The notes under the pieces were generated by a model. The model saw nothing but the letters and a program-made list of their open reading frames with translations. It searched no databases and was not told the origin of the DNA. From Zestomonas carbonaria (GTDB lineage: Bacteria > Pseudomonadota > Gammaproteobacteria > Pseudomonadales > Pseudomonadaceae): 64,000 nucleotides of DNA. Positions within the stretch are counted from its first letter, which is position 1. The number at the start of each line of letters is the position of its first letter. The stretch covers positions 1-64,000 of the forward strand of contig NZ_CAJFCI010000057.1 in the NCBI RefSeq assembly GCF_904061905.1, given 5' to 3'. Both the position numbers and the translations under genes were made by a program. Positions 1-64,000 of the stretch are shown one piece after another.

Positions 1-325
1 GGGGAGAGGGGTCTGTGGGTGGACGCATCTCCCCGGATTGCATCCGGGCTACCAGCTTCTGGATCCCCGCCTTCGCGGGGATGACGGATGAGCTTCGTAG
101 GATGGGTCGAGGAGCGCAGCGACGATACCCATCCTCCGGCCACCAGTCCCCAGGGAAACTTCGAACTGGCCTGAAACGCCGAAGCTTCGTCCCCTGTCAC
201 CCCTCTCCCATTCATGGGAGAGGGGCCGGGGGAGAGGGGTCTGTGGGTAGGCACATCTCCCTGATTGCATCCGGGCTACCAGCTTCTGGATCCCCGCCTT
301 CGCGGGGATGACGGGTGAGCTTCGC
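1..325. repeat. Direct duplication of a composite intergenic repeat
   Basis: The segment at about 1-98 recurs at about 231-325 with few differences. Each copy runs from a GGGAGAGGGG tract through a CATCCGGGCTACC segment to a palindrome (CCCCGCCTTCGCGGGG) followed by ATGACGG. The DNA between them contains another inverted GAGAGGGG pair. No gene is credible here; the open frames are low-complexity products of the repeats. The stretch lies beyond the 3' end of cheR. Confidence 0.75.
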
Positions 326-362
326 TCGCCCCATTCTACGGGCAGCCACTGCCCCCCCTGAA

Positions 363-1190
363 TCACTTCACCTTGTAGATGATCCCCGGACTGCACTGGA
401 CCATCTGGTAGTGGTCCGGCAGGCCGTTCAGCGCTTCGGAGGCACCCAGGAACAGGTAGCCGCCTGGCCGCAGGGTGGCGTGGATGCGCAGGAGGATGTC
501 GCGCTTCACGTCGGCGGAGAAGTAGATCAGTACGTTGCGGCAGAACACGATGTCGAACTTGCCAAGCACCGCGTAGCTGTCCAGCAGGTTCAGGGCGCGG
601 AACTCGACGCGGTTCCTGATCGCCGGCTTGACCGCCCAGCGGCCCGGCGCCTTGTTGTCGAAGTAGCGCTGCAGGCGATCCTGGGACAGGCCCCGGCCGA
701 TCGCCAGGCTGTCGTACTCGGCCGTGCGGCAGGCCTGCAGCATGGAGCTGGACAGGTCGGTGCCGAGAATCTGCACGCCGCCGCGCAACATGCCGGGGTT
801 GCTGCGCTCGAATTCGTCGATGGCCATCGAGATCGAATACGGCTCCTGGCCGGACGAGGACGCCGCCGACCAGATACGCAGGCGCTGGTTCGGGGTTTCC
901 TTGAGCAGTTCCGGCAGCACCCGCGACTTGAGCACCTCGAACGGATAGGTATCGCGAAACCACAGGGTCTCGTTGGTGGTCATGGCGTCCACCACCTGCT
1001 CGCGCAGGCCGCTGCGCGGCATGGTTTCCATGCGCTGGACCAGCTCACCGAGGCTCCTGATGCCGTTCTGCTCCATCAGTTTGTTCAGCCGGCTGGAAAC
1101 CAGGTACTGCTTGTTGCTGCCCAGCAGGATGCCGCAGGCCTTCTCCAGGAACGCCCGGAACTGATCGAAACCCAAATCACCTGAAGACAC
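363..1190 (-). CDS. cheR: Chemotaxis protein methyltransferase CheR
   Basis: S-adenosylmethionine-dependent O-methyltransferase that methylates glutamates on chemoreceptors during adaptation. The N-terminal helical domain (FRAFLEKACGILLG) is followed by the SAM-binding domain with RIWSAASSSGQEPYS and FDIVFCRNVLIYF, both diagnostic for CheR. I chose the GTG at 1190 (275 aa) because a strong AGGAGAG lies about 10 nt upstream and family members begin shortly before this FDQF motif. An ATG at 1211 and a TTG at 1223 are in frame but lack a good ribosome site. It lies 44 nt behind cheV and is probably co-transcribed. This matches the flagellar-locus cheR1 arrangement of pseudomonads. Confidence 0.93.
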   Translation of the reverse strand: MSSGDLGFDQFRAFLEKACGILLGSNKQYLVSSRLNKLMEQNGIRSLGELVQRMETMPRSGLREQVVDAMTTNETLWFRDTYPFEVLKSRVLPELLKETPNQRLRIWSAASSSGQEPYSISMAIDEFERSNPGMLRGGVQILGTDLSSSMLQACRTAEYDSLAIGRGLSQDRLQRYFDNKAPGRWAVKPAIRNRVEFRALNLLDSYAVLGKFDIVFCRNVLIYFSADVKRDILLRIHATLRPGGYLFLGASEALNGLPDHYQMVQCSPGIIYKVK

Positions 1191-1234
1191 TAAGGCCGCC
1201 TCTCCTGTCATGGATACCGCCAAGAAGATGACTC

Positions 1235-2167
1235 TCAGCCCCCATCCGTCACCCGGATGCGCTCCACCACGCGTGAAGCCAGGTCATCCGGACGGAACTT
1301 GGCGAGGAAATCGTCCGCCCCGACCTTCTTCACCATAGCTTGGTTGAACACGCCGGAAAGCGAAGTATGCAGGAGGATGTGCAGGTTCTGCATGCGCGGA
1401 TCGTGGCGGACCTCGGCGGTCAGGGTGTAGCCGTCCATCTCCGGCATCTCGATGTCGGAGATCAGCATCAGGAACTCGTCGTTGGGGTTCCTGCCCGAGT
1501 CGGCGAGCTGGCGCAGGTAGTCCAGGGCTTCGCGGCCGTCGTTCAGGGCGGTGACCTCCACCCCCACCGTCTGCAGGCAACGGGTCACCTGCTTGCGCGC
1601 CACCGACGAGTCGTCGACGATCAGCACGCGCTTGCTGACGGCCTTGCTCTGGGTCTCGGCGTCGATCACCCCCTCGGAAATCACCTCGGAAGTCGGCGCC
1701 ACCTCGGCGAGGATCTTCTCCACGTCGATGATCTCGACCAGTTGCTGGTCCAGTTGGGCGACGGCGGTCAGGTAGTGCTCGCGGCCGGTGCCCTTCGGCG
1801 GCGGCAGGATCTCTTCCCAGTTCATGTTGACGATGCGTTCCACCGAGCGCACCAGGAAGCCCTGCACCTTGGTGTTGTACTCGGTGATGATGACGAAGCT
1901 GTTGGCCAGGTCATCCAGGCTGCGCCGCCCGGTGGCCAGCGACAGGTCGAGGATCGGGATGGTGCCGCCACGGATGTTCGCCACCCCGCGCACCACCGGG
2001 CTGGACTTGGGCATCACGGTGAGCCTGGGGCACTGCAGCACCTCCTTCACCTTGAACACGTTGATGCCGTAGAGCTGGCGGCCATCGAGGCGGAACAGCA
2101 GCAGCTCCAGGCGGTTCTGCCCGACCAGTTGCGTCCGCTGGTTAACTGAATCCATCACACCGGCCAT
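1235..2167 (-). CDS. cheV: Chemotaxis coupling protein CheV (CheW-receiver fusion)
   Basis: 310 aa. Residues about 15-165 form a CheW-like domain (LLLFRLDGRQLYGINVFKV, VVRGVANIRGGTIPILDL) that couples receptors to CheA. Residues about 180-305 form a response-regulator receiver (RVLIVDDSS, the phospho-acceptor region LMLISDIEMPEMDGY, and a late conserved lysine in DDFLAKF). ATG at 2167 has GAGGAG about 8 nt upstream. It lies upstream of cheR on the same strand and divergent from flgA, an order conserved in pseudomonad flagellar loci. Its receiver is thought to act as a phosphate sink or adaptation module. Confidence 0.95.
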   Translation of the reverse strand: MAGVMDSVNQRTQLVGQNRLELLLFRLDGRQLYGINVFKVKEVLQCPRLTVMPKSSPVVRGVANIRGGTIPILDLSLATGRRSLDDLANSFVIITEYNTKVQGFLVRSVERIVNMNWEEILPPPKGTGREHYLTAVAQLDQQLVEIIDVEKILAEVAPTSEVISEGVIDAETQSKAVSKRVLIVDDSSVARKQVTRCLQTVGVEVTALNDGREALDYLRQLADSGRNPNDEFLMLISDIEMPEMDGYTLTAEVRHDPRMQNLHILLHTSLSGVFNQAMVKKVGADDFLAKFRPDDLASRVVERIRVTDGG

Positions 2168-2206
2168 GCCGCGGTCTCCTCATTCGTTGACACCGTCGCC
2201 CCGAGG

Positions 2207-2222
2207 CGGCACGGGCCTTGCT
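2207..2222 (+). promoter_or_regulatory. Sigma-54 (-24/-12) promoter of flgA
   Basis: cggcacgggccttgct matches yGGCACG-N4-TTGCW, with GG and GC at canonical spacing. Predicted transcription start is about 2233, directly at the flgA start codon. FleQ/sigma-54 control fits class II flagellar genes. Confidence 0.75.
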
Positions 2223-2233
2223 ACACAAGTCGT

Positions 2234-2995
2234 ATGAACCTGATGACGACATATTTTCGGCGCCTGGTGGCAAAACGCCACGCCATCTGCCTGGCAGTTT
2301 TACCGGGATTGCCATGGCTCGGCTACAGCTCCGCCGCAAACGCCACCACGACCCCGCCTGAAGTGCTTATCGGCACCGCCCAGGGTTTTCTTGAGTTCAC
2401 GGTCGAGGACTATTTGCAGCGCAGCGGCATCGAAGGCCGCTACGAAATACAGGTCAACCGCCTCGACCCACGCCTGCGCCTGGCGCAATGCGACAGGGAT
2501 TTGACGGCCTCGCAGGAAAACGCCGCGAGCCCCATCGGCCGGGTCACCGTCCGCGTGCGCTGCGACGGCAACTCGCCCTGGACGGTGTTCGTCCCCGCCC
2601 AGGTCAAGCTGTTCCGCGATGTGGTCGCGCTCATCCGGCCGATGAAGCGTGGCGAAACCATCGGCGTGGACGATCTCAGCCTGGTGGAGCGCGATGTCGG
2701 CCTGCTCGGCCAGGGCTACCTGACCGCCATGGAACAGGCAGTCGGCAAGACCATCACCCGCCCGCTGCTGGCGGACCAGGTGCTGGCCCCTGCGCACCTG
2801 CAACGTTCGCAGGTGGTCCGCAAGGGCGACCACGTGATGATCAGCGCGCGCGGCGGCAAGGTGAACGTGCACATGAACGGCGAGGCCCTGTCCGATGGCG
2901 CCGAAGGCCAGCAGATCCGCGTGCGCAACCTGAGTTCGCAGCGGGTGATCAAGGCACGGGTCGCCGGCCCGGGGATGGTCGAAGTGGCGTTGTAG
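2234..2995 (+). CDS. flgA: Flagellar basal body P-ring formation chaperone FlgA
   Basis: 253 aa periplasmic chaperone for FlgI P-ring assembly. An N-terminal signal peptide (basic RRLVAKRH, hydrophobic stretch, cleavage near AANA about residue 38) precedes an N-terminal domain with the paired cysteines typical of FlgA, then a C-terminal SAF domain (VALIRPMKRGETIGVDDLSL; VVRKGDHVMISARGGKVNV). The start is uncertain: ATG 2234 and ATG 2243 are both possible and neither has a Shine-Dalgarno. The sigma-54 promoter would start the transcript at about 2233, so the mRNA may be leaderless or nearly so. Divergent from cheV and upstream of flgMN. Confidence 0.93.
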   Translation: MNLMTTYFRRLVAKRHAICLAVLPGLPWLGYSSAANATTTPPEVLIGTAQGFLEFTVEDYLQRSGIEGRYEIQVNRLDPRLRLAQCDRDLTASQENAASPIGRVTVRVRCDGNSPWTVFVPAQVKLFRDVVALIRPMKRGETIGVDDLSLVERDVGLLGQGYLTAMEQAVGKTITRPLLADQVLAPAHLQRSQVVRKGDHVMISARGGKVNVHMNGEALSDGAEGQQIRVRNLSSQRVIKARVAGPGMVEVAL

Positions 2996-3114
2996 GCACG
3001 ACTCCTGTGGCCTGCCGGGGATGATTTTTCCTAAAATGCCCCGGTGAGGCGGTTATCGACGCGGCATCGCTCGACCAGTCTGTAGAAATTGGGATGAAAT
3101 GCGCGTTTTTACCC

Positions 3115-3141
3115 TAAAGTTTCTTCAGGCTCGGCCGAAAA
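3115..3141 (+). promoter_or_regulatory. Sigma-28 (FliA) promoter of flgM
   Basis: TAAAGTTT, an 11-nt spacer, then GCCGAAAA: a near-perfect FliA promoter (consensus TAAAGTTT-N11-GCCGATAA). It lies about 40 nt upstream of flgM and indicates late-class (FliA-dependent) expression of flgM-flgN. Confidence 0.85.
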
Positions 3142-3180
3142 ACCTGGCAAGCGTCCAACACCCTCAGAGGTTTTCGCATC

Positions 3181-3519
3181 ATGGTCATCGACTTCAACCG
3201 GCCCAACAATGCCGCCACGCCCAGCACCGCTGGACGTACCACCGGCACCCAGAGCGGGGCTCGCAGCGAGTCCGTCGGCACCCAACAGCCCGCTTCGCCG
3301 CAAGCGCCGACCGAGCAGACGGCGGCCCAGGCCGGTGAATCCGTGCAGCTCAGCCAGGAGGCCCAGCAGTTGCAGAAGATCACCGAAAAGCTGAACGACC
3401 AGCCCATCGTCGACAAGGAGCGCGTGGAGCGTCTCAAGCAGGCGATCGCCGACGGCAGCTACCAGGTCGACAGCCAGCGCGTCGCCAGCAAGCTGCTCAA
3501 CTTCGAATCCCAGCGCTAA
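3181..3519 (+). CDS. flgM: Anti-sigma-28 factor FlgM
   Basis: 112 aa. It binds and inhibits FliA until export through the finished hook-basal body. The N-terminal half is disordered and rich in Thr/Gln/Ala/Pro. The C-terminal half (about 50-112) carries the FliA-binding helices ([38 protein letters not shown]). A FliA promoter sits just upstream, giving the expected negative autoregulation. flgN follows after 71 nt. Confidence 0.95.
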
Positions 3520-3590
3520 GTCCCCCGGGCGCGCTGGAGATGTTGGACGCCCTTCGGGCCACACCGGCCCGCTGACTCCCAGAGCCTGCC

Positions 3591-4061
3591 ATGCACGATC
3601 TAACCCTGCTGCAACTGTTCAACGAGGACATCACCGCCGCCCGGCGCCTGCTCGAGCTGATAGAAGCCGAATTCCAGGCTCTCGGCGAGCGCGACCTGGC
3701 GCGCCTGGAAAGCCTTCTCGGCGAGAAGCAGCCCTTGCTCGCGCAACTTGCCCAACACGGCAACCAGCGCAACCAGATCATGGCCAGCCTGCAACTCGGC
3801 GCCGATCGCGCCGGCCTCGAAACCCTCGCCAGCCGCTCCGCCCAGGGCGCCGAGCTGCTGGCCCGTGGCGACGAACTGAGCGCCCTGCTGGAGGAATGCC
3901 AGGCCGCCAACCTGCGCAACGGCCGCGTCGTGCGCACCAGCCAGGCCTCGGTACGCAGCGTGCTCGGCATCCTGCGCGGCGGCAGCGACACCCCGGGGCT
4001 CTACGACAGCCGCGGCGGCACTGCCAGCGTCGCCACGCAGCGCCCACTCAGCCAGGCCTGA
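3591..4061 (+). CDS. flgN: Flagellar export chaperone FlgN
   Basis: 156 aa, predicted mostly alpha-helical. FlgN-family proteins are cytosolic chaperones that deliver the hook-filament junction proteins FlgK and FlgL to the flagellar secretion apparatus. The sequence shows the long heptad-like helices of the family (LLELIEAEFQALGERDLARL; EKQPLLAQLAQHGNQR). The call rests on fold character, size and the conserved flgM-flgN-flgZ order. Likely transcribed from the FliA promoter before flgM. Confidence 0.88.
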   Translation: MHDLTLLQLFNEDITAARRLLELIEAEFQALGERDLARLESLLGEKQPLLAQLAQHGNQRNQIMASLQLGADRAGLETLASRSAQGAELLARGDELSALLEECQAANLRNGRVVRTSQASVRSVLGILRGGSDTPGLYDSRGGTASVATQRPLSQA

Positions 4062-4152
4062 ACGAGCCGAACACCAGAACGAGACGGCGCGGACATAAAG
4101 GCAAAACGCCAGTATGCTAGCGCTGGAATTCCAGCCCGGAGATGCGCGGACC

Positions 4153-4890
4153 GTGTCCAACCCCTTCAACGCGGATAATGGCCCGCAACCCCCAAGAGTT
4201 CTCACCGCCCCCTTGGAGATCTACTCCAACCTGCGCCTGCTGCAGCAACACCACGATCCGCTGGTGATTACCTTCCATGAGCGCAGCCAGCGCTTCCAGA
4301 CCTACCTCATCGAGGTCAACCGCGAGCGCGGCTACCTGGCCTTCGACGAACTGATCCCGAACGACGGCGAACGCTTCCTGAGCAACGGCGAAAGCTTCAA
4401 GGTCGAAGGCTTCCACGAAGGCGTGCGGATTGCCTGGGAATGCCAGCACCCGGTTCAGTTCGGCGAGCTCGAAGGGCATCGTTGCTACTGGAGCCTGCTG
4501 CCCGGCGAGGTCCACTACCATCAGCGCCGCAACGCCTACCGCGCCCCTCTGAAGCAGACCCAGATGGTCGGCATCGAGCTGGCGGGCGACAAGCTGGCCA
4601 AGTCGCTGAAAGGCCAGATGCTGGATATCTCCGCCACCGGCTGCAAGCTGCGCTTCTCCGGCGACCTCGGCAAGCAGTTGCAACCGGGCCAGGTCTACGA
4701 GCGCCTGACCATCCAGCTCCCCTTCGGGACCCTGACCTGCGCGGTCGAACTGCGCCATGTGCAGTACGAAGAAAAGCTCGACCTGAGCTTCGCCGGCCTG
4801 CGCTTCCACCAGATCGGCGGGCTGGAACAACGGCAGATCGAGCGCTTCGTCTACCAGTTGCAGCGCGAGGCGCGGCGCGACGAGCTGTAG
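4153..4890 (+). CDS. flgZ: Cyclic-di-GMP-binding flagellar brake protein (YcgR/FlgZ)
   Basis: About 245 aa. An N-terminal YcgR-type PilZN domain ([20 protein letters not shown]) is followed by a C-terminal PilZ domain. The c-di-GMP ligand motifs are visible: RRNAYR (RxxxR type) and DISATGCKL (D/NxSxxG). On binding c-di-GMP this family interacts with the flagellar motor and restrains motility. I favour GTG 4153 because GGAG lies about 10 nt upstream and the conserved region begins there. ATG 4114 would add 13 residues but lacks a clear ribosome site. Last gene of the flgMNZ block. Confidence 0.9.
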
Positions 4891-4893
4891 CCG

Positions 4894-6186
4894 TCAGACC
4901 TTCGGCTCGTCCGCCTGCGGCTCCGCAGTTCCCAGCATCTGGTCCTTGACCACCTGCTCGTCGACCCTCGGATCGAGCGCGGCCACCAGCGGCGAGCTGG
5001 TCAGGTTGTCCGGCATCGCCACGTGGTGCAGCGGCGCATCCTCGACCTGATGCAGGTGGGTGACCGCTTCCGGACGCACTCGCCAGACCAGCACCAGGGC
5101 GCACAGCACGACGAACACATACAGCATGTTGGCCCCCAGCAGGCGCATCAGCACCCCGCCCAGCAAGGGGCCGACGCAGGCGCCGACGCCGAAGGTGACC
5201 AGCAGCATGGCGCTCAGCGACACCCGCCGCTCGGTTTCCACGTGGTCGTTGGAAAACGCCACCGCCAGCGGATAGAGGCAGAACTGCAACAGGCAGACCA
5301 CGAAGCCGACGGCGAACAGCATCGGCAACGGCGCTTGCGGCAGTACCGCCAGGGGTAGCGCGGCCAGCGCCAGCAATATCGCGCAGCCACGGATCAGGCG
5401 GGCGCGATCATGGCGGTCGGACAGCCAGCCCAGCGGCCACTGCACCAGCAAGCCGGCCAGGATGCAGCTCCCCATGAACAGGCCGACCTGCTCGGTGCCC
5501 AGCCCCTGGCGCGTGGCGTAGAGCGGCGCGAGGCCGTAGAAGGAGCCGATCACCAGCCCGGAAACCAGTATCGTGGTCAGCGACTGCGGCACCCGTCCGA
5601 TGAAGAAACGCGGTTCCAGGGGCGCCGGGTGCAGCGGCGCCGGGTGCAGCTTGCGGGTCAGCGCCACCGGCACCAGGCACAGCGCGAAGCACAGCGCCAC
5701 CAGCATCAGCAGCTCCGGACCGAGGCCCGGATGCAGCACCAGCGCCAGTTGCCCCAGCACCAGCCCCAGGTAGGAAGCAATCATGTAGCCGGAGAATACC
5801 TGGCCGCGCTGGCTCGCCTCGGCCTGCTCGTTGAGCCAGCTCTCGATCACCATGTACTGGCACATCATGCCCAGGCCGACCATGGCGCGCAGCACCAGCC
5901 AGGCCGGCAGCCAGTCGAGCAGGCCGTGGCCGAGCACCGCCGCGGTGACCACCCCGGCGCAGGCGACGTAGGCGCGGATGTGCCCGACCCTGGCGATCAG
6001 CCGGTGGCCGAGCTTGCCGCCGAGCACCAGGCCGAAATAGTTGGCCGCCATCAGCGCGCCGACCCACAGGCCATCGGCGCGGTCGGCCAGGCGCAGCGCC
6101 AGGTAGGTGCTGAGCAGGCCGGAGCCGATCAACATCAGCAGGGTGGCGAAATACAACGCCCTGAAGGATTTCCAGATGCCTCTCAT
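4894..6186 (-). CDS. MFS transporter (YcaD-like)
   Basis: 430 aa inner-membrane protein with about 12 hydrophobic segments and MFS loop motifs (GGKLGHRLIARVGHIRAY; GWLSDRHDRARLI). Resembles YcaD/YfkF-type permeases of unknown substrate. ATG 6186 is the first good start. A perfect 15-bp tandem duplication (5621-5650) gives the loop repeat HPAPLHPAPLEP between the two halves of the transporter. The C-terminal tail of about 55 residues is hydrophilic. Its 3' end lies 3 nt from the convergent flgZ stop. Substrate cannot be inferred; the glutamine-synthetase-like gene upstream on the same strand might be functionally linked. Confidence 0.85.
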   Translation of the reverse strand: MRGIWKSFRALYFATLLMLIGSGLLSTYLALRLADRADGLWVGALMAANYFGLVLGGKLGHRLIARVGHIRAYVACAGVVTAAVLGHGLLDWLPAWLVLRAMVGLGMMCQYMVIESWLNEQAEASQRGQVFSGYMIASYLGLVLGQLALVLHPGLGPELLMLVALCFALCLVPVALTRKLHPAPLHPAPLEPRFFIGRVPQSLTTILVSGLVIGSFYGLAPLYATRQGLGTEQVGLFMGSCILAGLLVQWPLGWLSDRHDRARLIRGCAILLALAALPLAVLPQAPLPMLFAVGFVVCLLQFCLYPLAVAFSNDHVETERRVSLSAMLLVTFGVGACVGPLLGGVLMRLLGANMLYVFVVLCALVLVWRVRPEAVTHLHQVEDAPLHHVAMPDNLTSSPLVAALDPRVDEQVVKDQMLGTAEPQADEPKV

Positions 6187-6304
6187 TTGCCCGCCGGTGT
6201 CTCCTTGGCTCCGTTCGTAGGGGGTATTTCCGTACCAGCGGAAATGATGGGGGAAACGCCGGAACGGTCCATGCCTGAAAAGGTCATGGCCGTGTCCGGA
6301 TGCG

Positions 6305-7648
6305 TCAGGCCTGGGCGGCGAGCACACGCCGCTCCCACGGCGTGATCTCATCGAGGAAGCTGCCCAGCTCCAACGCCTTGCTAGCAATGTAGCCGTCGAT
6401 GAACTCGTTGCCGAACCATTCCCGCGCCAACTGGCTGCGCTTCAGACGCTCGATCGCCGTGTGCATGGCACATGGCAGCGTGAGCTCGTCCGGCACCGCG
6501 AACTCGCCCTGGATCGGCGGGCTCGGCTCCAGCTTCTCGTCGATCCCGTGCAGGCCGGCGGCCAGGCTGGCGGCCAGGGCCAGGTAGGGGTTGGCGTCGG
6601 CGCCCGGCAGGCGGTTCTCCACCCGCCGCGCGGCCGGCGAACTGGCCGGGATGCGCAGGCCGGCGGCGCGGTTGTCGTGCGACCAGCAGGCATTGTTCGG
6701 CGAGGCGTAGGGGTGGCAGAGGCGCTGGTAGGAGTTCACATGCGGGGCGAACAGCAGGGTGAAGTCGGCCAGCGCCGCCTGCTGGCCCCCGATGAAATGG
6801 TAGAAGGCCGGCGTCGCCTCGCCCGCCTCATCGCTGAAGATGTTCCGGCCGCTGCCCTGCTCCACCACGCTCTGGTGGATATGCATGGAACTGCCCGGCG
6901 TGCCGGCCAGCGGCTTGGCCATGCACACCACGGTCAGGCCGTGCTTGAGCGCCACTTCCTTGAGCAGGTGCTTGAACAGGAAGGTCTGGTCGGCCAGCAG
7001 CAGCGGATCGCCGTGCAACAGGTTGATCTCGAACTGGCTGACGCCCATCTCGTGCATGAAGGTATCGCGCGGCAGGCCGAGCGCCTCCATGCAGCGATAG
7101 ACCTCCGCGAAGAACGGCCGCAGGCCGTTGTTGGAGGCCACGCTGAACGCCGAATGCCCGACCTCGCGACGCCCATCCAGGCCCCGCGGCGGCTGGAACG
7201 GCTGCTGCGGATCGGCGTTCGGGGCGAACACGAAGAACTCCAGCTCGGTCGCCACCACCGGCGCCAGGCCATGCTCGGCGTAGGCGGCGATCACCTGCTT
7301 GAGCAGTGCGCGGGTGGACAGCCCGGAAGCCTTGCCGTCCAGCTCGACGGCATCGCAGACCGCCAGGGCGCGCGGCGTGTCGCTCCAGGGCAGGCGGTGG
7401 ATCTGCGCGGGATCGGCGACCAGCGCCAGGTCACCGTCGTCGCTGCCGTAGAAGCTGGCCGGCGGATAGCCGCCCATGATGCATTGCAGCAATACGCCAC
7501 GCGCCAGTTGCAGCCGGCGGCCGGCGAGAAAGCCTTCGGCGGTCATCACCTTGCCGCGCGGCACGCCATTGAGATCAGGGGTTACACACTCGATTTCATC
7601 GATGCCGCTCAAGCGTTCGGCGAGCGAACCACGGCCTTCGGTAGTCAT
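6305..7648 (-). CDS. Glutamine-synthetase-family gamma-glutamyl ligase (PuuA/PauA-like)
   Basis: 447 aa, the length of gamma-glutamylpolyamine synthetases. Glutamine synthetase motifs are present: the metal-binding TELEFFVF, the SSMHIHQS active-site histidine segment, the ATP/substrate region NNACWSHDNRAAGLRIP and the adjacent RRVENRLPGADANPYLA. Members of this subfamily attach glutamate to putrescine, other polyamines or amines rather than ammonia. In P. aeruginosa several paralogues (PauA1-7) serve polyamine catabolism, and the homologue near flgM is, from memory, PauA5. No other polyamine genes are adjacent, so the substrate is open. Confidence 0.85.
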   Translation of the reverse strand: MTTEGRGSLAERLSGIDEIECVTPDLNGVPRGKVMTAEGFLAGRRLQLARGVLLQCIMGGYPPASFYGSDDGDLALVADPAQIHRLPWSDTPRALAVCDAVELDGKASGLSTRALLKQVIAAYAEHGLAPVVATELEFFVFAPNADPQQPFQPPRGLDGRREVGHSAFSVASNNGLRPFFAEVYRCMEALGLPRDTFMHEMGVSQFEINLLHGDPLLLADQTFLFKHLLKEVALKHGLTVVCMAKPLAGTPGSSMHIHQSVVEQGSGRNIFSDEAGEATPAFYHFIGGQQAALADFTLLFAPHVNSYQRLCHPYASPNNACWSHDNRAAGLRIPASSPAARRVENRLPGADANPYLALAASLAAGLHGIDEKLEPSPPIQGEFAVPDELTLPCAMHTAIERLKRSQLAREWFGNEFIDGYIASKALELGSFLDEITPWERRVLAAQA

Positions 7649-7951
7649 GACTTCTTATCCTTGTAGAGACTGATGCCGCTCCCTATGGGCGACGCGTACA
7701 AAATACGCACCGCCCGTTCAATATTTCAAGCAGAAGGCGTTGTGGGTCGGTTGGTTGTGGATTCCTGTGCTTTTTATTGGGTTTCTTTTTATTGGGTCCC
7801 CGCGTTCGCGGGGATCCAGTATCCGTAGGCGCGAGCTCTGCTCGCGAAGCTTTTGCGTTGCCGGAGTTCGCGAGCAGAACTCGCCCCCACAGTCGGCGGT
7901 CGGGACACGTGATCTAAGCTGAACAGGAACGGCAGCCATCACGAGACCGGC
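7649..7951. other. Intergenic region between divergent ligase and sdaA genes, repeat-bearing
   Basis: 303 nt between the divergent glutamine-synthetase-like gene and sdaA. It holds a palindromic repeat unit (CCCCGCGTTCGCGGGG at 7797-7812) and a long inverted repeat at 7831-7884. No additional gene is supported. Confidence 0.7.
7831..7884. repeat. Long inverted repeat (hairpin)
   Basis: Arms 7831-7848 (gcgagctctgctcgcgaa) and 7867-7884 are reverse complements with one mismatch, separated by an 18-nt loop. It lies about 70 nt upstream of sdaA; could attenuate or be a degenerate REP doublet. Confidence 0.7.
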
Positions 7952-9328
<1,377 letters not shown>

Positions 9329-9354
9329 GCGAGGACGCCTGCCAAGCGCTCGCC

Positions 9355-9462
9355 TCAGCGCACCAGCACTACCACCAGCAAGCCCAGCCATACCGCCAGC
9401 AGCCCCAGGCACAGCCAGCCCCAGCGCCCCATGCCGCGCCAGGCGACCTTCCACGGACTCAT
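9355..9462 (-). CDS. Small single-span membrane protein of TonB-receptor operon
   Basis: 35 aa: a basic N-terminus ([16 protein letters not shown]) and one strongly hydrophobic helix ([19 protein letters not shown]). Its ATG overlaps the stop of the PepSY gene in an ATGA arrangement, so translation is probably coupled. No family is recognised with confidence; size and topology resemble DUF2474-type mini-proteins. It may stabilise or assist the PepSY membrane protein. Easily missed because of its size. Confidence 0.6.
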
Positions 9463-10577
9463 CTTCTCTGCTCCCGTCGTTGCCGCGAGCGCAGCGCCTC
9501 GATGCTGCGCAGGCCATAGAGATACACACCGGTGACGCTCAGGGCGGTCAACGCGGCGCCGAACAGGAACCACAGCAACTTGCTGGACAGCCCCATGAAC
9601 GTACCGAAGTGCAGCGGGTCGGCCATTTCCGCGATGCGCTGGTGAAGGCTCATGTCCCTGGCGTCGAACTGTCCCCGCAGGAGGCCCTGGCGCAGGTCGA
9701 AGACCAGCACGTTGGCCCGGTCCCGTACCAGCCAGGCCTGTGCCTGCCCGGCCAGGCGCAGGCTGGAGCCATCCGGCGACGGGTACAGGCCCCTCACCTC
9801 GAATGCCGGCCAGAGCCGCCGCGCCTCGGTTACCGCACGGTCCACCGAGGCGGGATCCAGCGGCGTCGCCGGCCGCTCGGACTGGGCCTGCCTGGCCAGC
9901 GCGGGCACGGCGGCGTCGCCGCCCAGGGACTCGACCAGGTACCAGAAACCGGTCGCCGCCATCAGGACGACGAACCACAGGCTCCAGACGCCCGCCAGCC
10001 GGTGCACGTCGCCCCACAGGCGGCGCGGACGACCGCCCCGTGGCCAGGTGAAGAAGCCGCGCCACCAGTGTTTGTAGATGTACAGGCTGCTGATCAGCGA
10101 CAACAGCAGAAGCAGGCTCAGCGCCGACACCAGCGGCACGCCGATGCGGGTCGGCAGCAGCAGGTGGCGGTGGCTGGTGCGCAGGATACGCTGGGCCGAC
10201 AGCCAGCCGGTGTCCCCGGTCACCTGGCCGAGGTAGGGGTCGACCCAGACGAAGCGCCGCTCGCCGTCGCCGGTGACCATCGTGGCCATGGCGGCGAAAC
10301 GCGGCCCCTCGGGCGCGGCGAGGTAGTCCAGGGTCCAGTCCGGATAGCGCGTCTGGATCGCCTCCAGCATGTCTCCCCAACTGGCCGTGCGCGCCTGGGG
10401 CGTGACCTGGATTTCCTCGTGCAGCAACCAGTCGATCTCATGGGCGAAGACCGCCAGGGTTCCGGTCAGACAGACGAACGTCATCAGCAGGCTGAACTTG
10501 AGCCCCGCCCAGCTATGGATGTCGAACCATAGCCGGCGGTGCTGCTTGCCCGTTTTCGGGGAGGGATCAGCTCGCAC
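9459..10577 (-). CDS. PepSY-associated transmembrane protein (siderophore-iron reductase type)
   Basis: About 372 aa with four hydrophobic spans: an N-terminal span after [31 protein letters not shown], two central spans ([41 protein letters not shown]) and a C-terminal one. Periplasmic PepSY-type loops lie between. Such proteins are encoded beside TonB receptors and are thought to reduce or release iron from imported siderophores. I take GTG 10577, which almost abuts the receptor stop (10580). The frame stays open upstream into the receptor but that part is a shadow. Confidence 0.85.
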
Positions 10578-10579
10578 GA

Positions 10580-12745
10580 TCAGAAGTCGTAGGTGGCCTG
10601 CACATAGAAGCGTCGCGGCTCGCCCGGGAAGTGCCCGTTGCGCTCGATGAAGCCGCTGGCGGCGTACTTCCGGTCGAACAGGTTCTTCACGTTGGCCTGG
10701 AACTTCCAGTTCTGGATCGTGGTTTGCCAACTGGCATCGAAGATGGTGTAGGGCTTCACGGTCTGGCCGTCGAGGCTGACGCGCTCGTCGACGTACTCGG
10801 AACCGAAGGACACCGCCGAGTTCCACTGCGGCAGGTCGTAGCGGGTCCACAGGCCGAGCTGGTTGCGCGGCGCGTTGGCGAAACGCTTGCCGACCGAGTT
10901 GGTGATGCCGTTGGGGCCGGCGTCCCGCACCTCGGCATCGTTGTAGGCGTAGGACAGGTTGAGCACCCAGCGTTCGGTCAGGTCGGCCAGCAGGTCGACC
11001 TCCACCCCCTGGCTGCGCACCAGGCCGAGGGGCGACAACTGGTTGAAGCCGTTCACCACCTCGCCGGTCTGCTGGAGGATATTGCGACGCTCGATGCGAT
11101 AGATGGCGGTGTTGAGGTTGACCCGGCCATCGACCAGTTCGGTCTTCAGGCCGACCTCCCAGAGCTTGCTTTCCTCGGGGTCGAAGGGCCCGCCGAAGCG
11201 CTCGTCCTGGTTGCCGGAGGCCTGCGGGTTGAAGCCGGTGGCCAGGGTGGCGTAGGCATTCACGCCACGGGCCAGCTCATAGGTGGTGCCCAGGCGCCAG
11301 GTCAGGTCGTCGCCGCGCACGGAGGAGTCGCTGATGCGGTTCTCGTCCTTGAACTCGTCCCAGCGCAGGCCCAGCAGCAGGCTCCAGCGCTCGGTCAGGT
11401 CGATCTGGTCCTGCAGGTAGCCGCCGTAGCGGGTGCCACGGGTTTCGCTGAAGGCCCAGGGCAGGCTGTCCAGGTCGTAGTCGCTGCGGCTGCTCTGGCC
11501 ATAGGCGGGATCGAACAGGTCGAGGCCCGGGACGGTGCCGCCCGGGTTCGGCCTGCCGTCCGGGCGCAGGTCGCTGGCGGCGGTACGCTGCCGCAGGTTG
11601 CCGTCCAACTGGAACCAGTCGGCGCCGAACAGCAGGGTGTGGGCGAAGCCGACGGTGTCGAAGCGCCAGATGCTGTTGCCGTTGAGGTTGAGGCCGTCGT
11701 TCTCGCGCTTCTGGTCGCGGAACTGGCGGGTCATCCACTCGCCGGTGCCATCGCCGTCGCGGTCCACCAGGCCCATGGGCTCGTGGTACTGCTGCCGCTC
11801 CGTGTTCTCGAACCAGCGTGCAGTGAAGTCGAGGTCGACCATGTCGGACGGGGCGAACTGGTAGCGCGCCAGGGCGATGCGGGCGTCGAGGTCGAGGAAG
11901 TCGGTGCCCTCGTTGTGATTCCACTCGCGGTCGGTGAGGAAACTGCCCTTGTCGTTCACCGGCACGCCGCGCAGGCGGTTGCCGTTGAGCTTCTGCTTGA
12001 TCTCGGTGTACTGCAGGGTCAGCTCGCCGGTTTCGCCGATATCCATGGCCAGGCCGAAATCGGCAACGTTGTTCTCGGCGTCGGTGTTGTCGCGGAAGGG
12101 GTTCTCGCCCTCGGTGAAGATTCCCACCCGGTAGCGCAGCCGCTCGTTGCCCGGCAAGGGACCGGTGGACTCGAAGGAGCCCGAGCGGTAGTCGTAGTTG
12201 CCGCCCTGCACCTGCAGGCGGTTCAGGGCCTGGTGCTGGGGTTTCTTGGTCACGTAGTTGATCACCCCGCCCGGGTCGCCGCCGCCATACATCACCCCGG
12301 CCGGTCCCTTGAGCACTTCCAGGCGGTCGATGTTGAACAGCAGAGGGACGGCGAAACCGGCGTAGGGATCGCCGCGCATGCCGTCGTACAGCACGTTTTC
12401 CTGGCGGAAGCCACGCATGGTCACGCCGGCGTAGCTGAACTGGGTGACGCCGCTGATGTTGCGGTAGAGGTCGGTCACCTGGCGCGCCGCCTGGTCGTCG
12501 ATCAGCTCGCGCGGCAGCACCTGGATCGCCTGGGGCACCTTCTCCAGCGGCGTCGGCGTCCGGGTGCCGGTAGTGGCCTCGGAGACCTTGTAGAGCGTCT
12601 GGGCCCGGCCCACGACCTGGGTGGCGTCCAGGGTTATCTGGCCTTCTTCGCCGTCACTCGGTTGATCCGGCTCGGCCTGGGCGTACAGGGTGACGAGCAA
12701 GGCGGTGATGGAGAGGGCGAAGCGTGAAGGGATCTGGTGTGGCAT
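10580..12745 (-). CDS. TonB-dependent siderophore receptor
   Basis: 721 aa outer-membrane receptor. The signal peptide ends near AQA (residue about 24). A plug domain follows (EKVPQAIQVLPRELIDDQ; FSYAGVTMRGFRQENVLYDGM; RLEVLKGPAGVMYGGGDPGGVINYVTKKP), then a 22-strand-type barrel ending in YVQATYDF with the terminal phenylalanine needed for assembly. Start ATG 12745 has AGGAGC upstream and opens the signal peptide. There is no long signalling domain of the FecA type. The AT-rich region 12760-12830 upstream is a plausible Fur target but I find no convincing Fur box. Ligand unknown; ferrioxamine/ferrichrome-type receptors look similar. Confidence 0.9.
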   Translation of the reverse strand: MPHQIPSRFALSITALLVTLYAQAEPDQPSDGEEGQITLDATQVVGRAQTLYKVSEATTGTRTPTPLEKVPQAIQVLPRELIDDQAARQVTDLYRNISGVTQFSYAGVTMRGFRQENVLYDGMRGDPYAGFAVPLLFNIDRLEVLKGPAGVMYGGGDPGGVINYVTKKPQHQALNRLQVQGGNYDYRSGSFESTGPLPGNERLRYRVGIFTEGENPFRDNTDAENNVADFGLAMDIGETGELTLQYTEIKQKLNGNRLRGVPVNDKGSFLTDREWNHNEGTDFLDLDARIALARYQFAPSDMVDLDFTARWFENTERQQYHEPMGLVDRDGDGTGEWMTRQFRDQKRENDGLNLNGNSIWRFDTVGFAHTLLFGADWFQLDGNLRQRTAASDLRPDGRPNPGGTVPGLDLFDPAYGQSSRSDYDLDSLPWAFSETRGTRYGGYLQDQIDLTERWSLLLGLRWDEFKDENRISDSSVRGDDLTWRLGTTYELARGVNAYATLATGFNPQASGNQDERFGGPFDPEESKLWEVGLKTELVDGRVNLNTAIYRIERRNILQQTGEVVNGFNQLSPLGLVRSQGVEVDLLADLTERWVLNLSYAYNDAEVRDAGPNGITNSVGKRFANAPRNQLGLWTRYDLPQWNSAVSFGSEYVDERVSLDGQTVKPYTIFDASWQTTIQNWKFQANVKNLFDRKYAASGFIERNGHFPGEPRRFYVQATYDF

Positions 12746-13011
12746 TGGCGAGCTCCTTGAATGCGCCGCCAATATTATTTGTAAATTTAAATCTTTACTA
12801 TTTCCAAAAGAGAATATTTCACATTTGAATACCATGCTCATCGCTTCCCGGTTCGAGGCGGCCCCTGTATCGCTCCGACATCGCCGATCGTTCGCGACAT
12901 GGAACGCTGCGACATGTTTTCCGCCCTACCCGCCCCTGGGTCGCCTGGTCTACCGTTAGCGCACCTCTCGCCGCCACGGCAGACACCCGTTCAATCCCAG
13001 GAGCAAGCACG

Positions 13012-13419
13012 ATGAGCAAAGAAATCGTCACCGCCACGATCGGCACCACCCCGTACCGGGTCACCCTTTCCGAAGGCGCCCACCAGTGGTTCGGCGATGC
13101 GCCGCAAAGCCTCGGCGGCGGCGAAAGCGCGCCTTCGCCGCATCAGTTGCTGCTGTCCGCATTGGGCGCCTGCACGGCGATCACCGTGAGCATGTATGCG
13201 CAGCGCAAGGGGCTGCCGCTGACGGGGATAGACGTCGAGCTGTTCATCAGCGCCGAGCAACTGACACCGCCGGCCCTGACCCAGATCGAGCGCCGCGTCG
13301 ACTTTCACGGCGAACTCGACGACGCCCAGCGCGCACGCCTGCTGGAAATCGCCAACGCTTGCCCGGTGCACAAGCTGCTCAGCGGCGAAATCCGTATCGA
13401 GACCCGACTCGCGGGTTGA
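13012..13419 (+). CDS. OsmC/Ohr-family peroxiredoxin-like protein
   Basis: 135 aa. The OsmC fold motif SPHQLLLSALGACTAITVSMYAQRKGLPL contains the first redox cysteine and NACPVHKLLSGEIRIET the second. Family members detoxify organic hydroperoxides with these two cysteines. This short, cytoplasmic YhfA/OsmC-like type is poorly characterised. Well placed start (GGAGCAAGCACG before ATG). Monocistronic; a cluster of palindromic repeats follows. Confidence 0.85.
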   Translation: MSKEIVTATIGTTPYRVTLSEGAHQWFGDAPQSLGGGESAPSPHQLLLSALGACTAITVSMYAQRKGLPLTGIDVELFISAEQLTPPALTQIERRVDFHGELDDAQRARLLEIANACPVHKLLSGEIRIETRLAG

Positions 13420-13430
13420 GGGGGAGTATC

Positions 13431-13571
13431 TGGATTCCCGCGTGCGCGGGAATGACGGATCGGGGAGGACAGCACCACCTGCGGTGGTGTTCAGGCCTCC
13501 CGCATGCGCGGGGAGTGGCGGACCGGGGAGGACTCAAGCCCCTCCATCATCCCCGCGAACGCGGGGATCCA
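13431..13571. repeat. Cluster of three palindromic repeat units
   Basis: Three related palindromes: 13431-13459 (tggattcccgcgtgcgcggg then AATGACGGA), about 13497-13523 (a degenerate copy around CCCGCATGCGCGGGG), and 13547-13571 (CATCCCCGCGAACGCGGGGATCCA, inverted). They lie between the convergent OsmC-like gene and the AI-2E-family gene. The same family occurs at 60, 287 and 7797. Confidence 0.75.
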
Positions 13572-13600
13572 TTGAAATAGCGCGGGGCCCCAACCTCCCT

Positions 13601-14713
13601 TCAGACCTTGTCCGTCGGCGCCTCCTCCGGCACCGTCTCGGCTTCCGGGTCCTGGTGGACCCAGGACATGAACAGCTTGTAGCCCACCGCCAGGATCACC
13701 GGGCCGACGAACAGGCCGATGATGCCGTTGGCCACCATGCCGCCCAGGGCGCCGATCAGCACCACCGGCATCGGCACCGAAACCCCGCGCCCCAGCAACA
13801 GCGGCTTGAGCACGTTGTCCACCAGCCCGGCGACGAAGGTCCAGACGGCGAACAGTACGGTCACCAGAGTCACCCCGTCGACGATGAAGACATAGGCGAT
13901 CACCGGCAGGGTGATCAGTGCGATCGGCAACTGCATGATGCCCAGCAGCAGCACGGCCAGGGCCAGCAGGCCAGCGCCGGGAATCCCCATCAGCACCAGG
14001 CCGACGCCCACCAGCAGCATCTGGATGAAGGCGATGCCGACCACGCCCTGCGCGACCGCGCGGATGGTCGCCGTGCACAGCTCGGCCAGTTGCGGCCCGC
14101 GCACCGGCCCGGAGATCCGGGTGGCGATGGCCCGTGCGGTGGAGGCTCCGGTGTCGCCGTAGGCCATGATCACCCCGGCGATGATCAGCGCACAGATGAA
14201 GATCATCAGCCCCAGGCCGGCGCCGGCCAGTTGGGCCAGGACGACCTTGGCCACGCCCTGCACATGGGGCAGCACCTGCTGCAGCAACCAGCTCATGTCG
14301 CCCGACGCGTGCTGCCAGAAGTTGAACAACGGCTCACCCACCAGCGGCCAACCGGCCACCGATGGCACGGGTGGAGGAATCTTCAGACCGCCGCTCTCCA
14401 CCAGCTCCATGCCCTTCTGCACCGACTCGACGATCGAACTGCCGAGCATGGACAACGGCAGCATCAGCAGGGCCAGGGCGATGACCACGATGATGAACGC
14501 CGCCCGCCCGTGACGCTCGCCCAACCGGCTCGACAGGCGAAGGTTCAGCGGATGGAGCGTCACCGCCAGGATCAGCGACCACAGCATCAGGCCCAGGAAC
14601 GGATTGAAGATCTGGTAGCAGGACACCACCAGCACGACGATGAGTCCGGCGCGAATCAGCACGTCCAGCAATTCACGCGACGTCGTCTTTCCCACGATGC
14701 GCTCGTCCGACAT
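13601..14713 (-). CDS. AI-2E transporter family permease (YdiK-like)
   Basis: 370 aa with about eight hydrophobic helices arranged as in the AI-2E family (PF01594): N-terminal pair, long hydrophilic region with SSIVESVQKGMELVESGG, then the conserved C-terminal block (VLLIGALGGMVANGIIGLFVGPVILAVGY). Proteins of this family include autoinducer-2 exporters and Na+/H+ antiporter-like members; the substrate here is unknown. Acidic C-terminal tail (PEAETVPEEAPTD). Monocistronic. Confidence 0.85.
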   Translation of the reverse strand: MSDERIVGKTTSRELLDVLIRAGLIVVLVVSCYQIFNPFLGLMLWSLILAVTLHPLNLRLSSRLGERHGRAAFIIVVIALALLMLPLSMLGSSIVESVQKGMELVESGGLKIPPPVPSVAGWPLVGEPLFNFWQHASGDMSWLLQQVLPHVQGVAKVVLAQLAGAGLGLMIFICALIIAGVIMAYGDTGASTARAIATRISGPVRGPQLAELCTATIRAVAQGVVGIAFIQMLLVGVGLVLMGIPGAGLLALAVLLLGIMQLPIALITLPVIAYVFIVDGVTLVTVLFAVWTFVAGLVDNVLKPLLLGRGVSVPMPVVLIGALGGMVANGIIGLFVGPVILAVGYKLFMSWVHQDPEAETVPEEAPTDKV

Positions 14714-14908
14714 CGAATCTTTCCTTATGCGATGAGAGGCCCGGCCTTGCGACTGCCCGGGCGCGGATGGACGGGGCTGCGCGCCCGCCTATCAGCAGAC
14801 TAGCAATGCTCGCCCCTTCCGCCCAGCGACCTCGGTACGGATTTGTCGGAACCCGGCACGGATTCATCGGAAAACGATCCGGCCGGCATCGCACCGGAGG
14901 AGTCCCGG

Positions 14909-15157
14909 CTAGCCGGGACCCACCGACGCCGGTCGCTCCCGACGCTCCTGACGCTCGCCAACCTCGCTGCCGATCGCCGGCGGCGGCGGCGGCGGCGCCA
15001 CGGCGGCCACCTCCTCGTCGGCGTCGCGCAGGGAACGACGGAATCCCCTGATCGATTCGCCCAGGTCTTCCCCCAGGCTTTTCAGGCGCTTGCTGCCGAA
15101 CACGACGATCGCCACCACCAGCAGCACCAGCCAGTGTTTCCAGTCAAATATCCCCAT
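14909..15157 (-). CDS. tatA: Orphan TatA-like translocase subunit downstream of pobA
   Basis: 82 aa. Short N-terminus (MGIFDWKHWL), one transmembrane helix (LVLLVVAIVVFG), the FG hinge, and an amphipathic helix (SKRLKSLGEDLGESIRGFRRSL), then a hydrophilic tail with a run of six prolines. This is the TatA architecture: the pore-forming subunit of the twin-arginine translocase. No tatB or tatC is nearby. It starts 30 nt behind the pobA stop on the same strand, so it is probably co-transcribed with pobA. The nearby pchX product has a twin-arginine signal, so a dedicated export role is possible. Confidence 0.8.
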   Translation of the reverse strand: MGIFDWKHWLVLLVVAIVVFGSKRLKSLGEDLGESIRGFRRSLRDADEEVAAVAPPPPPPAIGSEVGERQERRERPASVGPG

Positions 15158-15187
15158 GGCGGAGCCCCTCTCCTGGGATGGCGACGC

Positions 15188-16574
<1,387 letters not shown>

Positions 16575-17456
16575 ATGAAGAAATCCCCTGGCGGCGTTCC
16601 CGTCTTCAAGCTGTACGGCGAGGACCAGGCCTGGCCCACGCCCGACCTGCTGCACTGCGAATCCATCCCCTCCCGCAGCCGGCTGCACCACTGGGAAATC
16701 CAGCCGCACCGGCATGCCGACCTGTTCCAGTTGCTCTACGTCCAGCGCGGCCATGCCCTGATCGAGATCGAAGGCCAGCTCCAGGAGGTGCGCGAGGCGG
16801 CGATCCAGGTGACGCCGCCGCTCTGCGTGCACGGCTTCCGCTTCTCGGAGAATACCGAGGGCTACGTCCTCAGTCTGGGCGCTCCCCTGGTGGCCCGGCT
16901 GGAAGAACAACTGGGTCCGCTCACGGTCCTGGCGTCCGCCGGCTGCTACCCGGTCGGCCGGGACCGCCGCCACCTCAACACCCTGTTCGCCACCTTGCAG
17001 CGCGAATACGAGGGCAGCGAGCCGTCCCGCGACCTGATGCTGCACTCGCTGGTCAACGTGCTGATGGTGTGGATCGGCCGTCGTGGCCGGCAGAACCTGC
17101 CGCCGGCCAATCGCGACGAGCGCAACGACCAGTACCTGGGCAACTTCATCCGGCTGGTGGAGGCGCACTACCGCGAACACCTCTCGGTGGAGACCTTCGC
17201 CCACCGGATCGGCCTGTCCAGCGTCCACCTGAACACCCTGTGCCGCCGACTGACCGGGCAGACCGCGCTGCAGATCATCCACCAGCGCCTGCTGCTCGAA
17301 GCCAAGCGCAACCTGGTCTACACCACCATGACCGTCAGCCAGTTGTCGGACCACCTGGGCTTCAGCGACCCGGCCTATTTCTCGCGCTTCTTCCGGCGCC
17401 TGAGCGGCGTGTCGCCACAGGCCTTCCGGCAAGACACGGAACAACGCGCCCGCTGA
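16575..17456 (+). CDS. pobR: AraC-family transcriptional activator of pobA
   Basis: 293 aa. N-terminal cupin-like effector domain (LHHWEIQPHRHADLFQLLYVQRG) with histidines typical of AraC-type sensors, and a C-terminal double HTH (about 190-290: LSVETFAHRIGLSSVHLNTLCRRLTG ... VSQLSDHLGFSDPAYFSRFFRRLSGVSPQAFR). PobR of the AraC type activates pobA in response to 4-hydroxybenzoate in pseudomonads. ATG 16575 opens the conserved MKKSPGGVPVFKLYG segment; the in-frame extension upstream is proline-rich and unlikely. Confidence 0.92.
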   Translation: MKKSPGGVPVFKLYGEDQAWPTPDLLHCESIPSRSRLHHWEIQPHRHADLFQLLYVQRGHALIEIEGQLQEVREAAIQVTPPLCVHGFRFSENTEGYVLSLGAPLVARLEEQLGPLTVLASAGCYPVGRDRRHLNTLFATLQREYEGSEPSRDLMLHSLVNVLMVWIGRRGRQNLPPANRDERNDQYLGNFIRLVEAHYREHLSVETFAHRIGLSSVHLNTLCRRLTGQTALQIIHQRLLLEAKRNLVYTTMTVSQLSDHLGFSDPAYFSRFFRRLSGVSPQAFRQDTEQRAR

Positions 17457-17563
17457 AGATTTTTCCTCGCGATGGTGGATTCTTCTTAACAGTTTTCTCG
17501 GCAGGCCCTTCCAGGAATAAACTTATCTATTTGATAAACAAGGAATTTTTATAAAACCAGAAC

Positions 17564-17579
17564 TGGCACGCTAGTTGAG
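17564..17579 (+). promoter_or_regulatory. Sigma-54 (-24/-12) promoter of the aromatic channel gene
   Basis: tggcacgctagttgag: TGGCACG-N4-TTG with canonical spacing; the -12 base is A instead of C. Predicted start near 17590, 47 nt before the ATG. Twelve of the first 14 bases after alignment, and the spacer TAG, match the pchA promoter at 20807. Confidence 0.75.
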
Positions 17580-17636
17580 AGAGCCCGCCAGGCGCACCGC
17601 TGCGCCTCACTCATAACAACAAAGGCTGGCTTTCCT

Positions 17637-18566
17637 ATGCATTGCAAATCCATTCGCTTCCGTGCCGCTTCCCTGACCCGTCTCGCCACAGCCCTCGCCC
17701 TGGCCGGCGGCGCCTCCCTGGTCCAGGCCACCGAAGGCGGCGTCTCCTCCTGGCCGATGGGCATCGAAATCCACGGCATGGGCATCCTGCCGCCGCCCGG
17801 CACCTACGGGCAGGTGTTCGTCGGCAACTACCTGGCCGATACGCTGCGCGACGACGCCGGCGACAAGCTGCCGGTGGACTTCGACCTGCGCGTCACCACC
17901 ATCGTGCCGCGCTTCGTCTGGGTCACCGAACGGCAGGTCCTCGGCGGCCAGCTCGGCTTCCACGCCCTGCTGCCGCTCAACGACATCCGCCTGAACGTCG
18001 GCGGCCAGCGCGACCACAAGCGCGGCATCGGCGACGCCCACCTCGGCCCGGTGATCGGCTTCCACCCGAGCGACAAGTTCCATGTCGCCACCGGCGTCGA
18101 TTTCATCCTGCCCACCGCCAGCGAGTACGACAAGGACGACCTGGTCAACCTGGGCACCAACTACTACACCGTGCAGGCCGTGCTGGCCATGACCTACCTG
18201 GACCCCGCCGGCTTCAACGCCGACGTGCGCCTGATGCACGACTACAACTTCGAGAACAGGGACACCCACTACCGCTCCGGCCGCGAGCTGCACGCCGACT
18301 ACACGCTCGGCTGGGGCCTGGGCAACGGCTGGGTGATCGGCGTCGGCGGCCACGCCTACCAGCAGATCAGCGACGACAAGTGCGGCGCCTCCGCGCAGGT
18401 CGACGCCACCGACGGCAACCGCGGCCGGACCTTCTCCATCGGCCCGGCCGTGCAGTACGCCAGCAAGGACGGCTGGTTCTTCAGCGCCAAATGGCAGGAC
18501 GAATCCGGCGTGCGCAACCGGCCGGAAGGGCAGACCTACTGGCTGAAGTTCACCACGGCGCTCTGA
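17637..18566 (+). CDS. Outer-membrane channel, MetA-pathway phenol-degradation family
   Basis: 309 aa. Signal peptide (basic RFRAASLTRL, hydrophobic ATALALAGGASLVQA, cleavage near residue 32), then beta-strand-rich sequence with alternating hydrophobic residues and a C-terminal YWLKFTTAL. This fits the 'MetA-pathway of phenol degradation' family of outer-membrane proteins found in aromatic catabolic clusters and presumed to admit the substrate. A sigma-54 promoter nearly identical to that of pchA sits 58-73 nt upstream, so it is probably co-induced with the p-cresol operon. Confidence 0.85.
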   Translation: MHCKSIRFRAASLTRLATALALAGGASLVQATEGGVSSWPMGIEIHGMGILPPPGTYGQVFVGNYLADTLRDDAGDKLPVDFDLRVTTIVPRFVWVTERQVLGGQLGFHALLPLNDIRLNVGGQRDHKRGIGDAHLGPVIGFHPSDKFHVATGVDFILPTASEYDKDDLVNLGTNYYTVQAVLAMTYLDPAGFNADVRLMHDYNFENRDTHYRSGRELHADYTLGWGLGNGWVIGVGGHAYQQISDDKCGASAQVDATDGNRGRTFSIGPAVQYASKDGWFFSAKWQDESGVRNRPEGQTYWLKFTTAL

Positions 18567-18602
18567 AGCCAGGACGAGGGGAGATCGGGCCTACACCGAA
18601 CG

Positions 18603-18642
18603 GCCTCTCTCCCCCCGGGAGAGGGCTGGGGTGAGGGGCGGT
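18603..18642. repeat. Imperfect inverted repeat between convergent genes
   Basis: Built on CTCTCTCC...GGGAGAGGGCTGGGG. It lies between the channel gene and the convergent activator gene, may act as terminator, and belongs to the same family as the GAGAGGGG tracts at 1-245. Confidence 0.55.
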
Positions 18643-18669
18643 ATCCAAACACCCGCACCAGCCCTCCCA

Positions 18670-20526
<1,857 letters not shown>

Positions 20527-21031
20527 AGGCAATCGAGAAAGAAGTAGGCAGGAATGAGTCGCCCAGCAGTATGAGGCCCCGTCTTCAGGGGTCAATGCGA
20601 CCAGCGTCGGAGCCCGCCCTCCCGATGGGGAATCCGTCCGATAACCGCACCGAATCGCTCCCTCCTTGCCGGGGTGTCGAGCTTTCCGCGCGACCGTTGC
20701 TTTCTCTGCACAATTTTCCGCGAACGCCCGGCGAAGATGGCCGAGGCGGAATCGCAGATGAACACAACCACCTGTTTTAAAAGGAAAAATAATAAAGACG
20801 GATGCATGGCACGATAGTTGTTATCGCCGGGATACGTGCATCTCCATAACAAGAAACCCGGTGACCTCGACATGACCCCAATGCTCCCCCTCCCCCACGC
20901 GCCCGCCACCCAGGCCCTTTCCGGCCCTGGCGCCGCAGCCTGAACCCCACGTCCTCCAAGCAACCCGTGACTCCGTGGCCATCGCCAGGCCGGCGGCAGT
21001 CGCCCCTTCGTCCAGCCAAGAGAGACAACCG
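20527..21031. promoter_or_regulatory. Regulator-pchA divergent control region
   Basis: 505 nt without a credible gene. Contains the pchA -24/-12 promoter (20807), preceded by an AT-rich stretch (20775-20800) suitable for bending, and a leader of about 200 nt before the pchA ATG. The activator's upstream sites should lie in about 20600-20760, but I could not define a repeat with confidence. Confidence 0.6.
20807..20822 (+). promoter_or_regulatory. Sigma-54 (-24/-12) promoter of pchACXF
   Basis: tggcacgatagttgtt: TGGCACG-N4-TTG at canonical spacing, with T at the -12 C position. Predicted start about 20833, giving a leader of about 199 nt before the pchA ATG at 21032. Confidence 0.75.
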
Positions 21032-22507
21032 ATGAGTACCCCCTCTTCCGCCTATGCGAACCTCGAACTGCAACCGATCGCCGGTCAATGGCGTGCCGGC
21101 AGCACCGGCCGTCGACTGGAAGTCCTCGATCCCTACACCCAGGAGCGCCTGCTGACGCTGAGCCTGGCCAGCCGCGAAGACCTCGACGCGGCCTACCGCA
21201 AGGCCCGCGAAGCCCAGGCCGCATGGGCCGACACCGCCCCGGCCGAACGCGCCAGGGTCTTGCTCGAGGCCGCGCGGATCTTCGACGAACGCCGCGAGGA
21301 GATCATCGACTGGCTCATCCGCGAGTCCGGCAGCACCCGCATCAAGGCGCAGATCGAATGGGGCGCGGCGCGCGCCATCACCCTGGAGTCGGCCAGCCTG
21401 CCGAGCCGCGTGCACGGCCGCATCGTCGCCTCCAACGTCCCCGGCAAGGAAAGCCGCGTCTACCGCGCGCCGCTCGGCGTGGTCGGCGTCATCAGCCCGT
21501 GGAACTTCCCACTGCACCTGACCCAGCGCTCGCTGGCCCCGGCCCTGGCGCTGGGCAACGCGGTGGTGGTCAAGCCGGCCAGCGACACCCCGGTGACCGG
21601 CGGCCTGCTGCTGGCGCGCATCTTCGAGGAAGCCGGCCTGCCGGCGGGCCTGCTCAGCGTGGTGGTCGGCGCCGGCAGCGAGATCGGCGACACCTTCGTC
21701 GCGCATCCGATCCCGGCGCTGATCTCCTTCACCGGCTCGACCCAGGTCGGTCGCGGCATCGGTGGCATCGCCAGCGGCGGCCCGCACCTCAAGCACGTGG
21801 CCCTGGAGCTGGGAGGCAACAGCCCGTTCGTGGTGCTGGCCGACGCCGATCTGGAACAGGCGGTGAACGCCGCCGTGGTCGGCAAGTTCCTCCACCAGGG
21901 ACAGATCTGCATGGCGATCAACCGCATCATCGTCGAGCAGCCGCTGCTGGAAGCCTTCACCCAACGCTTCGTCGAACGCGTCAAGGCCCTGCCCTACGGC
22001 GATCCGAGCCGGCCCGAGACGGTGATCGGCCCGGTGATCAACGCCCGGCAACTGGCCACCCTGAAGAACAAGGTCGCCACCGCCCAGGCCGAAGGCGCCC
22101 GGTTGCTGGTCGGCGGCGAGGCCCAGGGCAACGTGTTGCCGCCGCACGTGTTCGGCGACGTCAGCGCCGACATGGAAATCGCCCGCGAGGAAATCTTCGG
22201 CCCGCTGGTCGGCATCCAGGCCGCGCGCGACGCCGAGCACGCCCTGGAACTGGCCAACGGCAGCGAATACGGGCTGTCCAGCGCGGTGTTCACCGCCGAC
22301 CTGGAACGCGGCGTGCGCTTCGCCCGGCGCATCCACGCCGGCATGAGCCACGTCAATGACATCCCCGTCAACGACGAGCCCAACGCGCCGTTCGGCGGCG
22401 AGAAGAACTCCGGCCTCGGCCGCTTCAACGGCGACTGGGCGATCGACGAGTTCACCACCGACCAGTGGATCACCCTGCAGCACGCGCCGCGCCCCTACCC
22501 GTTCTGA
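21032..22507 (+). CDS. pchA: 4-Hydroxybenzaldehyde dehydrogenase PchA
   Basis: 491 aa NAD(P)+-dependent aldehyde dehydrogenase. Motifs: SPWNFP (about 155-160), FTGSTQVG coenzyme region (233-240), [10 protein letters not shown] with general base Glu259, and [11 protein letters not shown] with catalytic Cys293. In the p-cresol pathway it oxidises 4-hydroxybenzaldehyde to 4-hydroxybenzoate, the PobA substrate. It is the first gene of the pchA-C-X-F operon, an order known from Pseudomonas putida p-cresol degraders. Vanillin or benzaldehyde dehydrogenase is the alternative reading from sequence alone; the neighbours decide it. ATG 21032 follows AAGAGAGACAACCG. Confidence 0.92.
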
Positions 22508-22549
22508 TCCGCCACGAACCACCCAACCCATAACAAGACGGAGTACGCC

Positions 22550-22891
22550 ATGTCCCCACTCCCCGACAGTCCGGCCGCGAAACGGACCTTCGCCGCTTGC
22601 CTTGCCCTACCGCTCGCCCTGTTCGCCTGCACCGCCGCCGCCGATGGCGACGGCGACGGCGTCTGGAAAGGCGGCGAGAACGTCTACGCCAAGGTCTGCG
22701 GCCACTGCCACGACACCGGCATCGGCCCGCAGGTCAAGGGCCGCCAGTTGCCGGCACCGTACATCACCGCCGTAGTGCGCCACGGTTTCCGCGCCATGCC
22801 GGCGTTCCCGGCCTCGTTCATCGACGACGACGCGCTGCAACAGGTCGCCGACTACATCGCCAACGCCCCGGCCCCCGTCGCCAAGCCATGA
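22550..22891 (+). CDS. pchC: p-Cresol methylhydroxylase cytochrome c subunit
   Basis: 113 aa periplasmic c-type cytochrome. Signal peptide (AKRTFAACLALPLALFACTAAA, cleavage about residue 31). One haem-binding motif, Cys50-Gly-His-Cys53-His54, and the axial methionine Met83 in FRAMPAFP. It accepts electrons from the FAD of PchF and passes them to the periplasmic electron chain. Mature size (about 80 aa) fits the small PchC subunit. Lies 42 nt behind pchA. Confidence 0.93.
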   Translation: MSPLPDSPAAKRTFAACLALPLALFACTAAADGDGDGVWKGGENVYAKVCGHCHDTGIGPQVKGRQLPAPYITAVVRHGFRAMPAFPASFIDDDALQQVADYIANAPAPVAKP

Positions 22892-22901
22892 GGAACCATG
22901 C

Positions 22902-23594
22902 ATGAACGTCGAACGTCGTTCCCTGCTCAAGGGCCTGGCCCTCGGCGGCCTGGCCGGCGCGGCCCTGGGCGGCTCCGGCCTGGCCGTCGCCAATGCCGTG
23001 GTCGGCGGCCCATCCCTGCCGGAGCAACCGATCCTGGCGCTGGTCAACGGCGAAACCGCCGAATCGGCCTTCCTGCTGGGCATCGGCGCCAGCCCGGTAG
23101 CCCGCCAGGTCGAGGTCCTGCGCGCCGATGCCGGCCTGGACTTCCTCCTGGGCCTGGAGAAACGCCTGCGCGGCGGCCGTCCGCAACGCCTCATCGGCCT
23201 GCTGGACGACGCCAGCGCGGCGCTGGTCCTGGACCTGGCACGCAGCGCCGGCGCCCGCGTGCAGTGGCTCGGCCAGCACGGCGTCGGGGCCACGGCGTCC
23301 CGGCACCGCCTGCTCGGCGCCGAGTCGGCCAATGGCTGCGCCCCGCATCTGGGCCGGCACCTGAACGCCTGTGGCGCCGGTTTCGACCTCAGCGCACAGC
23401 GCTTCCACGGCGGCCAGGCACCGCTGCGTCTGGCCGCCCCCGCCCGCAGCACCGCCGCGTCCGGGCAATGGGCCGCCACCCTGGGCTTCACCCTGGCCAC
23501 CCTGGGCCGCATCGACACCGCCCGGGCACCGCTGGCAAGCGATCAGCGGGCGCCGCTGACCGGCCATTTCGTTTCGTTCTCGATCGAAGCTTGA
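22902..23594 (+). CDS. pchX: PchX, twin-arginine-signal protein of the p-cresol operon
   Basis: 230 aa. The N-terminus NVERRSLLKGLALGGLAGAALGGSGLAVANA is a twin-arginine (Tat) signal: RRSLLK followed by a glycine-rich weakly hydrophobic stretch. The rest has no recognisable cofactor motif; it is Ala/Leu/Gly-rich with a few cysteines. The position between pchC and pchF corresponds to pchX of P. putida, whose function is, to my knowledge, not established. Ten nt separate it from pchC and 13 nt from pchF, so expression is stoichiometrically linked. An assembly or export partner of PchF is a reasonable inference. Confidence 0.82.
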   Translation: MNVERRSLLKGLALGGLAGAALGGSGLAVANAVVGGPSLPEQPILALVNGETAESAFLLGIGASPVARQVEVLRADAGLDFLLGLEKRLRGGRPQRLIGLLDDASAALVLDLARSAGARVQWLGQHGVGATASRHRLLGAESANGCAPHLGRHLNACGAGFDLSAQRFHGGQAPLRLAAPARSTAASGQWAATLGFTLATLGRIDTARAPLASDQRAPLTGHFVSFSIEA

Positions 23595-23607
23595 AGGAGC
23601 ACACCCC

Positions 23608-25176
23608 ATGACCGAGCAAACCAACAAGGCCCCGCTCCCGCGTGGAGTGGACGCCACCAATTTCCAGCAGGCCGTCGCCAAGTTCCGCAAGCTGCTGGGC
23701 GAGGAAAACGTCCTGGTCAAGGACGAGCAACTGATCCCCTACAACAAGATCATGATCGCCGTGGACGATGCCGAGCACGCGCCGTCCGCCGCCGTCACCG
23801 CCACCACGGTCGAACAGGTGCAGGGCGTGGTGAGGATCTGCAACGAGCACAAGATCCCGGTGTGGACCATCTCCACCGGCCGCAACTTCGGCTACGGCTC
23901 GGCGGCCCCGGGCCAGCGCGGCCAGGTGATCCTCGACCTGAAGAAGATGAACAGGATCCTGCACGTCGACCCAGAGCTGTGCACCGCCCTGGTCGAGCCT
24001 GGCGTGACCTACCAGCAGCTCTACGACTACCTGCAGGAAAACAACCTCCCGCTGATGCTGTCGTTCTCCGCCCCCTCGGCCATCGCCGGACCGCTGGGCA
24101 ACACCATGGACCGCGGCGTGGGCTACACCCCCTACGGCGAGCACTTCCTCATGCAGTGCGGCATGGAAGTGGTGCTGGCCAACGGCGACGTCTACCGCAC
24201 CGGGATGGGCGGCGTGAAGGGCGACAACGCCTGGCAGGTGTTCAAGTGGGGCTACGGCCCGACCCTGGACGGCATGTTCACCCAGGCCAACTACGGCATC
24301 TGCACCAAGATGGGCTTCTGGCTGATGCCCAAGCCGCCGGTGTTCAAGCCGTTCGAGATCAAGTTCGAGGACGAGACCGACATCGCCGAGATCGTCGAAT
24401 TCATCCGCCCGCTGCGCATCGCCCAGGTGATCCCCAACGCGGTGGTGATCGCCGGCGTGCTGTGGGAAGCCGCGACCTGCAACACCCGCCGCGCCGACTA
24501 CACCACCGAGCCGGGCGCCACGCCCGATGCGATCCTCAAGCAGATCCAGAAGGACAAGAACCTCGGCGCCTGGAACGTTTACGCCGCGCTGTACGGCACC
24601 CCGGAGCAGGTCGAGGTCAACTGGAAGATCGTCACCGGCGCGCTGAAGCAACTGGGCAAGGGCAGGATCATCACCGAGGAGGAAGCCGGCGACACCCAGC
24701 CGTTCAAGTACCGCGCCCAATTGATGTCCGGCGTGCCGAACCTCCAGGAATTCGGCCTGTACAACTGGCGCGGCGGCGGCGGCTCGATGTGGTTCGCCCC
24801 GGTGAGCCAGGCACGCGGCAGCGAATGCGCCAAGCAGCAGGCGCTGGCCAAGCGGATTCTCAACAAGTACGGCCTGGACTACGTCGGCGAGTTCATCGTC
24901 GGTTGGCGCGACATGCACCACGTCATCGACGTGCTGTACGACCGCACCCTCCCGGAGGAGACCGAACGCGCCAACGCCTGCTTCAACGAGCTGCTGGACG
25001 AGTTCGAGAAGCAGGGCTACGCCGTGTACCGGGTGAACACCGCGTTCCAGGATCGCGTCGCACAGAGCTACGGTCCGGTCAAGCGCCGGCTCGAACACAC
25101 CCTCAAGCGCGCCCTGGACCCTAACAACATCCTGGCCCCGGGCAAGTCGGGCATCGACCTGGCCAACGACTTCTGA
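23608..25176 (+). CDS. pchF: p-Cresol methylhydroxylase flavoprotein subunit
   Basis: 522 aa, vanillyl-alcohol-oxidase family. It dehydrogenates p-cresol to a quinone methide, which water converts to 4-hydroxybenzyl alcohol, and then oxidises that to 4-hydroxybenzaldehyde. N-terminal FAD domain (TISTGRNFGYGSAAP). All key residues I know from the P. putida enzyme are present with an offset of one (initiator Met): Tyr96, Glu381, Tyr385 (covalent 8-alpha-O-tyrosyl FAD), Glu428, His437, Asp441, Tyr474, Arg475. No N-terminal signal peptide is visible, although the enzyme family works with a periplasmic cytochrome. GGAG precedes the ATG. Eugenol hydroxylase is the alternative, but residue-level similarity favours p-cresol. 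Confidence 0.94.
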   Translation: MTEQTNKAPLPRGVDATNFQQAVAKFRKLLGEENVLVKDEQLIPYNKIMIAVDDAEHAPSAAVTATTVEQVQGVVRICNEHKIPVWTISTGRNFGYGSAAPGQRGQVILDLKKMNRILHVDPELCTALVEPGVTYQQLYDYLQENNLPLMLSFSAPSAIAGPLGNTMDRGVGYTPYGEHFLMQCGMEVVLANGDVYRTGMGGVKGDNAWQVFKWGYGPTLDGMFTQANYGICTKMGFWLMPKPPVFKPFEIKFEDETDIAEIVEFIRPLRIAQVIPNAVVIAGVLWEAATCNTRRADYTTEPGATPDAILKQIQKDKNLGAWNVYAALYGTPEQVEVNWKIVTGALKQLGKGRIITEEEAGDTQPFKYRAQLMSGVPNLQEFGLYNWRGGGGSMWFAPVSQARGSECAKQQALAKRILNKYGLDYVGEFIVGWRDMHHVIDVLYDRTLPEETERANACFNELLDEFEKQGYAVYRVNTAFQDRVAQSYGPVKRRLEHTLKRALDPNNILAPGKSGIDLANDF

Positions 25177-25231
25177 GCGGGCCAGGGAGGAGCCCCCGCA
25201 ACCCGCTTCGATGACAAGCGCTGAAAAGACT

Positions 25232-25256
25232 CGGGCCCGCTGGAAAGGCGGGCCCG
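25232..25256. terminator. GC-rich hairpin between pchF and tRNA-Arg
   Basis: Perfect stem cgggcccgc ... gcgggcccg. It could end the pch operon on the plus strand (no T-run). On the minus strand it follows the tRNA and leads into a short T-rich stretch. Confidence 0.6.
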
Positions 25257-25264
25257 GCAATGCG

Positions 25265-25341
25265 TGGTGTCCCAGAGTGGGTTCGAACCACCAACCTTCC
25301 CCTTAGGAGGGGGATGCTCTATCCAATTGAGCTACTGGGAC
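25265..25341 (-). tRNA. tRNA-Arg (anticodon CCU)
   Basis: 77 nt including encoded CCA. Acceptor stem GTCCCAG/CTGGGAC, D-arm AGCTCAATTGGATAGAGC, anticodon loop CTCCTAA (CCT), T-arm GGTTCGAACC. Its 3' end faces the pch cluster, a common orientation for island insertion sites. Confidence 0.95.
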
Positions 25342-25419
25342 ATTTTCGTTGTCGTCGCAACCTCGCGACGATTGCGACCGGGCGGCATGTTAGCGGCCGA
25401 AACGGTTTTTGTCATGCCG

Positions 25420-25959
25420 TCAGCGGCGCAATAGCACCAACAATTCCTCTACCGTCCGTGACAGCGGTCCCGAGTTGTCCAGCGCCAGAATCGAGCCGGC
25501 ATACGCCTGCAACTGCCCATTGCGGGCCAGCCGCGCCTCGATTTCCGCCAACGTCTCGCGACCACGGGCCAGCAGGCGGCGACGCAGTTCCTCCGGCGCG
25601 ACGTGCAGCATCACCCCCAGTATCCGTGGATAGCGCTGCCGCGCCTGCGGCCAGTAGTCGCGCGAACCATTGACCAGCACGTCCCAGCCAGAACCCAGCC
25701 AGTCATCGATCTCGGCGGGAATCCCGTAGGCCAGGCCATTGGCCCGCCAGCTCATGGCGAAGGCCCCTTGCCGCTCCAGTTCGTCGAAGCGCGCCTCGCC
25801 GACAGCCAGCGCATCCTCGCCCGACGCTTCCGCGGAGCGGGTGATCACGCGGCGGACGATCCGGCACCCCTGCGCCAACAAAACCTCGCGCGCGGCCGTC
25901 AACACGCTATCCTTACCAGCGCCCGAGGGCCCCATGAGATAGATCAACCTGCCGACCAT
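25420..25959 (-). CDS. phnN: Ribose 1,5-bisphosphate phosphokinase PhnN
   Basis: 179 aa guanylate-kinase-like protein with P-loop GPSGAGKDS at the N-terminus and the PhnN-type continuation (VITRSAEASGEDALAVGEARFDELERQGAFAMSWRANGLAYGIP). PhnN phosphorylates ribose 1,5-bisphosphate to PRPP, the last step of phosphonate C-P lyase metabolism, and can supply PRPP independently. No other phn gene is in the window, so here it stands alone between a tRNA and amrZ. Confidence 0.88.
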   Translation of the reverse strand: MVGRLIYLMGPSGAGKDSVLTAAREVLLAQGCRIVRRVITRSAEASGEDALAVGEARFDELERQGAFAMSWRANGLAYGIPAEIDDWLGSGWDVLVNGSRDYWPQARQRYPRILGVMLHVAPEELRRRLLARGRETLAEIEARLARNGQLQAYAGSILALDNSGPLSRTVEELLVLLRR

Positions 25960-26227
25960 GGGCTCCAGCTTCCTCGGGGGATATCGTTCACTCCGGCAGC
26001 TCCTGTTTCACGCGATATTTGCCCAGTGCAGCGCATTTCGGATAACCGGTGCTGGCAAAAAGCCTTCTCTCCAGCCAGAATGTGACATGTAATTGACGCC
26101 AAAGACTGGACATTTTTTACAGCAAATTGCGATATTGACGGAACCGTTCCGCCCTGAGGGCTGTCGAAGAATGACAATTCTGGCGGCTCAGTGCCATCAT
26201 CGATCCCTTGAACTAATCGGTTAATGT

Positions 26228-26554
26228 ATGCGCCCTATGAAACAGGCTATCTACTCCAGCCGCACGGCTGACAAATTCGTGGTTCGCTTACCCGAAGGCA
26301 TGCGCGAGCGTATCGCCGACATTGCGCGCAATCATCACCGCAGCATGAACTCCGAGATCATCGCTCGCCTCGAGCAGAGCATGCTGCAGGAAGGCGCACT
26401 CGATGACGATCTGAGTCTGAGCCATGATCGCCCCGAGCTGTCCCTGCACGAACGCGAGCTGCTGCAACGCTTCCGCCAGTTGTCCCGCCGCCAGCAGAAC
26501 GCCCTGATCGCCCTGATCGCCCATGATGTGGAAATGAACGCCGAAGAGGCCTGA
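26228..26554 (+). CDS. amrZ: Ribbon-helix-helix regulator AmrZ
   Basis: 108 aa. The Arc-type ribbon-helix-helix domain is at about 13-55 ([38 protein letters not shown]), with a flexible N-terminus and a helical C-terminal oligomerisation region ([31 protein letters not shown]). AmrZ controls alginate, motility, c-di-GMP and biofilm genes in pseudomonads and represses itself. The gene is single, with a strong terminator 23 nt downstream. The upstream region holds the palindrome CGGAACCGTTCCG (26139-26151). Confidence 0.95.
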
Positions 26555-26576
26555 TTCGCTTCCACGATCATAGAGA

Positions 26577-26600
26577 AAGCCGGCTCACCGCCGGCTTTTT
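26577..26600 (+). terminator. Rho-independent terminator of amrZ
   Basis: Stem AAGCCGGC/GCCGGCTT, loop TCACC, then TTTTTC. It sits between amrZ and the convergent mgtE end, so it may serve both. Confidence 0.88.
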
Positions 26601-26608
26601 CATTTGCG

Positions 26609-28051
26609 TCAGAGCAGGAACAGCGTCGCCAGCCCCAGGAAGATGAAGAAGCCGCCGCTGTCGGTCATCGCGGTGATCATCACGCTCGCACCCATCGCCG
26701 GGTCGCGCCCCGTGCGCAGCAGGGTCATCGGGATCAGCACTCCCATCAACGCCGCCAGCAGCAGGTTCAGGGTCATCGCCGCGGTCATCACCACGCCCAG
26801 CGACCAGCTACCGTAAAGCCACCAGGCCACGCCACCGATCACCCCGCCCCACACCAGGCCGTTGATCAGCGAAACGCCCAGCTCCTTGCGCAGCAGCCGG
26901 CTGGTGTTGCCGGTACTGACCTGGTCCAGGGCAATGGCGCGAACGATCATGGTGATGGTCTGGTTGCCCGAGTTGCCACCGATCCCCGCCACGATGGGCA
27001 TCAGCGCGGCAAGGGCCACCAGCTTCTCGATGGAGCCTTCGAACACGCCGATCACCCGCGAGGCGATAAAGGCGGTGATCAGGTTGATCGCCAGCCAGGA
27101 CCAGCGGTTGCGCACCGACTTCCACACCGAGGCGAAGATATCCTCCTCCTCGCGCAGACCGGCCATGTTGAGCACTTCGCTCTCGCTTTCCTCACGGATC
27201 AGGTCGACCATCTCGTCGATGGTCAGACGGCCGATCAGCTTGCCGCCCTTGTCCACCACCGGCGCGGAAATCAGGTCGTAGCGCTCGAACGCCTGCGCAG
27301 CGTCGTAGGCATCCTCGTCGGGGCCGAAGCTCACCGGGTCGCTGGCCATCACTTCGGAGACCTGCTTGTCCGGGTCGTTGACCAGCAGGCGCTTGATCGG
27401 CAGCACCCCCTTGAGGATGCCGTCGTAGTCGACCACGAACAGCTTGTCGGTATGGCCCGGCAGCTCCTTCAGGCGGCGCAGGTAGCGCAATACCACTTCG
27501 AGGGTGACGTCCTCGCGGATGGTGACCATCTCGAAGTCCATCAGCGCGCCGACCTCGTCCTCCTCGTAGGACAGCGCCGAACGCACGCGCTCGCGTTGCT
27601 GGGCGTCGAGGGACTCCATCAACTCGTGGACCACGTCGCGCGGCAGCTCGGGCGCGAGGTCGGCCAGTTCGTCGGCGTCCATCTCCTTGGCGGCGGCAAG
27701 GATCTCGTGATCGTCCATGTCGGCGATCAACGTCTCCCGCACCGCGTCGGAGACCTCGAGGAGGATGTCGCCGTCGCGCTCGGCCTTGACCAGTTGCCAG
27801 ACGGTCAGGCGATCGTCCAGGGGCAGGGCTTCGAGGATATGGGCAACGTCGGCGGAGTGCAGCTCGTCGAGCTTGCGCTGGAGTTCGGCGAGGTTCTGTC
27901 GGTGGACCAGGCTCTCGACCCGCTCCTGGTGCTGGCCTTCCTGACGGTGGGTCAGGTCTTCGACCAGTTTGTGCCGATGCAGCAGGTCGACCACCTGTGC
28001 GAGGCGATCCTGCAGGCTTTCTTGCGGCTTTTTGGCTTCTACTTCGGTCAT
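26609..28051 (-). CDS. mgtE: Magnesium transporter MgtE
   Basis: 480 aa. N-terminal MgtE domain of helical repeats (LHSADVAHILEALPLDDRLTVWQLV), two CBS domains (about 140-270: VDYDGILKGVLPIKRLL; ISAPVVDKGGKLIGRLTIDEMV), then five transmembrane helices with the conserved pore segment GIGGNSGNQTITMIVRA. It is a Mg2+-gated channel; the cytosolic domain closes it when Mg2+ is high. I chose ATG 28051 because GGTGGAG lies about 7 nt upstream; GTG 28063 is an alternative. Confidence 0.95.
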   Translation of the reverse strand: MTEVEAKKPQESLQDRLAQVVDLLHRHKLVEDLTHRQEGQHQERVESLVHRQNLAELQRKLDELHSADVAHILEALPLDDRLTVWQLVKAERDGDILLEVSDAVRETLIADMDDHEILAAAKEMDADELADLAPELPRDVVHELMESLDAQQRERVRSALSYEEDEVGALMDFEMVTIREDVTLEVVLRYLRRLKELPGHTDKLFVVDYDGILKGVLPIKRLLVNDPDKQVSEVMASDPVSFGPDEDAYDAAQAFERYDLISAPVVDKGGKLIGRLTIDEMVDLIREESESEVLNMAGLREEEDIFASVWKSVRNRWSWLAINLITAFIASRVIGVFEGSIEKLVALAALMPIVAGIGGNSGNQTITMIVRAIALDQVSTGNTSRLLRKELGVSLINGLVWGGVIGGVAWWLYGSWSLGVVMTAAMTLNLLLAALMGVLIPMTLLRTGRDPAMGASVMITAMTDSGGFFIFLGLATLFLL

Positions 28052-28366
28052 GGCGCGCTCCACCCCAGCGGTGGCGCACCACAGGGGTTCAGACGGTCAG
28101 GTTGTAATCGGACAGCGGATTCGAATATCTACTGGGTAAGTCCATGGTGGTGCCCAACAAGCCCCGGCGGGGCTGACGGCGCAAATGATAGCACCGCCCA
28201 GCCCGGTTCACGTGACAAAATCTTGGCAAGAACAAACAGTTGCACAACAAAGTTGAGTGTCAACCGCATTCCCCTCTGCGACGCAGACCACATTGCAAAG
28301 GACACATCCTGACGCTCCCCGCCCATCCGGCTAAGCTGTTTCGCGATCGTCAAGGAGGACGTCATC
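28052..28366. other. Intergenic region between divergent mgtE and a secreted-protein gene
   Basis: 315 nt. Contains a short perfect hairpin AGCCCCGGCGGGGCT (28160-28174). I see no Mg2+-sensing leader of known type, RNA gene or further coding region. Confidence 0.5.
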
Positions 28367-28876
28367 ATGCTTGGACAAGCCTGCGCCCGTTTTTGCGCCA
28401 CCCTGCTCTGCTCATTTCTCGTCGCTGCGCCAGCCACGGCGAACACCGTGTTCCGCTGCGAAGACGCCCGGGGACACGTCACGTTCACCCAGCACGGCTG
28501 CTCCGCCGGGCAGAACCAGCTTCTTCAGGACGCCCGCAACCCCACGCCGGGAAGCGGGAAGCCGGTGCCGATGGCGAAATCCGCCGGGCATGAACGCAAG
28601 ACGGCATCCCGAGCGGCGGAGCATCACAAGGAACCCGTGGTCGTCGCCGAACGCCATGACGGCTGCGGCAACCGCGTCACCGGCAGCGCCCGCCGCACGG
28701 CGATCATCCAGCAGCAGGTGCGCGCCGGCATGACCCGCGCCGACGTGGAAAGCGCCCTGGGCAAACCCGACAGGATCAGCAGCCAGGACGGCCGGACGCG
28801 CTATCACTACCGCGATAACGACGGAAACAGTCGCCAGGTCAGTTTCGACGAGAATGGTTGCGTGCGCGGCAAGTAG
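28367..28876 (+). CDS. Secreted DUF4124-like protein with SmpA/OmlA-like tail
   Basis: 169 aa. Signal peptide (hydrophobic CATLLCSFLVAAPATA, cleavage about residue 25), then a DUF4124-type segment (NTVFRCEDARGHVTFTQHGCSAGQ) with its two cysteines, a basic linker, and a C-terminal module (QVRAGMTRADVESALGKPDRISSQDGRTRYHYRD) resembling the SmpA/OmlA fold. Likely periplasmic; function unknown. AAGGAGGAC lies just before the ATG. Monocistronic. Confidence 0.75.
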   Translation: MLGQACARFCATLLCSFLVAAPATANTVFRCEDARGHVTFTQHGCSAGQNQLLQDARNPTPGSGKPVPMAKSAGHERKTASRAAEHHKEPVVVAERHDGCGNRVTGSARRTAIIQQQVRAGMTRADVESALGKPDRISSQDGRTRYHYRDNDGNSRQVSFDENGCVRGK

Positions 28877-28941
28877 CCGCCGCTCCTCGGGAAAGCCCCT
28901 GTCCGGCAACGGCCAATGCGCACGTATCGACGGGCAAAGAA

Positions 28942-28969
28942 AAAGGGCCTGCATTTCTGCAGGCCCTTT
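28942..28969 (-). terminator. Terminator of the tRNA-Arg/Ser operon
   Basis: Perfect hairpin AAAGGGCCTGCA/TGCAGGCCCTTT with a 4-nt loop. On the minus strand it is followed by TTTTTCTTT, so it ends transcription through the tRNAs. Confidence 0.85.
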
Positions 28970-28974
28970 CTGGA

Positions 28975-29051
28975 TGGCGCACTCGAGAGGATTCGAACCT
29001 CTGACCGCCCGGTTCGTAGCCGGGTACTCTATCCAGCTGAGCTACGAGTGC
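28975..29051 (-). tRNA. tRNA-Arg (anticodon ACG), copy 1
   Basis: 77 nt with encoded CCA; acceptor GCACTCG/CGAGTGC, anticodon loop CTACGAA. Identical to the copy at 29126-29202; last tRNA of the minus-strand cluster. Confidence 0.96.
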
Positions 29052-29125
29052 GTGTGGCGCTTGATGGACCAGATCACCGCTGGTTGAAACGAGCCTTCTT
29101 CCATCACTGGAAGCCGACTTGAATA

Positions 29126-29202
29126 TGGCGCACTCGAGAGGATTCGAACCTCTGACCGCCCGGTTCGTAGCCGGGTACTCTATCCAGCTGAGCTACGAGT
29201 GC
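29126..29202 (-). tRNA. tRNA-Arg (anticodon ACG), copy 2
   Basis: 77 nt, identical to the neighbouring tRNA-Arg at 28975. A 74-nt spacer separates them, consistent with a recent tandem duplication. Confidence 0.96.
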
Positions 29203-29307
29203 GCTGAGCGTGCGCATTATAGGGAGTGAATCTCGATGTTCAAGTACTAGTCCGAATATTTTCAACAACTTACCGGACCGCTCGAACATTACCCCGCAAT
29301 GCGAATA

Positions 29308-29398
29308 TGGCGGAGAAGGGGGGATTCGAACCCCCGACACCCTTTTGAGGTGTACTCCCTTAGCAGGGGAGCGCCTTCGGCCACTCGGCCACCTCTCC
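29308..29398 (-). tRNA. tRNA-Ser (anticodon GCU)
   Basis: 91 nt with encoded CCA and a long variable arm (class II). Acceptor GGAGAGG/CTTCTCC, anticodon loop CTGCTAA, T-loop GGTTCGAATCC. First of the three tRNAs downstream of rsmA. Confidence 0.96.
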
Positions 29399-29460
29399 GC
29401 AACACGGGGCGCATAATAACCATGTTTTCCCCGTTTGCAAAGCCAAAAATTTTAGAAAAA

Positions 29461-29646
29461 TTAGTGGTTTGGTTCTTGGTCCTTCTCTTTCTGGATGCGC
29501 TGGTAAATCTCTTCGCGGTGCACCGCAACCTCCTTCGGAGCGTTGACCCCGATGCGCACCTGATTACCCTTCACACCCAACACGGTGACGGTGACATCGT
29601 CACCCACCATCAGGGTCTCTCCGACCCGGCGAGTTAGAATCAGCAT
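29461..29646 (-). CDS. rsmA: Carbon storage/post-transcriptional regulator RsmA (CsrA)
   Basis: 61 aa, the full family length. [51 protein letters not shown] is essentially invariant; the RNA-binding Leu4, Arg6/7 and the VHREE motif with Arg44 are present. A dimeric RNA-binding protein that blocks ribosome access at GGA motifs and is titrated by RsmY/Z-type small RNAs. It lies between lysC and tRNA-Ser on one strand, the conserved alaS-lysC-csrA-tRNA order of gammaproteobacteria. Confidence 0.98.
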
Positions 29647-29800
29647 TCCTTTCTCCTCACGGATAAACAGTTCAGGACAACAAATCAGTCTGCAAAAAGT
29701 AAATGGTGGCAGCCGCCGACCTTATCAAGGGCAGACGGCCTAACCTGAGTATTGACTAGCGCGGGCAGAAAGAAAGTTCCACCCCGACGGCCAAAACGAT

Positions 29801-29828
29801 GAAAGGCGCGGGGTTGACCGCGCCTTTC
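29801..29828 (-). terminator. Terminator of lysC
   Basis: Stem GAAAGGCGCG/CGCGCCTTTC with an 8-nt loop, 12 nt beyond the lysC stop on the minus strand, ahead of rsmA. The T-run is broken (TTTC...TTTT). Confidence 0.7.
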
Positions 29829-29839
29829 ATTCAACAGCC

Positions 29840-31078
29840 TTACTCGCCCTGCGGGGCGGGAGCGTCCAGCTCGAAAGCGGTATGCAACGCGCGCACCGCC
29901 AGTTCCAGGTACTTCTCTTCGATCACCACCGACACCTTGATCTCCGAAGTGGAGATCATCTGGATGTTGATGCTTTCCTTGGCCAGCGCTTCGAACATGC
30001 GGCTGGCGACCCCGGCGTGGGAGCGCATGCCGACGCCGACGATGGACACCTTGGCGATGTCGACGTCGCCACCGGCTTCGCGCGCGCCGATCTCGCGGGC
30101 GGTCTGCTCGAGGATGCGCAGCGCATTCTGGTAGTCGTTGCGGTGCACGGTGAAGGTGAAGTCGGTGGTGTTATCGTGCGCGACGTTCTGCACGATCATG
30201 TCCACTTCGATGTTCGCGGAGCTGATCGGGCCGAGGATCTTGAAGGCCACGCCGGGGGTATCCGGCACGCCACGGATGGTCAGCTTGGCTTCGTCGCGGT
30301 TGAAGGCGATGCCGGAAATGATCGGCTGTTCCATGGATTCCTCTTCATCAAGGGTAATGAGGGTGCCCGGCCCCTCCTGGAAGCTGTGCAGCACGCGCAG
30401 CGGGACGTTGTACTTGCCGGCGAACTCCACCGAGCGGATCTGCAGCACCTTGGAGCCGAGGCTGGCCATTTCCAGCATCTCCTCGAAGGTGATCTTGTCC
30501 AGGCGCTGGGCGCGCGGCACCACGCGCGGGTCGGTGGTGTAGACGCCGTCGACGTCGGTGTAGATCTGGCATTCGTCGGCCTTCAGCGCCGCCGCCAGGG
30601 CCACGCCGGTGGTATCGGAGCCGCCACGGCCGAGGGTGGTGATGTTGCCGTGCTCGTCGACGCCCTGGAAACCGGCGACCACCACGACGCGGCCGGCCTT
30701 GAGGTCGGCACGCAGCTTCTGGTCGTCGATCTGCAGGATGCGCGCCTTGTTATGGGCGCTGTCGGTGAGGATGCGCACCTGGTTGCCGGTATAGGACACC
30801 GCGGGCACGCCGCGCTTGATCAGCGCCATGGCCAGCAGGGCGATGGTCACCTGCTCGCCGGTGGAGACCATCACGTCCAGCTCGCGCGGCACCGGGTGGC
30901 CGTCGCTGATCTGCTTGGCCAGATCGATCAGGCGGTTGGTCTCGCCGCTCATCGCCGAGACCACGACAACGACGTCGTCGCCGCCCTCGCGGAACTTCTT
31001 CACCTTCTCGGCAACCTGTTCGATGCGCTCGACGGTGCCGACGGAGGTTCCCCCAAATTTCTGTACGATCAAAGCCAT
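29840..31078 (-). CDS. lysC: Aspartate kinase
   Basis: 412 aa cytoplasmic enzyme phosphorylating L-aspartate, the first step to lysine, threonine and methionine. N-terminal kinase domain begins ALIVQKFGGTSVGTVERI, with VVVSAMSGETNRL, GRGGSDTTGVALAAALKADECQIYTDVDGVYTTDPR. Two C-terminal ACT domains (about 265-405) bind feedback effectors (IRGVPDTPGVAFKILGPI; VSIVGVGMRSHAGVASRMFEAL). Same strand as alaS upstream and rsmA downstream. Confidence 0.97.
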   Translation of the reverse strand: MALIVQKFGGTSVGTVERIEQVAEKVKKFREGGDDVVVVVSAMSGETNRLIDLAKQISDGHPVPRELDVMVSTGEQVTIALLAMALIKRGVPAVSYTGNQVRILTDSAHNKARILQIDDQKLRADLKAGRVVVVAGFQGVDEHGNITTLGRGGSDTTGVALAAALKADECQIYTDVDGVYTTDPRVVPRAQRLDKITFEEMLEMASLGSKVLQIRSVEFAGKYNVPLRVLHSFQEGPGTLITLDEEESMEQPIISGIAFNRDEAKLTIRGVPDTPGVAFKILGPISSANIEVDMIVQNVAHDNTTDFTFTVHRNDYQNALRILEQTAREIGAREAGGDVDIAKVSIVGVGMRSHAGVASRMFEALAKESINIQMISTSEIKVSVVIEEKYLELAVRALHTAFELDAPAPQGE

Positions 31079-31139
31079 TTCAAAGCTGCCTCAGCCCGCG
31101 AAGGGCGCCCATTAAACAGTTAACGCAAGAGACTGCCAA

Positions 31140-31165
31140 GGCCCGCCGGGCGCACGGCGGGCCTG
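31140..31165 (-). terminator. GC-rich hairpin after alaS
   Basis: Stem AGGCCCGCC/GGCGGGCCT just beyond the alaS stop, weak T content. It may reduce read-through into lysC rather than fully stop it. Confidence 0.55.
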
Positions 31166-31175
31166 AATCGCCGAC

Positions 31176-33800
<2,625 letters not shown>

Positions 33801-34068
33801 AGGCTTTTCTCAGGAAAACGACGGCGATAACGTCACGGGCGAAGCCGCGGCCGGACAGGGGCAGGATAGAGAAACGAGAGCTGCCCTGGAGTGTTCGGCC
33901 TTTCCGGCCTGTCGTCACTCAGCCACGGCGAACGCACAGGTTCACGGTTCGCCGGCAAAGGGCCGCATTATATCGGCCCGGCGGCTCGCGCATAGAGTGT
34001 TGTGCGATAGAAAGGGTTTATGGACGTCCACGAGCACGCTGTCCACCCGCAGGCATGGGCGTGAGGGG

Positions 34069-35079
34069 TCAGCCTAGTCGTTCGGCGTCGGCGGGGACGA
34101 TGATGATCGCGGCGCGCAGGCCGTTCTGCACCTTGGGGTTGGGGAAGATGATCCGCGCATCCTGCTCGTCCACCACCCAGCGGGTGCCGGCGATGTCCTC
34201 GGCGAGCAGGTAGCCCTGGGGCAGTTCGCTGAAGTTCTCGATATCCTTGGGCAGGTGCAACTGGAAGGCGTCGCTGCGCTTGATCACCTCGCGGGCCACG
34301 GCGAACAGTTGCAGGCCGTCCAGCGGCGACGGCTCGGTAGCCGGCTCACTGCCGTCGATCAGCGCGCGCAGGCGGGCTTCCAGAAGATCGAGGTTGACCG
34401 CCTGGTTGTGGCCGAACGGCCGTGCCTTGCCCAGCTCCAGGGTGAAGGCTTCGGCGCCCAGGCTGGCGTAGGTGTAGGCGCTGAAGGTGATCGACGCCTT
34501 GCTCTGCAGCAGCACCGCCTCGATGCCGGCGGCATGCAGGCGCGCCAGCTCCAGGGCGGAATGCCGGCGCCCTTCTGCCCAGGGGTAGAGGGCGAACTGC
34601 TCGATCTTCGAACCACGGATGGCGGTGTGCAGGTCGTAGTGCAGGCGGGTGCGTTCGGGCTTGGCGAAGAAGTTCGCCGCCAGCCGCTCCAGCTCGCCGG
34701 CACGCAGGGCCTCGGTGCCGCTGGTCTGCTCGTGCCGCCCGTTGAACAGGCGGTTGATGTCCTGCTCGACGTAACGCTCGCCACGACGCATGGCCTCGGG
34801 GTTGCCGAACAGGAACAGCAGGCGCGCGCGCGGCTTGAGGTCGCCACGGGCGATGTCGTGCAGCAGCCGGTCGAGCAGTTCGATCGGCGCCGTCTCGTTG
34901 CCATGGATGCCGGCGGAGAGCAGCAGGTCGAGGCCGCTGTCGGCATCGGCCGGCGGCGTCACCTCCAGCGCGCCTTCGGTCAGCCAGCGCAGGCGCGCGC
35001 CCTCGTGGGTGAGCTGGATCTTGGCCGCCGGCTCGTGGTCGGCCAGGGTCATTTCGAGCAGCTTGCCGAGGGCTAGCAT
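34069..35079 (-). CDS. aruE: Succinylglutamate desuccinylase (AruE/AstE)
   Basis: 336 aa zinc hydrolase, last step of the arginine succinyltransferase pathway: N-succinylglutamate to glutamate and succinate. Zinc-peptidase M14-like motifs: [19 protein letters not shown] (HxxE ligands), [24 protein letters not shown] (third His), and [14 protein letters not shown] carrying the catalytic glutamate region. AGGAGGTACG before the ATG. It follows the His-tailed small protein gene by 119 nt, end of the aru block. Confidence 0.95.
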
Positions 35080-35198
35080 CGTACCTCCTTACCTTCGATA
35101 AAAAGCGCTGGAGGCTGGAAAGCTGGGCGAAAAGCGTGGACTTGCCGTCTGGATGGCTGCTTTTTCGTTCGGCCTACAGCCTTCGAGCGCTCTTTTCG

Positions 35199-35483
35199 TC
35201 AATGATCGTGGTTGCAGTCCGGGCCATGCACATGGTCATCCTCATCGGCCTCGACCGGCTCCATCTCCAGTTGCAGGCTGACCAGGTTGGTAGCCTGCGG
35301 ACGCAGCAGCAGGTTGGCGTACTCGGTATCGCCCTCCTCCACGTCCACGCCGATCAGCAGTTGGTCGCCGACCGCCTGGACCCACACTTCCCTGCCCTGC
35401 CAGATGACGGCGAAGCGGGTGCAGGAGGTTTCCAACTGGGTACCGTCGGTATCTTCGAGAACGAGTTGCAGGGCTTCGGACAT
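35199..35483 (-). CDS. Small protein of the aru operon with metal-binding-like His/Asp tail
   Basis: 94 aa. No enzyme motif. The first 70 residues look like a small beta-rich domain (VLEDTDGTQLETSCTRFAVIWQGREVWVQAV). The C-terminus DEDDHVHGPDCNHDH is rich in His, Asp and Cys and could bind a metal. It lies 13 nt after aruB and upstream of aruE. An equivalent gene sits between aruB and aruE in P. aeruginosa (PA0900 from memory), so it is a conserved but unexplained member of the operon. A role in supplying zinc to AruE is speculation. Confidence 0.75.
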   Translation of the reverse strand: MSEALQLVLEDTDGTQLETSCTRFAVIWQGREVWVQAVGDQLLIGVDVEEGDTEYANLLLRPQATNLVSLQLEMEPVEADEDDHVHGPDCNHDH

Positions 35484-35496
35484 GGCGTGAGCACTC

Positions 35497-36842
35497 TCAG
35501 TCGATTTGGAAAGGGTAGACCGAGCCCAGTTTAAGGATGCCGGTCAGCTCATCCAAGGCCGTACGGCATTCGGTCAGCAGTTGCGGATCGCCGAGGTCGG
35601 CCTCGGTCAGGCTGTCGCGGTAATGCTTGTTGACCCAGGCCACCAGGGTGTCGTGCAGTTCGGGAGTCATCACCACGCCGGGATTGACCGCCTTGAACTC
35701 GGCCTCCTTGAGCGCCACGCGCAGGCGCAGGCAGGCCGGGCCACCGCCGTTCTGCATGCTCTGCTTGAGGTCGAAGACCTTGATCTCGCGGATCGGCCCG
35801 TCCTCGCTGGTGAGCTGCGAGAGGTACTGCCAGACGCGTTCGTTCTGCCGGCACTCATCGGGCACGATCAGCAGCATGTTGCCGTCGGCGCGGGTCAGCA
35901 GTTGGCTGTTGAACAGGTAGGACTGCACCGCGTCCTCGACGCTCACCGCATCGCGTGGCACGCACACCGCGCGGAAGCGGCCGCCGCGGCGGTTCAGCTT
36001 GTCGTGCAGCTCGGCGAGCACGCGGTCGGTGTCGAGGAAGGCGTCCTGATGGTGGAACAGCACCTCGCCGTTGCCCACCGCGATCACGTCGTTGTGGAAC
36101 ACGCCCTGGTCGATCACCGCCGGATTCTGCTGGGCGTAGACCACGCCCTCGTCGCCCAGGCCGTGCAGGCGGGCGACCGCCTGGCAGGCTTCCAGGGTCT
36201 GCCGCGCCGGATAGCGCTGCGGCGCCGGGAAGCGGGCATCGAAGGCGCTGCGGCCGAACACGAAGAACTCCACGCCGGCTTCGCCATAGCTCTTGCAGAA
36301 GCGCGTGTGGTTGGCCGCGCCTTCGTCGCCGAACTGGGCCACCGGCGGCAGCGCCGGGTGATGGGCGAAGTGGCGCTCGTCGGCGAACATCGCGGCGAGC
36401 ACGCGGCTGGTGGTCGGGTGCTCGATGCTGCGATGGAACTTGCAGTTGAGATTGGCGGCGGTGAAGTGCACGCGGCCATCAAAGGTGTCGGCGCTGGGGC
36501 TGACGGTGCAGGCGTTGGCGGTCCACATGCTGGATGCCGAACTGCACGCGGTGAGCAGCGCCGGCGCCTGCCTGGCAGCCTTCTCGACCACCTCGGCGTC
36601 GCTGCCGGAGAAGCCCAAGGCGCGCAGCGCGGCGACGTCCGGGCGCTCCTGCGGGGCGAGCACGCCCTGCTTGAAGCCCATGTCCATCAGCGCCTTCATC
36701 TTGGTCAGGCCCTGCAATGCCGCTTCGCGCGGGCTGGACACCGCCTGGCTGTTGCTCTGCGAGGCGACGTTGCCGTAGGACAGGCCGCCGTAGTTGTGGG
36801 TCGGCCCGACCAGGCCGTCGAAGTTCATTTCATAGGCGGTCA

Positions 36843-36843
<1 letters not shown>
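35497..36843 (-). CDS. aruB: N-succinylarginine dihydrolase (AruB/AstB)
   Basis: 448 aa amidinotransferase-fold hydrolase converting N2-succinylarginine to succinylornithine, CO2 and two ammonia. Conserved segments: [21 protein letters not shown] at the start, [16 protein letters not shown], and the C-terminal [18 protein letters not shown] containing the catalytic cysteine. ATG 36843 overlaps the aruD stop in ATGA; a GTG nine nt upstream is an alternative. Translational coupling with aruD is likely. Confidence 0.96.
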
Positions 36844-39328
<2,485 letters not shown>

Positions 39329-39349
39329 AGATCCTCCGGATCAGCTAAA

Positions 39350-39422
39350 AGCGTCAAGCGGCAAGCTTCAAATTGACGAGCATGCTGGCTTGCCGCCTGG
39401 GGCTTGCAGCTTGCCGCTTCTG
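39350..39422. repeat. AAGCTTGC-type repeat in the aruF-aruG spacer
   Basis: Repeated GCGGCAAGC / GCTTGCCGC / GCTTGCAGC words in both orientations within about 70 nt, so the spacer can fold. Similar words fill the nrdA-nrdB spacer at 54327-54480. Confidence 0.55.
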
Positions 39423-39424
39423 TT

Positions 39425-40447
39425 TCAAACCGCCACCAGCCTCACGCTGGCGCCTTCGCCGATGCCCAGGGCCTCGGCTGCTTCGCGGGTCAGGCTGACC
39501 GGCTTGCCGGGCACCCAGTCCAGCTCGATGACCACCGCGCGGAAATCCTGCAACTGGCCGTTGCACACCAGGTACTGGCGGCCGCCACGCCCCACTTCGG
39601 CGTCCTCGATGCGCACCGGCACCACGCGGCTCTGGGCGATCGAGCGGATGCCGGAGGTGCGTGCATGCAGGGTCGGGCCGCCATCGAAGATGTCGATGTA
39701 GTGGTCGGTCTCGAAGCCTTCGCGCATCAGGATGTCGAAGGTGATCTGCGCGCGCGGGTGGACCTGACCCATGGCTTCCTGGGCGGCATCCGGCAGCAGC
39801 GGCACGTAGATCGGGTAGTGCGGCATCAGCTCGGCGAGGAAGGTGCGGCTCTTCAGCCCGCACAGGCGCTCGGCCTCGGCGTAGTTCATGTCGAAGAAGT
39901 TGCGGCCCACCGCGTCCCAGAACGGCGAGTCGCCGTGCTCGTCGCTGGTGCCGACGATCTCCACCACCACCGCGTCGGCGAAACGCTCCGGGTGGCTGGC
40001 GACGAACAGCAGGCGACCGCGCGAGTTGAGCTCGGCGTACACGCTGTCGACCAGCGGCCGCTCGACGTAGAAGCTGGTCAGCAGGCTGTTGCCGGTGAGG
40101 TCGTGGCACAGCGACAGGGCGTGGATCTTGTTGTGGATCTTCAGCTCGCGCGAGGCGTGCACGAAGGTCTCGTTGCGGAAGCTGTAGAACGGCTCGGAAT
40201 AACCGGCCGAGGCGACGATCGCCGAGCAGCCGACCAGGCGACCGGTGACGCTGTCCTCGAGGACGAAGAAGTAGCTTTCCTCGCCGTTGAAGCTGACCTC
40301 GGCGGCGAACGAAGCCTCCGAGGCGGCGATCTTCTCGCCCAGGCGCGCGGCGTCGTCGGGGAGCGAGGTGACACCCACCGGACTGTCCGCGGCAAGGCGC
40401 TGTACTTCAGCCAGGTCGGCCATTTGCGCGGGACGCATCACCAGCAT
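39425..40447 (-). CDS. aruF: Arginine/ornithine N-succinyltransferase subunit AruF
   Basis: 340 aa, paralogous to AruG (shared MRPAQMADLAEVQRLAADSPVGVTSLP, FVHASRELKIHNKIHALSLCHDLTGNSLLTSFYV). The two subunits form the heteromeric succinyltransferase in pseudomonads, where enterics use a single AstA. ATG 40447 (MLVMRPAQ) is preferred over upstream in-frame starts because it begins the family-conserved N-terminus. It lies 190 nt behind aruC. Confidence 0.96.
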   Translation of the reverse strand: MLVMRPAQMADLAEVQRLAADSPVGVTSLPDDAARLGEKIAASEASFAAEVSFNGEESYFFVLEDSVTGRLVGCSAIVASAGYSEPFYSFRNETFVHASRELKIHNKIHALSLCHDLTGNSLLTSFYVERPLVDSVYAELNSRGRLLFVASHPERFADAVVVEIVGTSDEHGDSPFWDAVGRNFFDMNYAEAERLCGLKSRTFLAELMPHYPIYVPLLPDAAQEAMGQVHPRAQITFDILMREGFETDHYIDIFDGGPTLHARTSGIRSIAQSRVVPVRIEDAEVGRGGRQYLVCNGQLQDFRAVVIELDWVPGKPVSLTREAAEALGIGEGASVRLVAV

Positions 40448-40637
40448 GGTGTCCACTCCTCTTGAAGAAAGTTCCGGACCGCTCGCGCCGCCCGGATAAA
40501 CCATGGCTCGAGACGACCGCCATGGCGCACACAGAACTCAGGACCCCGGCAGGTAACTCACTCGTGAGTTACCTGCCGGGACGGATCGATCCCGGCAAGG
40601 AAACCGGCGCCTGCCCGGCCTCGGGCAGGCGGCCCGG

Positions 40638-42119
<1,482 letters not shown>

Positions 42120-42223
42120 TCACGCCCCGGGAGAAAAGTAGCGAAAAGCCACTACACAATCGCTATCCTCGGCGCCCGCCGCAGCCACGCGGCGACAGAC
42201 AACCCTGGAGAAGGAACCTCAGC

Positions 42224-42940
42224 ATGACCCGCTACCTCCCCCTCATCGCCCTGTTCGGCGCACTCCTCGGCTTGACCGGTTGCGCCACGCCCCAACCACC
42301 GGTTCCGCTGGACCAGGCCTTCTGGACCGAAAAACAGGACCGTATCGGCGTCGCCTACAACGACATCCCCAAACCGACCGTGGCAATGGTAGGACAACAG
42401 GGCCTGCTCGACATCGCGATCAACCAGGGGCTGGCCTCCGGACTGCGCAGCAAGGTGGAAACCTGGGACGCCCAGGCACTCGAGCGCATCCCGGTCGAAA
42501 TCACCGGCACGCTCAAGGAGCAGGGCTACCAGGCCGTGCAATTGCCGAAGCCGCTCCATCTGGAAGCGCTGGGCGAGGCCAAGGAAAAGAAACTGGGTTA
42601 CTTCGCGGTCGACGCCAGCCCGTTGAAGCAGCGCTACCAGGTCGACAAGCTGGTACTGCTCAGCTTCTCCAATGCCGGCACCGAGCGCAGCTACTACGGA
42701 ATGATCCCCACCAGCGACCCGGTCTCCCGGATCGTCGTCAGCACCTATGTCGTCGACCTGGATGACAACCGCCTGCTCTACTACAAGCCCATCGTCGTCA
42801 GCCGCACCGCCGAGGGCGAGTGGGACGAATCGCCGGAATTCCCCAACCTCACCAACGCGTTCTACCAGGCCCTGGATGCCACTCACCAGGAGCTCGTGGC
42901 GCCGTTCCGCAACCAGCAACTGTCCCTGAGCGACCAATGA
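42224..42940 (+). CDS. Putative lipoprotein of unknown function
   Basis: 238 aa. Signal peptide with lipobox LTGC (Cys19 or nearby), so a predicted outer-membrane lipoprotein. The mature part (TVAMVGQQGLLDIAINQGLASGLRSKVETW, YQVDKLVLLSFSNAGTERSYYGMIPT) has no family I can name. The next gene overlaps by 4 nt (ATGA) and also encodes a lipoprotein, so they probably work together. An equivalent single gene (PA0894) sits between argR and aruC in P. aeruginosa from memory. Confidence 0.75.
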   Translation: MTRYLPLIALFGALLGLTGCATPQPPVPLDQAFWTEKQDRIGVAYNDIPKPTVAMVGQQGLLDIAINQGLASGLRSKVETWDAQALERIPVEITGTLKEQGYQAVQLPKPLHLEALGEAKEKKLGYFAVDASPLKQRYQVDKLVLLSFSNAGTERSYYGMIPTSDPVSRIVVSTYVVDLDDNRLLYYKPIVVSRTAEGEWDESPEFPNLTNAFYQALDATHQELVAPFRNQQLSLSDQ

Positions 42941-43833
42941 GCCTGGCGACCCGCAGCCTGCTGGCGCTGACCCTGGCGCTGGCCGGCTGCTCGACGTCGA
43001 CACCCTTGCAGCCACGGGCTTCGGAAGAGCTGTCGAGCCTCCTCCGCCAGGAGAGGCTCCGCCTGGAACTGGCGCCGGCCGAGCGCCCCCTGCTGCGCAG
43101 CGCCACCAGCATGGATGGCGCACAGATGACGCAGGATGGACAGCAGGTGGCGCAGAGCCTGAGCAGCATGAACCAGGGCGTCGTCAACGCCGGCAGCACC
43201 GATGCTGGCGCGGCAGCCGTCGGCATCGTGCTCGGCTCATTGCTGGTCACCCAGCTCAAACGATCCGGCGTGGAGGAAAAACGCCAGACCGAAGCGGACC
43301 TCGCCATCGCCGAGCTGATCGGCCTGCTGGAGGCGCCGCCACGGCAGGACTGGCTGGCGCCGAGCTATGCCCAGGCGCTCGCCGAGGCCGGCCGCGCGCC
43401 GAGCGACAGCGCCGCGCTGACCCTGAGGGTCGCCCCGCAGTTGGTGCTCAGCCGGGACCGCCGCAGCGTGCGCCTGATCAATGAGATCAAGCTGCTGCAT
43501 GGCCGGGGCAGCCTTTATGAAGGCCGCATCGAGGTCCACGGTGCCGCCCTGGCCTGTACCGATGAGTGCCTGCAAATGTGGGCGGCCGACGACGGCACCG
43601 CGCTCCGCCGGGCGACCGACGAACTGGTGCGGGAGTCGGTCAGGGTCTTGCTGCTCGACTGGCAGACCGAGAATTTTCGCGGACTGGCCGGCGAGGAGCG
43701 CACGCTGCGCTACCAGGTCGGCGAGGAACGCTTCGTCGAGCGCGGGCGCCTGCTGGCGCTCGATTCCCCGTCTCCGCTGTTTCTGAACCTGCGCGGCTGG
43801 GTGAAATCGGTGCCGGCGCCGCTCGAACCCTGA
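42937..43833 (+). CDS. Second putative lipoprotein, translationally coupled
   Basis: 298 aa. Signal peptide and lipobox LAGC at the N-terminus, a polar region, then a glycine/alanine-rich hydrophobic stretch (STDAGAAAVGIVLGSLLVTQL) like a membrane-inserting or glycine-zipper segment, then a mixed domain with CTDECLQMW. No family recognised. The ATG overlaps the upstream lipoprotein stop. Faces convergent argR, 12 nt beyond its stop. Confidence 0.72.
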   Translation: MSLATRSLLALTLALAGCSTSTPLQPRASEELSSLLRQERLRLELAPAERPLLRSATSMDGAQMTQDGQQVAQSLSSMNQGVVNAGSTDAGAAAVGIVLGSLLVTQLKRSGVEEKRQTEADLAIAELIGLLEAPPRQDWLAPSYAQALAEAGRAPSDSAALTLRVAPQLVLSRDRRSVRLINEIKLLHGRGSLYEGRIEVHGAALACTDECLQMWAADDGTALRRATDELVRESVRVLLLDWQTENFRGLAGEERTLRYQVGEERFVERGRLLALDSPSPLFLNLRGWVKSVPAPLEP

Positions 43834-43845
43834 CAGCCCCGTCGC

Positions 43846-44829
43846 TCAGCCGCGCTCGATGGCTGCCGGGCTGAGTTCGAACGGGCTGGCGCTGCGCCTC
43901 TGGTTGCGGTCCTCGCGCGGGGTGGCGCCGAAGAAGTTGCGGTAGGCGCTGGAGAAGTGCGGGCCGGAGGAGAAGCCGCAGGACAGGCCGATCTGGATGA
44001 TCGACTTGCTGGTCTGCATCAGGAGCTGGCGCGCCTTGTTCAGGCGCAGCTCCAGGTAGTACTGACTGGGCACGCGGTTGAGGTACTGCTTGAAGATGCG
44101 CTCCAGTTGGCGGCGCGACACGCAGACGTGCTGGGCGATCTCGTCGGTGGTCAGCGGCTCCTCGATGTTCGCCTCCATCAGCAGCACCGCCTGGGTGAGT
44201 TTCGGATGGCTGGAGCCGAGGCGGTTCTGCAGCGGGATGCGCTGGCGCTCGCCGCCCTCGCGAATGCGTTCGACCACCAGTTCCTCGCTGACCGCACCGG
44301 CCAGTTCGGCGCCGTGGTCGCGGGCCAGCACGGCGAGCAGCAGGTCGAGCACGGCCAGGCCGCCGCAGGCGGTCAGGCGGTCGCGATCCCAGTCGAACAG
44401 GTGGCTGGTGACGATGGCCTTGGGGAAACGCTCGGCGAAGTCGTCCTGCCAGCGCCAGTGCACGGCCACCCGGTAGCCGTCGAGCAGGCCCAACTGCGCC
44501 AGCGGGTAGACCCCGGCGGACAGCCCGGCGAGCGCGCAACCGCTGCGCGCAACCTGCTTGAGGGCGTTGCCCAGCGCCGGCGCCAGCGCAGCCGGCGGCT
44601 CGTCGGCGACCAGGAACAGCTTCTGCAATCCTTCCAGCTTGCCCGCCCAGGGTTCGCCCGGCAGCCGCCAGGCGCCCTCTTCCACGCTCGGCTCGGCCTG
44701 GAGGAAGAGTTGTTCGTAGATCACTTCCGGGTGCAGGCGCTGGGCAGTCCGCAACGCTTCCTCGGCCAGGGCGAGGGTCATCGGCTTGGTGCCGGGCCAG
44801 AGCAGAAACGCGATTCGATGGGCAGTCAT
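43846..44829 (-). CDS. argR: AraC-family arginine regulator ArgR
   Basis: 327 aa. N-terminal DJ-1/PfpI-like sensor domain (RIAFLLWPGTKPMTLALAEEALR; GCALAGLSAGVYPLAQLGLLDGYRVAVHW) and C-terminal AraC double HTH (PLTTDEIAQHVCVSRRQLERIFKQYLNRVPSQYYLELRLNKARQLL ... IGLSCGFSSGPHFSSAYRNFFG). This is the pseudomonad ArgR, unrelated to the enteric ArgR. It senses arginine and controls aru, aot and biosynthetic genes. It lies 24 nt behind aotP in the aot operon, so arginine uptake and the regulator are co-expressed. Confidence 0.95.
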   Translation of the reverse strand: MTAHRIAFLLWPGTKPMTLALAEEALRTAQRLHPEVIYEQLFLQAEPSVEEGAWRLPGEPWAGKLEGLQKLFLVADEPPAALAPALGNALKQVARSGCALAGLSAGVYPLAQLGLLDGYRVAVHWRWQDDFAERFPKAIVTSHLFDWDRDRLTACGGLAVLDLLLAVLARDHGAELAGAVSEELVVERIREGGERQRIPLQNRLGSSHPKLTQAVLLMEANIEEPLTTDEIAQHVCVSRRQLERIFKQYLNRVPSQYYLELRLNKARQLLMQTSKSIIQIGLSCGFSSGPHFSSAYRNFFGATPREDRNQRRSASPFELSPAAIERG

Positions 44830-44853
44830 GGCAGGCAGTCTAGCCGCTTCCTC

Positions 44854-45618
<765 letters not shown>

Positions 45619-45632
45619 GGATCGACTCTCGC

Positions 45633-46331
45633 TCAGTGCTTGCGGGGGGCCAGATAGGCCAGCCAGCGGCGCTCGGCCAGTTTGAACAGGCGCACCAGGA
45701 TGAAGGTCAGGCAGAGGTAGAAGATGCCGGCGGTGATGAACGCCTCGAACGGCAGGTAGAACTGCGAGCTGACGGTACGCGCCGCGCCGGTGATGTCAAT
45801 CAGGGTGACGATCGACGCCAGGCTGGTGGTGTGCAGCATCATGATCACCTCGTTGCTGTACTGCGGCAATGCGCGGCGCAGCGCCGAAGGCAGGAGGATG
45901 CGCCGGTACAGCTTGAAGCGCGACATGCCGATAGCCTTGGCCGCCTCGATCTCGCCGTGCGGGGTGGCCTTGAGGCTGCCGGCGAGGATTTCCGCGGTGT
46001 AGGCGCTGGTGTTGATGGCGAAGGCCAGGCAGGCGCAGAAGGTGGCATCGGACAGGTACGGCCACAGCACGCTCTCGCGCACCGTCTCGAACTGGGCCAG
46101 GCCGTAGTAGATGAGGAACAACTGCACCAGCATCGGCGTGCCACGGATCACGTAGGTGTACAGCCAGGCCGGGAAGTTGACCAGCGGCTGCCTGGACACC
46201 CGCATCAGCGCCAGCGGGATGGCGGCGAGCAGACCGAGGGCCAGGGAAATCAGCAGCAGCTTGATGGTCACCAGCACGCCGCCGAAGTAGAGCGGCAGGC
46301 TGTCCCAGATCACGGAGAAGTCGAAGATCAT
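45633..46331 (-). CDS. aotM: Arginine/ornithine ABC importer permease
   Basis: 232 aa, about five transmembrane helices with the HisM/GlnP permease EAA loop (EIEAAKAIGMSRFKLYRRILLPSALRRALPQYSNE). Partners with AotQ to form the inner-membrane channel. In P. aeruginosa an extra gene (aotO) sits between aotM and aotP; here only 14 nt separate them. Confidence 0.95.
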   Translation of the reverse strand: MIFDFSVIWDSLPLYFGGVLVTIKLLLISLALGLLAAIPLALMRVSRQPLVNFPAWLYTYVIRGTPMLVQLFLIYYGLAQFETVRESVLWPYLSDATFCACLAFAINTSAYTAEILAGSLKATPHGEIEAAKAIGMSRFKLYRRILLPSALRRALPQYSNEVIMMLHTTSLASIVTLIDITGAARTVSSQFYLPFEAFITAGIFYLCLTFILVRLFKLAERRWLAYLAPRKH

Positions 46332-46343
46332 GCGGGTTCTCCG

Positions 46344-47033
46344 TCAGAGCTCGGCGACTTTGATGCCGGCCGAGTAGCGTTTTTCCAGGTAGCGCAGGGC
46401 CAGCAGCGAGACGCTGGTCAGCACCAGGTACAGCGCGGCCACCGCCAGGAAGAAGGTGAACGGCTCGCGGGTCGCGTCGGCGGCGTTCTTGGCCTTGAAC
46501 ATCATGTCCTGCAGGCCGACCACCGAAATCAGCGCGGTGGCCTTGGTCAGCACCAGCCAGTTGTTGGTGAAGCCGGGGATCGCCAGGCGGATCATCTGCG
46601 GCACCAGCACGCGGAAGAACACCTGCAGGCCGCTCATGCCGTAGGCCATGCCCGCTTCGGCCTGCCCCTTGGGGATGGCCATGAAGGCGCCACGGAAGGT
46701 CTCCGACAGGTAGGCGCCGAAGATGAAGCCGAGGGTGAACACGCCGGCGGCGAACGGGTGGATGTCGATGTAGTCGTCGTAGCCGACCATCGGCGCCACG
46801 CGGTTGAGGATGTCCTGGCCGCCGTAGAAGATCAGCAGGATCAGCACCAGATCGGGAATGCCGCGGATCACCGTGGCGTAGGTTTCACCGAGCAGCGACA
46901 GCCAGCGCACCGGCGACAGGCGGAAGGCCGCGCCGATCAGGCCGAGCGCGGTGGCCAGGGCCATGGAGGACAAGGCCAACTGCAGGGTGAGCCAGGCACC
47001 GTCGAGAATGGTCGAGCCGTAGCCGTGGAGCAT
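46344..47033 (-). CDS. aotQ: Arginine/ornithine ABC importer permease
   Basis: 229 aa, about five transmembrane helices with EAA loop (AEAGMAYGMSGLQVFFRVLVPQMIRLAIPGFTNN) and the conserved TVIRGIPDLVLILLIFYGGQ. Twelve nt before aotM. Follows aotJ after a 112-nt spacer bearing a hairpin, an arrangement that often keeps the binding protein more abundant than the permeases. Confidence 0.95.
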   Translation of the reverse strand: MLHGYGSTILDGAWLTLQLALSSMALATALGLIGAAFRLSPVRWLSLLGETYATVIRGIPDLVLILLIFYGGQDILNRVAPMVGYDDYIDIHPFAAGVFTLGFIFGAYLSETFRGAFMAIPKGQAEAGMAYGMSGLQVFFRVLVPQMIRLAIPGFTNNWLVLTKATALISVVGLQDMMFKAKNAADATREPFTFFLAVAALYLVLTSVSLLALRYLEKRYSAGIKVAEL

Positions 47034-47073
47034 GAATCAATCCTCGAGAGAACGGTGAGGCGCCGGGCGGGAT

Positions 47074-47116
47074 GCTCCCCTATCCCGCTGGCGGGAAAGG
47101 GGCTGTGGGAGAGGAG
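47074..47116. repeat. Hairpin-forming repeat in the aotJ-aotQ spacer
   Basis: Inverted GCTCCCCT / AGGGG and CCCGC/GCGGG elements ending GTGGGAGAGGAGC. Same family as the GAGAGGGG tracts at 1-245. Could stabilise the aotJ message or cause partial termination. Confidence 0.5.
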
Positions 47117-47145
47117 CGACGAACCCGGTCCTCTCCCGAAGCGGC

Positions 47146-47922
47146 TTACTTGCCGTAGACGTCGAAGGTGAAGTACTTGTCCTGGATTTCCTTGTACTTG
47201 CCGTTTTCACGGATCGCCAGGATGGCGTTGGAGATCTTCTCCTGCAGCGCCTTGTCGCCCTTGCGCACGGCGATGCCCTGGCCTTCGCCGAAGTACTTCT
47301 CGTCGGTGAAGTCCGGGCCGACGAACTCGAAGCCCTTGCCGGCGCTGGTCTTCAGGAAGCCGTCGTCGATGTTCACCGAGTCGGCCAGGGTAGCGTCCAG
47401 GCGACCGGAAGCCAGGTCGAGGAACACTTCGTTCTGCGAGGTGTAGCGGACGATCTCGGCGCCGGCGGGAGCGAAGACGTCGGTGGCGTAGCGGTCATAG
47501 ACCGAGGAACGCTGCACGCCGATCTTCTTGCCCTTCAGGTCGGCCACGTCGTTCATCACGCTGCCGGACTTCATCGCCAGCTTGGCCGGGGTGGCGTAGT
47601 ACTTGCCGGTGAAGTCCACCGAGCGCTTGCGCTCCTCGGTGATCGACATGGACGACAGGATGGCGTCGAACTTGCGAACCTTCAGCGCCGGGATCAGGCC
47701 GTCGAACTCCTGCTCGATCCACACGCACTTGACCTTCATCTCTTCGCACAGGGCGTTGCCGATGTCGTAGTCGAAACCGACGATGCTGCCGTCCGGAGCC
47801 TTGGAGGCGAAGGGCGGGTAGGCCGCCTCGATGCCGATGCGCAGCGGCTTGGCGTCGTCTGCCATGCTGAACGCCGACAGAACGGAAAGCGCCATCGCGC
47901 CGAGAAGTGCAATCTTCTTCAT
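47146..47922 (-). CDS. aotJ: Arginine/ornithine periplasmic binding protein
   Basis: 258 aa. Signal peptide ([21 protein letters not shown], cleavage about residue 22) then a type 3 solute-binding domain ([63 protein letters not shown]). It captures L-arginine and L-ornithine for AotQMP. ATG 47922 starts the signal peptide. An ArgR-type site lies about 165 nt upstream. Confidence 0.96.
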
Positions 47923-48353
47923 CTTGTGACTCCTGGGAATTGGTTTGCGGTTGGCAGAGCGAAAAATCGCCGGGTCCGTGCCTGGAAATTGTAGAAAGAG
48001 TCTCCGCCTTTGCAGTCCATGGAGTGGCTGCGGGCGGTTCCGGCCGAGTGAGCGGCATTCTAGCGACAGCCCCCAAGCCGTTATTTCCTCAATGCGACAA
48101 CTAATTACAAAAGCACTGGAGGGTGGCGACGGACGCCTTGACAGCCCTGCGGAAAGATGCAGGAACAGGAAGAAGAGCAAACCTTTGTATCAGGCAATAA
48201 TCGCACCGCATTTCACCAACCCCAGTCATTCCGGGGGTTGGCGCCTGGAATCGGAAATCGACCGGAGGGAAAAACGCCCGAGAAGGATGCGCGGCGTTTC
48301 CCCGCGCCCCACCCTGGCGCCCGATTGTTACCGGAAGAGTCGCCGGCCGGCGA
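47923..48353. promoter_or_regulatory. aotJ upstream region
   Basis: 431 nt between the aotJ start and the 3' end of the sensor kinase gene. Contains the ArgR-type site at 48063-48099. The remaining 48110-48350 shows no convincing gene or RNA. Confidence 0.55.
48063..48099 (-). promoter_or_regulatory. ArgR-type direct repeat upstream of aotJ
   Basis: Minus-strand TGTCGC at 48094-48099 is followed by N8 and AA (full consensus). A second TGTCGC at 48063-48068, 31 bp away in the same orientation, lacks the AA. Confidence 0.65.
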
Positions 48354-49976
48354 TCACTCCTCCGATGCTTCCACAGATGGCTGCAAACGCGGCCAGACCA
48401 GGCTGAAGTGCGCGCCACCGAGGCTCTCGCTGTCGCCGATCAGGGCCCGGCCGCCGTGCCAGTAGATGATCCGTCGCACGATGGACAGCCCCAGGCCATG
48501 CCCGCCGGAAGCACGGGTGCGGCTGTCGTCCAGGCGCAGGAAGGGCCGGAACAGCCGTTCCCGCGCGCTCACCGGCACGCCCGGCCCGTCGTCCTCGACG
48601 TCCAGCCGGCAGCGTCGCGGGCCGATCCGGTAGCTCAGCCGCACCCGCGTCTCGGCATGTCGCAAGGCGTTGGTCACCAGGTTCTGCAAGGCGCGGTGCA
48701 GGTAGCGCGGCTCGGCCTCGACCAGGGTGCTGCCGTCTTCCGCCGGCTGCCGCTGGCCGCGTTCGACACGGATATGGCCGTGCAGCGGCGCCAGCTCGGC
48801 GATCACCTGGTCGACCAGCGCATCGAGGTCGACCATCTGGAAATCCAGCGCCGGCGAGCCCTGCTCCAGGCGCGCATAGGTCAGCATCTCGTCGAGCAGC
48901 TTGTCGAGGTCCTGGATGTCGCTGTCCATGCCCTCCATGTACTTGCGCCGCGCCGCCTCGGTCTCGGCGTCGCCGATCATCTCCAGGCCGAAGCGCAGGC
49001 GCGCCACCGGCGTGCGCAGCTCGTGGGACACCGCGCGCACCATCTCGCGCTGGATGCCCAGGGAACTCTGCAGGTGCTCGGCCATGGCATTGAAGGCGGC
49101 GGCCAGGCGACCGACCGAGTCCGCGCCGCCAGCCGGCACCCGCGAGTCCAGGCGACCGCTGGCGATACGCGTGGCGGTGCGCTCCAGCACCTGCAGGCGC
49201 TGCTCCAACTGGCGCACCAGCAGGTAGACGATCAAGCCGATCAGGCTCAGGCCGAGCACGCCGATCAGCACCAGCAGTTCCGGCGGATAGGGATTCATCT
49301 GGTACAGCGGGCCGATCTCCAGCACCCAGGGCGTGCCGACCACGCCGGAAAACACGTGGATGGAATCACCGCCCTTGCCGAGGGCCATCACCGTGTCGCC
49401 CTCCTCCACCCGGCGGCGCTGGTCGTCGTCGAGCTTGGCGTCCTCCAGGCGGACCAGGTGCAGGTCGAAGCCAAAGCGCTTGTCTTCCTTCAGTTGCGCC
49501 AGGCGCGCCGGCTGCTCGGCCAGCGGGTAGCGCACCAGTTCGTCAGCCAGCAGGAACACCGTGGCCCGCGCCAGTTGCTCGCTGATCTGCTGGATCTCGC
49601 CGACCAGCACCGCTCCCTCCTTGGCGCTGACCATGCTGTAGACGCGGGCGGCATGCGGGCCGGTCAGCTTCACCACCACCTGGCCGCCGAGCAGCCGGCT
49701 GCGCGCACCGCTATCCAGCGGCTGGCTCTGCAACGGCTGGACAGCCAGCGGAATGCCCAGCAGGCGCCCCCAGATCACGGTCGAGCGGCGGCGCTCCACC
49801 GGCGTCATGTCCCGCAGGTTGTCCGCCATCAGGCTGAAGGTTCCGCGCGCCAGGCGCTCGCGGTACTGGTCGGAGCGCACCTCGTTGACCAGGTGCACGG
49901 TCAGCACGCCGAGCAGCGCCACCAGCACCAGCACGGCGAGCATGCCGCCATAGATGCGCAGGAAGATCGAATTCAT
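48354..49976 (-). CDS. Two-component sensor histidine kinase
   Basis: 540 aa. One N-terminal transmembrane helix (GGMLAVLVLVALLGVLTVHLV), a periplasmic sensor of about 220 residues, a second helix (LLVLIGVLGLSLIGLIVYLLV), HAMP, HisKA with the phospho-accepting His in VSHELRTPVARLRF, and HATPase motifs (LQNLVTNALRHA; DVEDDGPGVP; GHGLGLSIVRRI). EnvZ/RstB-like. Pairs with the regulator 79 nt upstream. A homologous pair lies next to nrdA in P. aeruginosa (PA1157/PA1158 from memory). Signal unknown. Confidence 0.93.
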   Translation of the reverse strand: MNSIFLRIYGGMLAVLVLVALLGVLTVHLVNEVRSDQYRERLARGTFSLMADNLRDMTPVERRRSTVIWGRLLGIPLAVQPLQSQPLDSGARSRLLGGQVVVKLTGPHAARVYSMVSAKEGAVLVGEIQQISEQLARATVFLLADELVRYPLAEQPARLAQLKEDKRFGFDLHLVRLEDAKLDDDQRRRVEEGDTVMALGKGGDSIHVFSGVVGTPWVLEIGPLYQMNPYPPELLVLIGVLGLSLIGLIVYLLVRQLEQRLQVLERTATRIASGRLDSRVPAGGADSVGRLAAAFNAMAEHLQSSLGIQREMVRAVSHELRTPVARLRFGLEMIGDAETEAARRKYMEGMDSDIQDLDKLLDEMLTYARLEQGSPALDFQMVDLDALVDQVIAELAPLHGHIRVERGQRQPAEDGSTLVEAEPRYLHRALQNLVTNALRHAETRVRLSYRIGPRRCRLDVEDDGPGVPVSARERLFRPFLRLDDSRTRASGGHGLGLSIVRRIIYWHGGRALIGDSESLGGAHFSLVWPRLQPSVEASEE

Positions 49977-50055
49977 CGCCGGCCGTCCTTATATATGCAG
50001 TACACGCGTTCGCTCGCGGCCATTGGCCAGCCCGCCGACCGCACGACGAATGCGC

Positions 50056-50772
50056 TCAAACCAGCTCTTCGGCCGCCTCGCCGACGAACAGGTAGCCCTT
50101 GCTGCGCACCGTCTTGATCAACCTCGGATGCATGGGGTCGTCGCCGATCTTCGGGCGGATGCGCGAGATGCGCACGTCGATGGAGCGGTCCTGGCCGTCG
50201 TATTCGATGCCGCGCAGGGCGTTGAAGATTTCCTCGCGGGAGAGGATGCGCCCGGCGTTGGAAGCCAGCAGCCAGAGCAGGTCGAACTCGGCGCTGGTCA
50301 GCTCGATGCCCTGCCCGCGCAGCCAGGCCTCGCGCATGGCGTTGTCGATCACCAGCGCGCCGAACTCCAGACGCCGAGGTTCGTCCCCGCCGCTGGCCGG
50401 CTCGCTGCGGCGCAGCATGGCGCGGATGCGCGCCAGCAGCACGCGCGGGCGCACCGGCTTGCACACGTAATCGTCGGCACCCATTTCCAGGCCGAGCACC
50501 TGGTCCATGTCGTCGCTGCGCGCGGTGAGCATCAGGATCGGCCCCTTGTACTGTCCGCGCACCTTGCGGCAGATGCTCAGGCCGTCCTCGCCGGGCAGCA
50601 TCAGGTCGAGGATCACCAGGTCCGGCTGCTCGCCCAGGATGCGCCCCGCCGCCCTGGCGCCGTCAGCCTCGATGGCCACCCGCAGGCCGTTGGCCTCCAG
50701 GTATTCCTTGGTCAGTTCGGCGAGACGTTGGTCATCCTCGACGATCAGAATTTGCCAGGCTGTCTGCTCCAC
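50056..50772 (-). CDS. OmpR-family response regulator
   Basis: 238 aa. Receiver domain at 1-125 (ILIVEDDQRLAELTKEYLEANG; phospho-acceptor Asp in LVILDLMLPGEDG; conserved Lys in DDYVCKP) and a winged-helix DNA-binding domain (LTSAEFDLLWLLASNAGRILSREEI ... VDVRISRIRPKIGDDPMHPRLIKTVRSKGYLF). I chose GTG 50772 because GGGAGG lies about 6 nt upstream and the receiver starts there. Transcribed ahead of its kinase and divergent from nrdA. Confidence 0.93.
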   Translation of the reverse strand: MEQTAWQILIVEDDQRLAELTKEYLEANGLRVAIEADGARAAGRILGEQPDLVILDLMLPGEDGLSICRKVRGQYKGPILMLTARSDDMDQVLGLEMGADDYVCKPVRPRVLLARIRAMLRRSEPASGGDEPRRLEFGALVIDNAMREAWLRGQGIELTSAEFDLLWLLASNAGRILSREEIFNALRGIEYDGQDRSIDVRISRIRPKIGDDPMHPRLIKTVRSKGYLFVGEAAEELV

Positions 50773-50983
50773 CGCTGCCTCCCATGATCCCGCAAAGCGC
50801 GGGCATTGTAGCAATGCCGGAGATGGCGTCACCTTGCCTTCATGAAAACCCTACATATTGTGTTCGCTTCCCGGAGCGGAAGGCCCCGCCGCTTCCGGCA
50901 AAAACCTGCGCACAGCCACGACGAACGGCATTGCCCAGCAATCATGAGGGCTGACGAAACTTACCCCAAAGTAACCCACAGGG

Positions 50984-50992
50984 TTATCCACA
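50984..50992 (+). promoter_or_regulatory. DnaA box upstream of nrdA
   Basis: TTATCCACA, a perfect match to the strong DnaA consensus. A degenerate copy (TAACCCACA, 50972-50980) lies 12 nt before it. DnaA regulates nrdAB in Escherichia coli through similar boxes. Confidence 0.65.
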
Positions 50993-51253
50993 GGCCGGAG
51001 AGAAATGTCGGCTTGCCTTCGCCCATTCACCGCACTATCTTGTATCCCCATCGCGCCAGACACCTACATGTTGGGTTTTGGCTGAAACTGAAACACAAGA
51101 AAAAGTTGCACCAACGGCAGGCGCGGAGCCCCGAAAACGTGCAGATAAAGTTTCGACATGCCGGCCAGGCGCTACCGCGTCGGCCAATGCCCCGAGGACC
51201 GCGAGCGACGCGCCGGGGACCAGGTTCACGGTGGGCCACCCCAGGGCGGACCA

Positions 51254-51269
51254 CCACTAGATGTAGTGC
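51254..51269 (+). promoter_or_regulatory. NrdR-like box upstream of nrdA
   Basis: ccactagatgtagtgc, a palindrome agreeing at 12 of 16 positions with the NrdR consensus ACACTATATATAGTGT. NrdR represses ribonucleotide reductase genes. No partner box at the usual three-turn spacing is seen. Confidence 0.55.
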
Positions 51270-51449
51270 TGGCACGAAACCAGCAGCAGTGACTTGAGAG
51301 CCAGGGAAGTGCTTGAGTCGAGGCCTTCTCCTGACTTGCCCGAGAATTCCACACGCCCGGCCACGCGCCGCGCGCATGGCGTTTTTGAACGGAAAGAAAG
51401 AGACGGCACCTCAAGTGTCCAGAATCCATTAGAGAACACGGAGACCTCC

Positions 51450-54326
<2,877 letters not shown>

Positions 54327-54486
54327 GAGCAGCGGCAAGCTGCAAGCGACAGGCCGCAAGCGGTCCGCAGTTGCCTTAACGTGCTCGACGACGGTGAAGC
54401 CAGGTGCGCCCTGGCTTCGCCGGCAACACCAAACCTCTTGCAGCTTCAAGCTTATGGCTTGTAGCTGCGACTGAAAGGAGCCCCCA
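54327..54486. repeat. Repeat-bearing nrdA-nrdB spacer
   Basis: GCAAGCTGCAAGC / GCCGCAAGCGG near nrdA and CTTGCAGCTTCAAGC / GGCTTGTAGCTGC near nrdB form inverted repeats on either side of a GCGCCCTGGCTTCGCCGGC segment. Same word family as 39350-39422. Confidence 0.6.
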
Positions 54487-55734
54487 ATGCTGAGCTGGGA
54501 CGAATTCGACAAGGAAGACGGCGCCGAAGCCGCCTCCGCCAAACCCGCCGCCCCGGTGGTGAACGCCGCCATCGACAAGCTCGACGAAGAAGTCGCCGGC
54601 TCCGTGGAAGACGCCCGTGCGGTCTCCGCCGATGACTCCGACGCCGTTGCCCGCGCCAAGAAGGCGCTCGACGACCTCGACATCCAGGAAGGCCTGGACG
54701 ACCTCGAAGGCGCCTCCGCGCGCGTGCAGGTCGGCGACAAGCAGATGATCAACGCCCGTGCCGACCTCAACCAGCTCGTACCCTTCAAGTACGACTGGGC
54801 CTGGCAGAAATACCTGGACGGCTGCGCCAACCACTGGATGCCGCAGGAAGTGAACATGAACGCCGACATTGCCCTGTGGAAGAGCAAGGACGGCCTCAGC
54901 GAAGACGAGCGCCGCATCGTCAAGCGCAACCTCGGCTTCTTCTCCACCGCCGACTCGCTGGTCGCCAACAACCTGGTGCTGGCCGTCTACCGCCTGATCA
55001 CCAACCCCGAGTGCCGCCAGTACATCCTGCGCCAGGCCTTCGAAGAGGCGATCCACACCCACGCCTACCAGTACTGCATCGAGTCTCTGGGCATGGACGA
55101 AGGCGAGATCTTCAACATGTACCACGAGATCCCCTCGGTCGCTAAGAAGGCGTCCTGGGGCCTCAAGTACACCCGTTCGATCTCCGACCCGGAATTCAAG
55201 ACCGGCACCCCGGAGACCGACCGCCAGTTCCTGCGCAACCTGATCGCCTACTACTGCGTGCTCGAAGGCATCTTCTTCTACTGCGGCTTCACCCAGATCC
55301 TCTCCATGGGCCGCCGCAACAAGATGACCGGCACCGCCGAGCAGTTCCAGTACATCCTCCGCGACGAGTCCATGCACCTGAACTTCGGCATCGACATGAT
55401 CAACCAGATCAAGATCGAGAACCCGCACCTGTGGGACGCCCAGATGAAGGACGAAGCGACCCAGATGATCCTCCAGGGCACCCAACTGGAAATCGAATAC
55501 GCCCGCGATACCATGCCGCGCGGCGTACTGGGCATGAACGCCGCGATGATGGAGGACTACCTCAAGTTCATCGCCAACCGCCGCCTGACCCAGATCGGCC
55601 TGAAAGAGGAATACCCGGGCACCACCAACCCGTTCCCCTGGATGAGCGAGATCATGGACCTGAAGAAGGAGAAGAACTTCTTCGAGACTCGGGTCATCGA
55701 GTATCAGACTGGTGGGGCGTTGAGCTGGGATTGA
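54487..55734 (+). CDS. nrdB: Class Ia ribonucleotide reductase small subunit
   Basis: 415 aa ferritin-like diiron/tyrosyl-radical subunit. An acidic, Ala-rich N-terminal extension of about 75 residues precedes the core. Metal-ligand segments: [66 protein letters not shown]. The C-terminal TGGALSWD is the tail that docks on NrdA. AAGGAG precedes the ATG. A strong terminator follows. Confidence 0.97.
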
Positions 55735-55805
55735 TTCCGGGTCGAACCATTAGGAAATCAAGAAACGCTATGCCTTACAGGATGTTGGGTAGCGATAGAA
55801 AGACA

Positions 55806-55832
55806 AAAGCCCCGCCTTGTGCGGGGCTTTTT
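55806..55832 (+). terminator. Rho-independent terminator of nrdB
   Basis: Stem AAAGCCCCGC/GCGGGGCTTT with loop CTTGT, then TTTATTT, 72 nt after the nrdB stop. Confidence 0.92.
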
Positions 55833-55860
55833 ATTTCCAGGAAGTAGCCTGGATATCCCC

Positions 55861-55938
55861 GGTGGAAAACGCTTCGCGGTTTTCCACCCTACGCATGGGT
55901 ATCGTGACGTAGGGTGGACAACGTTTTACTTGTCCACC
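55861..55938. repeat. REP doublet 5' of the RAYT gene
   Basis: First unit 55861-55894: GGTGG then the palindromic core aaaacgcttcgcggtttt, then CCACCCTACGC. The second, inverted and diverged unit (55908-55938) begins CGTAGGGTGGACAACG. This is the head-to-head arrangement typical of REP doublets flanking a RAYT. Confidence 0.85.
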
Positions 55939-55979
55939 ATCGAACCGTCCGATCACACAACGCTCAAGGATGAGCCGCC

Positions 55980-56513
55980 ATGTCCAACTACCGCCGCGCC
56001 CGCATTCCGGGAGCGACTTACTTCTTTACCGTGAACGTGAATGACCGAACCAGCGACCTGCTGGTTCGGGAGATCGACCTGCTCCGGGCCACGGTCCGTG
56101 CCACCAAAGCTCGTCATTCCTTCCATATCGATGCCTGGGTGGTGCTGCCCGAACACATGCACTGCTTGTGGACACTCCCCGAAGGCGATTCCAACTTCGC
56201 CCTGCGCTGGAAGGTCATCAAATTCGGTTTCGCCAAGCGTCTGCCGGTAACGGAGGCGCGAACCACCCCGCAACGCCAGCGCGGCGAGCGCGGCATCTGG
56301 CAGCGGCGCTATTGGGAACACCTGATCCGCGACGATCTCGACTACCAGCGACATTTCGATTACATCCACTTCAATCCGATCAAGCATGGATATGTAGAGC
56401 GGCTGATCGACTGGCCGTATTCGAGCTTTCACCGGGCGGTGCGAATGGGGGTTTATTCGCCGGACTGGTGCGGAGGTGTGGATTTGGCGGATGAGGGTTT
56501 TGGGGAAAGATGA
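55980..56513 (+). CDS. REP-associated tyrosine transposase (RAYT, TnpA_REP)
   Basis: 177 aa, Y1/IS200-related HUH nuclease. The HUH motif is in WVVLPEHMHCLWTLPEGD and the catalytic tyrosine is in the block LDYQRHFDYIHFNPIKHGYV; GIWQRRYWEHLI is another family signature. RAYTs are single-copy, domesticated transposase relatives thought to spread REP sequences. REP units flank it at 55861-55938 and 56520-56552. The gene looks intact. Confidence 0.95.
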   Translation: MSNYRRARIPGATYFFTVNVNDRTSDLLVREIDLLRATVRATKARHSFHIDAWVVLPEHMHCLWTLPEGDSNFALRWKVIKFGFAKRLPVTEARTTPQRQRGERGIWQRRYWEHLIRDDLDYQRHFDYIHFNPIKHGYVERLIDWPYSSFHRAVRMGVYSPDWCGGVDLADEGFGER

Positions 56514-56519
56514 AGGCAT

Positions 56520-56552
56520 GGTGGAAAACGCTTCGCGGTTTTCCACCCTACG
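56520..56552. repeat. REP unit 3' of the RAYT gene
   Basis: Same 33-nt palindrome as 55861 (core aaaacgcttcgcggtttt), starting 7 nt after the RAYT stop. Confidence 0.88.
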
Positions 56553-56646
56553 CCAATGAGGCGCCCGGGGCCCTGACCTCAAACCGATCGCTCCCACGCT
56601 CCGCGTGGGAACGCAGTCACGGACGCTCCCGCGTCCACCTGGTTAG

Positions 56647-58461
<1,815 letters not shown>

Positions 58462-58527
58462 AAGCCGGATACACCCACCCGATGAGTTGCCGCAGCGCGG
58501 CGCCGAGTCGGCACTGCATCGTGGCTA

Positions 58528-58581
58528 TCGGACTGGTGTGGAGGCGCGGATTTGGCAGAAGAAGGTTTTGGGGAGAGATGA
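58528..58581 (+). pseudogene. Remnant of a second RAYT gene (C-terminal tail)
   Basis: One frame reads SDWCGGADLAEEGFGER then TGA, nearly the same as the end of the intact RAYT (PDWCGGVDLADEGFGER). The nucleotides match over about 60 nt, and a REP unit follows 7 nt after the stop in both places. The rest of the gene is missing; upstream sequence is unrelated in this frame. Confidence 0.8.
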
Positions 58582-58587
58582 AGACGC

Positions 58588-58620
58588 GGTGGAAAACGCT
58601 TCGCGGTTTTCCACCCTACG
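58588..58620. repeat. REP unit between ligB and a lipoprotein gene
   Basis: Copy of the 33-nt REP (core aaaacgcttcgcggtttt) directly after the RAYT remnant. Confidence 0.88.
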
Positions 58621-58699
58621 CACAGGTCGCGGCAACGGAACCTTTGCATCGCTCCCGGCACTAATTCCGCACCGCCCCTCCAACGCCAGGAAACCCACC

Positions 58700-58999
58700 A
58701 TGCATACCCTCACCCGCCTCGCCCTGCTGGCCACCGCCGCGCTGTCCCTGTCCGCCTGTTTCAATAACGACTCGCCCAAGGAGCAGAGCAGCCTGTGCAT
58801 CTACAACACCGATCCCCAGGCGGAGCGTTGCAAGCCCGGGCAAATGGCCTGGTTCCGGCCGGAGGACGGGCAGCAGATCACCGAACAGGCGGCGCTGAGC
58901 GTGGCGGCGGCCTATTGCGACTTCAACCACCAGGTGATGCACAACCGTGCCGGGGTGCTCTGCGTGTTCACCGACCAGCGACTCGACTCGGTCAAGTAA
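58700..58999 (+). CDS. Small putative lipoprotein
   Basis: 99 aa. Signal peptide with lipobox LSAC (TLTRLALLATAALSLSAC), then a short domain with cysteines (SLCIYNTDPQAERCKPGQMAWFRPEDGQQ; AAYCDFNHQVMHNRAGVLCVFTDQR) that may form two disulfides. Function unknown. ATG 58700 follows CCAGGAAACCCACC. Confidence 0.78.
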   Translation: MHTLTRLALLATAALSLSACFNNDSPKEQSSLCIYNTDPQAERCKPGQMAWFRPEDGQQITEQAALSVAAAYCDFNHQVMHNRAGVLCVFTDQRLDSVK

Positions 59000-59134
59000 C
59001 GTCACCATCGCCATGCCCGGCGGCTGGACGCTCGAGGACGGGCCTGCCGTCGGCAATCCTTGGCTATCCTTCCTGAAAGCCGCTCTTTTCAGTATCGGAG
59101 GTTAGCGGCGCATCTTCCCCATGGAGGAGTCGCC

Positions 59135-59503
59135 ATGTTCCAGGTAACGCGCAACGGCGAGAACCGCATCGACGTGGAGTTCGCCGGCAAGCTCGATAGC
59201 ACGCAGATGAAGATCGCGCTCGATGAGCTGACCCAGCAATCCGAAGGCATCGAGCACGGCCGGATGCTTTATCGAGTGGGCGAGTTCGAGCTTCCCACCC
59301 TGGGCGCCGTGGCCGTCGAGCTATCGCGCATCCCGCAGGTGTTCCGGTTCGTGCGGCGCTTCGACCGCATGGCGGTGATCGCCGGCAAGGAATGGGTGAG
59401 GAAGGTGAGCGAGGTCGAGGGCGCGCTGATTCCGGGCTTGCAGATCAAGGCGTTCGAGCCGGGCCGGGAAGCGGAGGCCGAAGCCTGGCTGCAAAGCCCG
59501 TGA
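59135..59503 (+). CDS. SpoIIAA-like/STAS-related protein
   Basis: 122 aa. Sequence pattern (NRIDVEFAGKLDSTQMKIALDELTQQSEGIEHGRMLYRVGEFELPTLGAVAVELSRIPQVFRFVRRFDRMAVIAGKEWVRKVSEVEG) matches the SpoIIAA-like family (DUF3478), STAS-fold proteins of unknown role. Cytoplasmic, no signal. ATG 59135 follows GGAGGAG. Confidence 0.78.
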   Translation: MFQVTRNGENRIDVEFAGKLDSTQMKIALDELTQQSEGIEHGRMLYRVGEFELPTLGAVAVELSRIPQVFRFVRRFDRMAVIAGKEWVRKVSEVEGALIPGLQIKAFEPGREAEAEAWLQSP

Positions 59504-59521
59504 GGCCCGTGGGAAACGGCC

Positions 59522-60370
59522 TCAAGGCGTGCCGAACACCGCCGTCCAGTAGATCCCCGCATCGCTCTGCGGATCGACCGCATAGGCCGCGCCCAGGTCG
59601 CTGAACTGCGGGTTCATCAGGCTGGCGCAATGACTGGGACTGGCCAGCCAGCCGTCGATGACCTTGCGCGCGGTGTCGAGCCCCGCGGCGATGTTCTCGC
59701 CGATCTGCTGGCCGCTGTAGCCGGCGAGTTCCGCCCGGTCGCTCGGGGTGAGGCCGTCGCTGCTGCGATGGGAGAAGAAATTGCCGTTGGCCATCGCCCG
59801 GCTGTGCGTCTCGGCCGCCGAGCCCAGCGCGGCGTTCCAGGTGAGCGGCGTCGTCGAGGCGAAAGACTCGTCGCCACACTGACGCGCCTGCGCGCGGGCG
59901 GTGTTGATCAGTTGCAGCAACCGCTGCCCTTCCGTCTGCCAGTCCCCCAGGCGCCCCTCCAGCAGCGGTCGCGCCAGGACGATGCGCCAGTCGTCGCCGG
60001 CACGGTTCACGCCGATGTCGACGAACTGAGGGTCCAGCACTACCTGGCAGAAGCTCTCTTGCAGCGCCGTCATGGCCGCTTGCGCGTCCTTCGGACCGGA
60101 CAGGCTGATCGCGCTGACGCTGACCATCGGATAGCCGGAGCGCTCCAGCGCCTGCCGCCAGTCCACATCCCCGGCCGGCAAGACCAGCCGCGACTCCACG
60201 GCCAACGGCGGCAGCGGCTCGGACGACTGGTCCGCGCAGGGCTGTACCTGGCTGCGGTAGGCGTTGATCGTCTCGACCAACTGCATCTCTTCGGCCGCAC
60301 CGGCACTGGCAACGAACAGCAGCCCCAGCGACAGCACGGCAAGACGCGGAACGGATGACAGAGTGCGCAT
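59522..60370 (-). CDS. Exported CAP-domain (SCP/PR1-like) protein
   Basis: 282 aa. Signal peptide (LAVLSLGLLFVASAGA, cleavage about 26), an N-terminal region of about 115 residues without clear family, and a C-terminal CAP domain (LLQLINTARAQARQCGDESF, SAAETHSRAMANGNFFSH, GENIAAGLDTARKVIDGWLASPSHCASLMNP) with the cavity histidines and glutamates. Bacterial CAP proteins are secreted or envelope proteins of mostly unknown function. ATG 60370 opens the signal peptide. Confidence 0.87.
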   Translation of the reverse strand: MRTLSSVPRLAVLSLGLLFVASAGAAEEMQLVETINAYRSQVQPCADQSSEPLPPLAVESRLVLPAGDVDWRQALERSGYPMVSVSAISLSGPKDAQAAMTALQESFCQVVLDPQFVDIGVNRAGDDWRIVLARPLLEGRLGDWQTEGQRLLQLINTARAQARQCGDESFASTTPLTWNAALGSAAETHSRAMANGNFFSHRSSDGLTPSDRAELAGYSGQQIGENIAAGLDTARKVIDGWLASPSHCASLMNPQFSDLGAAYAVDPQSDAGIYWTAVFGTP

Positions 60371-60475
60371 GGAAGCCCCCTTATGCGGAAATGGCTCCAT
60401 AATGCGCGATTCTTCACATTTTGGCTTTTACCATGACGTGCGCTTCGCGGCTTTCCGCCCTCCGTGGCGCCCGTC

Positions 60476-60772
60476 CTACGCAGCCGGGCTCAGCATCTCG
60501 ATCTCGCGAATCTCGAAATCCCGCCGCAGATACTCCATGCGCCGCTCGTGAAACTCGCGCATGTGCGGCAACGCGCTGTGCGCCGCCAGATGCTCCTTCG
60601 ACTGCCAGACCTCGAAGAAGATGAACAACGTCGAGTCCTCGCGGTCGCGGAGCATGTGGTATTCGATGCAGCCCTCCTCGGCGCGGCTGGGCTCGACGTA
60701 GGCGCGGAACAGGCGCTCGAAGGCGTCGGCCATCTCGGGCCTGGTGTGGGCGTGGAGGATGAAACCGTACAT
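60476..60772 (-). CDS. ygiN: Quinol monooxygenase-like ABM-domain protein
   Basis: 98 aa, one ABM domain (MYGFILHAHTRPEMADAFERLFRAYVEPSRAEEGCIEYHMLRDREDSTLFIFFEVWQSKEHLAAH). YgiN of E. coli is a quinol monooxygenase proposed to cycle quinones with MdaB, and mdaB lies next door here, divergently (154 nt). ATG 60772 is the start of the conserved domain. Could also be another small ABM protein; the neighbour supports YgiN. Confidence 0.82.
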   Translation of the reverse strand: MYGFILHAHTRPEMADAFERLFRAYVEPSRAEEGCIEYHMLRDREDSTLFIFFEVWQSKEHLAAHSALPHMREFHERRMEYLRRDFEIREIEMLSPAA

Positions 60773-60926
60773 TCGGGAAGCTCCTGGGAAGTGGGTTTCA
60801 CACCACCTTACCGCAACAGACAGCACCAAACTCATGACTTTCAGTCAAAAATAATTTGCCGCCGAGCGGGTGTTTCCGCGTGGGCGCGATCGATAGTCTG
60901 CCGCCACTCATTCTTGCGGAGGCATC

Positions 60927-61517
60927 ATGAAAAAGATCCTGCTCCTCAACGGCGGCAAGCAGTTCGCCCACTCCAACGGCCGCTACAACGCCACCCTCCA
61001 CGAAACCGCCGCGGCCTTCCTCGACCGCGCCGGGTTCGACATCAAGACCACCGAGATCGACGCCGGCTACGACATCGACGAGGAAGTGCAGAAGATCCTC
61101 TGGGCCGATGTGGTGATCTACCAGATGCCCGGCTGGTGGATGGGCGCACCCTGGACGGTGAAGAAGTACCTGGACGAGGTGTTCACCGCCGGTCACGGCA
61201 GCCTCTACGCCAACGACGGCCGCACCCGCTCGGACGCTTCGCGGAAGTACGGCAGCGGCGGCCTGATCCACGGCAAGCAGTACATGCTGTCGCTGACCTG
61301 GAACGCCCCGCAGCAGGCGTTCGACGACCCGACCGACTTCTTCGAGGCCAAGGGCGTGGACGCGGTGTACTTCCCCTTCCACAAGGCCAATCAGTTCCTC
61401 GGCATGAGCACGCTGCCGACCTTCCTCTGCACCGACGTGATGAAGCAGCCGAACATCGAGGCCGACGTGGCGCGCTACCAGCAGCACCTGGCCGAAGTGT
61501 TCCGCGTCCAGGCGTGA
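60927..61517 (+). CDS. mdaB: NADPH:quinone reductase MdaB
   Basis: 196 aa flavodoxin-fold FAD enzyme. KKILLLNGGKQFAHSNGRYNATLHETA at the phosphate-binding N-terminus, YQMPGWWMGAPWTVKKYLDEVF, and LSLTWNAPQQAF match MdaB. It reduces quinones by two electrons, protecting against redox cycling. TGCGGAGGCATC precedes the ATG. Divergent from ygiN; a REP unit lies 29 nt after the stop. Confidence 0.94.
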   Translation: MKKILLLNGGKQFAHSNGRYNATLHETAAAFLDRAGFDIKTTEIDAGYDIDEEVQKILWADVVIYQMPGWWMGAPWTVKKYLDEVFTAGHGSLYANDGRTRSDASRKYGSGGLIHGKQYMLSLTWNAPQQAFDDPTDFFEAKGVDAVYFPFHKANQFLGMSTLPTFLCTDVMKQPNIEADVARYQQHLAEVFRVQA

Positions 61518-61546
61518 TCTTGCCAGTGGCGGACAAACCGCGAGGT

Positions 61547-61579
61547 GGTGGAAAACGCTTCGCGGTTTTCCACCCTACG
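61547..61579. repeat. REP unit downstream of mdaB
   Basis: Same 33-nt REP as at 55861, 56520 and 58588 (core aaaacgcttcgcggtttt), between mdaB and ppiC. Confidence 0.88.
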
Positions 61580-61652
61580 GTGGTCGGCCCATCGTTTGAA
61601 TCGCCCACCGATTGCGCTAGGCTCTGCAGCTTCTTCGACAAGGAATAATCCC

Positions 61653-61934
61653 ATGGCCCGCGCCACTGCCCGTCACATCCTGGTTGCCACCGAAGCCAAG
61701 TGCAACGAACTGAAAGCCGCCATCGAAGCCGGCGCCGACTTCGCCCAGGTCGCCCGAGAGAACTCGACCTGCCCGTCCAGCCGCGACGGCGGCAACCTCG
61801 GCTCGTTCGGCCCGGGCCAGATGGTCAAGGAATTCGATACCGTGGTGTTCAGCGCGCCGCTCAACGTCGTACAGGGTCCGGTGAAGACCCAGTTCGGCTA
61901 TCACCTGCTCGAAGTCACCAGCCGCCAGGACTGA
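61653..61934 (+). CDS. ppiC: Parvulin-type peptidyl-prolyl isomerase
   Basis: 93 aa, a single parvulin domain like E. coli PpiC (ATARHILVATEAKCNELKAAIEAGADFAQVARENSTCPSSRDGGNLGSFGPGQMVKEFDTVVFSAPLNVVQGPVKTQFGYHLLEV). The two domain histidines and the active-site Cys region are present. No signal, so cytoplasmic. AAGGAATAATCCC precedes the ATG. Confidence 0.94.
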   Translation: MARATARHILVATEAKCNELKAAIEAGADFAQVARENSTCPSSRDGGNLGSFGPGQMVKEFDTVVFSAPLNVVQGPVKTQFGYHLLEVTSRQD

Positions 61935-61977
61935 TGACGACCGTCCCCACGCCCCGCGTGGGGACGCCCATTGCCGC

Positions 61978-62319
61978 TTATCCCAACTGATCCACCATCA
62001 CCGCATTGGTGTAGATCAGGCTGCCGTCGCTCTCCCGATGGCCGACCAGGTGGAACTGGCCGCGCCGGTCGCCGGAACTCAGGTAGACACGCAACTGGCA
62101 GTCGGACAACGGCCCGCATTCCGCTGGCGTGACCAGTTCGAGTTCGGCCGCATCGACATCGATCAGCACCTCGGAATCCTCGCTGTTCTGCAGGTGCTCC
62201 TCGGCCTCCTCCAGACGCACGTGGTCGACGCCATTGACGTGGAAGTGGAATTGCCCGATCGGTGTGGACCTGGTGTCGCCGCTGCCTTTGCGCCAGCCTT
62301 CGATGGTCAGGGTGTTCAT
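61978..62319 (-). CDS. Conserved hypothetical protein
   Basis: 113 aa, cytoplasmic. Reads as a single beta-rich domain (NTLTIEGWRKGSGDTRSTPIGQFHFHVNGVDHVRLEEAEEHL; CQLRVYLSSGDRRGQFHLVGHRESDGSLIYTNAVMVDQ). I do not recognise the family. GGAGGTCCAGTC gives a strong start. Convergent with ppiC. Confidence 0.7.
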   Translation of the reverse strand: MNTLTIEGWRKGSGDTRSTPIGQFHFHVNGVDHVRLEEAEEHLQNSEDSEVLIDVDAAELELVTPAECGPLSDCQLRVYLSSGDRRGQFHLVGHRESDGSLIYTNAVMVDQLG

Positions 62320-62430
62320 GACTGGACCTCCTGAAGTGGATGTCTGGACTGTCCCCCTCCCTCACCCGACTTTAGACAAACGACAGGCGCCGAGTTTCCT
62401 TTGCCGACGAGGTGCCCTACCGCTCCGGTG

Positions 62431-63618
62431 CTACCCCGGATTGCCGTCCACCCGCGCGCGCCAGAGCATCGGCGCGTAATCCTTCACGAACAGCGCGAAG
62501 GCCAGGCACCAGAGGGCCGCGGCCAGCCACAGGGCATGGCTGCTGAACGGCGCCAGCAGCACCCGGCAGGCGGCGCCCAGGTGCAGGGCCGCGAAGGCCC
62601 AACTGATGGCGCGCGGCGGCTGCAACGGGCGGCCGGTGTGGCCGAGGGTGACGCGGGCGATCATGGCGAGGATCAGGCCGCCCATGGCGCCGACGGCCAG
62701 GGTGTGGGTGACGAGGCTTTGCTGCTCGAGCAGCCCCAGGTGCCAGGCGGCCATGCCGAGGGCGGCGACGATCAGCCAGGCGAAGGCGATGTGCAGGGAC
62801 CACAGCAGCGGCACGCGCCAGATGCCGTGGTCGTACCAGCGGACGAGTTGCAGGATCTGCACGCCGGCCACCAGCAGGAATAGGACGGCCCATATCGGCC
62901 GGGCGACAAGGCCCTGGCCGGCGGCCATCGAGGCGGCGATCAGCAGGGTGCAGGCCAGCGCCAACCAATTCTGCCAGGGCCTGGGCGTGAATGGTTCGGT
63001 GCGGCCGAGTCCGCGCTGGGTGAAGAAGGGAATCACCCGGCCGCCGATGATGCCCATCAGCGCGGCGATCAACCACAGCGCGGCCAGCACGCCCCGGCGC
63101 TGTAGGTCGACATCCTGCACGGCCAGGCCGTAGAGACTGAGCGCCTGGCCCAGGCCGATCAGGCCCAGCACCACGGGAATCGGGTAGTTGTGCTTCTGCC
63201 GGGAGATGAAGATCTGCCGCGCCAGCACCCCGGCCAGCGCGAAGGCGAAGCCGAGTTGCAGGACGACCAGCAACGCCAGGGGCATCGACACGAACCAGGC
63301 CAGCCGGCCCAGGCACCACAGCGCGAACAGCCCGGCCAGCGGCCGGCCGGACAGGCCCGGGCGGCCGGTCCAGGTCTGCACGGCGGTGAGCAGGAAGCCG
63401 GCGACTATCGCCAGGCCGAAACCGAACGGCATCTCGATCCGATGCCAGGCCAACACCCCGCCGGGCGGCTGCCAGGCCGGCAACAGGCCGGCGAGAATGA
63501 CGCTCCACAAGCCGATCGCCACCATCGCGAACAGTGCGCCGGCGAGGAAGAAGGGACGGAAACCCAGGCGCCAGATCGGCGTGATACGCAAGGCGGCGGC
63601 ACGATCAAGCAATAGCAC
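62431..63618 (-). CDS. nnrS: NnrS family membrane protein
   Basis: 395 aa, about twelve transmembrane helices, with the NnrS signatures RLGFRPFFLAGALFA near the N-terminus, WHRIEMPFGFGLAIVAGFLLTAVQTWTGR, and GGRVIPFFTQRG. NnrS proteins are haem- and copper-containing inner-membrane proteins that relieve nitric oxide stress. GTG 63618 has GGAGG 6 nt upstream. Overlaps the upstream small gene by 14 nt, so the two form one operon. Confidence 0.92.
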   Translation of the reverse strand: MLLLDRAAALRITPIWRLGFRPFFLAGALFAMVAIGLWSVILAGLLPAWQPPGGVLAWHRIEMPFGFGLAIVAGFLLTAVQTWTGRPGLSGRPLAGLFALWCLGRLAWFVSMPLALLVVLQLGFAFALAGVLARQIFISRQKHNYPIPVVLGLIGLGQALSLYGLAVQDVDLQRRGVLAALWLIAALMGIIGGRVIPFFTQRGLGRTEPFTPRPWQNWLALACTLLIAASMAAGQGLVARPIWAVLFLLVAGVQILQLVRWYDHGIWRVPLLWSLHIAFAWLIVAALGMAAWHLGLLEQQSLVTHTLAVGAMGGLILAMIARVTLGHTGRPLQPPRAISWAFAALHLGAACRVLLAPFSSHALWLAAALWCLAFALFVKDYAPMLWRARVDGNPG

Positions 63619-63862
63619 AGCAGACCTCCCCGTTCAGCTTGCGCAGGTTGTGCTGGGCCAGCAGGCGCATCACATAGCCGACCTTCAGCAGGGTCGGACC
63701 GAGGATCACACCGCTGTGGGCCAGCACCTGCTGCGGGATGCTCAGCGCGCGGTCGAAGCCATAGGCAGCGGTGACGCCCACTATCAGCAGCGCGGTCCCT
63801 ACCGCCAGCAGATAGCCGGAAAGACGCAAGACATGGACAGGGCAGCCGAAAAGATCGCTCAT
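63605..63862 (-). CDS. ppyR: PpyR-like small membrane protein
   Basis: 85 aa with two predicted transmembrane helices (LSGYLLAVGTALLIVGVTAAYGF; VLAHSGVILGPTLLKVGYVMRLLA). Size, topology and position directly upstream of nnrS match PpyR of P. aeruginosa, named for effects on psl and pyoverdine expression. Its stop overlaps the nnrS start. GGAGG precedes the ATG at good spacing. In P. aeruginosa the flavohaemoglobin gene fhp adjoins this pair; it is not here on this strand. Confidence 0.65.
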   Translation of the reverse strand: MSDLFGCPVHVLRLSGYLLAVGTALLIVGVTAAYGFDRALSIPQQVLAHSGVILGPTLLKVGYVMRLLAQHNLRKLNGEVCCAIA

Positions 63863-63900
63863 GGTGTACCTCCGCTTGGCTCAAGGCTCACCTTTGAACA

Positions 63901-63916
63901 ACCACGAAACGTGCCA
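63901..63916 (-). promoter_or_regulatory. Candidate sigma-54 promoter of ppyR-nnrS
   Basis: Minus strand TGGCACGTTTCGTGGT: a perfect -24 element, with a poor -12 (GTGG for TTGC). It lies 39-54 nt upstream of the ppyR-like ATG. NO-responsive sigma-54 activators control such genes, which makes it plausible. Confidence 0.4.
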
Positions 63917-63962
63917 AGAAAAAACACCATTGAAATCATGGCGTTGGTGATAATGTGTAGTT

Positions 63963-64000
63963 ATGACCACAAACCAATCCGAGTCCTTGAGACAACAAGG
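63963..64000 (+). CDS. Truncated start of a divergent gene at the window edge
   Basis: An open frame from ATG 63963 reads MTTNQSESLRQQ and runs off the window. There is no strong ribosome site. By analogy with P. aeruginosa it could be the NO-responsive sigma-54 regulator FhpR, but twelve residues cannot show this. Confidence 0.35.
   Translation, partial: MTTNQSESLRQQ

Follow-up and report, generated by a model that had tools for sequence, protein, structure and literature searches.

A RAYT gene tail and REP repeated downstream of a displaced ligB gene in Zestomonas carbonaria: probable relic of a tandemly duplicated RAYT-REP unit

The gene for a REP-associated tyrosine transposase (RAYT) of Zestomonas carbonaria is followed, about 2 kb downstream, by a second copy of its own 3' end, stop codon and REP. 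Most likely, with a probability of roughly 0.7, this segment (58529-58621 of the window, the whole stretch of 64,000 nucleotides that was analyzed) is what remains, at the 3' end, of another RAYT-REP unit that stood in tandem with the first. Behind this reading stand the repeat itself, the tandem and partial RAYT copies that recur in related genomes, and a moved and fused ligB gene located between the two copies. The case rests on analogy because the stretches fetched from 32 relatives, none of them close to this genome, did not include an intact second RAYT at precisely this position.

The intact gene (55980-56513, forward strand, 177 amino acids, 73-85% identical to its orthologs) passes the NCBIfam RAYT model NF047646 with 196 bits against a cut-off of 80 (E = 2.4e-58), and had no Pfam match at 0.001; on the strength of its sequence, we assign it as a REP-associated tyrosine transposase gene. 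It has REPs on both sides, oriented alike. Upstream, a 5' border (AAGTAGCCTGGATATCC, with GTAGCC at 55844) and a REPIN occupy positions 55842-55938, the REPIN consisting of a REP from 55862 followed by an inverted REP; border and REPIN are both present upstream of most relatives' RAYTs. Downstream, a REP on the reverse strand (56521-56553) starts 7 nt past the stop codon, with its GTAG end outward. This REP has at least 51 matches genome-wide (best 40 of 70 first-look candidates scored). The combination of a RAYT-family protein, an upstream REPIN, a downstream REP and a GTAG-ended REP repeated throughout the genome is that of a REPtron, that is, a RAYT gene with flanking GTAG REPs or REPINs, in the portions of PMC3116915, PMC2817692 and PMC3733652 considered here. 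Comparison was made with the RAYT neighborhoods of 32 relatives, which were picked from the best RAYT matches and are thus not a random sample. The nrdB gene lies upstream of RAYT on the same strand in the window and in 22 of these 32 stretches (in the other 10, it was not found within the fetched stretch), indicating that the window locus is the native RAYT locus.

The segments 56461-56553 and 58529-58621 align without gaps on the same strand over 93 nt, with 83 identical bases (89%) and a start-to-start offset of 2068 nt, confirming the recurrence of RAYT tail, stop codon, 7-nt spacing and REP some 2 kb away that was noticed in the sequence-only reading. The repeat includes the RAYT codons from GAC to AGA (the last 16 and part of the 17th), TGA, 7 nt and the REP. 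In the downstream copy, the coding part extends to the stop codon on the forward strand (58529-58581, TGA at 58579-58581), and the REP, located on the reverse strand 7 nt further on (58589-58621), spans 58589 to CCCTACGC. The two spacers between stop codon and REP, AGGCATG and AGACGCG, are of equal length. The right end of the repeat is the outer end of the REP. The 34 bases at 58588-58621 are identical between the copies, an identity that is poorly informative because the REP is so abundant in the genome. On the left, homology breaks off sharply near 58528. The 67 nt that separate ligB from the tail (58462-58528) showed no significant match in the fetched loci, including ligB flanks and the loci of the second transposase discussed below, and a RAYT profile made from 19 genes (18 others and the window's) found nothing above shuffles upstream of 58528. 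Two candidate alignments of RAYT sequence 5' of the tail were rejected, as the score of the pairwise one was also reached by 44 of 1000 shuffles and the anchored one was ordinary (416 of 1000).

The REP part of the repeat is by itself common in the genome, which would speak for chance similarity, but this explanation has a negligible probability considering the tail portion. At 58529-58586, 49 of 58 bases match the RAYT end, whereas the runner-up 58-mers of the 64-kb window reach 31 and 30 (forward and reverse strands, respectively), and a BLAST search of the 11-kb stretch around the RAYT unit, with that unit minus its 3' REP as the query, gave E = 7e-15 for the tail. The objection that the sequence-only reading had itself raised, that the repeat might be fortuitous, is thereby ruled out.

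The tail and the live gene differ at 7 of 51 coding bases; six of the differences are at third positions and five are synonymous. With the RAYT of genome G341 as the outgroup, four changes were assigned to the live RAYT and two to the tail, with one unresolved; these counts are tiny, and the direction of one tail change is shaky because G341 does not share that codon. The tail is closest to the RAYT of its own genome, in a C-terminus that is highly variable across species. Although the numbers are small, the differences look like those between two genes that were both once functional, and the lower number of changes in the tail than in the live gene agrees with a second RAYT whose loss of function is fairly recent.

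Further RAYT copies recur at this locus in the relatives. Each RAYT unit was searched against the stretch from which it came, at E values up to 1e-4, and 9 of the 32 relatives contain a further copy or coding piece of the same family, always in the same orientation. Near-full second copies were found in four relatives (G309, G698, G489 and G662, in the last of which the second copy is 7 kb away). Pieces of the 5' part were detected in G341 (27 and 6 ORF bases), G114, G309, G351, G489, G470 and G459, and in G681, RAYT itself is broken. Among the 33 loci, a 3' piece is present in the window only, the relatives showing 5' pieces or whole copies. In the best-scoring relative, G341 (RAYT 85% identical), the interval from RAYT to the lipoprotein gene, which holds the tail in the window, contains a RAYT leader that ends about at the start codon. 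When 378 genomes of the family were searched for closer relatives, the ligB DNA match with the best score was 75% identical. In a tree of 35 full RAYTs, in which 7 of 32 forks are firm and G654 and the second G662 copy are on long branches, the two copies of G309 belong to separate regions and those of G489 group together; placing the window's tail in this tree was given up, 17 codons being too short. The G309 locus (Pseudomonas benzenivorans, L147 4183-6582) contains two full RAYTs and a head fragment in tandem. The position of RAYT relative to the lipoprotein gene varies, given that in Pseudomonas sp. AOB-7, RAYT is located just after that gene (L095 8001-8936).

The gene that precedes the tail, and lies between the two RAYT tails, encodes LigB (56704-58461, forward strand, NF005987), the only LigB match in this genome. 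In all 16 RAYT-bearing relatives searched, ligB is on another contig or at about 1 Mb or more from RAYT, distances that draft contigs do not fix, and no full RAYT follows ligB in any of the 16. The gene preceding ligB in L166 is one that we take to be metK, and by eye, the ligB flanks of several other relatives resemble those of L166; the copy of this gene in the present genome has no ligB within 1.5 kb on either side. Judged from these sequence contexts, ligB has moved to this locus. Its N-terminus is fused: the ligB leader and codons 1-17 (56681-56755, forward strand, 75 nt) are 88% identical to the start of an MGRSR-type tyrosine transposase (L161 3759-3833), which is intact in G287 and G681. 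The fusion point lies at codon 17/18, and codon 17 of the window's ligB, a leucine, aligns with ATG in 14 of 21 ligB rows, two of which come from one genome. Two MGRSR proteins of G287 match Pfam Y1_Tnp weakly and pass NF047646 (94.5 and 94.6 bits, cut-off 80). Inverted palindromes delimit the G287 transposase on either side and, by eye, are unlike the GTAG REP; a similar palindrome, also read by eye, precedes the MGRSR transposases of G287 and G681. A palindrome of this kind (GATCGCTCCCACGCTCCGCGTGGGAACGC, 56586-56614, repeat family D8) survives in the window together with the leader (56586-56755). With a transposase-derived start and these remains next to it, ligB has the head of one transposase before it and the tail of a different one behind it. 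With its palindromes at both ends, the G287 element resembles the TIRtron with its TIRYT, as far as these are described in the part of PMC3733652 considered, from which the window differs in keeping only the palindrome, the leader and 17 codons, fused to ligB; set against that system, the MGRSR protein passes the same NCBIfam model as RAYT.

The position of ligB suggests another origin of the repeat, as a footprint of ligB arrival, either because ligB was imported together with the RAYT 3' end and REP of a related strain or through recombination at the RAYT tail or REP that left a tail-REP on either side of it. This would account for the location of ligB exactly between the tail-REP copies, at a site other than that in the 16 relatives, and for the fusion of its start to a transposase head, and in G287, a REP is indeed found shortly downstream of ligB. 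We nevertheless regard this scenario as unlikely: ligB adjoins no RAYT in the 16 relatives, so that no donor combining tail and ligB was seen, and the tail shares the variable C-terminus of its own genome's RAYT, not that of another species. Slightly less likely still, in our estimate, is joint movement of tail and REP as one unit, through one-ended REP mobilization reading into the gene. In its favor, the repeat stops on the right just where the REP has its outer end, and 5' RAYT heads accompany REPINs in relatives, in one case 2.07 Mb from RAYT. However, of the at least 51 REP matches in this genome, as scored, two carry a tail, both in this locus, so that the proposed search for further tail-bearing REPs gave none among those scored. 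When the left flanks of REPs were compared (33 distinct ones from 30 fetched loci), the two window tails scored 58 and the third best flank 13, within the shuffled range (maximum 15). A probe made of the RAYT end and REP, applied to 398 genomes of the genus with the best two candidates from each scored, retrieved G341, G400, two sites in G309, the window's RAYT and the site under study, tail-REPs elsewhere being retrieved only at full RAYTs. Thus, transport of the 3' end is without support beyond the site itself. A copy 2 kb off and pointing the same way is also what local duplication would produce, and a long-dead tail would be expected to exceed the live gene in changes, whereas it has fewer. 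Of the two options that the sequence-only reading left side by side, decay of a second RAYT is favored over travel of the tail with its REP, by the recurrence of tandem and partial copies in relatives, by the differences resembling those between once-functional genes, and by the lack of another REP with a tail among those scored. The suggestion that the mobile unit can include coding sequence gains no support for the 3' end beyond this site, although a related idea is supported by the 5' head that accompanies a distant REPIN in G341.

For the remnant of a second unit, we propose that a RAYT-REP unit formerly followed the surviving RAYT and was oriented like it, that it would have been a working gene for some time, and that it then lost its 5' part of about 160 codons. 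The loss probably occurred when ligB, fused to the start of the other, palindrome-flanked transposase, came between the units. That the second copy was once of full length, that events took this order and that the arrival of ligB caused the truncation is what we infer from the present arrangement. Duplication of RAYTs followed by loss has been proposed already (PMC3686654) and, as far as the part of that source considered goes, is the same process as would apply at the window locus; there, second RAYTs are at novel chromosomal sites, whereas the copies in the window and the relatives are local and tandem, with partial remnants. No title on a RAYT-tail-REP duplication was found among open-licence papers. 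The remnant adds a new case to a process that was to be expected, and the variant lies in the local recurrence and the head fragments. In contrast to the REPtron literature, the window and 9 of the 32 relatives hold further local copies or pieces of the unit. These recurrent copies bear on the description of RAYTs, in the part of PMC8049555 considered, as domesticated transposases that are present in single copy and make no copies of themselves. The tandem and partial copies at one locus form a natural set of junctions in which duplication and decay of REPtrons can be read, and with them it can be tested clearly whether they are products of the transposase; cleavage of REPs has been demonstrated for other TnpAREP proteins, according to the part of PMC8266576 considered. 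The ligB fusion, in turn, illustrates a RAYT locus taking up an unrelated chromosomal gene.

The head pieces in relatives offer some clues to how such copies could arise. In G114, G459 and G489, the head piece runs up to the left border of the following unit, and at these three joints (in L146, L221 and L219), RAYT sequence and border share an AGC; tandem duplication at short homologies and transposase-guided joining both fit. No such border is present at the end of the head pieces of G309, G351 and G470. In G287, no RAYT of the close kind was found beyond a head about 40 bases long, directly after which comes the palindrome-flanked MGRSR transposase (L161 6217-7090); a profile search for the 3' part of RAYT after the inserted transposase, as simple insertion would leave it, did not find one. 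It is conceivable, if unlikely, that the REP-RAYT unit of this clade is copied one-endedly, with one precise border and the other end inside RAYT, and that the pieces spread with REPs. Equally tentative are the identification of the precise border with either the left GTAGCC or the outer end of the right REP, and a spread of RAYT pieces mostly nearby and rarely far. If one-ended copying were real, RAYTs would copy themselves wholly or partly, beyond moving REPINs. In G341, border, REPIN, leader and RAYT head recur at two local sites and at one 2.07 Mb away, where the copy (L264 2266-2423, reverse strand; C1, about 3429578) consists of REPIN, leader and 21 ORF bases. A leader-head probe of 34 genomes detected a distant copy other than a full RAYT paralog in G341 only. 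The distant copy indicates that coding sequence from the 5' end of RAYT can occur with a distant REPIN, which is the novel part of these observations. The sequence just before this copy resembles what we take to be an integron attC site.
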